The position numbers and the translations under genes are program-made. Under the pieces are notes generated by a model. The model ran no database searches. It was given only the letters and a program-made list of their open reading frames with translations, and was not told the DNA's origin. This document shows, piece after piece, positions 1 to 64,000 of a stretch of DNA of 64,000 bases. The stretch's first letter is position 1; the number at the start of each line of letters is the position of its first letter. The DNA is taken from assembly GCF_036014015.1 (NCBI RefSeq), contig NZ_CP107905.1:9982001-10046000 (forward strand), given 5' to 3'. The DNA is from Streptomyces sp. NBC_00457. GTDB lineage: Bacteria > Actinomycetota > Actinomycetes > Streptomycetales > Streptomycetaceae.

Positions 1-72
1 GACCTCGTCGCACTCCACACATCCCATGCCACTGGGCGGAACAGCAGGGTCGATCATGTTGTCGCTCGTCAT
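1..72 (-). CDS. UBP-type zinc finger protein, N-terminal fragment (cut by window edge)
   Basis: Only the first 24 codons are inside the window; the rest lies beyond position 1. The ATG at 72-70 overlaps the TGA of the histidine kinase gene (ATGA), so the gene is the third member of a coupled operon. The visible residues start MTSDNMIDPAVPPSG and reach a Cys-x-x-Cys pair (GCVEC), which is how the small actinobacterial proteins with a UBP-type (ubiquitin-hydrolase) zinc finger begin. In eukaryotes this finger binds the C-terminal tail of ubiquitin; its role in bacteria is not known. The family call comes from the short N-terminal match and the operon context, so it is moderately secure. Confidence 0.6.
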   Translation of the reverse strand, partial: MTSDNMIDPAVPPSGMGCVECDEV

Positions 73-1526
73 ACGGCCTCCTCGGGCATGTCGTTCGCGG
101 GCGCGACCAGCGGAAGCAGCACCTGGAAGCGCGTGTCGCCCGGCTCGGACTCGACCTGAAGCGTGCCGTGATGCTTGTTGACGACGATCCGCCAGGATAT
201 GTCCAGGCCGAGCCCGGTTCCCTCGCCCACCGGCTTGGTGGTGAAGAAGGGGTCGAAGATACGGCTGCGGATCTCCTTGGGCACGCCCGGCCCGGTGTCA
301 CGGAACTCCACCAGCAACCGTTCGTGCTGGAGCGCCGTCCGCACGGTCAACGTCCCTTCGCCGCCCGCGTCGTTGATCGCGTGGACCGCGTTGTCGATCA
401 GGTTGGTCCACACCTGGTTGAGCTCCGCCGGGTACGCCGGAATGTTCGGGAGCGTACGGTCGTACTCCTTGACGACCTTGATCCGCTCCCCGATCTTGCC
501 CGAGAGCATCAGCAGGGTGCTGTCGAGGAGTTCATGCACGTCGGCGACCTGATAGGGCGCCCGGTCGAGCTGCGAATACTGCTTGGCCGCGTCGACGAGG
601 TGGGAGATGCGGTTGGTGGAGTCGTTGATCTCGTCCATCAACAGCTCGGTCTCGACGGTGTAGTTGAGCCACCCGATCGCGTTCGGCAGGATCTCCTCGT
701 CCACGGCCGCCGCGATCTGGTCGAGCCAGTCGGTGTCGATGCCGGCCTGCACGAAGGTCGGCGCGATCCGCCAGCCCTCCTGGATGTCGTGGTCGTCGAG
801 CCAGTCGGTGAGGGCGTCCTCCCGGTCGGCGGCTTCCAGCGGAGTCAGCACGGGTGCCTTGGCGACGCGTTCGGCGGTGCGTTCCTGGATGTCGATGAGG
901 TTCGCCATGACCTCGGGGGAGTAGGAGCCCTGGGCGATGACGGCGAGCTTGTGCCGCATCTTGCCCACGCGCTCCCGGAGCGTCGCGGTGGCTCGTACGG
1001 CCGCCGCTGCCGGGTTGTTGAGCTCGTGGGTCAGACCCGCCGACAACGACCCGAGTGCCAGCAGCCGTTCGCGCTCCCCGATGGCCCGCTGGGTGTTCTT
1101 CGAGCCGAAGAAGAGGCCTTCGAGCAGGTGGACCGCCATGGGGAACCACTGCTGCATGAAGGCCGCGAACTCCTCGGCGGGCACCACGAAGAACCGGGTG
1201 GGTTCCGTGACCCGCATGGAGCTGTTGTAGACCTGGCGTACCCGGTCCCCGAGGTACGCCTGCATGGATCCCGCGTACACCCCGCGCTGGGAGGTGCGGG
1301 TGACCTCCACGTCGTCGACGCCGACCCGGCGGGAGAGCACCACCGTGCCCTCGATCATGACGTAGAAGCAGGTGGCGGGCTCGCCCTCGGTGTACACGGG
1401 CCCGGGCTCGAACTTCTCCACCCGCCCCGCGCGGCACAGCTGTCCGAGCTGCTCGGCGGACAGCTTCTCGAACAGGAACAGCGACCCGATCTCCGCGGGG
1501 CTGCACGGCATCGGCTGCCCGCTCAC
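69..1526 (-). CDS. Crp-domain sensor histidine kinase (ATP-binding)
   Basis: 485-aa cytosolic sensor kinase with no membrane segment. Residues about 10-130 form a cyclic-nucleotide-binding (Crp-type) domain. The H-box follows (SAGLTHELNNP, His167), then an insert of about 130 residues before the second dimerisation helix (NRISHLVDAAKQYSQLDR). The catalytic domain has an N-box (NLIDNAVHAI, Asn379), DTGPG (410-414) and GTGLGL (436-441), so kinase activity looks intact. The phosphate-cassette region of the Crp domain does not match the cAMP-binding consensus, so the ligand is unknown. The GTG at 1526 overlaps the upstream TGA (GTGA), which fixes the start; a longer in-frame extension has no domain support. 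The likely partner is the receiver domain in the preceding gene. Confidence 0.88.
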   Translation of the reverse strand: MSGQPMPCSPAEIGSLFLFEKLSAEQLGQLCRAGRVEKFEPGPVYTEGEPATCFYVMIEGTVVLSRRVGVDDVEVTRTSQRGVYAGSMQAYLGDRVRQVYNSSMRVTEPTRFFVVPAEEFAAFMQQWFPMAVHLLEGLFFGSKNTQRAIGERERLLALGSLSAGLTHELNNPAAAAVRATATLRERVGKMRHKLAVIAQGSYSPEVMANLIDIQERTAERVAKAPVLTPLEAADREDALTDWLDDHDIQEGWRIAPTFVQAGIDTDWLDQIAAAVDEEILPNAIGWLNYTVETELLMDEINDSTNRISHLVDAAKQYSQLDRAPYQVADVHELLDSTLLMLSGKIGERIKVVKEYDRTLPNIPAYPAELNQVWTNLIDNAVHAINDAGGEGTLTVRTALQHERLLVEFRDTGPGVPKEIRSRIFDPFFTTKPVGEGTGLGLDISWRIVVNKHHGTLQVESEPGDTRFQVLLPLVAPANDMPEEAV

Positions 1527-3199
1527 GACTGCTCCAGATACCGGTGGACGAGCATCACGGCCATGGCTCCCTCTCCGACGGCGGACGCGACGCGCTTGGC
1601 GGACTCGGCGCGCGCGTCGCCCGCCACGAACACGCCGGGAATGTTGGTCTCCAGGTGGTACGGCGGCCGGTCCAGCTCCCAGTCCGCAGGTGGCCGCCCG
1701 TCCGGGGTCAGATCGGGCCCGGCCAGGATGAACCCGCGCTCGTCCCGCAGCACCGTGCCGTCCAGCCAGTCGGTCAGCGGAGCGGCGCCGATGAACACGA
1801 ACATCCACTGCGCGTCGACGAGTTCGGTCTCACCGGTCTGCGTGTCGCGCAGGGTGAGCTGTTCCAGGTGGTCGGAGCCATGCGCGGACTCGACGACGGT
1901 TTGTGCGCGGACCGAAATGTTCGGTGCCTCGTCGATCTGCTGGATCAGGTAGTGCGACATCGACGCGGACAGGTCCGCCCCGCGCACCAGCAGGGTGACC
2001 GACTTGGCGCCCCGGGCCAGGTACATCGCCGCCTGCCCCGCCGAGTTGGCGCCACCGACGATGTACACGTCCTGCCCCTGGCAGGAGGCCGCCTCCGTGA
2101 GCGCCGAGCCGTAGAACACCCCGCAGCCGGTCAGGTCGTCGCAGCCCGGTGCCTCGAGCTGCCGGTACGACACGCCGGTCGCCAGGATCACACTGTGCGC
2201 GGCGATCGCCGACCCGTCCGAGAACCGTACGACCCGTGCCGCGCCGTTGATCTCCAGCCCCGTCACCTCGCGCGCGGTGAGGATCTCGGCGTCGAACCTC
2301 GCCGCCTGCCGCCGCGCCCGGTCGGTGAGCTGAGCCCCCGAGACGCCGTCCGGGAAGCCCAGGTAGTTCTCGATCCGCGAACTCTGCCCGGCCTGCCCAC
2401 CGGTCGCCGACCGCTCCACGAGCACGGTCCGCAGCCCCTCCGAGGCCCCGTACACGGCCGCACCCAGCCCGGCCGGACCGCCCCCGATCACCACGAGGTC
2501 GTAGAAGTCGGCCATCGGCGTGGTCGCCAGCCCGACACGGGCGGCGAGCTCCGGCGCGTCCGGCTCGACGAGGGGCGTGCCGTCCGCGGTGATCACCACC
2601 GGCAGCCGCTGCCCGTCCTGCCCGGCGGCCGTCAGCAGCCGCCGCCCCTCGGGTTCGTCGGCGGAGTACCAGCGGTACGGCACCTGGTTGCGGGCCAGGA
2701 ACTCCCGTACGTCCGAGGAACGCGCCGACCAGCGGTGCCCGACCACCTTGGTGCTGGGCACCGGCCGGTAGTCGCTGCACCGCCAGGCCTCCAGCAGATC
2801 GTCGAGGACGGGATACAGCTTCTCCTCCGGCGGATCCCACGGCTTGAGCAGATAGTGGTCGAGGTCGACGACGTTGATCGCGTCGATCGCCGCGTTCGTG
2901 TCCGCGTACGCGGTCAGCAGCACCCGCCGTGCGCCCGGGTAGACGTCCAGCGCCTGCTCCAGGAACTCGATGCCGTTCATCTGCGGCATCCGGTAGTCGG
3001 CCAGGAGCACGGCCACCAGATCGCCGCGCAGCTTCAGCTCACGCAGCGCGTCCAGTGCGGACTCGCCGGACTCCGCGCGCACGATCCGGTACGACCCGCC
3101 GTAGCGGCGCCGCAGGTCGCGGGCGACGGCACGGGAGACTCCCGGGTCGTCGTCCACGGTCATGATGACGGTCCGCGCTGCGTCGGCGGCCTGTGCCAT
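1523..3199 (-). CDS. Receiver domain fused to thioredoxin-reductase-like FAD oxidoreductase
   Basis: 558-aa fusion. Residues 10-125 are a complete response-regulator receiver: acidic patch VDDDP, phospho-acceptor Asp68 (LLADYRMP), Thr96 and Lys119 (LLKPW). Residues about 150-230 look like a glutaredoxin/thioredoxin-fold domain with no cysteine pair. From about 240 on is a class-II thioredoxin-reductase-like flavoprotein: FAD motif GGGPAGLGAAVYGASEG, GGQAG, NAD(P)H motif VGGANSAGQAA and C-terminal GVFVAGDARAES. The place where thioredoxin reductases carry C-A-T-C reads FYGSALTEAASC, so the redox dithiol is missing. There is no DNA-binding output domain, so phosphorylation presumably controls the flavoprotein. 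The ATG at 3199 follows a GGGAG site. First gene of the operon; coupled to the Crp-domain kinase. Confidence 0.9.
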   Translation of the reverse strand: MAQAADAARTVIMTVDDDPGVSRAVARDLRRRYGGSYRIVRAESGESALDALRELKLRGDLVAVLLADYRMPQMNGIEFLEQALDVYPGARRVLLTAYADTNAAIDAINVVDLDHYLLKPWDPPEEKLYPVLDDLLEAWRCSDYRPVPSTKVVGHRWSARSSDVREFLARNQVPYRWYSADEPEGRRLLTAAGQDGQRLPVVITADGTPLVEPDAPELAARVGLATTPMADFYDLVVIGGGPAGLGAAVYGASEGLRTVLVERSATGGQAGQSSRIENYLGFPDGVSGAQLTDRARRQAARFDAEILTAREVTGLEINGAARVVRFSDGSAIAAHSVILATGVSYRQLEAPGCDDLTGCGVFYGSALTEAASCQGQDVYIVGGANSAGQAAMYLARGAKSVTLLVRGADLSASMSHYLIQQIDEAPNISVRAQTVVESAHGSDHLEQLTLRDTQTGETELVDAQWMFVFIGAAPLTDWLDGTVLRDERGFILAGPDLTPDGRPPADWELDRPPYHLETNIPGVFVAGDARAESAKRVASAVGEGAMAVMLVHRYLEQS

Positions 3200-3322
3200 A
3201 CGTCTCCCACCCCGAGAGCGATCGGATGCCGGGTACGGCGACCCCGTGCCGCCGCGCCGGCTCCCGCCCATCGTATGTTCGATCGTCCCGCTTCGCTCAG
3301 GTATGCGGGATGCCGGAGCCCG

Positions 3323-3679
3323 TCAGCGGCGCCGCGAGCTCAGCACGCAGAACTCGTTGCCCTCCGGGTCGGCAAGCGTCACCCAGCTCTCCGCGCCCGT
3401 CTGGCCGACGTCCGCGTGCCGTGCGCCGAGCGCGAGGAAGCGGGCGACCTCGGCCTCCTGGTCGTCGGGACGGAAGTCGAGGTGCAGCCGGTTCTTGACC
3501 GTCTTGCCCTCGGGGACGGGCGCGAAGATCAGCCCCGGCAGCCGGTCCTTGCGCGGCCGGATCTCGAACTCCTCGGGCGAATCGTTGATCACCACCCACC
3601 CCAGCGCCTCGGCCCACCAGCGGCCCAGGGCGACCGCGTCGGCCGCGTCCACGTTGACTTGCTCCCATTCGAGGCCCAT
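3323..3679 (-). CDS. VOC (glyoxalase-like) family protein
   Basis: 118-aa single VOC-fold protein. It has the two beta-alpha-beta modules typical of one glyoxalase/bleomycin-resistance unit: an N-terminal half with RWWAEALGW and EFEIRPR, and a C-terminal half with LHLDFRPDDQ and WVTLADPEGNEFCVL, the last being the diagnostic end of the second module. Members bind a divalent metal or sequester small molecules; the substrate cannot be told from sequence. It stands alone, divergent from the universal stress gene. Confidence 0.82.
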   Translation of the reverse strand: MGLEWEQVNVDAADAVALGRWWAEALGWVVINDSPEEFEIRPRKDRLPGLIFAPVPEGKTVKNRLHLDFRPDDQEAEVARFLALGARHADVGQTGAESWVTLADPEGNEFCVLSSRRR

Positions 3680-3754
3680 CCCGGCAGCGTAGTGAAGACT
3701 GTTCCGACGAAGCGACCGCGATGACCAAGCGACGCACTACAGGGAGGCAACCGC

Positions 3755-4627
3755 ATGACACGCCCGATCACGGCAGGGGTCGACGGGACCGAGGAGAGCC
3801 ACGCCGCGCTGGCCTGGGCGGCCCGCGAGGCGGTCCGTCGCGGACTGCCGCTCCGGGTGGTGCACGCCTGGCGGTTCCAGCCGCACGAGGCGATCGACGC
3901 CGGGGACGCCGACAGCCAGGCCGGGTGGGTGCGCGAGGCCGCGGCGGCCGCCGCCCGGACCGTCACCGAGCGGCACCCGGAGCTCGACGTGACGACGGAC
4001 GTGCTCGAAGGCGGCCCGGTCGACACCCTGGCCGCCGCGGCGGCCGACGCCGAGATGCTGGTGCTCGGCTCGCGCGGCCACGGCCGGGTCGTCGGCTTTC
4101 TGCTCGGCTCGGTCGGACAGCAGGTCATCGTCGGGGCCACGGGTCCCGTCGTCCTCGTACGAGCGGGGGACGAGCCGGCCGCCGAGGCCGCGGGCCGTGA
4201 GGTCGTCGTGGGACAGCTGGGCGACCCGGACGACAGTGCGGCCGCACTGCGGTTCGCGTTCGAGACGGCCGCCGCGCGCGGGGCGAGGGTCCGTGCCGTA
4301 CGGGCCTGGACGCTGCCGACGGTGTTCTCCTACAGCCCGGGCTCGCTGAAGCTGCTCGACGAGGCCGGGGGCCTGGAGCCGTACGAGAAGAAGGCGCTGG
4401 CCGCGGCGGTGCAGCCGTGGCGGGACCGCTTCCCGGACGTCCCGGTGGTGGAGCACGTGGAGATGGGCAGCGCGGGGCAGGTGCTGCTGGCGGTGGCGGG
4501 GCAGGCCCAGCTGATGGTGGTAGGCCGCCGGGCCCGCCGTACGGCCGTCGGCGCACGGATCGGCTCGGTCGCCCACGGGGTCCTGCATCACGCGGGCTGC
4601 CCGGTGGCCGTGGTGCCGCCCGCCTGA
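3755..4627 (+). CDS. Universal stress protein, tandem UspA domains
   Basis: 290-aa cytosolic protein with two UspA domains in tandem (about 1-145 and 150-290). Domain 1 opens with ITAGVDGTEESHAALAWAA and ends with the nucleotide-binding loop GSRGHGRVVGFLLGSV, matching G-2x-G-9x-G(S/T). Domain 2 starts VVVGQLGDPDDSAAALRFA and ends VGRRARRTAVGARIGSVAHGV, a less canonical loop. Tandem Usp proteins of this length are common in actinobacteria and act in dormancy, hypoxia and stress responses by binding ATP. The start ATG at 3755 follows an AGGGAGG site. Convergent with the DUF4032 gene one base downstream. Confidence 0.9.
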   Translation: MTRPITAGVDGTEESHAALAWAAREAVRRGLPLRVVHAWRFQPHEAIDAGDADSQAGWVREAAAAAARTVTERHPELDVTTDVLEGGPVDTLAAAAADAEMLVLGSRGHGRVVGFLLGSVGQQVIVGATGPVVLVRAGDEPAAEAAGREVVVGQLGDPDDSAAALRFAFETAAARGARVRAVRAWTLPTVFSYSPGSLKLLDEAGGLEPYEKKALAAAVQPWRDRFPDVPVVEHVEMGSAGQVLLAVAGQAQLMVVGRRARRTAVGARIGSVAHGVLHHAGCPVAVVPPA

Positions 4628-4628
4628 G

Positions 4629-5861
4629 TCACTCGGCTGTCGGCTGCAGTGTCTCGCGCGCCTTGGGCAGGATGTTCTTGACGTAGTCGTCCACCGCCGT
4701 GTCCAGCCCGATGTCGTGCTGGGCACGCTCGGACATGTACCAGCGGTGTTCGAGCAGCTGGTGGTAGATCTCGGCCGCGTCCATCGAGCCGCGCAGCTCC
4801 AGCGGCACCGCACGCACGGTGGGACGGAACACGTCCCGCACCCAGCGGTGGGCGAGCACTTCCGGGCGGGCGCCGAGGGGGTCGCCCGGGGCGTAGTCGT
4901 CCTGGGTGGCCATCCAGCTCTCCAGGTCGTTCAGGAGCCGCCGCGCCTGGTTCTCCTCGGTGTCGAGGCCGGTCAGCCGGAGCAGCTGGCGCTGGTGGTG
5001 GCCCGCGTCGACGACCTTGGGGACGAAGGTGACCGTGTCGCCGTGGGAGTTGTGCTCGATCTGCATCTCGGCCACGTCGAAACCGAGTTCGTTCAGGCGG
5101 CGTATGCGGCGCTCTATGTAGTGGTACTTGCCCGCCGGGTAGACGGAGGTGCGGGTCAGCTCGCCCCACAGGTCCCGGTAGCGTCCGCAGATCTCGGTGC
5201 CGAACTCGATCGGGTCGACGGACGGGTGCAGCGCCCCCGACGCCTCCAGGTCGAGCAGTTCGCCGCTGATGTTGACCCGGGCGAGGTCGAGGTCGTAGTC
5301 GCGCTGTCCGTCGCTGAGCTGCGGATGCAGGTCACCGGTCTCGGCGTCCACGAGATACGCGGCATAGGCGCCCGCGTCCCGCCGGAAAAGCGTGTTGGAC
5401 AGCGAGCAGTCGCCCCAGGCGAACCCGGCGAGGTGCAGCCGCACGAGCAGCACGGCCAGGGCGTCCATGAGGCGGTGCATGGTGGCCGGGCGCATCGTCG
5501 TCTCGAACATCGAGCGGTACGGCATCGAGCCGCCGAGATGCCGGGTGATGAGCACCGGTTCCAGCGGCGCCCCGTCCTTGTCGGCGCGCCCGGTGACCAC
5601 GGCGAGGGGGTCGACCGCGGGGATGCCGATCCGGTCCAGGTCGCGCAGCAGCTCGTACTCGCGCAGCGCGGGCCGTTCGGCCAGCTCCTTGACGGCGATG
5701 ACCTCGGAGCCGGCCCGGGCGTAGCGCACCACGTGGCGGGAGATGCCGCGCGGCAGCGGGACGAGGTACTCCTCGGGCCACTCCTCCAGCGGCACGTCCC
5801 ACGGCAGCTCGAGGAGGAGCGCGGGGTGCTCCGGGTTGGTCGCGCTGATCTGCAATGCCAT
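4629..5861 (-). CDS. DUF4032 kinase-like protein
   Basis: 410-aa soluble protein of the DUF4032 family, which has a protein-kinase-like (lipopolysaccharide-kinase/InaA-like) N-terminal fold. Kinase landmarks are visible: a VIAVKEL lysine (Lys58), a helix-C glutamate (REYELL, Glu68 or Glu70), a catalytic-loop-like WGDCSLSN (Asp151, Asn156) and a DFG-equivalent VDAE (Asp172). The C-terminal 180 residues, including the RRLNELGFDV and EIYHQLLEHRWYMSE stretches, are the family-specific part. The substrate is unknown. The start at 5861 is where the conserved sequence begins (MALQISATNPEHPALL); a strong ribosome binding site is not obvious. Adjacent to an MBL-fold gene on the same strand. Confidence 0.82.
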   Translation of the reverse strand: MALQISATNPEHPALLLELPWDVPLEEWPEEYLVPLPRGISRHVVRYARAGSEVIAVKELAERPALREYELLRDLDRIGIPAVDPLAVVTGRADKDGAPLEPVLITRHLGGSMPYRSMFETTMRPATMHRLMDALAVLLVRLHLAGFAWGDCSLSNTLFRRDAGAYAAYLVDAETGDLHPQLSDGQRDYDLDLARVNISGELLDLEASGALHPSVDPIEFGTEICGRYRDLWGELTRTSVYPAGKYHYIERRIRRLNELGFDVAEMQIEHNSHGDTVTFVPKVVDAGHHQRQLLRLTGLDTEENQARRLLNDLESWMATQDDYAPGDPLGARPEVLAHRWVRDVFRPTVRAVPLELRGSMDAAEIYHQLLEHRWYMSERAQHDIGLDTAVDDYVKNILPKARETLQPTAE

Positions 5862-5871
5862 GGCCAGAACT

Positions 5872-6618
5872 CTAGAGCGCGCGCTCCCGTGCGTGCCGTG
5901 CCGCCTCACGTACTGGACCGCGGTGCACCGGCCCGTGCCCGGGGACCAGGACATCGCCGTCGAGGCCCTCCAGAATCTCCAGCGAGCTCACGGCACGAGA
6001 ACGGTCGTGGTGGAACATGTCCGGCAGCAACTGGGGCCCCTTGGCGCGGGAGGTGGGGTGGCCGCTGACCAGGGCGTCGCCGGAGATCACCACTCCGGTG
6101 CCCGGGAGGTGGTAGGCGGTGTGGCCGAGCGTATGGCCGGGCGTGTGGACGGGGACGGGGCGGCCCGGCAGGTCGAGCGGCCCCCGCGTCGGGAACGGCT
6201 GCGGTTCGGCGACCGGGACATGGGCGGTGCCGCCGACCCGCAGGGCGTGCACGGCCCACGGCAGGACGCCGGGACGCCAGCCGTTTCTGAGGACCCGGCC
6301 GATGGACACCTGGTGCAGGAAATCGCGGCGGGCGTGCGGCACTTCGGCCTCGTGCAGGTAGACGGGCGTGCCGTACGTGCGGCGCAGGTGCTCGGCGGAA
6401 CCCAGGTGGTCGTTGTGGGCGTGCGTGATCAGTACCGCCGTCACCGCCTCCGGTGAACTGCCCACCTCCGCAAGGGAAGCGAGGAGCCGCTCCCGGTCGC
6501 CGAGGTACCCCGTGTCGATCAGCGTGACGGCGTCCCCTTCACTCAGGATCACCCAGTTCGTGTTGCTTCCGTGCACCAGGTAGGTGCCGTCGGCGACTTG
6601 CTGCACGGCTGCCCGCAT
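5872..6618 (-). CDS. MBL-fold metallo-hydrolase
   Basis: 248-aa metallo-beta-lactamase-fold hydrolase. It has the metal-binding motif THAHNDHLGSAEHL (HxHxDH), a later metal histidine in VHTPGHTLGHTAYHL and the distal VPGHGPV motif, so both zinc sites look occupied. The N-terminus (YLVHGSNTNWVILSEGDAVTLIDTG) is typical of glyoxalase-II-like and lactonase-like members; the substrate is unknown. The ATG at 6618 is the start at which the family fold begins. The gene ends 10 bp upstream of the DUF4032 start on the same strand, so the two are probably co-transcribed. Confidence 0.86.
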   Translation of the reverse strand: MRAAVQQVADGTYLVHGSNTNWVILSEGDAVTLIDTGYLGDRERLLASLAEVGSSPEAVTAVLITHAHNDHLGSAEHLRRTYGTPVYLHEAEVPHARRDFLHQVSIGRVLRNGWRPGVLPWAVHALRVGGTAHVPVAEPQPFPTRGPLDLPGRPVPVHTPGHTLGHTAYHLPGTGVVISGDALVSGHPTSRAKGPQLLPDMFHHDRSRAVSSLEILEGLDGDVLVPGHGPVHRGPVREAARHARERAL

Positions 6619-6692
6619 GATCGTCCCGAGTGGTGAGGTCCTTGTCCGACGGCACCAGCAAAGCAGACGCCGAGCGGTCCGGCGCCTAGGGG

Positions 6693-7862
6693 TCAGCGCA
6701 TCCCGAACAGGAAACGCGTCACCCTGGTCCGGCGGACCGCGAACTCGTACACCACGAGGATCACCGCCAGCGAACAGGCCACGATCACGGCGTACTTGAC
6801 GGCAATCGGCGCGTCCCAGCCCACCACCCCGTAGGCGAAGGCGACCACCACCGGCTGGTGCAGCACATACAACGGAAGCGCGGCGACCGCGAAGTACGGC
6901 AGGAGCCGGCCGGTGCGTGCACGCTCGGGCCCCTCGCGCTCCCGCGGCCGGTCCAGCAACCCCATGATCGCCACCACCCAGCACCAGCCCGCCGCCCCGA
7001 ACACCGCCCGCGTGCCCAGCGACAACGGAGTCCAGTCGGTGAAGGGGTCGTCCTCGCTCAGGAACCCGGGAGCGGTCCCGCAGAACAGGACGAGCCCGAC
7101 CACACCGACCGGCCGGGCGAGGCGGCGCATGGCGGCACGGATCCGCTCGTCACCGGCGAGCGCGTAACCGTAGACGAAGAACAGCAGGTACGCCCACCGA
7201 TTCCAGCCCGCGTAGTCCTCCTCCATGCCGGCCAGGGAGTTGATCAGCGCGAGGGGCAGGGCGGGCAGCAGGAGCAGCGTGGGCCTGCGTTCCACCGCGG
7301 CTCCCGCGCGTTCGGCGCCGGTCGCGACGGGCGCTGCCACCGGTGCGAGGAGCAGACAGAACGCGAGCAGGAGCACGACGAACCACAGGTGACCGGTCTC
7401 GAAGTGGTCGCCGGTGAGGACGAAGGGGAAGTCCGCCAGGTCCAGGTGGACTTGGAAGAAGCGGGGCCAGAAGCTCCAGTACGACTCGTCGTAGCCGGGG
7501 TCGGCCGCGCGCAGCCGCAGCCACTGCGGGACGGTCACGAGGGTGAGCGTCGCGAAGACCAGGGGTACGCCCAGGCGCAGCAGGCGCTCACGGGCGAAAC
7601 CGCCCGGGCCGCGGCGGCGGATCGAGTACCGGGCACCGAGCCCGGCGACGAGGAACAGCATGGGCATCGCCCAGATCACGCCGAGCCCGGCGACGACGGT
7701 CACCGCGTCCGTCGTGTCGGCGTTCTTGACGTAGAAGTCGTCGTCCGGGGAGAACACCAGGGCGGCATGGAAGAAGACCAGGCCGACGACGACGAGCGCC
7801 CGCAGCGCATCCAGTTCACGGCGCCGGGGAGCGGCCGTCGTCCGCGCGGATTCCGTGTCCAT
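6693..7862 (-). CDS. Membrane acyltransferase (acyltransferase-3 family)
   Basis: 389-aa integral membrane protein with about ten hydrophobic segments. The N-terminal motif RRRELDALRALVVVGLVFFHAALVF carries the Arg and His typical of acyltransferase-3 proteins (OafB/WecH/OpgC type), which O-acylate sugars or peptides at the membrane. Segments such as VVLLLAFCLLLAPVAAPVA and YAVIVACSLAVILVVYEF are membrane helices. The acceptor cannot be inferred from the neighbours. Its start lies after the intergenic hairpin behind alkB. Confidence 0.82.
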   Translation of the reverse strand: MDTESARTTAAPRRRELDALRALVVVGLVFFHAALVFSPDDDFYVKNADTTDAVTVVAGLGVIWAMPMLFLVAGLGARYSIRRRGPGGFARERLLRLGVPLVFATLTLVTVPQWLRLRAADPGYDESYWSFWPRFFQVHLDLADFPFVLTGDHFETGHLWFVVLLLAFCLLLAPVAAPVATGAERAGAAVERRPTLLLLPALPLALINSLAGMEEDYAGWNRWAYLLFFVYGYALAGDERIRAAMRRLARPVGVVGLVLFCGTAPGFLSEDDPFTDWTPLSLGTRAVFGAAGWCWVVAIMGLLDRPREREGPERARTGRLLPYFAVAALPLYVLHQPVVVAFAYGVVGWDAPIAVKYAVIVACSLAVILVVYEFAVRRTRVTRFLFGMR

Positions 7863-7930
7863 ACGACCCCCAAGTGCGGCCCAGTGTGGGGGAGAAGGAC
7901 AAGGGACGACAGGGTTCCGTCAGGGGATGA

Positions 7931-7963
7931 GGCTGCCTCCGGCACCGTCCCCCGGAGGCAGCC
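7931..7963 (-). terminator. Hairpin terminator downstream of alkB
   Basis: Perfect inverted repeat with 12-bp arms (GGCTGCCTCCGG / CCGGAGGCAGCC) and a 9-nt loop, starting 34 nt after the alkB stop on the minus strand. It lacks a T tract, as many Streptomyces terminators do. It lies between alkB and the acyltransferase start, so it would isolate the two. Confidence 0.6.
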
Positions 7964-7996
7964 CCCGCGCGCATCCGAAGCGGCCGCCTCTCCGCC

Positions 7997-8626
7997 TCAG
8001 TGCACGCCGTCCGGGCGGAACTGCATGCTGATGCGCGGTCCCGCGGCTCGTGCGGTCTTCGGTACGGCGTGCTCCCAGGTCCGCTGACAGGAGCCGCCCA
8101 TGACGATGAGGTCCCCGTGGCCCAGCGGGCGCCGGATCGTGTCGCCGCCGCCGCGCAGCGGACGCAGCAGCAGATCACGGGGTGAGCCGACGGAGAGGAT
8201 CGCGACCATCGTGTCCTCCCGGGCGCCCCGTCCGATCCGGTCGCCGTGCCAGGCGACGCTGTCGCGGCCGTCGCGGTAGTAGCACAGGCCGGCCGTGGTG
8301 AAGGGCTCGCCCAGTTCGTCGGCGTAGTGCGCGCACAGTGCTTCCCGCGCCTCGTCCAGCACGGGGTGCGGCAGAGGGTCGTCGGCGCCGTAGAACGCCA
8401 GCAGCCGAGGTACGTCGACGACGTGGTCGTACATCGTGCGCCGTTCCGCACGCCACGGCACCTCGTCCGCCAGCTGTTCGAACAGGGCGTCGGAGCCCGC
8501 GAGCCACCCGGGCAGGACGTCGATCCACGCCCCGCGGCCCAGCTCGGTGCGGCGCATCCCGTCGAGGGAGCCGAGCCGGAGCCGGTCCGCCTGGTCGAAG
8601 AGCGAGCCCTGGAGGTGCGTGGTCAT
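7997..8626 (-). CDS. alkB: AlkB-type 2-oxoglutarate/Fe(II) dioxygenase (DNA/RNA demethylase)
   Basis: 209-aa AlkB-family dioxygenase that oxidatively removes methyl groups from N1-methyladenine and N3-methylcytosine. The jelly-roll iron motif is complete: WHGDR gives the HxD pair, WEHAVPK the distal histidine, and ISMQFRPDG the 2-oxoglutarate-binding arginines. The N-terminal half (LPGWLAGSDALFEQLADEVPW) and the HGDLIVMGG strand fit the family, and the length is normal for bacterial homologues. The gene is divergent from a TetR regulator. A LexA-like sequence lies about 20 bp upstream, which would suit damage induction. A hairpin terminator follows. Confidence 0.9.
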   Translation of the reverse strand: MTTHLQGSLFDQADRLRLGSLDGMRRTELGRGAWIDVLPGWLAGSDALFEQLADEVPWRAERRTMYDHVVDVPRLLAFYGADDPLPHPVLDEAREALCAHYADELGEPFTTAGLCYYRDGRDSVAWHGDRIGRGAREDTMVAILSVGSPRDLLLRPLRGGGDTIRRPLGHGDLIVMGGSCQRTWEHAVPKTARAAGPRISMQFRPDGVH

Positions 8627-8646
8627 GGATCCAGCGTACCTCTTAT

Positions 8647-8662
8647 TCGAAAGTTTGTTCCA
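8647..8662. promoter_or_regulatory. LexA-like (SOS) box candidate upstream of alkB
   Basis: TCGAAAGTTTGTTCCA matches about 11-12 of 16 positions of the actinobacterial SOS consensus TCGAACN4GTTCGA-type palindrome. It is nested inside a wider GTACCT/AGGTAC inverted repeat (8636-8670) directly in front of alkB. The match is imperfect, so this is only a candidate. Confidence 0.3.
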
Positions 8663-8697
8663 ATAGGTACGCGTGAAGTCTTGGTGCCGCCCCTTTG

Positions 8698-8730
8698 GAT
8701 ACGTTCGTGTATCGGATACATTTCCGTATC
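8698..8730. promoter_or_regulatory. Twin GATAC-N6-GTATC palindromes (TetR operator candidate)
   Basis: Two copies of the same inverted repeat, GATACGTTCGTGTATC (8698-8713) and GATACATTTCCGTATC (8715-8730), lie with centres 17 bp apart and end 16 bp before the ATG of the TetR gene. Arms are perfect in both; only the 6-bp spacers differ. This arrangement suits two dimers of the adjacent regulator autoregulating the tetR/FAD-dehydrogenase operon. Confidence 0.65.
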
Positions 8731-8746
8731 GAACGAAGGGCGGGCC

Positions 8747-9373
8747 ATGGTGGCGGAGGCGACGACCGGGCGCGTGACCAGGCGCCGTGTCCGCACGCGC
8801 GCGAACCTGCTCGACGCCGCGTTCGCGGTGTTCGCGGCCAAGGGCTTCGGCCGGGTCTCGATCGAGGAGGTCTGCGAGGCGGCCGGGTACAGCCGGGGTG
8901 CCTTCTACTCGAACTTCGCCAGCCTCGACGAACTGTTCTTCGCCCTCTACCGCCAGCGCGCCGACCTGATCGCCGAGCAGGTGTCAGGGGCGCTCGCCCT
9001 CGACGGCCCGGACCTCGACGTGCCCGCCGCCGTCGACCGCGTCACCGAGGTGCTGCTGCTCGACCGGGACTGGCTGCTGGTGAAGACGGACTTCCTGGTG
9101 CACGCCGCCCGTGACCCGGACGTCGCGCGGACCCTGCTGGAGCACCGGGCGCGGCTGCGCGGCGCCATCGCGGAACGGCTCGCCCGCGCCCAGGGCCACA
9201 CCGAACTGCCCGCCGTCCTGGGCGACATCGACGCCGCCGCGCACGCGGTGGTCGCCGCGTACGACGGGGTCACCACCCAACTGCTCCTTGACCGGGACGC
9301 CGAGCACGCTCGCGTCTGGCTCAAGCAACTGCTCACCGCGCTGCTGACCGACGGCAGCGACACCACCGTATGA
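8747..9373 (+). CDS. TetR/AcrR family regulator
   Basis: 208-aa TetR repressor. An N-terminal helix-turn-helix (about 18-62) is clear: RANLLDAAFAVFAAKGF then SIEEVCEAAGYSRGAFYSNF, followed by a variable ligand domain. The ATG at 8747 is the start at the domain boundary. The gene overlaps or abuts the FAD dehydrogenase gene, which is its most likely target, and two matching palindromes lie immediately upstream. The inducer is unknown. Confidence 0.88.
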   Translation: MVAEATTGRVTRRRVRTRANLLDAAFAVFAAKGFGRVSIEEVCEAAGYSRGAFYSNFASLDELFFALYRQRADLIAEQVSGALALDGPDLDVPAAVDRVTEVLLLDRDWLLVKTDFLVHAARDPDVARTLLEHRARLRGAIAERLARAQGHTELPAVLGDIDAAAHAVVAAYDGVTTQLLLDRDAEHARVWLKQLLTALLTDGSDTTV

Positions 9374-9390
9374 GGAAAAGGACGGTCGCC

Positions 9391-11064
9391 ATGGATGCCG
9401 ACGTCATCGTCGTCGGAGCGGGCCTCGCCGGCCTGGTCGCGGCGCACGAACTCACCAGCCGGGGCCGCAGGGTCGCCCTGGTCGACCAGGAGAACGCCGC
9501 CAACCTGGGCGGCCAGGCGTTCTGGTCCTTCGGCGGGCTGTTCCTGGTCGACACCCCGGAACAGCGGCGCCTGGGCATCAAGGACTCCTTCGACCTCGCC
9601 TGGAACGACTGGCAGGGCAGCGCGCAGTTCGACCGCGTCGACGACGAGGACTCCTGGGCGGTGCGCTGGGCGCGGGCCTACGTCGAGTTCGCGGCGGGGG
9701 AGAAGCGCTCGTGGCTCGCCGGGCACGGCATCTCGTTCCTGCCCACCGTCGGCTGGGCGGAGCGCGGCGACCTGCGGGCCGACGGACACGGCAACTCCGT
9801 CCCCCGCTTCCACATCGCCTGGGGCACGGGCACGGGAGTCGTCGAGCCCTTCGTCGGCCACGCCCGGCAGGCGGCACGCGACGGGCTGCTCACCTTCTAC
9901 CACCGGCACCAGGTGGACGAACTCGTCGTCGAGGAGGGCTCGATGCGCGGCGTGCGCGGCACGGTCCTCGCCGAGGACCGCTCGGCCCGCGGCGTCTCCT
10001 CCAACCGCGACCGCATCGGCGAGTTCGAACTCACCGCCCAGGCCGTCGTCGTCACCACCGGCGGCATCGGCGCCAACCACGACATCGTCCGCCGCTACTG
10101 GCCCGAACGCCTCGGCACCGCGCCCACGGAGATGGTCACCGGAGTCCCGGCGTACGTCGACGGCCGCATGCTCGACATCAGCGACCGGGCCGGCGTACGG
10201 CTGGTCAACCGCGACCGCATGTGGCACTACACCGAGGGCCTGCAGAACTGGGACCCGATCTGGCCCGGCCACGGCATCCGCATCCTGCCCGGCCCGTCCT
10301 CGATGTGGTTCGACGCGCTGGGCCGCCGGCTGCCCGACCCGTGCCTGCCCGGATACGACACCCTCGGCACCCTCAAGTACCTGCGCACCACCGAGGACAT
10401 CGCCGGATACGACCACTCCTGGTTCATCCTCACCCAGAAGATCATCGAGAAGGAGTTCGCGCTGTCGGGCTCCGAGCAGAACCCCGACATCACGGCCAAG
10501 GACCGCAAGGCGTTCCTGCGCGAGCGTGTGCTGGGCAAGGGCGCGCCGGGGCCGGTCGACGCGTTCCTGCGCAAGGGAGCGGACTTCGTGACGGCCCCGA
10601 GCCTGGACCAACTGGTCGAGAAGATGAACCAGTTGACCGAGAAGCCGCTTCTCGACGCGGCCGAGGTACGGCGCCAGATCGAGGCACGCGACCTGCAGAT
10701 CGCCAACCCGTACGCGAAGGACTCCCAGGTCCAGGGCATCCGCAACGCCCGCCGCTACATCGGCGACCGCCTCGGCCGGGTCGCCACCCCGCACCGCATC
10801 CTCGACCCGGCCGCCGGACCCCTGATCGGCGTCAAGCTGCACGTCCTGACCCGCAAGACCCTGGGCGGCATCCAGACCGACCTCGAATCCCGCGCCCTGG
10901 GCGCCGACGGACAGCCGGTCGACGGCCTCTACGCGGCCGGCGAGGTCGCCGGCTTCGGCGGCGGCGGCGTCCACGGCTACAACGCCCTGGAGGGCACCTT
11001 CCTCGGCGGCTGCCTGTTCTCCGGGCGCGCGGCGGGCCGGGCCGCGGCACAGCAGACAGGCTGA
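9391..11064 (+). CDS. FAD-binding dehydrogenase (ketosteroid-dehydrogenase/fumarate-reductase-like)
   Basis: 557-aa flavoprotein of the FAD-binding dehydrogenase family related to 3-ketosteroid delta-1-dehydrogenase and fumarate reductase. It has an N-terminal dinucleotide motif VIVVGAGLAGLVAAHEL, a GGQAFWSFGGLFLV segment that contacts FAD, and a C-terminal FAD motif GLYAAGEVAGFGGGGVHGYN followed by LEGTFLGGCLFSGR. There is no signal peptide. The ATG at 9391 has an AGGACGG site six bases upstream; an earlier ATG at 9370 overlaps the TetR stop (ATGA) and is the alternative. The substrate is unknown; a 1,2-dehydrogenation of a hydrophobic substrate is possible. Co-transcribed with the TetR gene. 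Confidence 0.86.
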   Translation: MDADVIVVGAGLAGLVAAHELTSRGRRVALVDQENAANLGGQAFWSFGGLFLVDTPEQRRLGIKDSFDLAWNDWQGSAQFDRVDDEDSWAVRWARAYVEFAAGEKRSWLAGHGISFLPTVGWAERGDLRADGHGNSVPRFHIAWGTGTGVVEPFVGHARQAARDGLLTFYHRHQVDELVVEEGSMRGVRGTVLAEDRSARGVSSNRDRIGEFELTAQAVVVTTGGIGANHDIVRRYWPERLGTAPTEMVTGVPAYVDGRMLDISDRAGVRLVNRDRMWHYTEGLQNWDPIWPGHGIRILPGPSSMWFDALGRRLPDPCLPGYDTLGTLKYLRTTEDIAGYDHSWFILTQKIIEKEFALSGSEQNPDITAKDRKAFLRERVLGKGAPGPVDAFLRKGADFVTAPSLDQLVEKMNQLTEKPLLDAAEVRRQIEARDLQIANPYAKDSQVQGIRNARRYIGDRLGRVATPHRILDPAAGPLIGVKLHVLTRKTLGGIQTDLESRALGADGQPVDGLYAAGEVAGFGGGGVHGYNALEGTFLGGCLFSGRAAGRAAAQQTG

Positions 11065-11082
11065 ACCCTCGGGCCCGTCTCC

Positions 11083-11433
11083 TCAGTTCTGGAGGAGGCG
11101 GGCCAGCACGGCGGCGTGACTCTCCTCGGGAGACTTGGCCGAGGTGAGCAGGGTCACCGGCCCCTTGCGGGTCGATTCCCGGATCGTTTCGAGGAGTTCG
11201 GCGGCCTCGGACGCGGCGAGCTCCGCCTCGTAGCGACGGCTGAGCTCCTCGAACGACCCCTCGCCCGCGTGGTACCAGCGGCGCAGTTCGGTCGACGGAG
11301 TGAGCCCCTTCGGCCACTCGTCGACCCGCGCCGCGTCCTTCGACAGGCCGCGCGGCCACAGCCGGTCGACCAGGACACGCACGCCGTCCTCCGGCTCGGG
11401 CGGATCGTAGACGCGACGGACGCGAACGCTCAC
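11083..11433 (-). CDS. DUF488 family protein
   Basis: 116-aa protein of the DUF488 family (YeaO-like). It carries the family motifs VRRVYDPPEPEDGVRVLVDRLWPRG, WPKGLTPSTELRRWY and LLTSAKSPEESHAAVLA. Function is not established; the conserved arginine/tryptophan patches suggest a nucleotide- or nucleic-acid-related role, but this is not demonstrated. Convergent with the FAD dehydrogenase; 18 bp separate the stops. Confidence 0.88.
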   Translation of the reverse strand: MSVRVRRVYDPPEPEDGVRVLVDRLWPRGLSKDAARVDEWPKGLTPSTELRRWYHAGEGSFEELSRRYEAELAASEAAELLETIRESTRKGPVTLLTSAKSPEESHAAVLARLLQN

Positions 11434-11646
11434 GGTGGGGCCTTTCGACGGGGATGTGCCGGGAGCGTACTGCGGGGTGCGGCGGGGAAGGCGGTACGAC
11501 GTGACCTGAACGAGGTCGAAACATGGACGGAGCGACGCCTACCGTGAAGCTGTAGCCCGCCCCCGACCCGCAAGCGTCGAAGACTCGTGACCGAACACCG
11601 CTCAGAACCTGACGAGTTCCTCACAAGTGTTGGTCAAGGTCGAGCC

Positions 11647-12390
11647 ATGATCACACGCAAGCCCGGCATGGCCCTGCTCGCCGTGTCCCTGCTCCTGACC
11701 GGATGCGGCGGCGGTGCCTCGGCCGCACCGGACCGCGAGACCGTGACCGCCCAGGCCGGCGCACCGAACACCCCCGCCCCCAAGATCTCCGTCGAGACGG
11801 CTCCCCGGCAGCTGCCCGGTCTCGGACCGAAGACCTGGGCGAAGGTGCCGTCCGACGCCCGGCAGGCCGTCGTCGTGACCGGTCGGGGCAAGAACTCCTC
11901 GCGCTCCACCGTCGTCCTGTACGAGCGCGCCGCCGACGGCTGGCACGCGGGCGCGAGCTGGCCCGCCCACAACGCCCTCAAGGGCTGGACCGACGACCAC
12001 CGGATCGGCGACCTGCGCTCACCCATCGGCGTCTACACCCTCACGGACGCCGGCGGCCTGCTCGACGACCCCGGAACCAAGCTGCCGTACGACCGCTCCA
12101 CGGGTTTCACCTTGTCCGGGACCGGTTTCGAGGGTGAGCCGCTGGCCGGCTCCTTCGACTACGTCATCGCCATCGACTACAACCGGAAGCCCGGCACTAC
12201 GCCCCTGGACTGGACCCGTCCGCTCGGTGCGAGCCGCGGCGGCGGAATCTGGCTCCATGTCGACCACGACGGCCCCACCCAGGGCTGCGTGAGCATCGAC
12301 AAGGAACACATGAAAGAGCTGCTGCTGGCGCTGGACCCGCGGCTGAACCCCGTCGTCGTCATGGGCGACTCCGCGTCCCTGGCCCGCTGA
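11647..12390 (+). CDS. Lipoprotein L,D-transpeptidase (YkuD-type)
   Basis: 247-aa exported lipoprotein: signal peptide MITRKPGMALLAVSLLL with lipobox LLTGC (Cys19-20 region), then a short low-complexity linker and a YkuD-like catalytic domain. The active-site region reads IWLHVDHDGPTQGCVSID, giving the His and the nucleophilic Cys of L,D-transpeptidases, although the usual SHGC is TQGC here. Such enzymes form 3-3 peptidoglycan cross-links or trim stem peptides outside the membrane. The ATG at 11647 begins the signal peptide; an upstream in-frame start adds a non-signal extension. It lies directly before a two-component system that may sense the envelope. Confidence 0.83.
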   Translation: MITRKPGMALLAVSLLLTGCGGGASAAPDRETVTAQAGAPNTPAPKISVETAPRQLPGLGPKTWAKVPSDARQAVVVTGRGKNSSRSTVVLYERAADGWHAGASWPAHNALKGWTDDHRIGDLRSPIGVYTLTDAGGLLDDPGTKLPYDRSTGFTLSGTGFEGEPLAGSFDYVIAIDYNRKPGTTPLDWTRPLGASRGGGIWLHVDHDGPTQGCVSIDKEHMKELLLALDPRLNPVVVMGDSASLAR

Positions 12391-12396
12391 ACCGCT

Positions 12397-12402
12397 TAGG
12401 AT
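12397..12402 (+). promoter_or_regulatory. -10 element for a leaderless response-regulator mRNA
   Basis: A TAGGAT hexamer ends 7 bp before the GTG of the response-regulator gene, and no ribosome binding site is seen. This is the spacing expected if transcription starts at the GTG itself. No convincing -35 box is visible. Confidence 0.4.
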
Positions 12403-12409
12403 CCGCCGC

Positions 12410-13105
12410 GTGTGCGCACATGTGCTGGTCGCCGAGGACGACGAGATGCAGGCCGAGTTGATACGACGCTCCCTGCTCGCGGAGGGTCACACCGCCACCG
12501 TGGTCCACGACGGGCGGGCCGCGCTGGACGCGGCCCGCCGGATCGCCCCTGACCTGGTCGTCCTGGATCTGATGCTCCCGGTGATCGACGGGTTCGGGGT
12601 GTGCCGGGTGCTGCGCGCGGACGACGACATCCCCGTCCTGATGCTCACCGCCCGCTCGGCCGAGGACGACATCCTGCTCGGCCTGGAGCTGGGCGCGGAC
12701 GACTACATGACCAAGCCGTACAGCCCGCGCGAGCTGATGGCCCGCATCCGGACCGTTCTGCGGCGCAGCGGACGGGTGCCCGCGGACCGGCGCGAGGATC
12801 CCGTCATACGCGCCGCGGGTCTCTCGGTCGATCCCGTACGGCACGAAGTGCGCTGCGACGGCACGCCGGTGGAATGCACGCCGGCCGAGTTCGAGATCCT
12901 GCTGGCCATGGTCGGCGAACCGGAACGCGTGTTCTCCCGGCGGCAGTTGCTGGAGATCACCAGGGGCACCGACCGCGCCTCCACCGAACGGGCCGTCGAC
13001 GTCCACATCATGAACCTGCGCAAGAAGATCGAGGCCGACCCGCGCCGCCCGGCCCGGCTGCTGACCGTGTTCGGCGTCGGCTACAAGCTCAGCGGCGGCC
13101 GTTGA
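12410..13105 (+). CDS. OmpR/PhoB-family response regulator
   Basis: 231-aa response regulator. The receiver domain has acidic residues VAEDDE, the phospho-acceptor Asp in LVVLDLMLP (about residue 52), a switch Thr in LMLTARS and Lys in MTKPYSP. The C-terminal winged helix (about 135-228) reads ECTPAEFEILLAM, VFSRRQLLEITRG, AVDVHIMNLRKKIE and TVFGVGYKL, diagnostic of OmpR/PhoB. The GTG start lacks a Shine-Dalgarno sequence and probably gives a leaderless transcript. It overlaps the kinase gene by one base, so the two form one operon. Confidence 0.93.
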   Translation: MCAHVLVAEDDEMQAELIRRSLLAEGHTATVVHDGRAALDAARRIAPDLVVLDLMLPVIDGFGVCRVLRADDDIPVLMLTARSAEDDILLGLELGADDYMTKPYSPRELMARIRTVLRRSGRVPADRREDPVIRAAGLSVDPVRHEVRCDGTPVECTPAEFEILLAMVGEPERVFSRRQLLEITRGTDRASTERAVDVHIMNLRKKIEADPRRPARLLTVFGVGYKLSGGR

Positions 13106-14922
13106 TGAGCGAGCGCATCCCGCTGCGCAAGCGCCTCCTGGTGCGGCTGCTGATCGCCTCCGGCCTCATCGCCGTGTGCTCGGTGGCGGCGACCGCATGG
13201 CTGGCCGTGGCGACCACCACCCGCGCGCTGAGAGAGGAACAGGGCCAGGCCCTCGCCGCGGACATGGAGGTCCTGGCCGAGCTCAGCGGCTACGCGGCCA
13301 CCCATCGCGACTGGAGTGGAGTCGCCGCGACCGTGCGGGAGTTGTCGGCGCAGACGGGTCGGCGTATCGCCCTGACCACCCCCGACCGGAGGACCATCGC
13401 CGACTCGGCGCCGCCCGGCACCTCCCTGCCACCGACCGCCGCCGCGACCGTGGACCCGCTGCGCACCGACACCTCCACCGAGCGGGGCGCCCAACGCGGC
13501 GGCACCGACCCGCGCGTGGTCGGCCCGTACCGGCTCACCACGGCGGAACGCACGAAGCTCGACCTCCTGGCCCGGAAACGACAGAGCTGCTTCGCCCGCA
13601 ACGGCGTGGAGACCACCCTGACCCGCACGCCGAGCGGTCGCCCGGTCGTGGCCGACGCGGACGGTACGGGCGAGACCGCCTATGTGCCGGACGAGTGCGC
13701 CGACGGCCTGCTGAACACGCCGACCCGCACGGAACAGAAGGCACTGACCGAGCTCCACACGCTCGCCCGCGGCTGTCTGACCCGGGCGGGCGTGAATCCC
13801 CGGCTGCCCCTGGCCCTCTGGAACGCCCAGCCCGGCACGGCGTTCCAGAGCCCGTCCTTCGCGTCCGGCTACGACAAGACGGGTGTCAAGGACATGCAGC
13901 AGGCCGAGTCCTGCCTCGACGAAGCCCGTCGCGCCCAACTCGACCCCTATACGGCGCCGGTGGCCGAGCTGTTCCTTGGCGGCGGGGGCAGCCCAGCCGT
14001 GCGGTTCGACATGTCCCCGGGCAACAAGGCCAAGGTCGTGGGCACCGCGGGGCTCGTGCTCGCCGTCACCGTGGCCGTGACCGCCGTGGTCGCCACCCGG
14101 CTGGTACGGCCGCTGCGCGCGCTGACCGCGGCGGCCCAGCAGCCCCCGGACCGCCATGTCCGCGTCCCCGTCACCACCCGGGACGAGACCGGCATCCTGG
14201 CCGCGGCCTTCAACGACCTGACCGAACGCCGCGAACGCCTGGAAGCCCAGCGCAAGGCCATGGTCAGCGACATCGCCCACGAACTGCGCAGCCCGCTCAC
14301 CAATATCCGCGGCTGGCTGGAGGTCACCCGCGACGGAGTCGTCGACCCGGACCCCGCCCTGCTGGCCGCGCTGCACGAGGAGGCCGTCGTCCTCCAGCGC
14401 GTCATCGACGACCTGCGGGACCTCGCGGACGCCGACGCCGGCACCCTGCGCCTGTACCGCGAACCCGTGCGCTGCGACGAACTCCTCCACCAGGTCGCCG
14501 CGGCCCACCACGTCGCCGCCGACGCGGCCGGCGTCGAACTGCGCACCGACATCGACCGGACACCGTGGCTCGACGCCGATCCGGTCCGGATGCGGCAGGC
14601 GCTCGGCAACCTGGTCTCCAACGCGCTCAGGCACACCCCGGCCGGCGGCACCGTCACCCTGACCGCGCGCCAGGACGGCGACGAGATCCTCATCGAGGTC
14701 ACCGACACCGGCACCGGCATCACGCCCGAGGAACTGCCGTACGTCTTCGACCGGTTCTGGCGCGCGGAGAAGTCCCGCAGCCGCCGCACGGGCGGCAGCG
14801 GGCTCGGCCTGCCCATCGTCCGCCACCTGACCGCGGCCCACGGCGGAACGGCCGAGGCGGCCAGCGAGCCAGGCAAGGGCAGCGTCTTCACCCTGCGGCT
14901 GCCGGGCGGCCCGACGTCATAG
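13105..14922 (+). CDS. Membrane sensor histidine kinase (BaeS/PrrB-like)
   Basis: 605-aa kinase, partner of the preceding regulator (TGATG overlap). It has an N-terminal membrane helix (LLVRLLIASGLIAVCSVAA), an extracytoplasmic sensor of about 270 residues with four cysteines (including RQSCF, DECADG, RGCLT and ESCLDE) that could form disulfides, and a second helix (GLVLAVTVAVTAVVATRLV). HAMP follows, then the H-box SDIAHELRSPLTN, N-box LGNLVSNALRHTP, DTGTGI and GGSGLGLPIV. All kinase motifs are intact. The sensor part has no recognised domain. The gene lies behind a cell-wall transpeptidase, so an envelope signal is plausible. Confidence 0.9.
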   Translation: MSERIPLRKRLLVRLLIASGLIAVCSVAATAWLAVATTTRALREEQGQALAADMEVLAELSGYAATHRDWSGVAATVRELSAQTGRRIALTTPDRRTIADSAPPGTSLPPTAAATVDPLRTDTSTERGAQRGGTDPRVVGPYRLTTAERTKLDLLARKRQSCFARNGVETTLTRTPSGRPVVADADGTGETAYVPDECADGLLNTPTRTEQKALTELHTLARGCLTRAGVNPRLPLALWNAQPGTAFQSPSFASGYDKTGVKDMQQAESCLDEARRAQLDPYTAPVAELFLGGGGSPAVRFDMSPGNKAKVVGTAGLVLAVTVAVTAVVATRLVRPLRALTAAAQQPPDRHVRVPVTTRDETGILAAAFNDLTERRERLEAQRKAMVSDIAHELRSPLTNIRGWLEVTRDGVVDPDPALLAALHEEAVVLQRVIDDLRDLADADAGTLRLYREPVRCDELLHQVAAAHHVAADAAGVELRTDIDRTPWLDADPVRMRQALGNLVSNALRHTPAGGTVTLTARQDGDEILIEVTDTGTGITPEELPYVFDRFWRAEKSRSRRTGGSGLGLPIVRHLTAAHGGTAEAASEPGKGSVFTLRLPGGPTS

Positions 14923-14947
14923 CGGGCCGCGTGGCGTCGAGGCAGGG

Positions 14948-16138
14948 TCACAGCATGCCGCGCCGGGCCAGGTTGTGCATCAGCGCCCGCACGCCGAAGG
15001 TCCACGGCGGGGCCTGCTCGCTGGCGACGACGGTGTTGACCAGAGCGCCGAGCGGCGGGCTGGAGATCCGTACGATGTCGCCGTGCTCGTGGGTGAAGCC
15101 CGCGCCGGGTGCGTGCCGGTCCTCGGTGGGCGCGAACAGCGTGCCGGTGAACAGCACGAAGCCGTCCGGGTACTGGTGGTGCGCACCGTGCGTCGCGGCC
15201 ACCAGGTCCAGCACGTCGCGGCTGATCTCGCGCATCGAGCTGCTGCCCTGGAGCACGAAGCCGTCCGCGCCGTCGACGCGCAGGTCGATGTCGAGCCCGC
15301 GTACGGTGTCGAGGTCGAAGTCGTCGTCGAGCAGGCGGATGAACGGCCCGATCGCGCAGGACGCGTTGTTGTCCTTGGCACGAGAGAGCAGCAAGGCGCT
15401 GCGTCCCTCGATGTCCCGGAGGTTGACGTCGTTGCCGAGGGTGGCGCCGCGAACCCGGCCGCCCGAGTCGACGACGAGGACGGCCTCGGGCTCGGGGTTG
15501 TTCCACCCCGAGTCGGCGAGCACCCCGATGTCGGCTCCGGTGCCGACCGCGGACAGCACCGGGGCCTTGGTGAACACCTCCGGGTCAGGCCCGATCCCGA
15601 CCTCCAGGTACTGCGACCACAGTCCCTCGGAGACCAGCAGCTCCTTGACCTTGCCGGCCTGAGGCGACCCGGGCCGGAGTCCGTCGAGCGCTCCGCCCAC
15701 CGCCTGCCGGACGCGCTCCCGCACGTGGGCGGCCTGCGCCGGATCGCCGCCCGCGCGCTCCTCGATGACGCGCTCCAGCAGACTCCGGGCGAAGGTGACG
15801 CCCGCCGCCTTGATCACCTGGAGGTCGATGGGGGCGAGCAGGTGCGGGACATCGCGGCGGCCGGTCGCGGTCGCGTCCAACAGATCGTCAAGGGGCCAGG
15901 CGTGGTCGCCGACGGCCTCGCGGACCACCGTGGCCGCGTCGTCGCGTTCCAGCAGGTCGGAGACGGTGGGCGTGACGGCGGTCAGGTCGACGACCTGCTC
16001 GCCGCGCACCGCGGCCACACACGGCCCGTCCCACTCCGGGGCGTATACGCGTGCGACGAGGGCGGCCCGGTCGGCGTCGTCCGGCAGGACGGAGCCGGGC
16101 GTGAGGGCGGGACGAGGGCGGGCGGGTGCCGATTCCAC
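14948..16138 (-). CDS. Fumarylacetoacetate-hydrolase-family protein (sugar-acid pathway)
   Basis: 396-aa protein with an FAH catalytic domain in its C-terminal half: metal ligands in the ASCAIGPFIRL / DVNLRDIEGRS region, and EPEAVLVVDSGG, DIDLRVDG and the closing VRISSPPLGALVNTV. FAH-family members next to IlvD/Edd dehydratases act on 2-keto-3-deoxy-sugar acids, hydrating or dehydrating them to alpha-keto acids; that is the favoured role here. Co-directional with and 93 bp downstream of the dehydratase gene, and presumably controlled by the FadR-type regulator. Confidence 0.8.
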   Translation of the reverse strand: MESAPARPRPALTPGSVLPDDADRAALVARVYAPEWDGPCVAAVRGEQVVDLTAVTPTVSDLLERDDAATVVREAVGDHAWPLDDLLDATATGRRDVPHLLAPIDLQVIKAAGVTFARSLLERVIEERAGGDPAQAAHVRERVRQAVGGALDGLRPGSPQAGKVKELLVSEGLWSQYLEVGIGPDPEVFTKAPVLSAVGTGADIGVLADSGWNNPEPEAVLVVDSGGRVRGATLGNDVNLRDIEGRSALLLSRAKDNNASCAIGPFIRLLDDDFDLDTVRGLDIDLRVDGADGFVLQGSSSMREISRDVLDLVAATHGAHHQYPDGFVLFTGTLFAPTEDRHAPGAGFTHEHGDIVRISSPPLGALVNTVVASEQAPPWTFGVRALMHNLARRGML

Positions 16139-16231
16139 GCTGGTGGTCTCCGGGGTTCGCGGGCGGGGGTCGGGTGTTGGGCGGGGAGGCTTGTGTGTGG
16201 GTCGGGGGTGTTCGGGGTGTTGGACGGTGGC

Positions 16232-17968
16232 TCAGTGGGAGTCGCGGGGGACTTCGTGGCCGCGGCTGCAGCGCAGGAAACCGAAGTCGGCTCCCTCGTC
16301 GGCCTGTCCGACGTGCTGGGTGTACAGCCAGGTGTAGCCGCTGGTGTACCGCGGTGCGGGCGTCTGCCACAGCTCACGGCGCCGCTGGAGTTCGGCGTCG
16401 GCCACGTCCAGCCGCAGGGTGCGGTTCGGGACGTCGAGGACGATCGGATCGCCGTCCCGCACCAGGGCGAGAGGGCCGCCGACGGCCGCCTCGGGGGCTA
16501 CGTGCAGCACCACGGTCCCGTACCCGGTACCGCTCATCCGGCCGTCGCAGACACGGACCATGTCCGTCACGCCCGCCTTGAGCAGCTTGGCGGGCAGCGG
16601 CACGTTGGCGACCTCGGGCATGCCGGGGTACCCCTTGGGGCCGGCGTTGCGGATGACGATGACGGTGTTCTCGTCGACGTCGAGTTCCGGGTCATCGGCG
16701 ACCGCGTGGTACGCCTCGGGGGAGTCGAAGACGCGTGCGGGGCCGCGGTGGGTGAGCAGGTGCGGTGACGCGGCCGACTGCTTGATCACCGCACCGTCGG
16801 GACACAGGTTGCCGCGCAGCACGGCGGTACCGGTCCCGGCCGGTTGGAACGGGACGTCGAGGCCGGTGATGACGTCCGCGCCGACGCGCTCGGCGTCCGC
16901 GACGTTCTCGGCGACGCCGTGGCCGGTGACGGTGATCTGATCGCCGTGGAGCAGTTCGCCCCGGAGCAGTTCGGCCATGACGGCGGGCAGCCCGCCCGCG
17001 TAGCAGAAGTCCTCCATCAGGTACCTGCCGCTGGGCATCAGATTGACCAGGGTCGGCACCACGCGGGCCAGTTCGTCGAAGTCCTCCAGGTCCAGGTCGA
17101 CGCCGACACGTCCGGCGAGCGCGGTGAGATGGATGATCGCGTTGGTGGAGCCGCCGATGGCCGCGTTGACCCGGATGGCGTTCTCGAAGGCTTCCCGGGT
17201 CAGGATCCGCGAGGGGCGCAGCTCCTCTTCCACCATCCGCACGATGCGCTGCCCCGCCGCCTGCGCGGTCTCCATCCGCCGGGAGTCGACGGCGGGCCAG
17301 GCCGCCGAGCCGGGGAGCTGCATGCCGAGTGCCTCAGCCATGCACGCCATGGTGGAGGCGGTGCCCATCGTCATGCAGTGGCCGTTGGAACGGGCCATGC
17401 AGCCTTCGGCGAAGAAGCACTCCTCCTGCGTCATCCGCCCAGTCTTGAGGTCTTCCTCGAACTTCCACACGTGGGTGCCGGACCCCACGTCCTGGCCTCG
17501 GTACTTGCCGTTGAGCATCGGCCCGCCGGTGACCATGACCGCGGGCAGGTCGACGCTGGCGGCGCCCATGAGCATGGCGGGCGTCGTCTTGTCGCAGCCG
17601 GAGAGCAGGACGACCCCGTCCAGCGGATTGGCCCGGATCAGCTCCTCGACCTCCATGGCCATGAGGTTGCGGTAGAGCATGGCGGTGGGGCGCATCAGGG
17701 TCTCGCCGGTGGCCATGGTCGGGAACTGGAGCGGGAAGCCGCCCGCCTGCCACACGCCGCGCTTGACCGCTTCGGCGACGCGTGTCAGATGGGCGTTGCA
17801 CGGGGCGAGTTCGGAGGCGCTGGTCGCGATGCCGATGACGGGACGCCCGTCGAACACCTCATGACCGAAGCCCTGGTTGCGCATCCAGGAGCGGTACACC
17901 ATCCCGCTGCGGCCTTGCGCGCCGAACCACGCCTGGCTGCGGCGGCTCGTCGTCTTCGCGTCCGTCAT
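16232..17968 (-). CDS. IlvD/Edd-family dehydratase (probable sugar-acid dehydratase)
   Basis: 578-aa dehydratase of the IlvD/Edd family. The iron-sulfur cluster cysteines are seen in ELAPCNAHL, VVLLSGCDKTTPAML and SNGHCMTMGTAST. Further family landmarks are IGGSTNAIIHL, the VTGGPMLNGKYRG loop and the C-terminal VRVCDGRMSGTGYGTVVLH. The pairing with an FAH-family gene and a FadR regulator favours an aldonate dehydratase such as L-arabinonate or D-xylonate dehydratase over dihydroxy-acid dehydratase of branched-chain synthesis. The ATG at 17968 follows an AGGAGCGGGAC site. First gene of the operon, divergent from the regulator. Confidence 0.85.
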   Translation of the reverse strand: MTDAKTTSRRSQAWFGAQGRSGMVYRSWMRNQGFGHEVFDGRPVIGIATSASELAPCNAHLTRVAEAVKRGVWQAGGFPLQFPTMATGETLMRPTAMLYRNLMAMEVEELIRANPLDGVVLLSGCDKTTPAMLMGAASVDLPAVMVTGGPMLNGKYRGQDVGSGTHVWKFEEDLKTGRMTQEECFFAEGCMARSNGHCMTMGTASTMACMAEALGMQLPGSAAWPAVDSRRMETAQAAGQRIVRMVEEELRPSRILTREAFENAIRVNAAIGGSTNAIIHLTALAGRVGVDLDLEDFDELARVVPTLVNLMPSGRYLMEDFCYAGGLPAVMAELLRGELLHGDQITVTGHGVAENVADAERVGADVITGLDVPFQPAGTGTAVLRGNLCPDGAVIKQSAASPHLLTHRGPARVFDSPEAYHAVADDPELDVDENTVIVIRNAGPKGYPGMPEVANVPLPAKLLKAGVTDMVRVCDGRMSGTGYGTVVLHVAPEAAVGGPLALVRDGDPIVLDVPNRTLRLDVADAELQRRRELWQTPAPRYTSGYTWLYTQHVGQADEGADFGFLRCSRGHEVPRDSH

Positions 17969-18022
17969 GTCCCGCTCCTGTGGCTCGTGTGCCGACCGGT
18001 GCGCGTTCCCGTAGGGTGAGAC

Positions 18023-18037
18023 AATCATTAAATGATT
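18023..18037. promoter_or_regulatory. FadR/GntR operator palindrome
   Basis: AATCATTAAATGATT is a perfect 7-1-7 inverted repeat in the 102-bp gap between the dehydratase and the FadR-type gene. Its AT richness stands out in this DNA, and it could control both divergent units. Confidence 0.7.
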
Positions 18038-18070
18038 CGATGAATGGCGTCCAGGGGGTGAACGAAGATC

Positions 18071-18787
18071 GTGGTGGTTTTCCGGACCAAGCATCAGCAA
18101 GTGGTCGACGAGCTGGGGCGGCGCATCGTCGGCGGTGCCTGGGAGCCGGGGGAGCCGCTGCCCGTCGAGGACGCGCTCGCCACCGAGATCGGCGTCAGCC
18201 GCGGCGGGCTGCGGGAGGCGGTCAAGGCTCTGGTGGCCAAGGGGATGCTGGAGGTACGCCCGCGTACGGGTACGCGCGTGCTGGCCCCGGAGCACTGGAA
18301 CCACCTGGACCGCGACGTGCTGCGCTGGCAACAGGCCGGAGATCCCTCGGCCTTACTGCGCGACACGGTTGAACTGCGCCGGATCGTCGAGCCGGAGGCC
18401 GCCCGGCTCGCCGCCGACCGGGCCCGGCCGGATGACGTGCGCGCCCTGTACGACCTGCTGGCGGCCATGGAGGCCGCGGCGGCGAGGCCCGGGCGCGGCG
18501 GCTACGTCGAGGCCGACATCGCCTTCCACCGCGCTCTGCTGGACGCGAGTGGCAACCGCCTGCTCGGCTCCCTGGGTCGCGCGGTCGACATCGCGCTGGA
18601 ACACAGCTTCCACGTCAGCACCCAGACACCCGGCGCCGTCGAGGCCTCGCTGCCGGCTCACCGCGCCCTCGTGGACGCGGTGGCGGCCGGTGATCCCGCG
18701 GCGGCGTCGGCGGCCGTGCTGTCGATCATCGAAGCGGCCGAACGGGAGATCGCCGAGTCGCCGGGGTTGCGGCGGGCCCCCGGTTGA
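18071..18787 (+). CDS. FadR-subfamily GntR regulator with a TTA codon
   Basis: 238-aa GntR/FadR regulator. The N-terminal winged helix (10-75) has DELGRRIVGGAWEPGEPLP, VSRGGLREAVKAL and EVRPRTGTRVLAPE; the C-terminal FCD domain (90-225) has the metal-binding pattern DIAFHRALLDASGN, LPAHRALVDAV. FCD regulators often bind sugar acids, fitting the divergent dehydratase/FAH operon. Codon 95 (18353-18355) is TTA, so translation should need the bldA leucine tRNA. The GTG at 18071 is used; a second in-frame GTG directly follows. A perfect palindrome sits about 35 bp upstream. Confidence 0.88.
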   Translation: MVVFRTKHQQVVDELGRRIVGGAWEPGEPLPVEDALATEIGVSRGGLREAVKALVAKGMLEVRPRTGTRVLAPEHWNHLDRDVLRWQQAGDPSALLRDTVELRRIVEPEAARLAADRARPDDVRALYDLLAAMEAAAARPGRGGYVEADIAFHRALLDASGNRLLGSLGRAVDIALEHSFHVSTQTPGAVEASLPAHRALVDAVAAGDPAAASAAVLSIIEAAEREIAESPGLRRAPG

Positions 18788-18835
18788 GTGGTCACCACCG
18801 CCTCGGGGCTGCTTGAAGCTACCCGATCACCCCAC

Positions 18836-21208
18836 CTAGCCGGCGTCCTGCTCGAACGTGGCGTGGAGGCGCCGCGTGTGATCCACGTGGCGCTCGGCCC
18901 CGGTCAGCGTGACCCTGGCCGTCAGGCGTGGACCCGCGCTGGACGCGGCCAACCGCACTTCCAGTTCGCCCGGTTCGACCACCCGCCGACCGTCGCGTCC
19001 GGTGAAGGCGGCGAGGTCGGCCGGGACCGTGACATGGATGCGGCGGGCCTCGCCCGGCCTCAGCTCGAGTCGGGTGTAGCCGACGAGGCGCTGCACCGGC
19101 TGGACGACGGAGGCGACCGGGTCGTGCAGATAGAGCTGGACGACCTCGGCGCCTGGCCGTTCGCCGGTGTTGCGGACAGTGAAGGTGAGGGTGAACTCGC
19201 CGTCTGTCGGGGCCTCTTGGACGTCCATGATCAGGTCTGCCCAGTCGAACCGCGTATAGGACAGGCCATGGCCGAAGGAGAACGCCGGGGTCGGGTCGAT
19301 GTTGGACACCTCGCTGGCGTGCGCGAGCCGCGCGCCGAGGTACGTGGCCGGCTGGGAGCCCGGCCCACGCGGCACGCTGACCGGGAGACGTCCGGAGGGA
19401 TTGATACGGCCGCTGAGCACCCCGGCAATCGCGTGAGTGCCCTCCTCACCCGGGAAGAAGGACTGCACGATCGCAGCGGACTCGTCCACGGCCCGGCCAA
19501 GGGCGTACGGCCGTCCCGCGAGCAGCACGGTGACCACGGGCGTCCCCGCGTCGAGCAGGGTGTCGAGCAGTTGCTGCTGCGCACCGGGCAGGACCAGCGC
19601 CTCGGCGTCACATCCCTCGCCGCTGGTGCCCTGCCCGAAGAGCCCGGCACGGTCGCCGAGCACCACCACGGCGACATCGGCCTCGCCGGCCACCCGGGCG
19701 GCTTCGCGGATGCCGGAGAGGTCTCCGTCGTCGATTCCGGTGCCGCGGGCGACCGTGATCTCGGCGTCGGGAAACTCGACGGCGAGAGTGTCGCGCAGCG
19801 TGGGCAGCTCGATGCCGAGCGGGGTCCCGGGGTGGCGCACGCCGATGTGCTGGGGGAAGGAGTAGCAGCCCAGCACCGCTGTGGGCTCGGTCGCGTTGGG
19901 GCCGATCAGAGCGATGCGGCGCGGCCGGGCCAGTGGCAGAGTGCCGTCGTTGGTGAGCAGGATGACCGCCTTCTCGGCGATTTTCCGGGCCAGTTGACGG
20001 TTCTCGGGCCGGTCCAGGTCGACCTTGCCGCGCAGGGCGTCCGGGTCGTCGAGGTCCGCGCCGTCGAGCGCGTCCGGTGTGGGGTTCCAGTCGGGGTCGA
20101 GCAGGCCGAGCATCGCCTTCTGGAGGAGAACGCGGCGCACAGCGCGGTCGATGAGCCTTTCCGGTACGCGGCCCTCGGTGACGGCCTCCACGAGGGGTGT
20201 GCCGAAGGTCTTGACGTTGGGCAGTTCGACGTCGACGCCCGCTGTGAGTGCGGTGCCGGCGGCGTCGGCCCAATCGGCCGCGATGCCGTGCAGGGTCTTG
20301 AGGAAGGCGACGCCGAAGTAGTCGGAGACGACGGTGCCGTCGAAACCCCAGGTGTCACGGAGCAATCCGGTCAGCAGGTGCTCGTCGGCGGCGGCGGGAA
20401 TGCCGTCGGTGTCGGTGTAGGAGTGCATCACGGACCGGGCACCGCTCTCGCGGACGGCCATCTCGAAGGGGGGCAGCAGGACATCGGCCAGCTCGCGGGC
20501 GCCCACGGAGGAGGGAGCGAGGTTACGGCCGGCGCGAGAGGCCGAGTAGCCGACGAAGTGCTTGAGGGTGGCGACGATCCCGGCGGACTCTAGGCCCTGC
20601 ACGTACGCCGTGCCGATGGTGCCGACGAGGTACGGGTCCTCGCCGATGGTCTCCTCGACCCGGCCCCAGCGGGCGTCACGCACGACATCCAGGACGGGCG
20701 CGAGTCCCTGGTGGACGCCGACCGCACGCATGTCGCGGCCGATGGCGGCGGCCATGCGCCGCACCGTGTCCGGATCGAAGGTGGCGCCCCAGGACAGCGG
20801 AACGGGGTAGGCCGTCGCCCCCCAGGCGGCGAAGCCGGCCAGACACTCGTCATGCGCGAGAGCGGGGATGCCGAACCGGTTCGTGGCGGCGATACGTCTC
20901 TGGGTGCGGGCCAGGGAGAGCGCGCCCAGGGCGGGGTCGACCGGAACCGTGCCGAAGGGCCGGGTCAGCTGGCCCAGTCCGTCGGGCAGGAGCGCGTCGA
21001 GATCGACGGCCTCCTCCATGTCGTGCTGATGGGGGGCCACTTCACCGCCCTGATCGGAGGCGCCCACCCACACTCCGTACAGCTGGGCGGTCTTCTCCTG
21101 AAGGGTCATCGCGTCGATCAGGGCGTCGACTCTCGCGGTGACGGAAACGGTGGGGTCGCTCCAGAGGGAGATTCCGGCGGCGTTCTCTACAGCCACGTTG
21201 GCGTTCAC
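18836..21208 (-). CDS. Glycoside hydrolase family 3 beta-glucosidase/xylosidase
   Basis: 790-aa GH3 enzyme with no signal peptide, so it acts on imported oligosaccharides. The N-terminal barrel includes VATLKHFVGYSASRAGRNLAP and the nucleophile in TVVSDYFGV. The C-terminal alpha/beta sandwich carries IALIGPNATEPTAVLGCYS, and a fibronectin-III-like end (TVRNTGERPGAEVVQLYLHD) follows. All three usual GH3 parts are present. The substrate may be a beta-glucoside or beta-xyloside. It lies 16 bp after the second permease gene, so it is the last gene of the sugar-import operon. Confidence 0.9.
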   Translation of the reverse strand: MNANVAVENAAGISLWSDPTVSVTARVDALIDAMTLQEKTAQLYGVWVGASDQGGEVAPHQHDMEEAVDLDALLPDGLGQLTRPFGTVPVDPALGALSLARTQRRIAATNRFGIPALAHDECLAGFAAWGATAYPVPLSWGATFDPDTVRRMAAAIGRDMRAVGVHQGLAPVLDVVRDARWGRVEETIGEDPYLVGTIGTAYVQGLESAGIVATLKHFVGYSASRAGRNLAPSSVGARELADVLLPPFEMAVRESGARSVMHSYTDTDGIPAAADEHLLTGLLRDTWGFDGTVVSDYFGVAFLKTLHGIAADWADAAGTALTAGVDVELPNVKTFGTPLVEAVTEGRVPERLIDRAVRRVLLQKAMLGLLDPDWNPTPDALDGADLDDPDALRGKVDLDRPENRQLARKIAEKAVILLTNDGTLPLARPRRIALIGPNATEPTAVLGCYSFPQHIGVRHPGTPLGIELPTLRDTLAVEFPDAEITVARGTGIDDGDLSGIREAARVAGEADVAVVVLGDRAGLFGQGTSGEGCDAEALVLPGAQQQLLDTLLDAGTPVVTVLLAGRPYALGRAVDESAAIVQSFFPGEEGTHAIAGVLSGRINPSGRLPVSVPRGPGSQPATYLGARLAHASEVSNIDPTPAFSFGHGLSYTRFDWADLIMDVQEAPTDGEFTLTFTVRNTGERPGAEVVQLYLHDPVASVVQPVQRLVGYTRLELRPGEARRIHVTVPADLAAFTGRDGRRVVEPGELEVRLAASSAGPRLTARVTLTGAERHVDHTRRLHATFEQDAG

Positions 21209-21224
21209 TTTCCTCCCACGCCCA

Positions 21225-22118
21225 TCATCGGCTGAATCCTGCGGTCAGACCGCTCAGCAGCTGACGGCGGCCGAACGCGTACAGGATGATCAGGGGCAGG
21301 GTGGTGAGGACGACGGCGGCCAGGATGGCCGGGACGTTGACCCCGTACTCGCCCTGGAAGGTCCACAGCGCGAGCGGCAGGGTCCGCTGGGACGGGCTCT
21401 GGGTGAGGATCAGCGGCAGCAGGAATCCGTTCCAGATGGTCAGAGCGTTGAAGATGGTCACGGTGAGGATGGCCGGGCGGGTGAGCGGCGCCGCCAGGCG
21501 CCACAGCGTCCCCCACTCGGTGGCTCCGTCCACCCGCATCGAGTCGAACAGCTCCTTGGGCACGTCGCGGATGAAGTTGGCGAGGATCAGCACGGACAGC
21601 GGGATGGCGAAGGCGATCGACGGCAGGATCAGCGCCAGCAGGCTGTCGTACAGCTGCAGCTTGATGATGATCAGATAGACCGGGATGGCCGTCGCCTGCA
21701 ACGGGATGGCGAGGCCCATGAGGAACATGCCGTTCACCACGCGCAGGAACCGCATGCGCCAGCCGCGCACGATGGCGTAGGCGGCCATGAAGGAGACCGC
21801 GACCGCCGGCACCACCGCGCCGACCGTGACCACGACGCTGTTCACGAAGTAGCTGATGAAGTCGGACTCGAGGACCAGCTCGTAGTTGTCCAGTGTGGGG
21901 TCGGTCGGCGGCGCCAGCGGGTTGGTCGCGTAGTAGTTGCTCCGGGCTTTGAGACTGGTGATGAGGATCCAGTAGAGGGGTACGACGACGACGGCGAGCC
22001 AGAGCCATCCGGCCAGACCGCCGAGCCAGTTGCGCCGACGGGTGGTCGCACCGGGGCGTTGCCCCCGCTCGCGTGGGAGGGTCTTCTGCGGTTGCGGCTC
22101 GGTCAGCGTGGTGGTCAT
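21225..22118 (-). CDS. Carbohydrate ABC transporter permease (MalG type)
   Basis: 297-aa inner-membrane permease with about six helices (for example WLWLAVVVVPLYWILITSL). The ATPase-docking EAA loop is visible as EAA-like FDSMRVDGATEWGTLWRLAAPLTRPAI. The N-terminus is cytoplasmic and basic. The start at 22118 has a GGGAGC site; the upstream gene ends 2 bp away. It pairs with the MalF-type permease and binding protein. No ATPase gene is encoded nearby; Streptomyces commonly supply the shared MsiK ATPase from elsewhere. Confidence 0.9.
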   Translation of the reverse strand: MTTTLTEPQPQKTLPRERGQRPGATTRRRNWLGGLAGWLWLAVVVVPLYWILITSLKARSNYYATNPLAPPTDPTLDNYELVLESDFISYFVNSVVVTVGAVVPAVAVSFMAAYAIVRGWRMRFLRVVNGMFLMGLAIPLQATAIPVYLIIIKLQLYDSLLALILPSIAFAIPLSVLILANFIRDVPKELFDSMRVDGATEWGTLWRLAAPLTRPAILTVTIFNALTIWNGFLLPLILTQSPSQRTLPLALWTFQGEYGVNVPAILAAVVLTTLPLIILYAFGRRQLLSGLTAGFSR

Positions 22119-22119
22119 G

Positions 22120-23022
22120 TCAGGCTCCCTCAAGCTGGCTCTCACCGGCGTCCCGGCCTCCGAGCCGGCGCAGCAGCAGGGCGATGGCGAGGCCCATCAG
22201 GACGAGGATGACCGCGATGGCGCTGGCCGGCCCCATCAGGTCGGCCTGGAAGCCGCGTTTGTACATGTCCAGCGCGAGGACCCGGGTGGCGTCTCCGGGG
22301 CCGCCCTCGGTCAGCACGAAGATGAGGTCGAAGAAGGTGAGCGACCCGATCACCATCAGCGTCGACGAGGTGATGATGGTGTATTTGAGCTGGGGCAGCG
22401 TGATGCTGAAGAACTGGCGGATCCGCCCGGCGCCGTCCAGCTGTGCGGCCTCGTACAGGGAATGCGGGATCTGCTGGACGCCCCCCTGGTAGATCAGCGA
22501 GTGGAACGGGACGAACTGCCAGGAGACGACGAAGACGACGACGCCGAAGGCGAGCCAGGGGCGCCCCAGCCAGTCCTTGCTGAGCCACTCGGAACCCAGC
22601 CCGGCGCCCAGCCCGAAGTTGGGGTCCAGCAGCGCCCGGTACGCGACCGCGATCGCCGCGGAGCTGAGCAGGAGCGGCACGAAGTAGATCAGGCTCAGCA
22701 CCGCGCGGTAGCGCTGGCGGCCCGCCAGGAACGTGCCGAGCAGAATGCTCGCCGGTGTCTGAACCGCCCAGGACACGGCCATCACCAGGAACGTCACCCA
22801 GAGGGCATGCGGCAGCCCGGGGTCGGTGAGCACCGCACGCCAACTGGTCAGCCCGGACGGGTGGATGGTGCCGATCCCGTCCCACGTCGTGAAGCTCAGC
22901 ACGAAGACGCCGACGAGCGGGACGACGGCGAAGCCGACGAAGAACAGCAGCGCCGGCACGGCCAGCCAGGGGAGGATGCCGCGCCGGCCCTCGCGCCCCG
23001 TGGAGCTCGTGAGTGCGCTCAC
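22120..23022 (-). CDS. Carbohydrate ABC transporter permease (MalF type)
   Basis: 300-aa permease with about six membrane helices (LPWLAVPALLFFVGFAVVPL, LIYFVPLLLSSAAIAVAY, AIAVILVLMGLAIALLL). The EAA loop is YEAAQLDGAGRIRQFFSITLPQL, where the ATPase docks. The start is a GTG at 23022 overlapping the TGA of the binding-protein gene (GTGA), indicating coupled translation. It forms the channel with the MalG-type partner. Confidence 0.9.
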   Translation of the reverse strand: MSALTSSTGREGRRGILPWLAVPALLFFVGFAVVPLVGVFVLSFTTWDGIGTIHPSGLTSWRAVLTDPGLPHALWVTFLVMAVSWAVQTPASILLGTFLAGRQRYRAVLSLIYFVPLLLSSAAIAVAYRALLDPNFGLGAGLGSEWLSKDWLGRPWLAFGVVVFVVSWQFVPFHSLIYQGGVQQIPHSLYEAAQLDGAGRIRQFFSITLPQLKYTIITSSTLMVIGSLTFFDLIFVLTEGGPGDATRVLALDMYKRGFQADLMGPASAIAVILVLMGLAIALLLRRLGGRDAGESQLEGA

Positions 23023-24335
23023 TTGCCGATGACCTTGTTGAGATTCTCGGTGAACTGCCGCGGCGAGATGGACAGTTGGAACAGCTTGGCGATGTTGTCA
23101 AGCAGCGTCTCGGCGGCCGTCGGGCTGAGCGCCTGGTCCCAGGACTGGCCGAACGACTTCGCGTTGCTGGCGATGCCGTAGACGAACTCCAGGAACTCGG
23201 AGCTCTCGGATTCGGCCAGCAGCTTCTCCGAGCCCTTCCGGATCGGCACCGCCCCGGTCTCGATCCACTCCTTCACCTCGTCGTCCGTGAGGACGCCGGT
23301 GGCGAAGAAGTCCTTCGCGATCTTCTTCTGCTCGGCGCTGGCCTTCGAGGAGATGGACAGGTACTGGGCGGGGTTGCCGACGGAGTTGCCCGGATCGCCC
23401 TTGCCGCCGTCGACGGGTGGGAAGTTCATGAAACCGAGGCCGTCGCCGGAGACGAAGTCTCCGCCCTCGGTCTGCTGGATGCCGTACGACCAGGAGCCGT
23501 GCAGCATCATCGCGGCCTTGTCGGTGTAGAGCAGCGCCTGGTCGGCGTTGGAGTCCGCGGTGATCGAGGAGAAGCCCTTGATGAATCCGTCCGCCTTGAC
23601 CAGGTCCTGCACCTTGGTCAGCGCCTCGATGGCGGCCGGGTGGGACCAGGCGTTCTTCTCGCCGTCGAAGACGGCCTGGAACACCTCGGGGCCGCCGATG
23701 CGGTCGAACAGGAACTCCAGCCACATCATGTTCGTCCACCGGGACTGGCCGCCGAGGGAGAACGGCGCTATGCCCTCCGCGTTGAGCTTGGGCACCAGGG
23801 CCATGATGTCGTCCCAGGACTGGGGCGGCTCCACGCCGACGTCGTCGAAGACCCTCTTGTTGTAGAACAGGACGATCGGCTCCACGCTCTCGAACGGCAT
23901 CGCGTAGATCTTGCCGTCGACGGTCGCCGCGCCGAACGACGACGGGAAGAGCCGGTTCTTGATCTCGGGGTTCTCGTCGAACCACGGCGTGAGGTCGTCG
24001 ACCTGGTCGGACTCCACGTAGGTGCGCAGCGTGCCGCCGCCCCACCCCCAGATGATGGTGGGCGCCTTCCCGGCGCCGATGGCGGTCTTGATCTTCGTCT
24101 TGTAGGCGTCGTTCTCGAAGGTGGTGACCTCGATCTGCCCCTTGGGGTTGGCCTCGTTGAACCGCTCCACCGCACCGGTCCTGACGCCCTCCTGGGGCAT
24201 GCCGCTCAGGTGCCAGTACGTGGCCTTGCCGCCGCCCTTGCTGGGACCCGACGAGCCGCAGGCCGTCAGCGCCGCGGAGACCGGCACGGCGGCGGCCATG
24301 CCGAGGAGGGTACGTCGAGAGAGGGGTATCTCCAT
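23019..24335 (-). CDS. Tat-dependent lipoprotein sugar-binding protein of ABC importer
   Basis: 438-aa extracellular binding protein, family 1. The signal has a twin-arginine start (SRRTLLG) and a lipobox (LTACGSSG), so it is a Tat-exported lipoprotein. The mature part has the solute-binding fold: YWHLSGMPQEG, the family signature WTNMMWLEFLFDRIGGP and MMLHGSWSYGIQ. It captures a sugar, probably an oligosaccharide hydrolysed by the GH3 enzyme two genes on. The ATG at 24335 has a GGAGAAC site. A perfect LacI-type palindrome lies 56 bp upstream. Confidence 0.9.
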   Translation of the reverse strand: MEIPLSRRTLLGMAAAVPVSAALTACGSSGPSKGGGKATYWHLSGMPQEGVRTGAVERFNEANPKGQIEVTTFENDAYKTKIKTAIGAGKAPTIIWGWGGGTLRTYVESDQVDDLTPWFDENPEIKNRLFPSSFGAATVDGKIYAMPFESVEPIVLFYNKRVFDDVGVEPPQSWDDIMALVPKLNAEGIAPFSLGGQSRWTNMMWLEFLFDRIGGPEVFQAVFDGEKNAWSHPAAIEALTKVQDLVKADGFIKGFSSITADSNADQALLYTDKAAMMLHGSWSYGIQQTEGGDFVSGDGLGFMNFPPVDGGKGDPGNSVGNPAQYLSISSKASAEQKKIAKDFFATGVLTDDEVKEWIETGAVPIRKGSEKLLAESESSEFLEFVYGIASNAKSFGQSWDQALSPTAAETLLDNIAKLFQLSISPRQFTENLNKVIGK

Positions 24336-24390
24336 GTCTGTTCTCCGCACTCGAGAGCCACCGGCTACTCGTGAGTCGTGGTGAAAGGTT

Positions 24391-24406
24391 TTCGAAACGT
24401 TTCGAA
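24391..24406. promoter_or_regulatory. LacI-type operator 1 (sugar operon)
   Basis: TTCGAAACGTTTCGAA is a perfect 16-bp palindrome with the CGAAACGTTTCG core common for LacI-family sites. It lies in front of the binding-protein gene, where it would block transcription of the importer/GH3 operon. Confidence 0.8.
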
Positions 24407-24512
24407 ACTTCCCTTTTCGAGCCAGCTCGTTGTGCCTGTGCGTGCAAACTAGATTTCCGGCTGACGGCCTGTCAAGGTATGTGCAGCCACGCTCGAAAAG
24501 TCTTGGGAGAGA

Positions 24513-24526
24513 CCGAAACATTTCGG
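24513..24526. promoter_or_regulatory. LacI-type operator 2 (regulator gene)
   Basis: CCGAAACATTTCGG is a near-palindrome sharing the CGAAAC/TTTCG half-sites with operator 1. It lies 60 bp before the LacI gene start, so it is a likely autoregulatory site. Confidence 0.65.
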
Positions 24527-24585
24527 AGGTAAGGGCAGGTAGAGTGCGGCTCACTACACCGGTGGACGTACTGCTGGAGGAACCG

Positions 24586-25596
24586 ATGCCACCCAACGCC
24601 AGACGCACCACGTTGGCGGACATCGCCCAAGCGGCCGGGGTCTCCATCGCGACCGTGTCCAAGGTGGTCAACGGCCGCGGTGAAGTGGCGCCGCAGACCC
24701 GCGCCCGGGTGCAGGAACTGCTGCATCAGCACGACTACCTCGCGCCCGTGTTCCGCCATACCGAATCGATGGCGAGCCCGACGATCGAGGTGCAGTTCCA
24801 GGGGGGCCTCAAGTCGTATGTGGCCGAGACCCTGGAAGGCATCGTGGACTCCGCCACCGAAGTGGGGGCCTCAGTGGTGATCAGCAAGGCGTCCCGCGCC
24901 CCGCACTGGGCGCGGGACCTGGTCTCAGCCGGGCGCCGTGCCGTCATCGCGGTCACCAGCGTGCACACCGCCGCGCACCTGAAGGAGCTGGCCCGGGCCG
25001 GGCTGCCGCTGGTCGTCCTGGACCCGCTGCACCTGCCGGACAGCCGGGTCAACAGCGTCGGGGCGACCAACTTCGCCGGCGGCCTGTCCGCGACCCGGCA
25101 CCTGCTGTCCCTCGGCCACCGCCGCGTCGCCTATCTCGGCGGACCGGCGATGGCCGTGTGCAACCAGGCCCGCATGCACGGCTACCGCGCCGCCATGGAG
25201 TCGGAGGGAGCGCCGGTACCCGACGCCTACGTCCGGACCGGAGAATTCACGTACGGGACCGGCTTGCTCGGTTCCGCGGCGCTGCTGGACCTGGAAGAGC
25301 CACCGACGGCGATCTTCACAGGCAACGACGAGATCGCCCTGGGTGTCATCGAGACCGCCCGCGCCCGAGGCCTGCGCATCCCCGAAGACCTGAGCGTGGT
25401 CGGCTTCGACGACACGCATCTCGCTCAGATGGCCTCACCACCACTGACCACTGTGCGCCAGCCACTACGCGAGATGGGCGGCGCCGCCCTGCGCACCGCC
25501 CTCCGACTGGCCAACGGCGAGAAGGTCGAGTCCCACCACATCGAACTCGCCACCGAACTCGTGGTACGCGCCTCCACGGCGCCGCCGGGAGGGTAA
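24586..25596 (+). CDS. LacI-family transcriptional regulator
   Basis: 336-aa LacI repressor. The N-terminal helix-turn-helix and hinge read TLADIAQAAGVSIATVSKVVNGRGEVAPQTR, followed by a periplasmic-binding-like effector domain with FTGNDEIALGVIETARARGL, VVGFDDTHLAQMASPPLTTVRQP. The ATG at 24586 has a GGAGGAACC site. It is divergent from the binding protein/permease/GH3 operon and should respond to the imported sugar or its breakdown product. Confidence 0.93.
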   Translation: MPPNARRTTLADIAQAAGVSIATVSKVVNGRGEVAPQTRARVQELLHQHDYLAPVFRHTESMASPTIEVQFQGGLKSYVAETLEGIVDSATEVGASVVISKASRAPHWARDLVSAGRRAVIAVTSVHTAAHLKELARAGLPLVVLDPLHLPDSRVNSVGATNFAGGLSATRHLLSLGHRRVAYLGGPAMAVCNQARMHGYRAAMESEGAPVPDAYVRTGEFTYGTGLLGSAALLDLEEPPTAIFTGNDEIALGVIETARARGLRIPEDLSVVGFDDTHLAQMASPPLTTVRQPLREMGGAALRTALRLANGEKVESHHIELATELVVRASTAPPGG

Positions 25597-25633
25597 GCCC
25601 AAGGTGAATCCGGCGATCGGGCGGCGAAGCAGG

Positions 25634-26524
25634 TCACCAGGAGCGAAGCGTCTCAGCAGCCGTAGCTGACACCGCGTCGGCCACCGCCGCCAGTGCGGGT
25701 GAGTCCAGCTTCCACTGCTGCCAGTACAGGGGCACGTCCACAGGGCGCTCCGGCGCCAGTTGAACCAGCCGCCCCGCTCGCAGCAGCGGCACGGCCTGTG
25801 CCTCGGGCAGCATGCCCCAGCCGAGACCGGCGGCGACGGCAGCCGCGAAACCCTCCGAGGTGGGGATGAAGTGCCGCACCGGGCTCGCTCCCCCCTGACC
25901 TCCCCCCGGCAATCGCCGTACGAAGCCGTCCTGGAAGTCGTCCCGTCGGTCGAAATTCACCACCGGCGCGTCCCGCAGCGGCCCACCGCGATACGCCTCG
26001 GCGAACTCCGGACTGGCCACGGCGACGTAGCGCATCCGGCCCAGCGCCCGCACCGAGCACCCCGCCACGGCGTCCGGCGAGGAGGTCACCGCCGCCATCA
26101 CCTGGCCCTCCCGGAGCAGCGCCGCCGTATGGTCCTCGTCCTCGCGGCGCAGCTCGAAGCAGAGCCGGGGCTCGGCGGGCAGGCGGGCGAGCGCGCCCAG
26201 GAACCAGGTGGCGAGGGAGTCGGCGTTCACGGCGATGGACACCCGGGTCGGCTCCCCGGCGCCGGTCATGCCCAGCTCGGCGCGCGCATCGCGCTCCAGC
26301 CGGGCCAGCTGGCGGGCGAACCGCACGACCACCTCGCCCGACTCGGTCGCCCGCACCGGCTTCGTCCGCGTCAGCAGCACGCGCCCGGTGCGCTGCTCCA
26401 GGGCCTTGACGCGCTGGCTGACCGCCGACGGCGTCACATGGAGGGCGGACGCCGCCGCGTCGAACGTGCCCTCGTCCACCACGGCGAGAAGGGTCCGTAC
26501 CTGGTCGAGCGGCAGGTCTGTCAT
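25634..26524 (-). CDS. LysR-family regulator, ArgP/LysG type
   Basis: 296-aa LysR regulator. The N-terminal winged helix is MTDLPLDQVRTLLAVVDEGTFDAAASALHVTPSAVSQRVKALEQ-like in order: LLAVVDEGTFDAAASALH, TPSAVSQRVKALE. The effector domain covers about 90-296. Divergent arrangement with a LysE/ArgO exporter is the classic ArgP/LysG layout, in which lysine or arginine activates the exporter. A paralog-specific C-terminal segment (YWQQWKLDSPALAAVADAV) is also typical of ArgP. Start ATG at 26524 begins the HTH. Confidence 0.88.
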   Translation of the reverse strand: MTDLPLDQVRTLLAVVDEGTFDAAASALHVTPSAVSQRVKALEQRTGRVLLTRTKPVRATESGEVVVRFARQLARLERDARAELGMTGAGEPTRVSIAVNADSLATWFLGALARLPAEPRLCFELRREDEDHTAALLREGQVMAAVTSSPDAVAGCSVRALGRMRYVAVASPEFAEAYRGGPLRDAPVVNFDRRDDFQDGFVRRLPGGGQGGASPVRHFIPTSEGFAAAVAAGLGWGMLPEAQAVPLLRAGRLVQLAPERPVDVPLYWQQWKLDSPALAAVADAVSATAAETLRSW

Positions 26525-26593
26525 CACGACTGCTAATGATACGTAAGAATCTTTAGCTGTACTCCAGGCGGCGCTTTCCCTAGCGTCGCTGCC

Positions 26594-27205
26594 ATGTCCC
26601 ACGCACTGTCCGCCGCGGCCGCCGGATTCGGCACCGGCCTCTCGCTCATCGTCGCCATCGGCGCCCAGAACGCCTTCGTCCTGCGCCAGGGCATCCGCCG
26701 CGACGCGGTCCTCCCTGTCGTCGCGATCTGCGCCCTCTCCGACGCGGCACTCATCGCGCTGGGCGTCGCCGGTGTCGGTGCCATGGTGGTCGCCTGGCCG
26801 GGGGCGCTGACCGCCGTCGGCTGGATCGGCGGTGCGTTCCTGCTCTGCTACGGCGCACTCGCCACACGCCGGGTGTTCCGGCCGGGCGCCCTGACGGTGG
26901 AGGGGGAGGCCGCGGGCTCCCGCAAACGTGCCGTGCTCACCTGCCTGGCCATGACCTGGCTCAACCCGCACGTCTACCTCGACACGGTGTTCCTGCTCGG
27001 CTCCGTAGCCGCCGACCGCGGCTCGCTGCGCTGGACGTTCGGACTCGGCGCGGTGTGCGCCAGCCTCTGCTGGTTCGCGGCCCTGGGCTTCGGCGCCCGG
27101 CTGCTCAGCCGCTTCCTCGCCCGGCCCGCCGCCTGGCGGGTCCTGGACGGTCTGGTCGCCGCGACGATGATCGCCCTCGGCGCGACGCTCATCGCCGGAA
27201 CCTGA
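26594..27205 (+). CDS. LysE/ArgO-family basic amino-acid exporter
   Basis: 203-aa membrane protein of the LysE superfamily with about six helices. The family start FGTGLSLIVAIGAQNAFVLRQGI and the motif TWLNPHVYLDTVFLLGSV identify the ArgO/LysE branch that expels L-lysine or L-arginine. The divergent ArgP-like regulator supports this. A TAGCGT hexamer ends 7 bp before the ATG with no ribosome binding site visible, so the mRNA may be leaderless. Confidence 0.9.
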   Translation: MSHALSAAAAGFGTGLSLIVAIGAQNAFVLRQGIRRDAVLPVVAICALSDAALIALGVAGVGAMVVAWPGALTAVGWIGGAFLLCYGALATRRVFRPGALTVEGEAAGSRKRAVLTCLAMTWLNPHVYLDTVFLLGSVAADRGSLRWTFGLGAVCASLCWFAALGFGARLLSRFLARPAAWRVLDGLVAATMIALGATLIAGT

Positions 27206-27285
27206 GGCTGCGGATTCGTGCGCTCAGCCGGTGGTGCCATAGTGATCCCTTGATTCGAAAGATGTAGCGAGCATCCAGGGACCCC

Positions 27286-28584
27286 GTGGACACGAGCGAG
27301 AGCAGCCCCCACTCCGACTCCGAGGCCGCCGAGAAGGCGGGAGGACCCCGCCGCGGCTGGCGCCGCTGGGCACTGGACACCCGTCCGCTGCGCCGCCCCG
27401 CCTATCGCCGCCTGTGGAGCTCGACCGTTGTCACCGCCGTCGGCAGCCAGCTCACCGCCGTCGCCGTGCCCAAGCAGATCTACGACATCACCGGCTCCTC
27501 GGCCTGGGTCGGCTACGCCAGCCTCGCCGGACTGCTGCCCCTGGTGGTGTTCGCGCTGTGGGGTGGCGCGGTCGCCGACACCATGGACCGCCGCAGGCTG
27601 CTGCTGATCACCAACAGCGGCATAGCCGTCACCTCGCTGCTGTTCTGGATCCAGGCCGCCGCCGGGCTCGGCTCGGTGGCGGTGCTGATGGTGCTGCTGG
27701 CCGTGCAGCAGGCCTTCTTCGGCCTCAACGCCCCGGCCCGCAGCGCCTCGATCGCCCGCCTGGTCCCCGCGGACGAACTGCCCGCCGCGCAGGCCCTCGG
27801 CTCCACCGTCATGCAGACCGGCCTGGTCGCGGGCCCGCTCCTGGCCGGCGCCCTGATCCCGGTCATCGGCCTGCCCGAGCTGTATCTGATCGACGCCCTC
27901 GCCCTGTGTGCCGCGGTCTGGGCCGTCGTACGACTGCCCGCGCTGCCGCCCCTGGACGGCCGGCCCGCCCGACGTGCCGGGCTGCGGGAGATCGGGGCCG
28001 GGTTCCGGTACATCTCCCTGCACAAGGTGCTGTTGCTGTCGCTCCTCGCCGACGTCGTCGCGATGGTCCTCGGCATGCCCCGGGCCCTGTTCCCGCAGCT
28101 GGCCGCCGAGACCTACGCGTCCTACGGCGAAGGGCTCGCGCTCGGCCTGCTGTTCGCGGCGATCCCCATCGGGGCCGTGCTGGGCGGGCTGTTCTCCGGC
28201 ACGTTCTCCCGGGTCCGCCGGCATGGCTTGATGGTGATCGGCGCGGTCGTCGTCTGGGGCGTGGCCATCACCGGCTTCGGGCTGAGCGGCAGTCTGTGGC
28301 TCGCGGTGGCGTTCCTGGCCGTGGCCGGGGTCGCCGACATGGTCTCGATGGTCTTCCGCGGGGCGATCCTGCTGTCCGCCGCCACGGACGAGATGCGCGG
28401 CCGGATGCAGGGCGTGTTCACGGTGGTCGTCGCGGGCGGGCCACGCCTCGCCGACCTGCTGCACGGCACCGCCGGCTCCGCCTTCGGTCCGCGTACGGCG
28501 GTGGCGGGCGGCGGCGTCCTGGTCGTCGCCGTGATGCTGGGCCTGGCCGCCGTGATGCCCGCACTGCGCCGCTACCGCGTCTGA
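27286..28584 (+). CDS. MFS exporter (EntS-like)
   Basis: 432-aa major-facilitator transporter with about 12 hydrophobic segments. The N-terminal half has LWSSTVVTAVGSQLTAVAVP and the loop motif GGAVADTMDRRRLLLITN (motif A like). The second half has ALGLLFAAIPIGAVLGGLFSG. The pattern resembles the enterobactin-exporter (EntS) and macrolide-efflux group. Substrate unknown. Starts with GTG at 27286; convergent with the cNMP-domain gene five bases downstream. Confidence 0.85.
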   Translation: MDTSESSPHSDSEAAEKAGGPRRGWRRWALDTRPLRRPAYRRLWSSTVVTAVGSQLTAVAVPKQIYDITGSSAWVGYASLAGLLPLVVFALWGGAVADTMDRRRLLLITNSGIAVTSLLFWIQAAAGLGSVAVLMVLLAVQQAFFGLNAPARSASIARLVPADELPAAQALGSTVMQTGLVAGPLLAGALIPVIGLPELYLIDALALCAAVWAVVRLPALPPLDGRPARRAGLREIGAGFRYISLHKVLLLSLLADVVAMVLGMPRALFPQLAAETYASYGEGLALGLLFAAIPIGAVLGGLFSGTFSRVRRHGLMVIGAVVVWGVAITGFGLSGSLWLAVAFLAVAGVADMVSMVFRGAILLSAATDEMRGRMQGVFTVVVAGGPRLADLLHGTAGSAFGPRTAVAGGGVLVVAVMLGLAAVMPALRRYRV

Positions 28585-28588
28585 CGCC

Positions 28589-29041
28589 CTACAGGCCTCG
28601 CCGGTGCATCGCGTACTGCTCCATGAGCTTGCCCCGGGTCGTCTCCAGCCGGTGCGCGAGGATCTCCGCCACGGTTCGCACCAGCGTCAGCCCGAGCTGG
28701 GCGTCCTCCTCGCACAGCTCGAGCACGGCCGCCGCGTCGAACTCGTAGGCGCGTACGGGGCTGAACGCCTCCGCGCCGAAGTCCCACTCGTGCGGCGGGA
28801 ACAGCCAGGACCAGCCGAGCAGATCGCCCGCGCCGAGGCTCGCCACGGTGACCCGCCGCAGGGAGTTCACCCGCTGAGTGAGCGAGACGGCGCCCGAGCG
28901 GATGACCCAGAAGCGGTCGGCCGGGCCGCCCGCCTCGAAGATCCGGCAGTCCTCCGGGAAGGAGACCTCCCGCGCGAGCGCCATCAGGCGCTGCCGCTGG
29001 GGCGGAGGAAGAGCGGTCAGCAGTTTTATCGCTTTCGTCAT
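28589..29041 (-). CDS. Stand-alone cyclic-nucleotide-binding (Crp) domain protein
   Basis: 150-aa protein that is just a Crp-type beta-roll (residues about 12-125) with a C-terminal helix (LTLVRTVAEILAHRLETTRGKLMEQY) that would dimerise. There is no DNA-binding helix-turn-helix and no kinase. The ligand pocket region reads GDLLGWSWLFPPHEWDFG, lacking the glutamate and arginine that hold cAMP, so it may bind another ligand or none. The ATG at 29041 follows a GAGGAG site. Its partner is unknown. It resembles the domain in the first operon of the window. Confidence 0.8.
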   Translation of the reverse strand: MTKAIKLLTALPPPQRQRLMALAREVSFPEDCRIFEAGGPADRFWVIRSGAVSLTQRVNSLRRVTVASLGAGDLLGWSWLFPPHEWDFGAEAFSPVRAYEFDAAAVLELCEEDAQLGLTLVRTVAEILAHRLETTRGKLMEQYAMHRRGL

Positions 29042-29176
29042 GACGCGGGGCTCCTCGCCGGCGATCGGATCCGGTGCTTTCCCTACGCCCATTTCAGCCG
29101 CTGCCGACGCCCGGAGCACCTCGGCGGACAGCAGTTGCGGACGGCAACCCCGAGTACCCGCGGCGGGCATGAAAAA

Positions 29177-29208
29177 GCCCTGGCTGGACGGGGGAGGCCA
29201 GCCAGGGC
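29177..29208 (-). terminator. Rho-independent terminator behind the decarboxylase remnant
   Basis: Perfect inverted repeat with 11-bp arms (GCCCTGGCTGG / CCAGCCAGGGC) and a 10-nt loop. Read on the minus strand it is followed by TTTTT, a textbook intrinsic terminator, about 100 nt after the decarboxylase stop. It could also act as an attenuator for the cNMP-domain gene, whose start lies 136 bp further on. Confidence 0.8.
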
Positions 29209-29307
29209 CGTTCTAGGCGGTGTCGGAGGACGGATACGGTCGACCCCGTCACCACGTATGAATGAACCGTAAACCATCACGGGGCATTTCGCGCACCTGG
29301 AAGCCGG

Positions 29308-31012
29308 TCACGTGACCCGTTTCACGTCGTGCCCGGGTTTCACGACCCGCACCGTGTCCAGGCCCGGGTCGCTCGGGTCAGGGAGGTTCATGCCCGCGGC
29401 CAGGCCCGTGACCAGGTATCGCACCACCGGTTCGGTGAGCCGTTCGCCGGGCAGCGCGGCCGGGATCCCCGGCGGGTAGGGCGTGATCATCTCGGCCACG
29501 ACGCGCCCGGCGGCCGCGTCCACCGGAACGTCCTCGGTGGGTCCGAAGAACGCGTCCCGGGGTGTCATGACCTGCTCCAGGCGCAGCTCCGCCGGTGCCG
29601 GCACGTCGACCCGCGGGGCCGGGGGCATCAAGGGCGCGGCCTGTGCGAGATCCTTCAACGCGGCCAGCAGTTCCCCGGCGGTCTGCGCGTCGTCGCCATG
29701 GGTGATCTGCATGCCGATGCGACGGTGGTCGGCCAGGTGGGCGTCCACGCTGCGGTGTGCGCGGAGCCAGTCGGCGGCCTGGTACCCGGAGATGCCTAGG
29801 CCGTCGAGATCGATCACGACGGGCAGCGGGTCGAAGTCGGCGGCTGCGCTCCGCTGGAAGTCCGGTGCACTGTCTGCGGGTGCGTCGTGGCTGGTCGCTC
29901 CCCCACTCTCGAATTCTCCCCCACTCTCGGCTTCGCTCGAGCGGGGGGACCCCCCATGAGCGGGGGGACCCCCATCGCGGCGGAGCCGCAAATGGATACA
30001 GCCCCGCGCCCCTTTGGGGCGCTGCCGAACCGCACGGGACTTCGCCGGACCCGCTTGATCCCGCACCGCAGAAATCGTCGCGGTCGTTGACGTGCATCCC
30101 GTCGATCTGCTCGATAGCGGCCCGGACCTCGGCGACGAGTTCCAGCGCGGCGCCCATGATCTCCGTCCCCCGCAGGGCCATCTGCCGGCGCCAGCCGTCG
30201 AGACCCGCGAAGATCAGCGCCGACGGGCTGGTGGTGCCCAGCAGGTCCGCCCGCAGCCGCAGCAGCTCCGGCGGGACGAGATCGCCCTGCAGATGGAAGA
30301 CCGAGCCCTGCTCCAGGCCGCTGCCCATCTTGTGGATGCTGGTCACGCAGATGTCGGCGCCCGCGTCCATCGCCCAGGACGGCAGATCGTCATGGAAGGG
30401 CAGATGCGCGCCCCAGGCCTCGTCGACGATCAGCGGCAGCGAGCGCCGGTGGCAGATCCGCGCGATCGCGTTCAGGTCGGCGCAACTGCCGTACGGCGTA
30501 GGGCTGGTGACCAGCGCTCCCTTCGCGTCGGGGTGGCGCTCGAGAGCCCGCTCGAACTCCTCCGCGGACGGTGGATGGGCCAGATGCCGGGCACCGTCCC
30601 ACTGCGGATCGACCCACACGGGCTCGATCCCGGACAGGATCAGTCCGGCGGCGACGGACTTGTGGGCGTCGCGCCCCACCACCAGCTTCTCGTGCGGGCC
30701 CGCCACCGTGAGCATCGCCGCCTTGACGGACAGGGAGCTGCCACAGGTGGTGAAGAACGTGTGCTCGGCGTGCACCGCGTCGGCCATCAGCTCCTCGGCG
30801 CGCTCCAGGACCCGCCCCTGGTGGAGCCGGTCGTCCAGACCGCCCGACGCCAGGACGTCACCGAGGAAGACCGCGTCCCCCAGCACCGCCCGCACCGCCG
30901 GGTCGGCCCCGCGAGCCTGTTTGTGCCCGGGCGGGGTGAACGACAAGTGCCCCCGGAGGCGATAGTCGTCCAAGGCCTCCAGGACCGGTGCGCGTGCGTG
31001 ATCGGCCGTCAT
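29308..31012 (-). pseudogene. Orn/Lys/Arg decarboxylase, broken by repeat insertion
   Basis: A PLP-dependent aminotransferase-fold decarboxylase in two frames. The N-terminal part (about 320 residues from ATG 31012) has HLSFTPPGHKQARG, the pocket FFTTCGSSLSVKAAML and the PLP lysine in VTSIHKMGSGLEQGS. After HVNDRDDFCGAG the reading frame runs into an inserted repeat (about 29860-30050) and afterwards translates nonsense. The C-terminal part (FDPLPVVIDLDGLGISGYQAADWL to GLDTVRVVKPGHDVKRVT) continues in another frame down to 29308. A single polypeptide therefore cannot be made without frameshifting. A truncated PLP domain could still be produced. Such enzymes make cadaverine, putrescine or agmatine. 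Confidence 0.85.
29860..30050. mobile_element. MITE-like nested repeat inside the decarboxylase gene
   Basis: About 190 bp of non-coding, palindrome-rich DNA that splits the decarboxylase reading frame. Its ends share a 6-bp inverted GTCCGG (29860-29865) / CCGGAC (30045-30050), and short CCGCT-containing flanks may be a target duplication. Inside are the hairpin AGCGCCCCAAAGGGGCGC read on the minus strand, and CGGCTCCGCCG. Embedded in the middle is a second repeat with two copies of GAGCGGGGGGACCCCC and the CCCCACTCTCG motif twice. Both repeat types are, from general knowledge, frequent in Streptomyces intergenic DNA. Exact borders are uncertain. Confidence 0.6.
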
Positions 31013-31063
31013 GCGTCTCCGGGTTCCCGGCAGCACGGCAGGCAATCCGCCCTCGTCTGCGGG

Positions 31064-31285
31064 TCAGCCCTCCTCGCTGTGCCTGCCCGGGGTGACGATC
31101 TCGTCCAGCACCCCGAGCACGGCCTCGTACGCCAGCGTCCGTACGGCCGCGTCCCGCGCCCTGTCCGGATCGGCGGGCGTGAGCGCGTCGCTGCGCGACC
31201 GCCACATCCGCTTCTCCCGTTCGGCGTAGGCCCTGGCCCGCTGGATACGGCGCAGCAGTTCGTCCGAGTCCACGACATCCGTCAT
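31064..31285 (-). CDS. Small hypothetical protein upstream of decarboxylase
   Basis: 73-aa acidic/basic, probably helical protein (MTDVVDSDELLRRIQRARAY start, EREKRMWRSRSDAL, AAVRTLAYEAVLGVLDEIV). I do not recognise a domain. It is co-directional with the decarboxylase, whose start is about 50 bp away, so the two may have shared a transcript. GC3 pattern fits coding DNA in this frame. Confidence 0.6.
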   Translation of the reverse strand: MTDVVDSDELLRRIQRARAYAEREKRMWRSRSDALTPADPDRARDAAVRTLAYEAVLGVLDEIVTPGRHSEEG

Positions 31286-31436
31286 GAGATCCGGGTACCC
31301 CCGTCTCGGGCTGCGACGACCCGCACTCCTGTTCCCTGGCAGAGGTTTGGCGGGATGCGCACGGGTGAGGCGAACAACTGTGACCTCTTACACAGCCGGG
31401 CCCGGCTTCTTTCCGTATCGAACAGGAGCCAGAGGT

Positions 31437-31868
31437 ATGTACGAGGATCGCTGGACCGGCATCGGCGCGTCGGCCCCGAGCCGCCCCGGGCGGAGTTGCG
31501 CACCCGCCGAGGCGCGCAGAACCGTGGAACGTGTGGTGACCGAATGCTGCCGCGCCACGGGAACCGCGTGCGGCGCCGACGCCCTGTCGGACGCCCTGCT
31601 CGTCGCCACGGAGCTGACGACCAACGCGATCCTGCACGGCGGCGGGGTCACGGACTTCCGGGTCGACATCGAGGGACCAGCGGTACGGGTCTCGGTCTGC
31701 GACCGCAGCGACGCCCTGCCGGTGACCGAGCCGCCCATCGACGCGGAAGGGCGGCAGCGGCCGGGCGGGCGCGGCTGGCCGATCGTCCTGCGGCTGGCCC
31801 GCGATGTACGGGTCGCGGACCTGCCGGCGGGCGGCAAGTGCATCACCGCCGTGGTGCCGCTGTCCTGA
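31437..31868 (+). CDS. SpoIIAB/RsbW-like HATPase (anti-sigma type)
   Basis: 143-aa single-domain ATPase of the GHKL anti-sigma/regulatory kinase type. N-box LVATELTTNAILHGGG, ADP-contacting VSVCDRSDALPV and GGRGWPIVLRLA (G2 box) are present. Streptomyces encode dozens of such proteins that bind sigma factors or anti-anti-sigma factors. The partner is not encoded next door. The ATG at 31437 follows an AGGAG site; a longer upstream reading frame is not supported by the family. Confidence 0.85.
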   Translation: MYEDRWTGIGASAPSRPGRSCAPAEARRTVERVVTECCRATGTACGADALSDALLVATELTTNAILHGGGVTDFRVDIEGPAVRVSVCDRSDALPVTEPPIDAEGRQRPGGRGWPIVLRLARDVRVADLPAGGKCITAVVPLS

Positions 31869-31877
31869 AGACCCGCG

Positions 31878-34157
31878 TCACTTCTTCGACTTCGACCGCG
31901 GCCCGACGGGCACGTTCAGGGGCCGTGCCAGACCGACCACGCCCTCGTCCAGGCGCTGCAGATGGCGCAGCACGCGGTCGGTGACCCGGCCGAACCGGGG
32001 AGTGCCGGGGATGTCGGGCTCCAGCAGCGAGGCGATGCTCGGCCCGGTCTCGACCTCGGCGGTGCTGTGCTCGTCCGCGACCTGCCCGGCGATGGCCTCG
32101 ATGTTGTGCGCGATCCGCCGTCCGGCCCGGCGCAGCCGGGGGTCCGCCGCGATCGACGGATGGGTGGGCAGGAGTTCGGCGGTCGCGGCCAGCGCCCGCG
32201 CGTGGTACGCGCAGGTCTCCAGGAGCGCCACCACATAGCGCGCGGTGTCGCGTCGCGTCCGCAGGGGCGTGATCGGATGGGTGAGCGGCTGCGTGGCCGC
32301 GCTCAGATCGGCCAGCGCCTCGTCCAGGTCGCGCGCCTTGTCCAGCAGATCGACCTCCGGCCCGCCGCTGAGCTGGTCGATGGCGGCCTCGGCGACCTCG
32401 CCGAGCCGCTCCAGCACCGTCTTCAGCAGGTCGTTCGTACGACGGTCCGTGCGGACCGGCAGCACCAGCGCCGCCGCGACGATCCCGCAGGCCGCGCCGA
32501 GCGCCGTCTCCTCCACGCGCAGCAGCAGCACCGAGAGGCTGTAGGTGTGCAGCAGGGTGTAGAGCAGGCCGAGTGCCGCGGTGACGAAGAACGACATCAG
32601 CGTGTACGACAGCGGCGCCGTGTAGAACATCGCGAAGATGCACAGCAGCACCAGCGCGAACGCGGGCCAGGTGTGTCCGGCGACGAGGCCCGCGAGCACG
32701 ATCCCGGCCACGACGCCGAGCACGGTCCCCAGGAGCCGGCGGTAGCCCTTGACCAGGATCTCGCCCGTCGACGCCGTGTTGATGAAGACGATCCAGCAGG
32801 TCAGCACCGCCCAGTACCAGCGCTGGCTGGAGAGCAGCTCGCCCCCGGCGATGGCGAGCGCCGAGCCGACGGCCACCTGCACGGCCGCCCGTGTCGTGGG
32901 GCGGCGCAGCCCTGTTTCCGTCGGCTCGCTCTCCTCGGCGCCGGTGATGGCCGCGTCCTCGGCGTCGAGTTCCTCGCGTGAACGGGCCGTCGCCGGGGTG
33001 TCGTCCGACTCGTCCTGCGGGCCGTCGAGGGCGATCCGCAGCCCGAGGACCGCGCGGGCACTCTCGCCGATGCCGCGGAAGACGTCCTGGACGGCGGGCG
33101 GCGCGGGCGGCAGGTTCTCCTCCTCGCGGTAGCCGAGCAGGCGGTTGCGCACGTGGGACAGCCCCGTACCGGTGTCCTGGGAGACCGGCCGCAGCACCAG
33201 CAGCCGGAGCGCGTCCAGGTCGCGCCGCAGTGTGGCGGTCGCCTCGTCGCGCACCGGAAGAGGGCTGCCCGTCGGGGCGGGCGCGCCCGGCAGATGCAGG
33301 GTGAGCGTGTCCGCCCGCTCGGCGCTGCGCGCGGTCAGCAGCAACAGGCCGAGCCGTTCGGCGGCGATCTCGGCGTCCGCGACCCGGCGTTGCAGCAGCC
33401 GCGCCACCGTCTCGTCGGACGTCCCGTCGTCGAGCCGGCCCTGGATCAGCATGGCCGTCTCGTGCAGCCGCGCCGTGCCGTCGCGTACGTCCTCCAGCGC
33501 CTTGTCGACGTCGTCGGGGCCCGCGTCCAGCAGGTCGAGCTGGGCGGACACGAGCCGGGCCAGCCGGGCGCGGAACGCCTCCCGCAGCCGCTCCAGCGTC
33601 CCCGCCGCCGTCTGCGGCACCACCACGAAACGCATGGCGGCGCTGCACAGGAAGGCGACGACGATCGCCCCGTACAGCTCGGGCAGGGCCGAGACGGTGG
33701 CGCCGACGAACAGGGACAGGAAGTACACCTGGAAGCCGATCAGCCCGAGCGCGGTGCCCCGGTCGCCGAACCTGCGCACATACACACCGGCGAAGACCAG
33801 CATGACGAAGAAGACGTCACCGGCCGCCACATGGGAGTGCAGCAGCGCCCCCAGACTCACGGCGGCCAGCGCCACCGGCAGGCCCAGCGCGAGCGTGACG
33901 GCCTGCGGGGCGCGCTGCTTCTCCCGGATGGCGAAGGTGGCGACCATCGCCGCCATGGCTCCCGCGACCAGATGGGTCACGTCGGACCCGAACAGGGCGA
34001 GCACGGCCAGCGCGAGGGCGATGGCGCCCACCGTCCGCAGTCCCGCGGTCAGTCGCAGCAGGCCGGGGTCGGACGCCGCCGCGAGGTCCCGCAGCCGCGC
34101 CCGGTCCCTTCGTCCCGCTGCTCTCACTCCGCCGTACTCACTCCCGCCGCCTGCCAA
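31878..34157 (-). CDS. FUSC family membrane protein (aromatic-acid-exporter like)
   Basis: 759-aa integral membrane protein with two clusters of membrane helices separated and followed by soluble helical regions. The N-terminal cluster is about residues 35-185 (VGAIALALAVLALFG, FVVVPQTAAGTLE at its end) and the second about 415-555 (YWAVLTCWIVFIN, LLGTVLGVVAGIVLAGLVAG, SFFVTAALGLLYTLL). This is the FUSC/aromatic acid exporter architecture (YccS/AaeB like). Helix-rich cytoplasmic parts may be coiled. Start is uncertain: TTG at 34157 with a GAGG site, or GTG at 34127. Function: possibly efflux of aromatic acids; not proven. Confidence 0.82.
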   Translation of the reverse strand: MAGGGSEYGGVRAAGRRDRARLRDLAAASDPGLLRLTAGLRTVGAIALALAVLALFGSDVTHLVAGAMAAMVATFAIREKQRAPQAVTLALGLPVALAAVSLGALLHSHVAAGDVFFVMLVFAGVYVRRFGDRGTALGLIGFQVYFLSLFVGATVSALPELYGAIVVAFLCSAAMRFVVVPQTAAGTLERLREAFRARLARLVSAQLDLLDAGPDDVDKALEDVRDGTARLHETAMLIQGRLDDGTSDETVARLLQRRVADAEIAAERLGLLLLTARSAERADTLTLHLPGAPAPTGSPLPVRDEATATLRRDLDALRLLVLRPVSQDTGTGLSHVRNRLLGYREEENLPPAPPAVQDVFRGIGESARAVLGLRIALDGPQDESDDTPATARSREELDAEDAAITGAEESEPTETGLRRPTTRAAVQVAVGSALAIAGGELLSSQRWYWAVLTCWIVFINTASTGEILVKGYRRLLGTVLGVVAGIVLAGLVAGHTWPAFALVLLCIFAMFYTAPLSYTLMSFFVTAALGLLYTLLHTYSLSVLLLRVEETALGAACGIVAAALVLPVRTDRRTNDLLKTVLERLGEVAEAAIDQLSGGPEVDLLDKARDLDEALADLSAATQPLTHPITPLRTRRDTARYVVALLETCAYHARALAATAELLPTHPSIAADPRLRRAGRRIAHNIEAIAGQVADEHSTAEVETGPSIASLLEPDIPGTPRFGRVTDRVLRHLQRLDEGVVGLARPLNVPVGPRSKSKK

Positions 34158-34223
34158 GATCAGGCCTCAGCATCGCACGCCGGGCCCACGCTCAGGAGAG
34201 CCGGTCGGCCACGTGCGGCGGCG

Positions 34224-35591
34224 TCACTGGTCCTGCCGGTCCGTGCCGTCGACGTGCGCCCGTACCTGTTCTGGCGTCAGATACGAGTGGATGTACTCGA
34301 AGTCATGCAGCTTGGCGGGCTTGCGGGACTGGAAGCCGGTGCGCACGAAGTCGTCGCCGGCGAGCGCGTTGAGCACCCAGTTCGTCATGACCCGCGTCTT
34401 GGCGACGTTGGTGCGCAGCGCCGACCAGTGGTAGCCGCGGGCCACCGCCTGCGCGGGCACGCCCCGCAGTTCGATGCCGAGCGGCTTGGACACGGCATCC
34501 TTGCCGCCGAGGTCGACGACGAGGCCGAGGTCCTTGTGGACGTACGGCACCATCGGCTGGTTGCGCAGCGTCGCGAGGACGTTCTCGGCGACCCGCTTTC
34601 CCTGGCGCATGGCGTGCTGTGCGGTCGGCGGGCAGACCGTGCCCTCCTCGTCCTTGGCCTTGTCGGGCACCGCGGCCGCGTCGCCGAGCGCGAAGACACC
34701 GTCGTGGCCGGGCAGGTTCATCTCGGCGGTGACCGCGAGCCGCCCCCGGACCGTCTCCGCGCCGAGGGTGGCGATGAGCGGGCTGGCGACCACGCCGGCG
34801 GTCCAGATCAGCGTGCGGGTGGGGATCACGCGCCCGTCGGTGAACGTGACTTCCTCGGGTCCCGCCTTGTCGATGGAGACACCGAGGGAGATCTCGATCC
34901 CGCGCCTGCCCAGGATCTCCTGGGCGCTGCGGCCGAGCTTGTCGCCCAGCTCGGGCATCAGCTTCGGCGCGATGTCGATCAGATGCCACTTGATCAGCGC
35001 CGGGTCGATGCGGGGATAGCGCTTGACGGCGGCGTGGGTGAGGCGCTGGAGGCAGGCGGCGGTCTCGGTGCCCGCGTATCCGCCGCCGACGACCACGAAC
35101 TGCAGCCGCGCGGCACGTTCGGCGGGATCCTGGCTGGCGTCGGCGAGGTCCAGCTGGGAGATGACGTGGTCGCGGATGTAGGCGGCCTCGGCGAGGGTCT
35201 TCATGCCGAACGCGTGGTCCGTGAGCCCGGGGATGTCGAAGGTGCGGGTGACGCTGCCGGGTGCCAGCACGATGTAGTCGTACGGCTCGTCGACGATCTG
35301 GCCGTTGATGGTGCGGATGACGCACACCTTGGCCTTGAGGTCGACGCCTATCGCGCCGCCCGGGATGATCCGGGTGCGGTACTTCTTGCTGCGGCGCAGC
35401 GATACGGCGATCGACTGCGGCGTCAGTACGCCGGAGGCGACCTGGGGCAACAGCGGCAGATAGAGCTGGTAGGCGAACGGCGTCACCAGGGTGACGTCGG
35501 CCTCGTCGGGGGCGAGTTTGCGTTCCAGGCGGCGTACGCACGCCACTCCGGCGAAACCTGCGCCAACCACCAGGATCCTGGGTCGTGTCAC
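34224..35591 (-). CDS. ndh: Type-II NADH:quinone oxidoreductase (NDH-2)
   Basis: 455-aa flavoprotein that passes electrons from NADH to the quinone pool without pumping protons, bound to the inner membrane face. FAD motif ILVVGAGFAGVACVRRLE at the N-terminus, NADH-binding motif FVVVGGGYAGTETAACLQ near 170, FAD contact GVFALGDAAAVPDKA near 310 and quinone-side motif CPPTAQHAMRQGKRVAENV. The C-terminal segment (KPLGIELRGVPAQAVARGYHW) fits NDH-2 membrane anchoring. GTG start at 35591. A divergent promoter region separates it from the secreted protein gene. Confidence 0.9.
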   Translation of the reverse strand: MTRPRILVVGAGFAGVACVRRLERKLAPDEADVTLVTPFAYQLYLPLLPQVASGVLTPQSIAVSLRRSKKYRTRIIPGGAIGVDLKAKVCVIRTINGQIVDEPYDYIVLAPGSVTRTFDIPGLTDHAFGMKTLAEAAYIRDHVISQLDLADASQDPAERAARLQFVVVGGGYAGTETAACLQRLTHAAVKRYPRIDPALIKWHLIDIAPKLMPELGDKLGRSAQEILGRRGIEISLGVSIDKAGPEEVTFTDGRVIPTRTLIWTAGVVASPLIATLGAETVRGRLAVTAEMNLPGHDGVFALGDAAAVPDKAKDEEGTVCPPTAQHAMRQGKRVAENVLATLRNQPMVPYVHKDLGLVVDLGGKDAVSKPLGIELRGVPAQAVARGYHWSALRTNVAKTRVMTNWVLNALAGDDFVRTGFQSRKPAKLHDFEYIHSYLTPEQVRAHVDGTDRQDQ

Positions 35592-35746
35592 GGTGTTCCA
35601 TCCCTTCTGCGGCTCCAGGCGGTCCTACTGGACGCGGTTCGTATGCCCCTGGATCACTGGTTCGCACCTCATCGATCCCACCGTGCCTTCAGCCGTTCCG
35701 CCAGCCGGGTGCGGCAGGCAGACGAACGCGTCGATGACCACCATGC

Positions 35747-35776
35747 CCCGCCCGGTGCCCCGGCGCACCGGGCGGG
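35747..35776. other. Strong intergenic hairpin
   Basis: 12-bp perfect inverted repeat (CCCGCCCGGTGC / GCACCGGGCGGG) with a 6-nt loop in the 326-bp gap between the divergent ndh and secreted-protein genes. No T tract follows on either strand. It could be a terminator remnant, an operator or an mRNA structure in a 5' leader. Apart from the promoter listed next, I see nothing else in this gap. Confidence 0.6.
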
Positions 35777-35802
35777 TGTGAATGAGGTGTGTGCGCGAAG
35801 CC

Positions 35803-35832
35803 TTGACCGGGTGATTGGTCTGGTCCTACCGT
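35803..35832 (+). promoter_or_regulatory. Vegetative-type promoter of the secreted-protein gene
   Basis: TTGACC and TACCGT with an 18-bp spacer, about 86 bp before the ATG. The spacer ends with two GGTC copies (TTGGTCTGGTCC), the kind of direct repeat seen in Streptomyces chitinase promoters. A GGAGG ribosome binding site precedes the gene. Confidence 0.5.
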
Positions 35833-35917
35833 CCGAGACGTTCGTTCAGGACAGGGATCGAGATTCACATACATGACTACGTGACTATCTCGATCACCCC
35901 CCACCCCAGGAGGCAGG

Positions 35918-36520
35918 ATGTACCCACGCCTGCGGACGCTCACCGTGACCACCGCGGTGTGCGCCACGTCGTTACTGGCCGTCCCGCATGCCGTCGCCGA
36001 AGTGGAGCCCGGCGGCTGGCAGTCGGTCTCACCCAGCCACACCGTCCAGGAGCGCGGTTGCGGACAGGTCGACGGCCTGACCTTCCGGCTCACCTGCTCG
36101 ACAGCGAGCGGAGACCAACGGGCTGAACGGCGCTACGCCACCTACACCGGCGGCACCCGGCAGTTCGAGGGCTACTTCCGCATCAACGACCTCAGCGGCA
36201 CCAGGATCAGCCTCAAACAGACCTTCCACGAGTCGGGTTCGGGCCCGTACTTCATGCTCGCCGTCGAGCGCGGCGGCCGGCTGTACGCGGTGCACGGCGG
36301 GACCACGCTCTCCAACGCCGGGACCGTCGGCGCGACCGTCCGCGTCAACACCGTCCACGCGGTCGGCGACGAGCACCGCACCTACATCAACGGCTCGCTG
36401 AAGCACAGTTACGACAGCCCCGGCGGAAGCTTCTACGACAAGTTCGGCGCCTACCGCACCAACAGCGGCAACGGAACCGCCACCGTGGAGTGGAGCGGCA
36501 TCCGGTTCTGGCGCAAGTAG
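35918..36520 (+). CDS. Secreted protein of unknown function with a TTA codon
   Basis: 200-aa exported protein: signal peptide MYPRLRTLTVTTAVCATSLL to about AVA (residue 27), then a mature beta-rich domain (FEGYFRINDL, SLKQTFHESG, YFMLAVERGG, GTATVEWSGIRFW) reminiscent of a jelly-roll/concanavalin-like fold as in some polysaccharide lyases. Codon 19 (35972-35974) is TTA, so bldA should be needed. I cannot assign an enzyme. The ATG has a GGAGG site. Followed by another exported protein gene 14 bp downstream. Confidence 0.75.
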   Translation: MYPRLRTLTVTTAVCATSLLAVPHAVAEVEPGGWQSVSPSHTVQERGCGQVDGLTFRLTCSTASGDQRAERRYATYTGGTRQFEGYFRINDLSGTRISLKQTFHESGSGPYFMLAVERGGRLYAVHGGTTLSNAGTVGATVRVNTVHAVGDEHRTYINGSLKHSYDSPGGSFYDKFGAYRTNSGNGTATVEWSGIRFWRK

Positions 36521-36534
36521 GCGCACGCAGTCGT

Positions 36535-37095
36535 ATGCCCAGGACGTCACGTATCGCGGTGCCGGCAGCGCTGTTCCTGGCGCTGTCGGCCTGCGCGACC
36601 CACGCGCCAGAACCCGACCGGCCGCTGAAGGCCGCCCTCACGACGCCCACCGACGCCGTCCTGACCTGGCACGACGACCGGCCCGGCGTCGCCGGCCACG
36701 TCCTGGAGTTCGCCACCGAGGAGGACGGCCCGTACACCGTTCTGCAGTACCTGCCCCGGCAGGTGACGACCTACCGGCACCCAGATCTCATACCGCACAC
36801 GACGTTCCACTACCGGCTGCGGTCCTATAGCGGTCCCACCTCCGCACCGGCCCGCGCCGACCGCACGGACAGCATCCGCTTCACCTGGACCGACGAGTCG
36901 GACGACGAGGACGGCTTCCTGCTGGAGATCCGCGGAAAGGGCGCCACCCGATACGAACCGATCGCCGTGCTCGATCCGGACGTCACCTCGACCGAACTGG
37001 CCACCCTGCCCGGTGAGAAACGCGCCTCGTACCGGATCCGGGCCTTCGTCCTCGGTGAGCGGTCCAACGTCGTGCGGCTGACGACGGGGGAGTAG
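36535..37095 (+). CDS. Putative lipoprotein with fibronectin-III-like repeats
   Basis: 186-aa lipoprotein: start MPRTSRIAVPAALFLALSAC gives a lipobox (LSAC). Two beta-sandwich repeats of fibronectin-III type follow (VLTWHDDRPGVAGHVLEFA / TFHYRLRSYSG and IRFTWTDESDDEDGFLLEIR / RASYRIRAFV). Such domains decorate or space extracellular enzymes; here they stand alone. Probably co-transcribed with the preceding secreted protein gene. Convergent with the acyl-CoA ligase gene. Confidence 0.75.
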   Translation: MPRTSRIAVPAALFLALSACATHAPEPDRPLKAALTTPTDAVLTWHDDRPGVAGHVLEFATEEDGPYTVLQYLPRQVTTYRHPDLIPHTTFHYRLRSYSGPTSAPARADRTDSIRFTWTDESDDEDGFLLEIRGKGATRYEPIAVLDPDVTSTELATLPGEKRASYRIRAFVLGERSNVVRLTTGE

Positions 37096-37103
37096 GCGGC
37101 AGC

Positions 37104-39008
37104 TCACCGGAACACGTTGTCCGACTCCTCCCAGCCCGCGGTTTCGTCCGGCGCGGTGCGCCGAAAACTGCGGGAACGCGCCTGGTACATGGCGTCGATC
37201 TCGAACGCGTAGTGCTCGACGATGGCGTCCCGGCGCAGCTTCATCGACGGTGTCAGCAGCCCGTTGGACAGGGCGAACGGCTCCGGCAGCACCCGGAACA
37301 CACGGATGGACTCCGAGCGGGACACGGCGCTGTTGGCCGCCGCCACGGCACGCGCGATCTCCTCCCGCAGCGCGTTCTCCTCCCGGGCGTCCCGGCTCGG
37401 CGTGTCGCTCGGCAGGGCGAGCGCGCCGCGCCAGTGCGCCAGGAACTCCGGGTCCAGGGTGATCAGGGCGCCGACACAGGGCCGGTTGTCGCCGACGACG
37501 ACGGCCTGATGGACCAGGGGATGCATCCGCAGCCGCTGCTCCAGCGGCGCGGGCGCCACGCTCTTGCCGCTGCTGGTGATGATGATGTCCTTCTTGCGGC
37601 CGGTGATCGTCAGATAGCCCTCGGGGTCGAGCCGTCCGATGTCGCCGGTCGCCAGCCAGCCGCCGCGGAGCGCGGCCCGGGTGGCGGCCTCGTTGTTGAC
37701 GTAGCCCTGGAAGACGGAGGGGCCGTGCACCAGGATCTCCCCGTCGTCGGCCACCCGGATGTCCGTGCCCGGCAGTGCCTTCCCCACGGTTCCGGACCGC
37801 TCCCGGCCCAGCGGCTGCATCGTGATGCCGCCGCAGGTCTCCGTGAGGCCGTAGCCGTCGTGGACGTAGATGCCGATGCCCTCGTAGAAGAGGGACAGTT
37901 CGCGGTTGAGCGGTGAGCCGCCCGAGGTCGCGCGGCGTGCCCGGCCGCCCAGCGCCGTTCTGAGCTTGCGGTACACCGTCCGTTCGAACAGCGCGTGTTG
38001 CAGCCGCAGATCGAAGGCCGGCCCCGGTCCCTCGCCGAGCCGCTGCCGTTCGCAGGCCGCGGCGAAGTCCCGTGCCGTGTCGGCCGCCTTCTCGAACAGG
38101 GCGCCACGGCCCGTCTGCTGGGCCGTCCGCAGGAAGTTCTTGTAGATCTTCTCGAAGACCGACGGAACGGCGTAGAAGTACGTCGGCCGGAACGACTGCA
38201 GGGCCGACACGAGTGCCCGCTCGCTGATGTCGGGCTGGTGACCCATCAGGATTCCGCCGCGCAGACACAGGCCCTGGATCATGAGGCCGTAGACGTGCGA
38301 GAACGGCAGGAAGGCGAGGACGGACGGCTGCTCTCCCGGCGGTGCCGCCGTGTGGCCCCAGCCCGCGAGCAGCGTGTCGCAGGGGCTCGCCAGCCCGCGG
38401 TGGGTCAGCGCGCACCCGAGCGGATGCCCCGACGTGCCGGACGTGTAGGCGACGACCGCCGTGGAGTCCGGCATCACGATGCGGCGCAGTGAGTCGACCG
38501 TGGCCAGCGGGATGAACGCGCCCCGTTCCGTCAGCTGGTCCAGCGCCCCCGCGTCCAACTGCCAGACGTGGCGCAGCAGCGGCAGCCCCGTGCACACGGA
38601 GCCGACGGTCATGATGGCCTGCTCGTCCTCCACGACCATGGCCACGCAGGCGGAGTCCCGCAGGATCCACTCGATCTGGTCGCGCGACGCCGTCGGATAG
38701 ATCGGCACGACCTCGGCGCCCACCGCCCACAGGGCGTAGCTGAGCACCGACCACTCGTACCGGGTGCACGCCATGATCGCCACGCGGTTGCCCGGCAGGA
38801 TTCCGCACGCGACAAGCCCCTTGGCCACGTCGACCACTTCGTCGCGGAGTTCGACGGCGGTCACCTCCTCCCAGACCTCGGAGGTGGGGTGGGAGCGGCG
38901 CGCGAGCACCGGGAGGGTGGGCCGGAGGTCGGCTGTCTCGAAGATGCTGTCGGCGAGTCCGCCGGTCATGGGCGTGGTGGTCGGTGGAGCGAGGGCGAAG
39001 TCGCGCAT
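37104..39008 (-). CDS. Long-chain fatty-acid-CoA ligase (AMP-forming)
   Basis: 634-aa ANL-superfamily enzyme. It would activate a fatty acid with ATP to an acyl-adenylate and then transfer it to CoA. Landmarks: P-loop YTSGTSGHPLG (residues about 195-206), DGYGLTETCGG (A5), GWLATGDIGRLDPEGYLTITGRKKDIIITSSGKSVAP (A7-A8). The P-loop normally reads TSGTTGxPKG: the lysine is Leu here, though the catalytic lysine of motif A10 (PSMKLRRDAI region) is kept. The start at 39008 has an AGGAGC site. Alone between an exported protein gene and glgB. Confidence 0.85.
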   Translation of the reverse strand: MRDFALAPPTTTPMTGGLADSIFETADLRPTLPVLARRSHPTSEVWEEVTAVELRDEVVDVAKGLVACGILPGNRVAIMACTRYEWSVLSYALWAVGAEVVPIYPTASRDQIEWILRDSACVAMVVEDEQAIMTVGSVCTGLPLLRHVWQLDAGALDQLTERGAFIPLATVDSLRRIVMPDSTAVVAYTSGTSGHPLGCALTHRGLASPCDTLLAGWGHTAAPPGEQPSVLAFLPFSHVYGLMIQGLCLRGGILMGHQPDISERALVSALQSFRPTYFYAVPSVFEKIYKNFLRTAQQTGRGALFEKAADTARDFAAACERQRLGEGPGPAFDLRLQHALFERTVYRKLRTALGGRARRATSGGSPLNRELSLFYEGIGIYVHDGYGLTETCGGITMQPLGRERSGTVGKALPGTDIRVADDGEILVHGPSVFQGYVNNEAATRAALRGGWLATGDIGRLDPEGYLTITGRKKDIIITSSGKSVAPAPLEQRLRMHPLVHQAVVVGDNRPCVGALITLDPEFLAHWRGALALPSDTPSRDAREENALREEIARAVAAANSAVSRSESIRVFRVLPEPFALSNGLLTPSMKLRRDAIVEHYAFEIDAMYQARSRSFRRTAPDETAGWEESDNVFR

Positions 39009-39133
39009 GCGCTGCTCCTGCTGCTGTGTACGGGCTGTGACTTCGCCGACGAGCACGGTTATCGGCGGCCTCGAATCTAGCCCAGGTGACAGCCTGTGGT
39101 GCCGGGAACGGAGAAGTCGCCTCCGCCCGAGCG

Positions 39134-41338
39134 TCACACGGTGTACGGCGTCAACCACACCGTGGCCAGCGGCGGCAGCGTGATCCGGAGGTGTCCGTCC
39201 TCCGGTGTGATCGGGCCGGGGTTGGTGACGTCGCTGCCGCCGTACTTCGCCGCGTCCGTGTTGAGGCTTTCGTGCCAGGCGGGGACGGTGTCGGGGACGC
39301 CGAGGCGGTAGTCGTGGCGGACGACGGGGGAGAAGTTGGAGACGGACAGGAGAGGGGTGCCCTTCGCGTCGTACCTCAGGAAGGCGAAGACGTTGTCCTC
39401 CCATGCGTCCCCGATGACCCATTGGAAGCCGGACGGTTCGGTGTCGCGCTGCCACAGGGACGGGGTCGCCCGGTAGATCGTGTTGAGGTCGCGGACCAGG
39501 TCGCGCACGCCTCGGTGGTCGGCCTCCGCGCTGTACTCAGGATCCAGCAGCCACCAGTCGGGGCCGTGCGCCTCGGACCATTCGGCGCCCTGGGCGAACT
39601 CCTGGCCCATGAAGAGGAGTTGTTTGCCGGGGTGGGCCCACATGAAGCCGAGGTACGCACGGTGGTTGGCGCGCTGCTGCCACCAGTCGCCGGGCATCTT
39701 CGAGACCAGAGCCTGCTTGCCGTGGACGACCTCGTCGTGCGAGATGGGCAGGACGTAGTTCTCGCTGTACGCGTAGACCATCGAGAAGGTCATCTCGTTG
39801 TGGTGGTACTTGCGGTGGACCGGCTCGTGCGCGATGTAGCCCAGCGAGTCGTGCATCCAGCCCATGTTCCACTTCAGGCCGAAGCCCAGGCCGCCGCTGT
39901 CGGTCGGCCGCGTCACCCCGTCCCACGCCGTCGACTCCTCGGCGATCATCACGACCCCCGGCGCTCGCCGGTACACGGTCGCGTTCATCTCCCGCAGAAA
40001 CGCCACCGCGTCCAGATCCTCCCGCCCTCCGTACACATTGGGCGTCCACTGACCGGAGTCACGCGAGTAGTCGAGGTAGAGCATGGAGGCGACGGCGTCC
40101 ACCCGCAGCCCATCGATGTGGAACTCCTCGCACCAGTACACGGCGTTGGCGACAAGGAAGTTGCGCACCTCGGTGCGCCCGAAGTCGAACTCGTACGTCC
40201 CCCAGTCCGGATGCTCGGCCCGCCGGTCGTCTCCCGGCTCGTACAGCGCGTCCCCGTCGAAGCGGGCCAACGCCCAGTCGTCCTTGGGGAAATGTGCGGG
40301 CACCCAGTCCATGATCACGCCGATGCCGGCCCGGTGCAGGGCGTCCACCAGGTACTTGAAGTCGTCGGGGGAGCCGAGGCGGGAGGTGGGGGCGTAGTAC
40401 GACGTGACCTGGTAGCCCCAGGAGCCGCCGAAGGGGTGTTCCATGACCGGCATCAGCTCGACATGGGTGAAGCCGAGGTCCTTGACGTAGTCCGGTAGCT
40501 CCTCGGCCAGTTGACGGTACGTCAGCCCGGGCCGCCAGGACGGCAGGTGCACCTCGTACACGGAGAACGGCGCCACATGCACGGGCACGTCCCCGCGCCG
40601 CGCCAGCCACTTGGAGTCGCCCCACTCGTAGTCGGACGCCGTCACCACTGAGGCCGTGTTCGGCGGGACCTCCGCACGGCGGGCCATCGGGTCGGCCTTG
40701 AGGAAGCGGCCACCGTACCGGGAGGTGATCTCAAACTTGTAGCGGGTGCCCTCGCCGATGCCGGGCAGGAACAGCTCCCAGACGCCGGACGAACCGAGGG
40801 ACCGCATGGGGAACGCCGTCCCGTCCCAGCAGGTGAACTCCCCGGCGACGCGCACACCTTGAGCGTTCGGAGCCCAGACCGTGAAGCGGGTGCCGGTGAC
40901 GCCCTGGTGGGTCATCGGCTCGGCGCCCAGCGCCCGCCACAGCTGCTCGTGCCGGCCCTCGCGGATCAGATGCAGGTCGAGATCGCCGAGGGCGGGCAGG
41001 AAGCGGTACGGGTCGTGGACTTCGTACTCATCGTCCTCATAGGCGACCACCAGCGTGTACGACGGAATCGCGTCCAGCGGCAGTACGGCGGAGAAGAGGC
41101 CGTCCCCGTCCGAGGCCAGGCCGGTGCGCCGGCCGTCGATCACAACGCTCACCGCGCGGGCGAACGGACGCAGCGCCCGGAAGGCCACCCCGCCCGGCAC
41201 CGGATGGGCGCCGAGCAGGGCGTGCGGGTCGTGATGGGCGCCGGCCAGGAGGCGCTCACGGTCGGCGGGGTCCAGGGGCGCGGCCGTGGGCGGCAGCGGG
41301 CCGGACGGCTCGGGGAGGGAGGTGTCACGCAGGGCCAC
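39134..41338 (-). CDS. glgB: 1,4-alpha-glucan branching enzyme GlgB
   Basis: 734-aa GH13 branching enzyme that cleaves an alpha-1,4 chain and rejoins it at alpha-1,6. An N-terminal CBM48-like domain ([38 protein letters not shown]), then the catalytic barrel with nucleophile Asp414 ([17 protein letters not shown]), acid/base Glu467 (MIAEEST), and the substrate-contact HDEVVHGK. The N-terminal length matches actinobacterial GlgB. Last gene of the GlgE-pathway operon, next to maltokinase with 4-bp spacing. It turns linear maltosyl chains made by GlgE into branched glucan. Confidence 0.94.
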
Positions 41339-41342
41339 GGCT

Positions 41343-42710
41343 TCAGCTTCCTCTCACGGCGAGACGCTCGATCGCCGCCATCGGCACGGAGAGCCAGTCC
41401 GGACGGTTTCTGGCTTCGTACAGCACTTCGTACACGGCGCGGTCGGTCTCGTAGGCGCGCAGCAGCCCGTGCTTCTTGCGCGGGTCCCAGCCCGCACGGG
41501 CGGCATAGCCCGCGCAGTAGGCCTCCCGGCAGCGGCGCGCCCACTCGGGACGCCACGGCCGGCGCTGCCGGGCCGCGTAGTCGAAGGAGCGCAGCATGCC
41601 CGCGATGTCCCGCACCGGCGACTGGGCGCTGCACCGCTCGGCGAGCGGCCGGGACGGCTCGCCCTCGAAGTCGATGACGAACCACTCGCGCCCGGCGCGC
41701 AGCACCTGCCCGAGATGCAGATCGCCGTGGATCCGCTGGGCGGGCGGCCCGGTGTCGCAGGTCGTGAGCGCGGAGAACGCGGTCCGCAGACCGGGGACGA
41801 ACGGCCGCAGCGCCGGTACGCAGTGCGCGGCGGCGTCCAGCCGCGAGATCATCGCAGCCGCCGTGCGGCCGTGCTCCTCGTGCGCGCCCGCCGGGAAGGC
41901 CGACGCCAGCGACAGGTGCACCTCGGCCATCGCCTGCCCCAACTGGTGTGCCTGTGCGGTGAAGTCGGCACCGGACGACAACGCGTGCAGCGCCAGGGTC
42001 CAGCCGTCGGACGCGTCCCGCAGATACGGCTGCAGCACGCCGAGCGTGGCCTCCTGCGGATGCGTGGTCCGGAACCAGGCCACCGGCGCGGGCACCCGGC
42101 GGCAGCCCAGCTCGGCGAGCGCGCCCGGTACCTCCAGGTCGGGGTTGACGCCCGGCTGGATGCGCCGGAAGACCTTCAGGATGTACATGTCGCCGTACAC
42201 CAGCGAGGAGTTGGACTGTTCGGCGTCCAGCAGCCGGGGCGGCAGTCCGGCGGGGATCTCCACGGCCGGGTCGGCCTCGAAGCGCAGGGGGCCCACCGTG
42301 CCGGGATGCCGCAGCCGTTCCAGGAGCAGCTGCGCCGAGCGCGGGTCGTGCAGCGCGTCGTACACCGTCAGGCCGGCCAGCGGCCCGTCCTCCGCCCGCC
42401 CGATCAGGGCCCGGCCGAGACGCGGCGACAGATGCCTGCGCACACCGAGGAGCAACTGGTAGCAGTCACCGGCCGGCGCGGCACCGGTGCCGCCGGGGGC
42501 GGGCACGGCCGGGGGGCCGGCGTGCACCAGCAGGTGCAGACAGCCCGGATACAGCTCCGTCATGGACAGCAGCGCGAGGTCGGTGACGGGCCGGTCCTTG
42601 CCCGCGAACCACCGCTGCCGCGGCAGCCAATCGCGCAGCAGCCCGGCGAGCGAGGCCATGGGCCCGGCGACAGCCGTACGACTGGGGTGCAGCGATGCGG
42701 TCTTCGGCAT
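41343..42710 (-). CDS. mak: Maltokinase (Mak/Pep2)
   Basis: 455-aa maltokinase, which phosphorylates maltose with ATP to maltose-1-phosphate, the GlgE donor. N-terminal cap domain with [15 protein letters not shown]; kinase core with [15 protein letters not shown] (catalytic loop) and [17 protein letters not shown] (DFG-like). Separated from treS by 28 bp and from glgB by 4 bp, all co-directional. In mycobacteria TreS and Mak form a complex; a similar interaction is likely, but inferred. Confidence 0.92.
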
Positions 42711-42738
42711 GGTGACGCGTCCTTTCCTCGGCGCCCAC

Positions 42739-44453
<1,715 letters not shown>

Positions 44454-44457
<4 letters not shown>

Positions 44458-46439
44458 GACGCTGCCGACCCTCCGTTGGGCGCCCGCTCCACGTGGAGCA
44501 CATGCGCGGGAGCCCGGCCGGGCTCCAGGCGGACGTAGTTGGTCCCGCCCCACCGGTATGTCTCGCCCGACAACTCGTCGTGCACGGACACCGACTCGTG
44601 CCAGTCAAGGCCGAGTCGCCGCATGTCCAACGAGACCGTGGCCTCCTGGGCGTGGTGCGGGTCGAGGTTCGCGACCACGATCACCGTGTCGTCGCCCGTG
44701 CGTTTGCTGTACGCGATGAGGGCGTCGTTGTCGGTCTCGTGGAAGGTGAGGTTCCTGAGCCTGCGCAGTGCGGGGTGGCGGCGCCGGATGGTGTTGAGCT
44801 GGGTGATCAGTGGGGCGATGGTGGTCCCCGCGTGTTCGGCCGCTTCCCAGTCGCGGGGCTTGAGCTGGTACTTCTCCGAGTCGAGGTACTCCTCGCTGCC
44901 CTCGCGCAGCGGAACGTTCTCGCACAGCTCGTAGCCGCTGTACACGCCCCAGGTCGGCGCCAGGGTGGCCGCCAGCACCGCCCGCACCTCGAACGCCGGC
45001 CGCCCGCCGCGCTGCAGATACGCATGGAGAATGTCCGGCGTATTGACGAAGAAGTTCGGCCGCATATACGACGCCGCCTCACCCGACAACTCGCTCAGAT
45101 ACTCCGTCAGCTCCTGCTTGCTGTTGCGCCAGGTGAAATACGTGTACGACTGCTGGAACCCGATCTGCGCCAGCGTGTGCATCATCGCCGGACGGGTGAA
45201 CGCCTCCGCCAGGAAGATCACATCCGGGTCGGTCCGCCCGATGTCCGCCAGCACCCGCTGCCAGAACACCACCGGCTTGGTATGCGGATTGTCCACCCGG
45301 AAAATCCGCACCCCGTGCGCCATCCACAACCGCAACACCCGCAGCGTCTCCGCGACCAGCCCGTCCATGTCCGCGTCGAACGCGACCGGATAGATGTCCT
45401 GGTACTTCTTCGGCGGATTCTCCGCATACGCGATCGACCCGTCCGGGCGGTGATGGAACCACTGCGGATGCTTGTCCACCCACGGATGATCCGGCGAGCA
45501 CTGCAACGCGAAGTCCAGCGCCACCTCCATCCCCAGCGCACGCGCCTGGCCCACGAACCAGTCGAAGTCCTCGAAGCCGCCCAGCTGCGGATGGATCGCG
45601 TCGTGCCCGCCCTCCGGCGACCCGATCGCCCACGGCACCCCCACATCCTCAGCAGACGGGTTGAGGGTGTTGTTGCGGCCCTTGCGGAACGTGGTCCCGA
45701 TCGGATGGATCGGCGGCAGATACACCACGTCGAAACCCATCGACGCGATCACCGGCAGCCGCCGCGCGGCCGTCCGGAACGTCCCGTGCGGCTGCTGGGG
45801 CGTGCCCTCCGACCGCGGGAAGAACTCGTACCACGACCCGAACAGCGCCCGCTCCCGCTCCACCAGCAACGGCAACGCCTCCAACGCCGTCACCAACTCC
45901 CGCAGCGGATACCGCCCCAGCACCGCGTCCAGCTCCGGCCCGAAGGCCGCCGCCAGGCGCACCGCGGACGGCAGCGAGTCGTCGAGCATCGTCTTGGCGG
46001 CTGTCAGTACCGTCGCCCGGCCCGCGTCCGCCGGCACGCCCGCTGCCATCCGGCGATACAGTTCGGCGCCCTCCTCCAGGACCAGGCCGGTGTCGATCCC
46101 GGCCGGCACCTTGATGCGGGCGGTGTGGCGCCAGGTGGCCACCGGGTCGCTCCAGGCCTCGACGTGATACGTCCAGCGGCCCACCGCGTCCGGTGTGACG
46201 TCGGCTCCCCAGCGGTCGGAGCCGGGTGCCAGCTCCCGCATGGGCGTCCAGGGGCCGGGTCGGCCGTCGGGGTCCGTCAGGACGACGTTCGCGGCGACTG
46301 CGTCATGGCCCTCGCGGAACACGGTGGCGGTGACCTGGAAGGTTTCCCCCGCGACCGCCTTGGCGGGGTGCCTGCCGCACTCCACGGCCGGACGGACGCC
46401 GAGGACGGGAATGCGGCCGATGGCCGGAGTCGGACTCAT
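44454..46439 (-). CDS. glgE: Alpha-1,4-glucan:maltose-1-phosphate maltosyltransferase GlgE
   Basis: 661-aa GH13_3 enzyme that adds maltosyl units from maltose-1-phosphate to alpha-1,4-glucan chains. The nucleophile Asp383 ([12 protein letters not shown]), acid/base Glu412 ([12 protein letters not shown]) and [20 protein letters not shown] are present. The N-terminal beta domain (dimerisation) and the RKGRNN phosphate-side segment fit GlgE. The Asp/Glu spacing matches the well-studied Streptomyces enzyme. First gene of the operon glgE-treS-mak-glgB; GGAGGTG site upstream of ATG 46439. Confidence 0.95.
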
Positions 46440-46464
46440 GGGATGACACCTCCGCCATGCTCGT

Positions 46465-46485
46465 GGCCGGGCACGCCGCCCGGCC
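46465..46485 (-). other. Hairpin in the glgE 5' leader
   Basis: GGCCGGGC-ACGCC-GCCCGGCC, an 8-bp stem with 5-nt loop between the upstream gene and the glgE ribosome binding site. It could terminate the upstream small gene or regulate entry into glgE. No T tract. Confidence 0.4.
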
Positions 46486-46533
46486 GGTGGTTTCAGAACT
46501 GCGCCGGAAGGGGGCTCCGCCTGCCTCCCGGGT

Positions 46534-46833
46534 CTATCTCCCCGCCGGGGAACGCCTCCGCCGCCACGGCGGACCTCGCCGCCGGGTACCGCTCCGCCTG
46601 ACCCGTCCGGTCTGTTCCCGCAGATAGGTGACCATGCCGGTGCGCAGATAGCGCTCGGCGGCGTCGGCGGCCTCGCGCGCGCACCGCTTGCCCATCAGGA
46701 CGCAGAGGGTGTAGCCCGAGTCCTCGAAGGTGGCCCGCACCAAACGGTCGGCGGGAGCCGCGAGCATCGCTCGTTCCCAGGCCCGGTACCGCTGCAGTTG
46801 CCGGGCCACCTCGGCTTTGGCGGGGAGCAGCAT
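46534..46833 (-). CDS. DUF5133-like small protein
   Basis: 99-aa protein resembling the Streptomyces DUF5133 family in its first 75 residues (LLPAKAEVARQLQRYRAWER, TFEDSGYTLCVLMGKRCAREAADAAERYL). The C-terminus is an arginine-rich tail. Function unknown; DUF5133 genes often lie near regulatory or stress loci. Co-directional with and 94 bp upstream of glgE. Confidence 0.65.
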   Translation of the reverse strand: MLLPAKAEVARQLQRYRAWERAMLAAPADRLVRATFEDSGYTLCVLMGKRCAREAADAAERYLRTGMVTYLREQTGRVRRSGTRRRGPPWRRRRSPAGR

Positions 46834-46933
46834 GGCGCAGATTCACCTCCGGATCGCGGCCGCGACACACGGACGGGGCCTTCACACATGGTGCACGCGC
46901 GATGACTCAGCGTCTTGTTGGATCTTCAACGAC

Positions 46934-46964
46934 CTCGGATGTGCCTCACCCGTCTCGGATGTGC
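46934..46964. repeat. Two CTCGGATGTGC direct repeats, 20 bp apart
   Basis: Identical 11-bp copies at 46934-46944 and 46954-46964, spaced exactly two helical turns, in the 268-bp gap between the DUF5133-like gene and the HATPase-like/glgX unit. This looks like a tandem site for one regulator. Nothing else striking is seen in this gap. Confidence 0.5.
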
Positions 46965-47101
46965 GCTCGTGTTGCACGAATGGCGTAGCGCTCCCACTCT
47001 TGAGGTGACTCAGAAGCGATCAACGCTCACGCTTCGTATTCGGGGCCCGTTCCGCAGGGACGAGAAGGAGCGCGAGCTTCGCAGGTGAGGAGCCAACGAC
47101 G

Positions 47102-47610
47102 ATGAAGACCGCAAGTGCCTGCTACTACCACCTCGATGTGGAAGTCAGCCCGGAACGCGTCGGACAGGTCAGGCGCATCCTGGCAGCTCACCTCAGGTTC
47201 TGGGACCTCGAAAACCTCGTCGAGCCGGTCTGCGGCGGCGCCGAGATGCTGCTCAAGGCGATCGACGAGCACGCGACGGACAAGAACACGTCGATCGAGA
47301 TGTGGTGGAACGGCCAGCACCTCATCACCGCCGTGGGGGACAACGATCGCGATCTGCGCCCCGACCAGGATCTGCGCGCCTGCCTGGAACGGCTCGCCGC
47401 CACCAGCGACGGCTGGGGCTGCTGCGCCACGGACACCGGCAGCAAGGTCATCTGGTTCTCCCAGCGCGCCCGCGCCGGCGCCCGCGTCCCGCTGGTGCCG
47501 ACGGCCCCCGCGCCGAGCCTGCGGGAGGTCCTCCAGGTGCCCCGCGAAGTGCCCGCCGCGGCCCTCGCCGGCTCCGTGCGCACGGCGGACGACGTTCTGG
47601 AGGACGCCCG

Positions 47611-47614
<4 letters not shown>
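47102..47614 (+). CDS. Degenerate HATPase-like protein coupled to glgX
   Basis: 170-aa protein resembling the SpoIIAB/RsbW-like ATPases of Streptomyces pep gene regions, but the N-box is degenerate (ENLVEPVCGGAEMLLKAIDEH, no asparagine) while the G1/G2-like parts (AVGDNDRDLRPDQD, SDGWGCCATDTGSKVIWFS) are recognisable. It may bind a partner without hydrolysing ATP. The stop overlaps the glgX GTG (GTGA). The ATG has a GAGGAG site. The 40-residue C-terminal tail (VPLVPTAPAPSLREV) is unstructured. A regulatory role in glucan metabolism is inferred only from coupling. Confidence 0.75.
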
Positions 47615-49749
<2,135 letters not shown>

Positions 49750-49752
49750 GGA

Positions 49753-49941
49753 CCAGGGCCTGTCCGGCGGATCATGCTGGCGTCGCGGGGTCTGGCACGC
49801 CCATCTGCGGCGTTGTCGTCGGTTGCCGACTCCCCCACGCTCGAACAACCTCGCGCGGGAGGTGCCCCCATCGCCCCCGCTCACCTGCACTGAGGAGGTG
49901 CCGTTTCTTGCAGCCGGCCTGATCCGCCGGACAGGCCCTGG
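49753..49941. mobile_element. MITE with perfect 22-bp terminal inverted repeats
   Basis: 189-bp element with identical inverted ends (49753-49774 and 49920-49941), beginning CCAGGGCCTGTCCGGCGG. It has no open reading frame of its own and contains short repeats (CTCCCCCACGCTCGAAC). It sits 3 bp after the glgX stop and 4 bp before the stop of the opposing VOC gene. The ends look like those of an IS5-type element from Streptomyces, so a non-autonomous derivative is the best reading. Confidence 0.75.
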
Positions 49942-49945
49942 CGCG

Positions 49946-50749
49946 TCAGCGGGCCCGCTGCGAGGTCACCGTGAACTGGGCGCCGTCGGCGTCGCGCAGC
50001 ACGGCCTCCTCGGCGTTCTCCGACAGCACGCTGCCGCCGTTCAGCTCCGCGGCCCGGGCGCAGGCCGCGACGTCCGTGACCGCGAAGTGGACCTGCCAGT
50101 GCGGCCGGATCGTGGGGTCCGGGGCCGACCCCAGCGCCCCCGACTCGATGCGGGCCACGACATCGCCACCGCTGCGCAGGACGACCTCGCCGCCCTCGTA
50201 GTGGACCTCGACGGAGCCTGGCCGGTCGGTGGCCCAGTCGAGGATCTCGCCGTAGAAGATGGCGGAGTCGAAGGCGTCGCGGGTGTGCAGCCGGATGAAG
50301 GTCGGCGCCGAGCGGCGCCAGGTCTCCCAGTTGCCCACCAGCTCGCCCTCCCAGATCCCGAAGGTGGCGCCGTCCCGGTCGGCCAGCAGCGCCGCACGCC
50401 CCGGCGGGAAGGAGATCGGGCCCACCGCCGCCGTGCCGCCGCGCTCCTGCGCGCGGGCCACGGCCTCGTCCGCGCTGGGCACGGCGAAGTAGGGCGTCCA
50501 CGCCACGGCCATCTGCCACATCGTGGCGATCCCGGCGATCCCGGCGACCGGTGTGCCGCCTGCCAGAGCGATCCGGAAGCGGTCGCCGAGCTTCGCCGTG
50601 CGCCAGCGCCAGCCCAGCACCGCCGCGTAGAACGATTCGGTGGCCTCGAGATCGCGGCTGGTCAGGCTCACCCAGCAGGGTGCGCCGAACACGGAGTGGG
50701 TGGAGACGACGTCCGTCGCCCCACGGGAGAGTGTCGTGTCTTTGTTCAT
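49946..50749 (-). CDS. Double VOC-domain protein
   Basis: 267-aa protein with two VOC/glyoxalase domains (residues about 20-135 and 145-262): first APCWVSLTSRDLEATESFY ... ALLADRDGATFGIWEGE, second RLHTRDAFDSAIFYGEIL ... EEAVLRDADGAQFTV. The ring of metal ligands is not obvious. Substrate unknown. Start ATG 50749 precedes the first domain. Convergent with glgX, separated only by the MITE. Confidence 0.85.
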   Translation of the reverse strand: MNKDTTLSRGATDVVSTHSVFGAPCWVSLTSRDLEATESFYAAVLGWRWRTAKLGDRFRIALAGGTPVAGIAGIATMWQMAVAWTPYFAVPSADEAVARAQERGGTAAVGPISFPPGRAALLADRDGATFGIWEGELVGNWETWRRSAPTFIRLHTRDAFDSAIFYGEILDWATDRPGSVEVHYEGGEVVLRSGGDVVARIESGALGSAPDPTIRPHWQVHFAVTDVAACARAAELNGGSVLSENAEEAVLRDADGAQFTVTSQRAR

Positions 50750-50890
50750 CGCAGTCGCGTCCTGGTCTCCTCGACCGGCAGCCCCACCGGTGGTCGTCCC
50801 AGTGTCCAACCGGAACCGTTCCGGGCGCCTGCCGAGTACCCAGGCGTAGAGTCGGAAACGGCAGATCGGCGCAACCGACCGGAGGTGCTC

Positions 50891-51211
50891 ATGCCCACCG
50901 ACGGGGGCTCGGAGCGGATCTTCGAGCTGCAGGAAGAGGTCGATCAACTCAAGGAAGCGGTCGCCTCGCATGCTGTCGTGGACCAGGCGATCGGCATGAT
51001 CGTCGCGCTCGGCCGGGTGACTCCGGGCGAGGGGTGGAAGATCCTCAAGGACATCTCGCAGCACACGAACATCAAACTGCGCAATGTCGCGGAACTCATT
51101 CTGATCTGGGGCCGCAGCGGCGTCATGCCGCTGGAGATCAGGGTGGAACTGGAAGAGGGTCTGGACCGCTACGGCCCCACGGAGATTCCCGGCGCACCGC
51201 CGGAGCGGTGA
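50891..51211 (+). CDS. ANTAR-domain RNA-binding regulator
   Basis: 106-aa single-domain ANTAR protein. It has a short coiled start (SERIFELQEEVDQLKEAVAS) and the three-helix ANTAR core (VVDQAIGMIVALGRVTPGEGWKILKDISQHTNIKLRNVAELIL). ANTAR proteins bind paired RNA hairpins and prevent termination of transcription. No input domain. The GGAGGT site fits the ATG at 50891. Confidence 0.87.
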   Translation: MPTDGGSERIFELQEEVDQLKEAVASHAVVDQAIGMIVALGRVTPGEGWKILKDISQHTNIKLRNVAELILIWGRSGVMPLEIRVELEEGLDRYGPTEIPGAPPER

Positions 51212-51247
51212 GCCGGGAACGGTGTGCGTCGAGGCCCGCGGCCACGG

Positions 51248-52039
51248 TCAGCGGGCCTCGACGAGGAGTTCCTCGTGCAGCCGGGCGCAGCAGCCGCTGA
51301 GCAGCCGTGAGACATGCATCTGCGAGATCCCGAGCTGCTGGGCGATGCGGCTCTGCGTCATACCGCCGAAGAACCGCAGATAGAGGATGGTCCGCTCACG
51401 CTCGGGCAGCGCCCTCAGCACGGGCCCGGCGGCCACCCGGTCGACGACGACGTCGTACGACGGATCCGGCCCACCGAGCCCGTCCGCCAGCGCGTACCCG
51501 TCCGTGCCGGGCATCTCCGCGTCCAGCGACAGCGCGGTGAAGCACTCAAGGGCCTCCATGCCGGTCCGTACCTCGTCCTCACTGAGCTGCGCGTACTCGG
51601 CGATCTCCGCGACGGTCGGGGCGCGCCCCGGAGTCGTGTGGGCCAGCTCCTTCGCCGCACGGCGGACCCGATTGCGTAGGTCCTGCACGCGGCGCGGCAC
51701 ATGCAGCGTCCACATGTGGTCGCGGAAGTGCCGCTTGATCTCCCCGGTCACGGTCGGCACGGCATACGCCTCGAAGGCCCGGCCACGCGACGGGTCGTAG
51801 TGGTCGACGGCCTTGACCAGGCCCAGGGCGGCCACCTGGTAGAGGTCCTCCAGGGACTCGCCGCGCCCCTTGAAGCGGACGGCGATCCGCTCCGCCATGG
51901 GCAGCCAGGCCTCGACCAACTCGTCCCTCAGTGCCCTGCGCGCCGGCCCCTCGGGCAGCTGCGACAGCCGTTCGAACGCGGCCGCTGTGTCGGGGGCGTC
52001 ATCATGCGGATGCTGCGTCGTTCCGCCGGCGCTACGCAT
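51248..52039 (-). CDS. SigB/SigF/SigG-family RNA polymerase sigma factor
   Basis: 263-aa sigma-70 factor of the SigB/F/G group. Region 2 (DLYQVAALGLVKAVDHYDPSRGRAFEAYAVPTVTGEIKRHFRDH), region 3 (PTVAEIAEYAQLSEDEVRTGMEAL) and region 4 (LPERERTILYLRFFGGMTQSRIAQQLGISQMHVSRLL) are all present, so it can recognise both -35 and -10. No anti-sigma gene is adjacent. The start at 52039 has an AAGGGAGGT site. It is divergent from a MarR gene, with a strong hairpin between. Confidence 0.92.
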   Translation of the reverse strand: MRSAGGTTQHPHDDAPDTAAAFERLSQLPEGPARRALRDELVEAWLPMAERIAVRFKGRGESLEDLYQVAALGLVKAVDHYDPSRGRAFEAYAVPTVTGEIKRHFRDHMWTLHVPRRVQDLRNRVRRAAKELAHTTPGRAPTVAEIAEYAQLSEDEVRTGMEALECFTALSLDAEMPGTDGYALADGLGGPDPSYDVVVDRVAAGPVLRALPERERTILYLRFFGGMTQSRIAQQLGISQMHVSRLLSGCCARLHEELLVEAR

Positions 52040-52173
52040 CGTGCGCACCTCCCTTGGCAGGTGTGCTGGATGGACAGTCACCACGGGAGGCGCGGGCTCG
52101 GACCGGAACGAAAGGCACCGGGGACCCATCCCGGCCTCCACGGACGTGCCTCCGGTCCGAAGCACTGAAAGGT

Positions 52174-52197
52174 GGATTCCCCCACTTGGGGGAATCC
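52174..52197. other. Palindrome in the sigma/MarR gap
   Basis: 11-bp arms GGATTCCCCCA / TGGGGGAATCC around a 2-bp centre, perfect. In DNA this could be a dimer binding site; in RNA it would be part of the sigma-gene leader (about 135 bp upstream of the start). Confidence 0.5.
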
Positions 52198-52252
52198 AAA
52201 CAATTCGGTCCATATCGACTCTTGACCTGTCCTTGAGGCAAGGGAGAAGCAA

Positions 52253-52273
52253 TTACCTCTGCTACAGAGCTAA
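52253..52273. promoter_or_regulatory. MarR operator candidate
   Basis: Inverted repeat with arms TTACCTCTG / CAGAGCTAA (8 of 9 pairs) and a 3-bp centre, ending 10 bp before the MarR ATG. This position would block the operon by autorepression. Confidence 0.55.
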
Positions 52274-52283
52274 TCTCGACCGC

Positions 52284-52739
52284 ATGGACGACGAGACCTT
52301 CCCGGAAGAGCTGGCCGACGCGCTCGTCGGGGTGCAGCGGCTGATCCGGCGCCGGCTGCGCCGTGAGATGGCCGCACCGCAGCTGCGCGGAGCCGAAGTG
52401 GAACTCCTGCGCCTGGTCGTGACCCGCCCCGGCATCGGCATCTCGGACGCGGCCAAAGACCTGTATCTGGCGAGCAACTCGGTGTCGACGCTGGTCAACC
52501 GGCTGGCGACGGAGGGCTATCTGATCCGCGAGACGGACCCGGCCGACCGCCGGGCCGCGCGCCTGGTGCCCACCCCCGCGGCGCGGACCCGGCTGCGCGC
52601 ATGGCGCACCCGTCGCGCGGACCTCGTACGACAGCAGGTGGCCCGGCTCGACGAGGCGGACCGCGCGGCGCTCCGGGCGGCGATCCCGGCCCTGCGCACC
52701 CTCGCCGTCCAGCTGCACGAGGAGGCCGAGGAGTCATGA
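52284..52739 (+). CDS. MarR-family regulator of the ABC exporter operon
   Basis: 151-aa MarR protein. Winged helix: LLRLVVTRPGIGISDAAKDLYLASNSVSTLVNRLATEGYLIRETDPADRRAARLVPT; N- and C-terminal helices for dimerisation. Coupled to the ABC ATPase by an ATGA overlap. It likely represses the drug-type exporter; the inducer is unknown. Confidence 0.9.
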   Translation: MDDETFPEELADALVGVQRLIRRRLRREMAAPQLRGAEVELLRLVVTRPGIGISDAAKDLYLASNSVSTLVNRLATEGYLIRETDPADRRAARLVPTPAARTRLRAWRTRRADLVRQQVARLDEADRAALRAAIPALRTLAVQLHEEAEES

Positions 52740-53578
52740 CCCCGGACGCATCGGCCGAACCGCAAGCCGCCGTCTCCTGCACCGGGCTCGCCTACACCTT
52801 CGGCGACACGAACGCCGTGGACGGACTCGACCTGGCCGTCCTGGAGGGCGAATGCTTCGGGCTGCTCGGCCCCAACGGCGCCGGGAAGACCACGGCGATC
52901 CGCTGCATGACCACCCTCCTGCCGGTCCCCGCCGGCATGGTCCGCGTCTTCGGGCACGACGCCGCGAAGGACCGTATGGCCGTACGACGGCTGCTGGGCT
53001 ACGTCCCGCAGCAGCTGTCCGCCGACGCCGGACTCACCGGCCGGGAGAACGTCGCCCTGTTCGCCCGCGTCTTCGACGTGGCGCGCCGCGAACGCGCCGA
53101 GCGGGTCCGGCAGGCCCTGGCCGCGGTCGGCCTCACCGACGCCGCCGACCGGCTGGCCGGGACGTACTCCGGCGGCATGGTCAGGCGACTCGAACTCGCG
53201 CAGGCCCTGGTCAGCGCGCCCCGGCTGCTGATCCTCGACGAGCCGACCATCGGCCTCGACCCCATCGCGCGGACTGACGTGTGGGACCACATCAACGCCG
53301 TCCGCGCGGCCACCGGCATGACGGTGCTCGTGACCACCCACTACATGGACGAGGCCGACCAGTACTGCGACCGGGTCGGCCTGATGCACCACGGCCGCAT
53401 CCGCGCCCTCGGCACCCCGGCGGAACTGCGCCAGGGGCTCGCCGCCCGCCGCGGCACGGACACGCTGCCCACCCTGGAGGACGTCTTCCGGGACATCGCC
53501 GGCAGCGGCCTCGACGACCAGTCAGGAGGATTCCGCGATGTCCGAAGCACCCGCCGCACCGCACGCAGGGTCGGCTGA
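52736..53578 (+). CDS. ABC transporter ATPase, DrrA type
   Basis: 280-aa ATPase of the DrrA/ABC-2 exporter class. Walker A GPNGAGKTT, signature YSGGMVRRLELAQAL, Walker B LLILDEPTIGLDP and H-loop VTTHYMDEADQYCDRV are complete. The start ATG overlaps the MarR stop. It ends inside the start of the permease gene (41-bp overlap), so all three are one operon. Confidence 0.93.
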   Translation: MTPDASAEPQAAVSCTGLAYTFGDTNAVDGLDLAVLEGECFGLLGPNGAGKTTAIRCMTTLLPVPAGMVRVFGHDAAKDRMAVRRLLGYVPQQLSADAGLTGRENVALFARVFDVARRERAERVRQALAAVGLTDAADRLAGTYSGGMVRRLELAQALVSAPRLLILDEPTIGLDPIARTDVWDHINAVRAATGMTVLVTTHYMDEADQYCDRVGLMHHGRIRALGTPAELRQGLAARRGTDTLPTLEDVFRDIAGSGLDDQSGGFRDVRSTRRTARRVG

Positions 53579-54386
53579 CCCCGCGTTCGGGCTGCTGCTG
53601 AAGACCCCGGAGCCCCGCGCGGGCTGGCGCCTGCTGCCCGCCCGGGTCGTGGCGATGTGCGCCGTCGAACTGCAGAAGCTGCGCCACGACCGCACCGAGC
53701 TCTACACCCGCGCGGTCCAACCCACCCTGTGGCTGCTGATCTTCGGCCAGACCTTCACCAGGCTCAAGGCGATCCCCACCGAGGGCATCCCCTACATCGA
53801 CTACCTGGCGCCCGGCATCATCGCCCAGTCCGCGATGTTCATCGCCATCTTCTACGGCATCCAGATCATCTGGGAACGCGACGCCGGGGTCCTCAACAAG
53901 CTCCTGGTCACCCCGACCCCGCGGGCCGCGCTGATCACCGGGAAGGCGTTCGCGGCCGGAGTGAAGTCGCTGATCCAGGCCGTCGTCGTGATCGCCATCG
54001 CCGCCGTGCTCGGCGTGGCCCTGACCTGGAACCCGCTGCGGCTGCTCGGCGTCGCGGCGGTCGTCGTCCTCGGATCGGCCTTCTTCTCCTGCCTGTCGAT
54101 GACCATCGCGGGGATCGTGCTGAGCCGCGACCGGCTGATGGGAATCGGGCAGGCGATCACGATGCCGCTGTTCTTCGGCTCCAACGCCCTGTACCCCCTG
54201 TCCGTCATGCCGGGCTGGCTCCAGGCGGTCAGCAAGGTCAACCCGCTGAGCTATCAGGTCGACGCCCTGCGCGGCCTCCTCCTCGACACCGACGCACACC
54301 TGGCGACCGACTTCGCGGTGCTCGTCGTGGCCGCCGCACTCGGCATCACCGCGGCCTCCGCACTCCTCGGCCGGCTCGCCCGCTGA
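53538..54386 (+). CDS. ABC-2 type membrane permease, DrrB type
   Basis: 282-aa membrane protein with about six helices (ILGVALTW..., VVVLGSAFFSCLSMTIAGIV, VLVVAAALGITAASALLG) and the ABC-2 motifs LNKLLVTPTPRAAL and SNALYPLSVMPGWLQAVSKVNPLSY. It forms the export channel with the preceding ATPase. The substrate is unknown; a drug or lipid is typical. Overlaps the ATPase gene by 41 bp. Confidence 0.92.
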   Translation: MSEAPAAPHAGSADPAFGLLLKTPEPRAGWRLLPARVVAMCAVELQKLRHDRTELYTRAVQPTLWLLIFGQTFTRLKAIPTEGIPYIDYLAPGIIAQSAMFIAIFYGIQIIWERDAGVLNKLLVTPTPRAALITGKAFAAGVKSLIQAVVVIAIAAVLGVALTWNPLRLLGVAAVVVLGSAFFSCLSMTIAGIVLSRDRLMGIGQAITMPLFFGSNALYPLSVMPGWLQAVSKVNPLSYQVDALRGLLLDTDAHLATDFAVLVVAAALGITAASALLGRLAR

Positions 54387-54517
54387 TCTAGCCCGCGGAC
54401 GTGATGTGCGGCACGCCCGAGAGGGCGGCCGCACGCTCCGGAAGCGGATTCTTCCTGCGCAGCGCTTGATCAGTGATCTAGGGGGCGAAATCGCTGGCCA
54501 CAGCCCATTCCGCTCAT

Positions 54518-54547
54518 TTGACAGTGCGCTGAGCGCACAGATAGGAA
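54518..54547 (+). promoter_or_regulatory. Promoter with an operator in its spacer
   Basis: TTGACA (54518-54523), an 18-bp spacer and TAGGAA (54542-54547). The spacer holds a perfect 7-1-7 palindrome GTGCGCTGAGCGCAC (54524-54538), so a dimeric regulator could sit between the boxes. GATCAGTGATC (54467-54477) lies further upstream. The 190-bp gap between the permease gene and the GTG at 54577 shows nothing else. Confidence 0.65.
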
Positions 54548-54576
54548 GCAGCTCTCTGAGGTCGAAGAGGTGCACC

Positions 54577-55098
54577 GTGTACGAGCCGAACGTGGTCGGG
54601 GACTGGCAGGAGTACGAGGAGCAGGCCGGTCTGCGTGTCCGCGTCCACCAGCTCCGGGCGGCCGAGCCGCCGCGCGGACGTGATGACGCCGCCGAAGGGC
54701 TGACGTACTTCACCGTCCGGGTGACCGTCGAGAACCGCGGCGAGCGGCACTTCGGGATCCACCTGGAAGACGGGCAGATCGACGTGCGGGTCGGCCCCGA
54801 CGGCGAGAGCGCGTTCATCGACTGGCGCAACTCGCAGTTCATCGAGGGCTTCGACGTCTACCCGCTGCGCCGCGCCACCGCCGTGCTGTTCGCGGCGGGC
54901 CCCGAAGCCGCCCTGAGCCAGGTCGACGTCCAGGTCCAGCTGCGGGTCGACGAGGAGTGGACCGACCGCAGGCTGTGGGCGGGCGGCGTCGGCCTCGACG
55001 AGGGACAGGCCGGTGCGCACACGGCGTCCGGGCGGGAGAGCCTGGCGCACCAGGTCAGCAACTTCCTGCGGGAGCAGGCGGAAGAGGGAACCGCCTGA
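54577..55098 (+). CDS. Conserved hypothetical protein
   Basis: 173-aa soluble, acidic protein of unknown function (YEPNVVGDWQEYEEQAGLRV..., YFTVRVTVENRGERHFGIHLEDGQIDVRVG). The middle looks beta-rich, with an immunoglobulin-like flavour; the end is helical (GRESLAHQVSNFLREQAEE). The GTG at 54577 has an AGAGGT site. Convergent with hemC, 3 bp apart. Its own promoter carries a palindrome. Confidence 0.7.
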   Translation: MYEPNVVGDWQEYEEQAGLRVRVHQLRAAEPPRGRDDAAEGLTYFTVRVTVENRGERHFGIHLEDGQIDVRVGPDGESAFIDWRNSQFIEGFDVYPLRRATAVLFAAGPEAALSQVDVQVQLRVDEEWTDRRLWAGGVGLDEGQAGAHTASGRESLAHQVSNFLREQAEEGTA

Positions 55099-55101
55099 GC
55101 G

Positions 55102-56037
55102 TCAGTGCGGGATGCCGTCGATGATCTCGCGGGCACCCTGACGCAGCAGGGCCACCGCGACCGACGTGCCGAGGGTGGCGGGGTCGAGCCGCCCGGCCCA
55201 TTCGTGGGCGTTGAGGCGGGTCTTGCCGTCGGGCGTGAACACACAGGCCCGCAGGGACAGTTCGCCACTCCGGTCGACCTGGGCATATCCGGCGATCGGG
55301 CTGTTGCAGTGCCCTTGCAGCACGTGCAGGAACATCCGCTCCGCGGTGGCCTCCCGATGCGTGTCCGGATGACCGAGGGCGCTGACCGCGTCGATGACCT
55401 CCGTGTCGCCCTCCCGGCACTGCAGGGCGAGAACGCCCGCGCCGATCGGCGGCATCATGACCTCGGGGGAGAGCACCTCGCTGATCACGTCGGGGCGGTC
55501 GATGCGTTCCAGCCCGGCGACCGCGAGCAGCAGGGCGTCCGCGTCACCGGCCGCCAGTTTCGCCAGCCGCCGGTTGGCGTTGCCGCGGAACGGCACGCAC
55601 TGCAGGTGCGGGTGGGTGGCGGCCAGTTGGGCGACCCGGCGCACCGAGGAGGTGCCGATCCGGGTGCCGGCGGGCAGCTCGTCCAGGGTGAGGCCGCCGG
55701 GATGGACGAGGGCGTCACGGATGTCGTCCCGCTTCAGGAACGCCGCGAACACCGTGCCGGCCGGGAGGGGGCGGTCGGCGGGCACGTCCTTGACGCAGTG
55801 CACGGCGAGATCGGCCTCGCCGGCCAGCAGCGCGGCGTCGACCTCCTTGGTGAACGCCCCCTTGCCCTCGACCTGCGACAGATCGCCGAGCCACTTGTCG
55901 CCGGTCGTCTTCACCGGCACGACCTCGGTGCGCACCCCGGGATGGAGGGCGGTCAACTCGGCGCGGACACGCTCCACTTGGGCGAGCGCCATCGGCGAGT
56001 CCCGGGAGACGATACGAATCAGATCGGGCACGGGCAT
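55102..56037 (-). CDS. hemC: Porphobilinogen deaminase (hydroxymethylbilane synthase), orphan copy
   Basis: 311-aa HemC, which joins four porphobilinogens into hydroxymethylbilane in tetrapyrrole synthesis. Domain 1: [47 protein letters not shown]. Domain 2: [35 protein letters not shown]. The dipyrromethane cofactor cysteine is in [14 protein letters not shown]. The conserved RGNxxTRL is RGNANRRL here. Not next to hemA/hemD, so it may be a second, accessory copy. Start ATG at 56037. Confidence 0.88.
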
Positions 56038-56092
56038 GCGGACACGATAGACCCTCCGCGTGATCCGCCGGTCGCGATCGGCTCGACCTCCG

Positions 56093-56554
56093 TCAGTCGG
56101 CGACCCGGAGGGTGTACCGGAGTTTCTCCTTCGCCCGGGCGCCCAACCGGTCGTAGAAGCGGACCGCACCTTCGTTCCACGCGGGCGTCTGCCACTGGAC
56201 CTCGGTGATGCCCAGCTGCCGGGCCTCGTCGACCACCGCGTCCATCAGCAGGGGACCGAGGCCGAGGCCGCGATGGCCCGGGGCGAGGAAGAGGCAGTCC
56301 ATGTGGAGGTACTCGCTCCCCTCCCAGGTGGAGATCTCGGGCGCACAGGTGGCGTAGCCGACCAGTTCGCCGCCGGGCAGTTCGGCCACCAGGCAGCGCA
56401 GGCGCGGTGCCGGGGTGCCGAAGAGGAGCCCCGCGAGGCGTGCGGCGAGGTCGGGGGCGGGTGGCGTGGCGCGTTCGTAGGCCGCGTGCTGGGCGGCGAG
56501 TTCGGCCACGCGCGGCAGATCGGCAGGCTCGGCGGGTCGGACGCGCGCAGTCAC
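56093..56554 (-). CDS. GNAT-family N-acetyltransferase
   Basis: 153-aa GNAT enzyme. Acetyl-CoA binding motif [21 protein letters not shown], then [28 protein letters not shown]. The substrate loop resembles diamine (spermidine-type) acetyltransferases, but this is not firm. The GTG at 56554 overlaps the stop of the preceding gene (GTGA). Last gene of a three-gene operon. Confidence 0.87.
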
Positions 56555-57111
56555 CGCAGGTCGCCCTGGACGGTGTCCGCGCTCCAGGCGGTGAGACGGT
56601 CCGCGACCGTCCCCGTGCCGTCGAGGACGCGCCGCGCGTAGACGTCCCGTTCGTACGACAGCACGGCCGCCTCCCAGACGCACGGGGTCAGTCCGGCCCG
56701 CCCCGGCCGCAGCGACTCGGGCTGCCCCACCGGTCCTGCGAACACGGCGAGATCGGACATGCATCCCTCGATCCATGTGTGGACCAGCACGTAGTCCCCG
56801 TCGCCGCCCGCGTGCACGATCAGCACGGCGAGTCCCAGCGATCCCCGCAACCGGCCCAGCGCCAGGTGGCCTTCGGCGATCCGCAGCGCGGTTCCGGCGT
56901 CCCGCTCGGTCACCGTGCGGCCGGGCGCCTCGATGGCGTACGACTTCACCAGGTGGCCGGCGATCTCTCGCGTGCCCAACGGCCGGGTGGCGCGCCCGTG
57001 ACGGCCCTCGGACAGACCGAGAAGCGACTTGGTGTCGATCGCCGAGGGGAGCCTTTCGTGAAGATCCATGCGTCCATCATTGGGTGCGGCGGCTTGATCG
57101 TCCACTGTCAT
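56551..57111 (-). CDS. Hypothetical protein in glycosidase/GNAT operon
   Basis: 186-aa soluble protein; no recognised domain. Segments: DTKSLLGLSEGRHGRATRPLG, YVLVHTWIEGCMSDLAVF, GLTPCVWEAAVLSYERDVYAR. Coupled on both sides by ATGA/GTGA overlaps, so the ATG at 57111 is preferred over an internal one. Function cannot be inferred beyond its obligatory co-translation. Confidence 0.75.
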   Translation of the reverse strand: MTVDDQAAAPNDGRMDLHERLPSAIDTKSLLGLSEGRHGRATRPLGTREIAGHLVKSYAIEAPGRTVTERDAGTALRIAEGHLALGRLRGSLGLAVLIVHAGGDGDYVLVHTWIEGCMSDLAVFAGPVGQPESLRPGRAGLTPCVWEAAVLSYERDVYARRVLDGTGTVADRLTAWSADTVQGDLR

Positions 57112-58676
57112 GAGGGCAGCTCGCCGGGCTCGAGCGCGAACTCGACCGTGTGATGCCCCGTCCCGTCCGCTGCCACCACGGGTTGGCCGCCGCGTCCGTC
57201 GACCGTGCAGGACCGCACCCGGCTGCCGGACCCGGTGAGGGCGATGTCGAGCGTCATGCCCCGGTAGCGCAGCCCGCGCAGGCTCACCGGACCCCACCCC
57301 TCGGGCAGACAGGGGCGCAGCCGAAGCGCGTTCTCGGTGAACGTCAGCCCGAACAGGCCCTCGTGCAGCAGCCGCAGATACGCCGTCGCCGACCAGGTCT
57401 GATCGGGCTGCGACACGAAGTGCTCGGCGCGTCCGCTCCCGCCGGCTTGCCAGCCGCCGTCGACGGCACCGCTCACGGAGTCGTACAACTCGTAGAAACC
57501 GGAGCCGGAGAAGAGGCCGGCGAGCTGATCCACCGCGCGTCCGAACAGATCGGCGCGGCCCGCGCCGGCGGCGGCCTGTCCGTACAGGCCGTGCACCATC
57601 GGCCAGACCATGACGTTGTGCCGCCCGGGCCTGGTGCCGTCGAAACGGGGGAAGTGCGGCCAGACGTTGACGATGCCGTGCGGCTGCCAGTGGGTGGTGT
57701 CCAGGACCTGACGGGCCTGGTCGCGGTCCGCGACCCCGAGCTCAAGGGCCAGCGCGAGCCCGGCGCCCTCCTGCGACGTGTCCGTCCGCCCGTCGCCATG
57801 GAGGAGGTAGGCGTACGTCCCGGCCTCGGGCCGCCACAGATGCCGGTCGACGGCCCGGCGCAGCTGTGCGGCGTCCGCACGCGAGGACGCCGCCCGATCC
57901 GGTTTTCCGAGTACGTCCGCCATGGCGGCCAGGGCCGACTGGGCGCCGTAGTAGAGGCAGTTGGTCGACAGGCACATCAGCCGGTCGGTGCCCGGATGGT
58001 CGAGGACGAACGAGGAGCGGACGCGGTCCGAGGCGGGCGGGTCCGGGTAACCGGAGATTCCGTCGTTCATGAAGCCGGGTCCGCGGAACAGGCCGTGGGA
58101 GGCGTCGAAGTCACGAATCCGGCGCGCGGCGAGGGTGTTGACGGATGTCTCGTACGCCTTGGCGAGGAAGGCCCGGTCGCCGGTGACGAGGTAGTGGTGC
58201 CAGGCGGCCGGGACCCACACGATCTGGTCCCACCACTGGTTGTCCTGCTGGACGATCAGCCCGCCCGGGCCGCGCTCGACGACCGACCACAGTGTGTTGC
58301 GGCCGACGTCCGGCGCCAGCAGGCTCACCGCGTGCCACGCGTTGACGGCCGCGTCCCGGGTCCACCGCTGCGGTGCGGGATAGCCGCCACCGGCCCGTAC
58401 GACGGTGCCGGGCGGGTAGCTGAGCAGTCCGGCCCTGTCGTACACCGACGGGTCGGCGGGGACGGTGTGCGCGCCGGCGAGGTCCTTCAGCGCCTGTGCG
58501 TACAGGGCGCCGAGCCGCCGCTGGGTGGCCGGGTCTTCGAAGGCGAGGGAGGGCATGGTGTATCCGTTCCCCACGGCCGCGGCCCGCGCACGCACGGGGA
58601 CGGCGCCGGAACCGGCCGTTCCCAGCGCGGCCAGGAATCGCCGCCGTGAGATCCGCTGCTGCTCGTCGACCGCCAT
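57108..58676 (-). CDS. Tat-exported alpha/alpha-barrel glycosidase-like protein
   Basis: 522-aa protein with a twin-arginine signal (ISRRRFLAALGTAGSGA) and an (alpha/alpha)6-type catalytic region resembling GH15/GH63/amylo-alpha-1,6-glucosidase proteins: WTRDAAVNAWHAVSLL, NQWWDQIVWVPAAWHHYL, YYGAQSALAAMADVLG, HNVMVWPMVHGLYGQA and WSATAYLRLLHEGLFGL. A beta-sandwich end follows. Catalytic acids cannot be assigned reliably. The role is probably degradation of an extracellular oligosaccharide. First gene of the operon with an unknown protein and a GNAT. Confidence 0.78.
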   Translation of the reverse strand: MAVDEQQRISRRRFLAALGTAGSGAVPVRARAAAVGNGYTMPSLAFEDPATQRRLGALYAQALKDLAGAHTVPADPSVYDRAGLLSYPPGTVVRAGGGYPAPQRWTRDAAVNAWHAVSLLAPDVGRNTLWSVVERGPGGLIVQQDNQWWDQIVWVPAAWHHYLVTGDRAFLAKAYETSVNTLAARRIRDFDASHGLFRGPGFMNDGISGYPDPPASDRVRSSFVLDHPGTDRLMCLSTNCLYYGAQSALAAMADVLGKPDRAASSRADAAQLRRAVDRHLWRPEAGTYAYLLHGDGRTDTSQEGAGLALALELGVADRDQARQVLDTTHWQPHGIVNVWPHFPRFDGTRPGRHNVMVWPMVHGLYGQAAAGAGRADLFGRAVDQLAGLFSGSGFYELYDSVSGAVDGGWQAGGSGRAEHFVSQPDQTWSATAYLRLLHEGLFGLTFTENALRLRPCLPEGWGPVSLRGLRYRGMTLDIALTGSGSRVRSCTVDGRGGQPVVAADGTGHHTVEFALEPGELPS

Positions 58677-58755
58677 GTGCCGTCCTCCCGGACTCCCGGA
58701 GCCGGGGTGGCTCCGGGAGCCTGGAGAACGAGCGGGCCGATGAACGGTGCCGGGA

Positions 58756-59532
58756 TCAGGCGTTGGGGTCGAACGAGATTCCGGACGGCTTGGCCGAGGC
58801 CAGGTGGGAGTTGAAGCTGCCGTCCTTCAGGCCGAAGTTGGCGCTGCCCCAGTTGGCCGCGACGAGCTTGTCGCGGACGCCCGAGGGGTAGCCGTTCCAG
58901 CCGACCAGCGGCGGGTACTGCCAGGTGCCCTCGTGGTTCTCCGGCGGCTCGTCGTTCGAGTTCGCCAGGCGGAAGCAGTGCGTGCTGATGCCGTCCTTGT
59001 GGTAGACGATCTTCGCGTGCGTGCCGTCGAAGCGCACCGATGAGGCGGCGCTGACGGTGAACGAGCCGTGGTTCGAGGTCGACACGTACTGCACCGCGTT
59101 GTTCTGCACCCACACCACGACGTGCTCCCAGTCGTGCCGGTGCCCGCCGATGCTGCTGCCCGCGACGGCCTGGTCCTTCTCGAAGTACAGGCCGTACATG
59201 TAGGCGCACCAGCCGTTGTTGCACTTGTAGCGCGAGTACCCGTTGGTGTTGTTCAGGTCCGAGGCGTCCCGGCAGCTGCCGTTCAGGGCACCGGTCGGGT
59301 TCAGCCCGCCGTTGAGGGTGCCGTCCGGGCCGATGGCCGGAGTGGAGTAGCAGCCGTCCGTGTCGTAGTCGAACGCGGGCTGATACGTCTGCTCGGCCGA
59401 CTCCGCGTTGGCGGGCAGCGATGTGGGGGGAGCCGCGAAAGCGGTGGTGGGGATGGCGACGACGAGAGCGACGGCACCGCCCAGGCCGGTGAGCCATCTC
59501 CGGCGGTGTATGGCGGACTTCTTCGACGACAC
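58756..59532 (-). CDS. NPP1-family necrosis-inducing protein
   Basis: 258-aa secreted protein of the necrosis-and-ethylene-inducing (NLP/NPP1) family. The signal peptide runs to about TTAFAAPP. The diagnostic heptad motif GHRHDWE is intact within GHRHDWEHVVVWV, together with FDYDTDGCYSTPAIGPDG, and NSDEPPENHEGTWQ-like loop. NLPs bind plant sphingolipids and lyse dicot membranes, so this could affect plants. The protein has several cysteines (CRD, CNNGWC). In Streptomyces its role is not established. Confidence 0.88.
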   Translation of the reverse strand: MSSKKSAIHRRRWLTGLGGAVALVVAIPTTAFAAPPTSLPANAESAEQTYQPAFDYDTDGCYSTPAIGPDGTLNGGLNPTGALNGSCRDASDLNNTNGYSRYKCNNGWCAYMYGLYFEKDQAVAGSSIGGHRHDWEHVVVWVQNNAVQYVSTSNHGSFTVSAASSVRFDGTHAKIVYHKDGISTHCFRLANSNDEPPENHEGTWQYPPLVGWNGYPSGVRDKLVAANWGSANFGLKDGSFNSHLASAKPSGISFDPNA

Positions 59533-59678
59533 TGCGTCCTCCTCTTGGTTCGGGCGCAGCCCAACGGCTGTGGGGGAATGGGGAGTTCAGCATCCCGGAC
59601 TCCTCCCTTCCGGCCAAGAGGTCACAGGCGTCCCAGTGGTGAAGCGCAGCCCAATAGACGGGAAGAGGTGACGCCGTG

Positions 59679-60668
59679 TCACACAGGATCGTCCGGTAGG
59701 TCCGCCGCCGACTCCTCCGGTGTGAGATCCGGCCTGAGCCGGAGCCAGGACGGCTGGCGCAGCAGCCCCGCCCTGGTGCGGGTGCTGTAGCGGACCTCGC
59801 CGACCAGCCGGGGCCGGACCCAGCGGGCGCCGGCCACCTGCGGAACCGGGTCGAAGGGGCAGACGTCCGATGCGGCGGCCCGCAGCAGCCCGGCGAGCTC
59901 CTCCCGCTCGGGCTCGCTCCAGCCCGTGCCCACATTGCCGACGTAACGCAGCCGGCCCGCGGCCCGCTGGCCGACCAGGACGGCGCCGGGCAGGCCCGGG
60001 GCCAGGAGCCGGCCCTTGCCGGGCACCCAGCCGCCGACGACGACGTCCGCGCTGCGCATGTTCCGGATCTTGATCCAGAACCGGGAGCGCACCCCGGGCT
60101 CGTACACCGAGTCGAGCCGCTTGCAGACCAGCCCCTCCAGGCCGTGCTCGCGCGTGGCCCGCAGGGCCCGCTCGCCATGGCCGACCAGCGCGGCGGGCGT
60201 CGACCAGAACGGCCCCTCCAATCCCAGCGCCTCCAACTCCCCGCGCCGCCGGGCATAAGAGAGAGGCAGCAAGGAGCGCCCTCCCAGGTGCATCACGTCG
60301 AACAGCACGAGATGGACCGGGCTGCGAGCGGCGAGACGGGCCGCTCGGGCGGGCGCGTGGGCCAGGCCCATCCGGGACTGGAGCAGCTGGAAGTCGGCCC
60401 GGCCGTTGTCGTCCAGCGCCAGGATCTCCCCGTCCAGCACCGCCGGCGTGACGCCGAGCGCCCCGCCCAGTGGCCGCAGTTCGGGGTAGGCGCCGGTGAT
60501 CTCCTCCCCGGACCGCGCGCGCAGCACCACGCTGCCGTCCCCGGCGAGATAGACCACCACACGCTGCCCGTCCTGCTTGGTCTCGTAGGCCCAGCGCGCG
60601 TCCTGGGCGGCGGGCGGCAGGGTGCCCGGCGTGGCGAGCATGGGCGGGATCAGCGGCAGGGTGGTCAC
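59679..60668 (-). CDS. ATP-dependent DNA ligase
   Basis: 329-aa ligase of the LigC/LigD-ligase type. The adenylation lysine is Lys31 (ETKQDGQR), with further nucleotidyl-transferase motifs LDGEILALDDNG, LVLFDVMHLGG, LEGLVCKRLDSVYEPG and FWIKIRNM. An OB domain ends it (VGNVGTGWS, PRLVGEVRYSTRTRAG). It seals DNA nicks in repair or non-homologous end joining; no Ku gene is adjacent. Start ATG 60668. Confidence 0.92.
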   Translation of the reverse strand: MTTLPLIPPMLATPGTLPPAAQDARWAYETKQDGQRVVVYLAGDGSVVLRARSGEEITGAYPELRPLGGALGVTPAVLDGEILALDDNGRADFQLLQSRMGLAHAPARAARLAARSPVHLVLFDVMHLGGRSLLPLSYARRRGELEALGLEGPFWSTPAALVGHGERALRATREHGLEGLVCKRLDSVYEPGVRSRFWIKIRNMRSADVVVGGWVPGKGRLLAPGLPGAVLVGQRAAGRLRYVGNVGTGWSEPEREELAGLLRAAASDVCPFDPVPQVAGARWVRPRLVGEVRYSTRTRAGLLRQPSWLRLRPDLTPEESAADLPDDPV

Positions 60669-60774
60669 GGCTCAGTTGTCGACGGACCCGCGCGCCGCCA
60701 CTCGTCCCGCCCGCCGGTTTCCCCTGAACGGCGCTGTCGGCTGGGCGGCGAAGCCGCTGGAGGCGCGGCAGGGG

Positions 60775-61524
60775 TCAGACGATGCCGCCGTTGGCGCGCA
60801 GCACCTGTCCGTTGACCCAGTGACCGGCCGGGCTGACCAGGAAGGACACGACGGAGGCGATGTCCTGGGGGGTGCCCAGGCGCTCCAGTGGGGGCTGCGC
60901 GGCGAGACGGGCGATGGTCTCCTCGTCCTTGCCGTCGAGGAACAGGTCGGTGGCGGTGGGGCCGGGGGCGACGGCGTTGACGGTCACGTCACGGCCGCGC
61001 AGCTCCCTGGCCAGGATCCGGGTGAGGGTCTCGACCGCGGCCTTGCCGGAGGCGTAGGCGCCGTAGCCGGGGAAGAGCAGTCCGACGACCGAGGTGGAGA
61101 AGTTGACGAGGGCGCCGCCCGGACGCAGCCGGCGCGCGGCCTGCTGGTCGACGACGAAGGCGCCGCGGACGTTGGTGCGGTACTGGGCGTCCAGCTCGTC
61201 GAGGTCGAGTTCCGCGACGGGGGAGAGGGCCATCCGGCCGGCCGCGTGCACGACCGCGTCGACGCCGCCGTACGTGGCTTCCGCCAGGTCGAACATGGCG
61301 GCGACCTCGCCCTCGTCGGCGACGTCCGCGCGGGCGGCCACGGCGGTGCCCCCGGCGGCCTCGATGGTGTGCACGGCCTCCTCGGCCGCGCCCTTGTTGC
61401 CCGCGTACCCGACGACGACGGCGAATCCGTCGGCGGCGAGCTGCTGGGCGACCTGCCGCCCGATGCCGCGCGAGGCGCCGGTGACGATCGCGACGCGCTG
61501 GTCTGTCTGCTGCGGAGTGGTCAT
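60775..61524 (-). CDS. Short-chain dehydrogenase/reductase
   Basis: 249-aa classical SDR. The cofactor motif is VAIVTGASRGIGRQVAQQL, then VVHAAGRMAL (NAG-like), catalytic Ser in NFSTSVVGLLF, and Tyr/Lys in PGYGAYASGKAAVETL; it ends GHWVNGQVLRANGGIV. All catalytic residues are present; the substrate is unknown. The ATG at 61524 has a GGAAT site 6 bases off. Divergent from a TetR gene, with a palindrome 14 bp upstream of the start. Confidence 0.9.
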   Translation of the reverse strand: MTTPQQTDQRVAIVTGASRGIGRQVAQQLAADGFAVVVGYAGNKGAAEEAVHTIEAAGGTAVAARADVADEGEVAAMFDLAEATYGGVDAVVHAAGRMALSPVAELDLDELDAQYRTNVRGAFVVDQQAARRLRPGGALVNFSTSVVGLLFPGYGAYASGKAAVETLTRILARELRGRDVTVNAVAPGPTATDLFLDGKDEETIARLAAQPPLERLGTPQDIASVVSFLVSPAGHWVNGQVLRANGGIV

Positions 61525-61537
61525 GACGGATTCCTTT

Positions 61538-61552
61538 CGTAGCACTGCTACG
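61538..61552. promoter_or_regulatory. TetR operator 1 (SDR side)
   Basis: CGTAGCACTGCTACG is a perfect 6-3-6 palindrome immediately upstream of the SDR ribosome binding site, where a bound repressor would block expression. Confidence 0.75.
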
Positions 61553-61604
61553 GTGATTACGGATCGACGATAACACAGCCGCGTAGCGCCGGTAACCGGT
61601 AACT

Positions 61605-61619
61605 CGTATCGATGCTACG
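61605..61619. promoter_or_regulatory. TetR operator 2 (regulator side)
   Basis: CGTATCGATGCTACG is the same 6-3-6 palindrome with one mismatch, 20 bp before the TetR ATG. Together with operator 1 it covers both divergent promoters. Confidence 0.7.
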
Positions 61620-61638
61620 AATGGCGTACTGTGAACGC

Positions 61639-62328
61639 ATGGATGCGAGGGAAAAGATCCTGGAAGCGGCCGCCGAACTGCTCGCCGCCGCGCCGGTCGC
61701 CGATGTCTCGACGCGTGCCGTGTGCGAGGCGGCCGGAGTGGGTGCGCCGATGCTCTACCGGCTCTTCGGCGACAAGGCCGGGCTGCTGTCCGCGGTGGTC
61801 GACCGGGGATTCGAGCAGTACCTCGCGTCCAAGCGGGCGGCCCGCCCCAGCGACGATCCGGTCGCCGACCTGCGGAGCGGCTGGGACAACCACATGCGGT
61901 TCGCGCTGGACCACCCCAACTACTACCGCCTGATGTACTCACCCGAACTCACCGCACCGCCCGCCGCGGCCAAAGAGGCGCACGACCTGCTGCACGGCAT
62001 CCTGGAGCGGTGCGCGGCGGCCGGGCGGCTGACCGTTCCGCCCGCCCTCGCGACCCGGGTGATCATGTCGGCGAACGTCGGAGCCGCCCTGTCGATGCTC
62101 ACCCGGCCCGAGCAGTACCCCGATCCACAGTTCTCGGCCCGGTTGCGCGACGCCGTGATCGACTCGCTGACCCGCCCGGGCGACTCGGCCGTACGCCATG
62201 AGGACGCAGCCGTGCCCGTGGCGGCTGCCACCCTCGCAGCCCGCTTGCGGGCCGAACAGCCGGAGGAACTGACCCCGGCGGAGGCGGCGTTGCTTCAGCA
62301 GTGGCTGGAGAAACTCTCCGCGAAGTGA
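61639..62328 (+). CDS. TetR-family regulator of the SDR gene
   Basis: 229-aa TetR protein. HTH in the N-terminus (EKILEAAAELLAAAPVADVSTRAVCEAAGVGAPMLYRLFGDKAG), then a helical ligand domain. The ATG at 61639 begins the family sequence; earlier starts only add residues. Divergent from the SDR gene and flanked by two matching operators. Confidence 0.88.
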   Translation: MDAREKILEAAAELLAAAPVADVSTRAVCEAAGVGAPMLYRLFGDKAGLLSAVVDRGFEQYLASKRAARPSDDPVADLRSGWDNHMRFALDHPNYYRLMYSPELTAPPAAAKEAHDLLHGILERCAAAGRLTVPPALATRVIMSANVGAALSMLTRPEQYPDPQFSARLRDAVIDSLTRPGDSAVRHEDAAVPVAAATLAARLRAEQPEELTPAEAALLQQWLEKLSAK

Positions 62329-62492
62329 CGCGTCAGCGGTCCGCGGGCGGCGGCGGTGCGAGCCCCGGCCGGCAGGTCCATCCGCGCCAGTAGGCTTCCG
62401 TGTTTGGAACTCGCCGTCGATGCGGCGGACCTGCGGCGGCTCGAGGGACTGGCCGTCGGAGGGCTGAGGGAAGTCCCGGTGAAGTGGTGATC

Positions 62493-63143
62493 ATGGCGGG
62501 CAGGGCGATACGTGCGGAACAGGTCAACGCGACCCGCGAGCTGATCCTGACCGCGGCCGAGCGGCTGTTCGCCGAGCGGGGCGTGTACGCGGTGTCCAAC
62601 CGTCAGGTCAGCGAGGCCGCCGGGCAGGGCAACAATGCCGCTGTCGGCTATCACTTCGGCACCAAGGCCGACCTGATCCGCGCCATCGTCCGCAAGCACG
62701 ACGGACGCATCCAGGAGATCCGGTCCCGGCTGCTGGCCCAGATCGGCGACTCCACCGACGTACGCGACTGGGTGGACTGCCTGGTGCGCCCCGTACCCGA
62801 ACATCTCGCGGCCCTGGGCAGCCCCACCTGGTACGCCCGCTTCTGCGCCCAGGTGATGACCGACCCCGCGCTGTACGAGATCATGATCGAGGAGTCTCTC
62901 GGCTCACCCACGTTGCGGCAGGTCATCGACGGTCTGCGGCGCTGTCTGCCCGACCTGCCGGCCGACGTGCGTGCCGAACGCGGCGACATGGCACGCCATC
63001 TGATCCTGCACGTCTCCGCCGAACGGGAGCGCGCGCTCGCCGAGAACGCCCCCACCCCGAGGGCCAATTGGAACGACGCCGCGACCGGGCTGACGGACGC
63101 GGTCGTCGGCATCTGGCTGGCTCCCGTGACACTGAGTCCCTGA
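62493..63143 (+). CDS. TetR-family regulator (orphan)
   Basis: 216-aa TetR regulator: TRELILTAAERLFAERGVYAVSNRQVSEAAGQGNNAAVGYHFGTKADLIRAIV is the HTH. The C-terminal part (RFCAQVMTDPALYEIMIEESLGSP) resembles TetR proteins with a broad substrate pocket. No target gene next to it; the next gene is a decayed MarR. Confidence 0.85.
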   Translation: MAGRAIRAEQVNATRELILTAAERLFAERGVYAVSNRQVSEAAGQGNNAAVGYHFGTKADLIRAIVRKHDGRIQEIRSRLLAQIGDSTDVRDWVDCLVRPVPEHLAALGSPTWYARFCAQVMTDPALYEIMIEESLGSPTLRQVIDGLRRCLPDLPADVRAERGDMARHLILHVSAERERALAENAPTPRANWNDAATGLTDAVVGIWLAPVTLSP

Positions 63144-63172
63144 TCGTCCCGCTGCCCGCCGGTGACGAATAC

Positions 63173-63200
63173 TTGAGTTAGGCAAGCAGAAGGGTAGGGT
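63173..63200 (+). promoter_or_regulatory. Promoter/operator of the decayed MarR gene
   Basis: TTGAGT (63173-63178), a 16-bp spacer and TAGGGT (63195-63200), seven bases before the ATG at 63208, which suggests a leaderless start. A short inverted repeat CTTG-N7-CAAG (63172-63186) overlaps the -35 box. Confidence 0.45.
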
Positions 63201-63207
63201 GCTCGGC

Positions 63208-63720
63208 ATGTCGCCCTTGTCGCCGACGGTCGCCCCGTCACCGGAAACGGTCGAGATCGAGCGGGCCCTCACCCGTGCCGCCTAGCTGAACGCCAGTGCC
63301 CGGCGGCACGCCGTGCTGACGGCGCTGGCGGGCGTGCAACTCGACCGGGCGGCGGTGGCACTGCTGCGCGGGCTGGCCGACGCGGAGCCGCTGCGGCTGG
63401 GGGAATTGGCCCAGCTGCTCGCCGTGGAGGCATCCCATGTCACCCGGCAGGTGCGGCAGTTGGAGAGATCCGGTCATGTCGAGCGCGTCCCCGACCCGGA
63501 CGACGGGCGCGCCCTGCGTGTGCGGCTGACGCCCGTCGGTGACGTCGTGGTCGTCAGCGGCACGGGCGGATGGGGACAGCGGTTCGTACGCCGGCTCGGC
63601 AGCGGCCGCATCGTGGTCCTCGCCGAGGCCACCCTCGCCTGGAGCCGACGTGGTCTTCGCCTTCGTTGGAGCGCGGAGCGCTGGAAGATTGCGGGACGCC
63701 CAGACGTTGTCCGGGCATGA
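63208..63720 (+). pseudogene. MarR-family regulator, decayed (amber codon 26, replaced tail)
   Basis: The frame from ATG 63208 meets a TAG at 63283-63285 (codon 26) and then continues as a clear MarR winged helix: VQLDRAAVALLRGLADAEPL, LGELAQLLAVEASHVTRQVRQLERSGHVE, DPDDGRALRVRLTPVG. After about 63540 the usual C-terminal dimerisation helix is missing and the frame reads VVVVSGTGGWGQRFVRRLG..., which is unrelated to MarR and may be a piece of another gene. Reinitiation at GTG 63313 could still yield a 135-aa protein with the DNA-binding part. Confidence 0.75.
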
Positions 63721-64000
63721 AGATCAGCGAAGCGTCCAAGGTCAGCGGCGTGAGTGCCAGGTCTTTGCGTTACTACGAGGACGAGGGCTTGATCGTTCCT
63801 GGGCGATGCGGCAATGGGTACCGGGACTACTGTCGGTCCACCATCGACCGGGTCCGTGTCATCCGCTCACTGCTGGAGTCCGGGCTGCCCGTGCGGTTGA
63901 TCAAGGAAGTCCTGCCCCACCTCACTGCCCAAGCTGACGCCGACGTTGAGGTGGTGTGCGCGGAATTCCTGCAGGAGGTGCAGAGGTATCGCGATCGGCT
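63717..64000 (+). CDS. MerR-family regulator, N-terminal part (cut by window edge)
   Basis: 94 visible codons of a MerR regulator starting MKISEASKVSGVSARSLRYYEDEGLI, a typical MerR helix-turn-helix, followed by NGYRDY and the helical VRVIRSLLESGLPVRLIKEVL. The rest lies beyond the window. The ATG overlaps the last stop of the decayed MarR frame (ATGA); no separate ribosome binding site is clear. Confidence 0.85.
   Translation, partial: MKISEASKVSGVSARSLRYYEDEGLIVPGRCGNGYRDYCRSTIDRVRVIRSLLESGLPVRLIKEVLPHLTAQADADVEVVCAEFLQEVQRYRDR

What the first reader, a model, noticed from the sequence alone, without database searches (positions are those of the whole stretch)
1..3199. Coupled operon of a receiver-flavoprotein, a Crp-domain kinase and a UBP zinc finger
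Three genes joined by 4-base overlaps encode a sensor kinase with a nucleotide-type ligand domain, a response regulator whose output is a thioredoxin-reductase-like flavoprotein instead of a DNA-binding domain, and a small protein with a ubiquitin-hydrolase-type zinc finger. A phosphorelay controlling a redox enzyme, with a zinc finger that in eukaryotes reads ubiquitin tails, is a poorly described signalling system.
Basis: partly seen in the sequence, partly recalled or inferred. Interest (0 to 1): 0.72.

Follow-up and report, generated by a model that had tools for sequence, protein, structure and literature searches.

The report
Kinase-controlled flavoprotein without redox cysteines
A Streptomyces operon pairs a sensor kinase with a receiver-tagged flavoprotein that looks like a thioredoxin reductase but lacks the cysteines that define one, plus a small zinc-finger protein; relatives of this trio occur in several bacterial phyla and what it does is untested.

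Summary
In detail: on the minus strand, receiver-flavoprotein, Crp-domain kinase and UBP zinc finger are joined by GTGA and ATGA overlaps. Only 24 codons of the finger gene lie in the window; the genome holds the rest. The linkage is real. In the genus, 37 flavoprotein places (32 of 61 genomes) have the kinase within 2.5 kb in 32 and the finger in 35. Of 80 named loci from many phyla, 65 have the kinase and 21 the finger within 3 kb.

The reading needs correcting. The flavoprotein should not be a thioredoxin reductase: the CxxC is absent in 81 of 81 of this subfamily, replaced by a conserved YGAAxTEA-type loop. A glutaredoxin-like domain lies between receiver and flavoprotein, its cysteines mostly serines. 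The finger lacks the Arg motif by which USP5 binds ubiquitin tails.

Best reading: kinase phosphorylation of Asp68 controls a cysteine-independent NAD(P)H flavoprotein; the finger is a partner of that flavoprotein. The REC-TrxR fusion was already noted; I found neither the cysteine loss nor the trio in the open papers searched.

The parts
1523..3199 (-). Receiver - glutaredoxin-like - TrxR-like flavoprotein, 558 aa (stop included)
   Evidence: ORF; Pfam Response_reg 12-124 and Pyr_redox_2 233-544; model pLDDT 88.3, pTM 0.72
2828..3166 (-). Receiver domain, residues 12-124
   Evidence: Pfam PF00072, 51.8 bits vs cut-off 30.2
2996..2998 (-). Codon of Asp68, predicted phospho-acceptor
   Evidence: Alignment position; kept in 13 of 13 kinase-coupled actinobacterial relatives
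2531..2755 (-). Glutaredoxin-like domain, residues about 149-223, active-site cysteines replaced (W-S-A-R-S)
   Evidence: Aligned with WCPDC glutaredoxin domains of L068-L071; the latter hit Pfam Glutaredoxin; the model shows a beta-alpha-beta-alpha-beta-beta-alpha order. No direct Pfam glutaredoxin or credible PDB hit for the window's own domain
1532..2503 (-). TrxR-like FAD/NAD(P)H domain, residues 233-556
   Evidence: Pfam PF07992; PDB thioredoxin reductases by sequence and fold
2090..2116 (-). Residues 362-370, FYGSALTEA, in place of the TrxR CxxC
   Evidence: Alignments; Tyr363, Gly364 and Glu369 in 81 of 81, Cys at 363-368 in 0 of 81
69..1526 (-). Sensor kinase, 485 aa, GTG start, no clear membrane segment
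   Evidence: ORF; Pfam; GTGA overlap; highest 19-residue hydropathy 1.04
1149..1397 (-). Crp-like (cNMP_binding) domain of the kinase, residues 44-126
   Evidence: Pfam PF00027, 32.7 bits vs cut-off 27.5
1026..1028 (-). Codon of His167 in HELNNP, predicted phospho-donor
   Evidence: His in 64 of 64 aligned kinases
108..428 (-). HATPase_c domain of the kinase, residues 367-473
   Evidence: Pfam PF02518
1..72 (-). First 24 codons of the UBP zinc-finger gene; the rest lies outside the window (L003:5719-6072, 117 aa)
   Evidence: ATGA overlap with the kinase

Best explanation
A soluble two-component module whose output is a flavoprotein, not transcription. The kinase takes an input through its Crp-like domain and phosphorylates Asp68 of the receiver. 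The phosphate alters the attached NAD(P)H/FAD flavoprotein. That flavoprotein descends from a glutaredoxin-thioredoxin reductase fusion but has lost both thiol sites, so it is not a thioredoxin reductase; it would pass electrons from NAD(P)H and FAD to a non-disulfide acceptor, using a rebuilt YGAAxTEA loop at the site of the old CxxC. The UBP finger is a protein-binding partner mainly of the flavoprotein. Shown by sequence: domain make-up, intact phosphotransfer residues, cysteine loss, conserved linkage. Inferred: phosphotransfer, cofactor binding, electron acceptor, role of the finger.
For: Kinase linkage: 32 of 37 places in the genus, 65 of 80 loci across phyla. Receiver Asp68, Thr96 and Lys119 all kept in 13 of 13 kinase-coupled actinobacterial relatives but in 1 of 15 relatives with no such kinase nearby. 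Kinase His in 64 of 64. CxxC cysteines 0 of 81, Glu369 81 of 81; glutaredoxin-site Ser158 76 of 81. FAD and dinucleotide motifs (GGGPAG, GGxNSAGQ, GD) conserved. Relatives with both CxxC sites intact exist and root the tree outside this group. Finger stays with the flavoprotein without the kinase: 5 of 5 Streptomyces paralogues, two of the cNMP-fused forms (L065, L066) and L057. Finger fused to the kinase in L045.
Against: No activity, cofactor or phosphotransfer was measured. The 15 receivers without kinase form one clade as far as they are in the tree (14 of them; SH-aLRT 98), so the correlation may be one event; L051, left out, keeps Asp68, Thr96 and Lys119 without a kinase on its contig. 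Kinase-free paralogues with intact receivers (5 of 5) need a kinase elsewhere. A lone Cys373 occurs in 59 of 81 including the window, so single-thiol chemistry is not excluded. The 81 were the closest 80 of 580 relatives plus the window, so cysteine loss is partly a property of the sample. The finger is absent within 3 kb in 59 of 80 loci.
Confidence: 0.58

Rival explanations
1. The flavoprotein is not a turnover enzyme but a redox or NAD(P)H sensor: bound FAD/NAD(P)H state feeds into the receiver and tunes the kinase or a partner such as the zinc finger.
For: Both catalytic thiol sites are lost while nucleotide-binding motifs stay. No DNA-binding or other output gene recurs beside the pair: in 80 loci the commonest other family occurs in 11, a PAS-type sensor by its look. 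The cNMP-TrxR* form carries the sensory domain directly on the flavoprotein.
Against: A strictly conserved Tyr-Gly...Glu loop at the catalytic place suggests chemistry rather than decay. The usual direction is kinase to receiver to output.
Confidence: 0.27
2. It is a true thioredoxin reductase under phosphorelay control, as the database names say.
For: NCBI names such as 'fused response regulator/thioredoxin-disulfide reductase'; TIGR01292 is the best NCBIfam match; Foldseek places it with TrxR and AhpF. A Crp-TrxR fusion has been reported as a thioredoxin reductase (PMC6544261, passages).
Against: CxxC absent in 81 of 81 and glutaredoxin-site cysteine at either position in only 5 of 81; 218.1 bits against a 343.45 cut-off.
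Confidence: 0.05
3. The UBP finger reads a ubiquitin-like C-terminal tail (Pup or a MoaD/ThiS type protein) and couples protein tagging to this pathway.
For: The counterparts of USP5 Trp209 and Tyr261 are kept as Trp28 and Tyr76.
Against: The Arg-Arg-Tyr motif needed for ubiquitin binding in USP5 (PMC3247260, passages) is His-Ile/Val-Gly here; among 29 other actinobacterial fingers Arg stands at the first place in 2 and the full motif in 0 (read by eye). The finger also travels in Bacteroidota, which to my knowledge (recalled) lack Pup.
Confidence: 0.07
4. The genes are neighbours by chance or by shared ancestry of a genome region only.
For: The finger is missing near 59 of 80 flavoprotein genes.
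Against: 8 observed against about 0.11 expected adjacencies; gene order changes while the set is kept (orders RR-HK-UBP, HK-RR-UBP, UBP-HK-RR, UBP-RR); fusion of kinase and finger in L045.
Confidence: 0.02

Closest known systems
REC-thioredoxin reductase fusions ('Mycobacterium-like combination', PMC5847659; NCBI 'fused response regulator/thioredoxin-disulfide reductase')
   Same: Same domain order at the level of REC plus TrxR-like domain; the window protein belongs to this named architecture.
   Different: In the passages seen neither the loss of CxxC, the glutaredoxin-like middle domain, the partner kinase nor the UBP finger is mentioned.
Low-molecular-weight thioredoxin reductase (TIGR01292; PDB 7jyp, 5mh4)
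   Same: FAD and NAD(P)H folds; Foldseek against 5mh4 (titled FR conformation) TMt 0.94, rmsd 2.4.
   Different: No redox-active disulfide; extra receiver and glutaredoxin-like domains.
AhpF (PDB 4xvg, 4o5q, 1hyu)
   Same: Thioredoxin-fold domain ahead of a TrxR-like domain; best Foldseek E-value (6.0e-35).
   Different: AhpF works through disulfides (recalled); here the cysteines are gone. Whole-length superposition is poor (TMq 0.37).
Crp-TrxR fusion ATII-TrxR (PMC6544261)
   Same: Crp-like domain tied to a TrxR-like domain, as in L062, L065, L066.
   Different: In the window the Crp-like domain sits on the kinase, and the link would be phosphotransfer.
Bacterial zf-UBP protein of known structure, PDB 2ida
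   Same: Closest solved structure of the finger, 7.7e-27; shares the GCCD(S/D)SP loop.
   Different: Named only 'Hypothetical protein' in the PDB list; no function attached.

Membership tests
Two-component response regulator | Receiver with Asp pair, phospho-acceptor Asp, Thr/Ser and Lys | tested here: met
   Asp16, Asp17, Asp68, Thr96, Lys119 present; Pfam over cut-off
Two-component response regulator | Phosphorylated by its kinase | not testable with these tools
   Needs a phosphotransfer assay
Histidine kinase | H-box His and HATPase_c | tested here: met
   HELNNP, His in 64 of 64 relatives; HATPase_c 84.6 bits vs 26.4; HisKA itself sub-threshold
Cyclic-nucleotide-binding domain | Pfam cNMP_binding over cut-off | tested here: met
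   32.7 vs 27.5 bits
Cyclic-nucleotide-binding domain | Phosphate-binding cassette GE...PRxA (motif recalled) | tested here: not met
   Window reads GSMQAYLGDRVRQVYNSSM; relatives such as L102, L104, L106 and L141 do carry GE...(P/A)RxA
Thioredoxin reductase (TIGR01292) | Score over curated cut-off | tested here: not met
   218.1 vs 343.45 bits
Thioredoxin reductase (TIGR01292) | Redox-active CxxC | tested here: not met
   No Cys at residues 363-368 in 81 of 81
Thioredoxin reductase (TIGR01292) | FAD and NAD(P)H binding folds | tested here: met
   Pfam Pyr_redox_2 and motifs; binding itself not measured
Glutaredoxin | CxxC or CxxS active site | tested here: not met
   Window W-S-A-R-S; Cys at either position in 5 of 81
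ZnF-UBP | Pfam zf-UBP over cut-off, zinc ligands | tested here: met
   54.3 vs 22.7 bits; Cys/His positions invariant in A3
ZnF-UBP as ubiquitin-tail reader | USP5 Arg221 (RRY motif) | tested here: not met
   His39-Ile40-Gly41 by the ungapped spacing from Cys37 to His50; PMC3247260 passages
ZnF-UBP as ubiquitin-tail reader | USP5 Trp209 and Tyr261 | tested here: met
   Trp28 and Tyr76 by alignment

The most novel reading that the evidence does not exclude
A widespread class of response regulators whose output is a cysteine-free flavoenzyme: evolution took a glutaredoxin-thioredoxin reductase fusion, removed both thiol centres, built a new YGAAxTEA active site, put it under histidine-kinase control (or, in sister lines, directly under a Crp-type domain), and added a zinc finger of the ubiquitin-reader fold that binds this flavoprotein, perhaps its free C-terminus, which ends 3 residues after the HxYL motif in 17 of 21 finger-linked and 34 of 59 other loci.
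Probability: 0.38. Interest if true: 0.72.

Novelty: new variant of a known kind. Interest (0 to 1): 0.55.

Why it matters
If right, a protein that databases call thioredoxin reductase in many bacteria is something else, and two-component signalling would have a direct metabolic or redox output that acts without transcription. It would also give the bacterial UBP fingers, which lack the eukaryotic ubiquitin-binding motif, a first concrete partner to test.

Tried and rejected
Thioredoxin reductase by name: rejected on the missing CxxC. Ubiquitin-tail reader: rejected for the USP5 mode. Another conserved partner gene: none; the commonest other family in 80 loci occurs in 11. Structure model of the finger: poor (mean pLDDT 61.6), not used. 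Direct PDB match of the glutaredoxin-like domain: none credible (best E 0.23); its identity rests on the alignment with relatives. C-terminal tail idea: counts only suggestive.

Rows dropped and limits: one search left out L040 (cut before Asp68) and L051 (N-terminus cut); L051 was added and goes against the pattern. In one search I pasted 37 of 37 flavoprotein, 32 of 32 kinase and 41 of 98 finger places; the two flavoprotein places without a finger (main operon of G168, and G143) have none nearby among all 98 either. The 35 finger-linked places include a decayed operon (G126), a finger split over two frames (G023) and one on the other strand (G159). Loci are the best 80 of 580, found with two patterns, one of which contains the receiver Asp, so the count of Asp68 there (80 of 81) is biased; Thr96 and Lys119 (81 of 81 each) are not in the patterns. 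Some contigs are short, so neighbour counts are lower bounds. The tree is a quick one with SH-aLRT only and places long rows unsurely.

Papers: only the listed searches were made, in the open PMC library; passages, not whole texts, were seen of PMC5847659, PMC6544261, PMC9953108, PMC3247260 and PMC12632262.
Full report
What is there. The window is G000:C1:9982001-10046000 of a 10.8 Mb single-contig genome; the nearest named homologues are Streptomyces, 94% identical. Reading along the minus strand: a 558 aa receiver-flavoprotein (3199-1523), a 485 aa kinase (1526-69) and a 117 aa zinc-finger protein that begins at 72 and continues outside the window. The two junctions are GTGA and ATGA. Pfam gives receiver plus Pyr_redox_2, cNMP_binding plus HATPase_c, and zf-UBP.

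Is the grouping real? In 61 genomes of the genus, 37 relatives of the flavoprotein lie in 32 genomes; the kinase is within 2.5 kb of 32 and the finger of 35. The 35 include a decayed operon (G126), a finger split over two frames (G023) and one on the other strand (G159). The five relatives without the kinase are 54-55% identical paralogues; each has the finger at its 5' side and an intact receiver site, and no such kinase in the fetched 9-10.5 kb. In 119 genomes spread over the phylum, zf-UBP occurs in 25 genomes at 33 places, 8 of them within 5 kb of a flavoprotein relative, against about 0.11 expected. In 80 named loci (Actinomycetes, Chloroflexi, Cyanobacteria, Bacteroidetes, Acidobacteria, Gemmatimonadetes, Proteobacteria and others by record title), the kinase is within 3 kb in 65, the finger in 21, both in 18; some contigs are short. 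Gene order varies: RR-HK-UBP in L108, HK-RR-UBP in L136-L138, UBP-HK-RR in L163 and L176, UBP-RR in L157. On a quick tree of 116 rows the finger label needs at least 20 changes. In L045 the kinase and a finger are one open frame. No other family recurs beside the genes in more than 11 of 80 loci.

The flavoprotein is not what its name says. Aligned to solved thioredoxin reductases it lacks the CxxC. In 81 sequences (the 80 loci and the window) none has a Cys at residues 363-368, while Tyr363, Gly364 and Glu369 are in 81 of 81; Thr368 is in 66. Between receiver and flavoprotein lies a domain that aligns with the WCPDC glutaredoxin domain of L068-L071, which Pfam recognises in L068 and L070; here the site reads Ser158-x-x-Ser161, Ser158 in 76 of 81, Cys at either position in 5. 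The intact fusions with WCPDC/WCPEC and CATC/CASC fall outside the group on the tree, where they were used as outgroup. The model (pLDDT 88.3) has its best E-values with AhpF and thioredoxin reductases; 5mh4, titled FR conformation, gives TMt 0.94 while 5mjk, titled FO conformation, gives 0.63. A caution: Cys373 stands in 59 of 81, the window included, and the 80 loci were the best of 580.

Kinase and receiver. Receiver Asp68, Thr96 and Lys119 are together in 13 of 13 kinase-coupled actinobacterial relatives and in 1 of 15 without such a kinase nearby; Asp68 alone in 13 of 13 and 4 of 15 (one search had 3 of 14, without L051). L040 could not be counted. Fourteen of the 15 form one clade, so this may be one evolutionary event, but it is the pattern expected if the kinase phosphorylates the receiver. 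The H-box His is in 64 of 64 aligned kinases. The Crp-like domain of this kinase lacks the phosphate-binding cassette (motif recalled) that relatives such as L102, L104, L106 and L141 show, so cAMP is not a safe guess for its ligand. Sister proteins L062, L065 and L066 carry a Crp-like domain directly on the same glutaredoxin-like/TrxR-like core, which suggests that the core is a portable output for this kind of input.

The finger. Profile search finds PDB 2ida, a bacterial protein without assigned function, then USP5, HDAC6 and other USPs. Counting from Cys37 to His50 without gaps puts His39-Ile40-Gly41 at USP5 Arg221-Arg222-Tyr223; Trp28 and Tyr76 fall on Trp209 and Tyr261. In USP5, R221K raises KD from 2.3 to about 100 micromolar and exchange of the three residues abolishes binding; USP33's finger does not bind ubiquitin at all (PMC3247260, passages). 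So reading of ubiquitin tails in the USP5 manner is unlikely. The finger follows the flavoprotein with or without the kinase (5 of 5 paralogues; L057, L065, L066), so I take the flavoprotein as its partner.

Mechanism and novelty. Most likely, phosphorylation of Asp68 controls NAD(P)H-flavin chemistry with a non-disulfide acceptor, and the finger binds the flavoprotein. A pure redox-sensor role is the main rival. The REC-TrxR combination is noted in a census (PMC5847659, passages), counted once in a table of thermophilic cyanobacteria (PMC9953108, passage) and named by NCBI. Searches for the trio, the bacterial finger or a cysteine-free form gave nothing on them, in open papers only. I file it as a new variant of a known kind.

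Noticed in passing
L075:1-1695 (G082), L091:1-1695 (G008): zf-UBP is fused to the C-terminal end of a Na_H_Exchanger protein in both, so bacterial UBP fingers have at least one other kind of partner.
   Followed up: partly
L004:5216-5602 and 3688-5460: The second zf-UBP of the same genome stands at the divergent start of a Na+/H+ antiporter gene.
   Followed up: partly
window 3755-4624 (+): A universal stress protein gene is divergent to the operon; it is found beside 13 of 29 genus loci checked (L035 and L182-L209, mostly with 1.5 kb flanks).
   Followed up: partly
window 3326-3679 (-): A glyoxalase-like gene lies just upstream of the flavoprotein, same strand; seen in 6 of the same 29 loci.
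   Followed up: partly
L003:2655-5594 (-): A 980 aa AAA/LuxR-type regulator lies 124 bases downstream of the finger gene; also present in G023 (L035).
   Followed up: partly
L048, L049, L052, L053, L056-L061, L063: A clade of receiver-flavoproteins without a linked kinase whose receivers have mostly lost Asp68, Thr96 or Lys119: pseudo-receivers on the same output.
   Followed up: partly
L068-L072: Glutaredoxin-thioredoxin reductase fusions with WCPDC or WCPEC, and CATC or CASC where the TrxR part is complete (L072 is cut short).
   Followed up: no
window 72-1526, residues about 187-305 of the kinase: HisKA matches only its first half (positions 2-30 of 66), and the next conserved helix-like stretch (RIS.LV...K.Y..D) comes about 120 residues later: a long insert in the dimerisation region.
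   Followed up: no
L035:7903-8515: The finger gene of G023 is split over two reading frames; described only.
   Followed up: no
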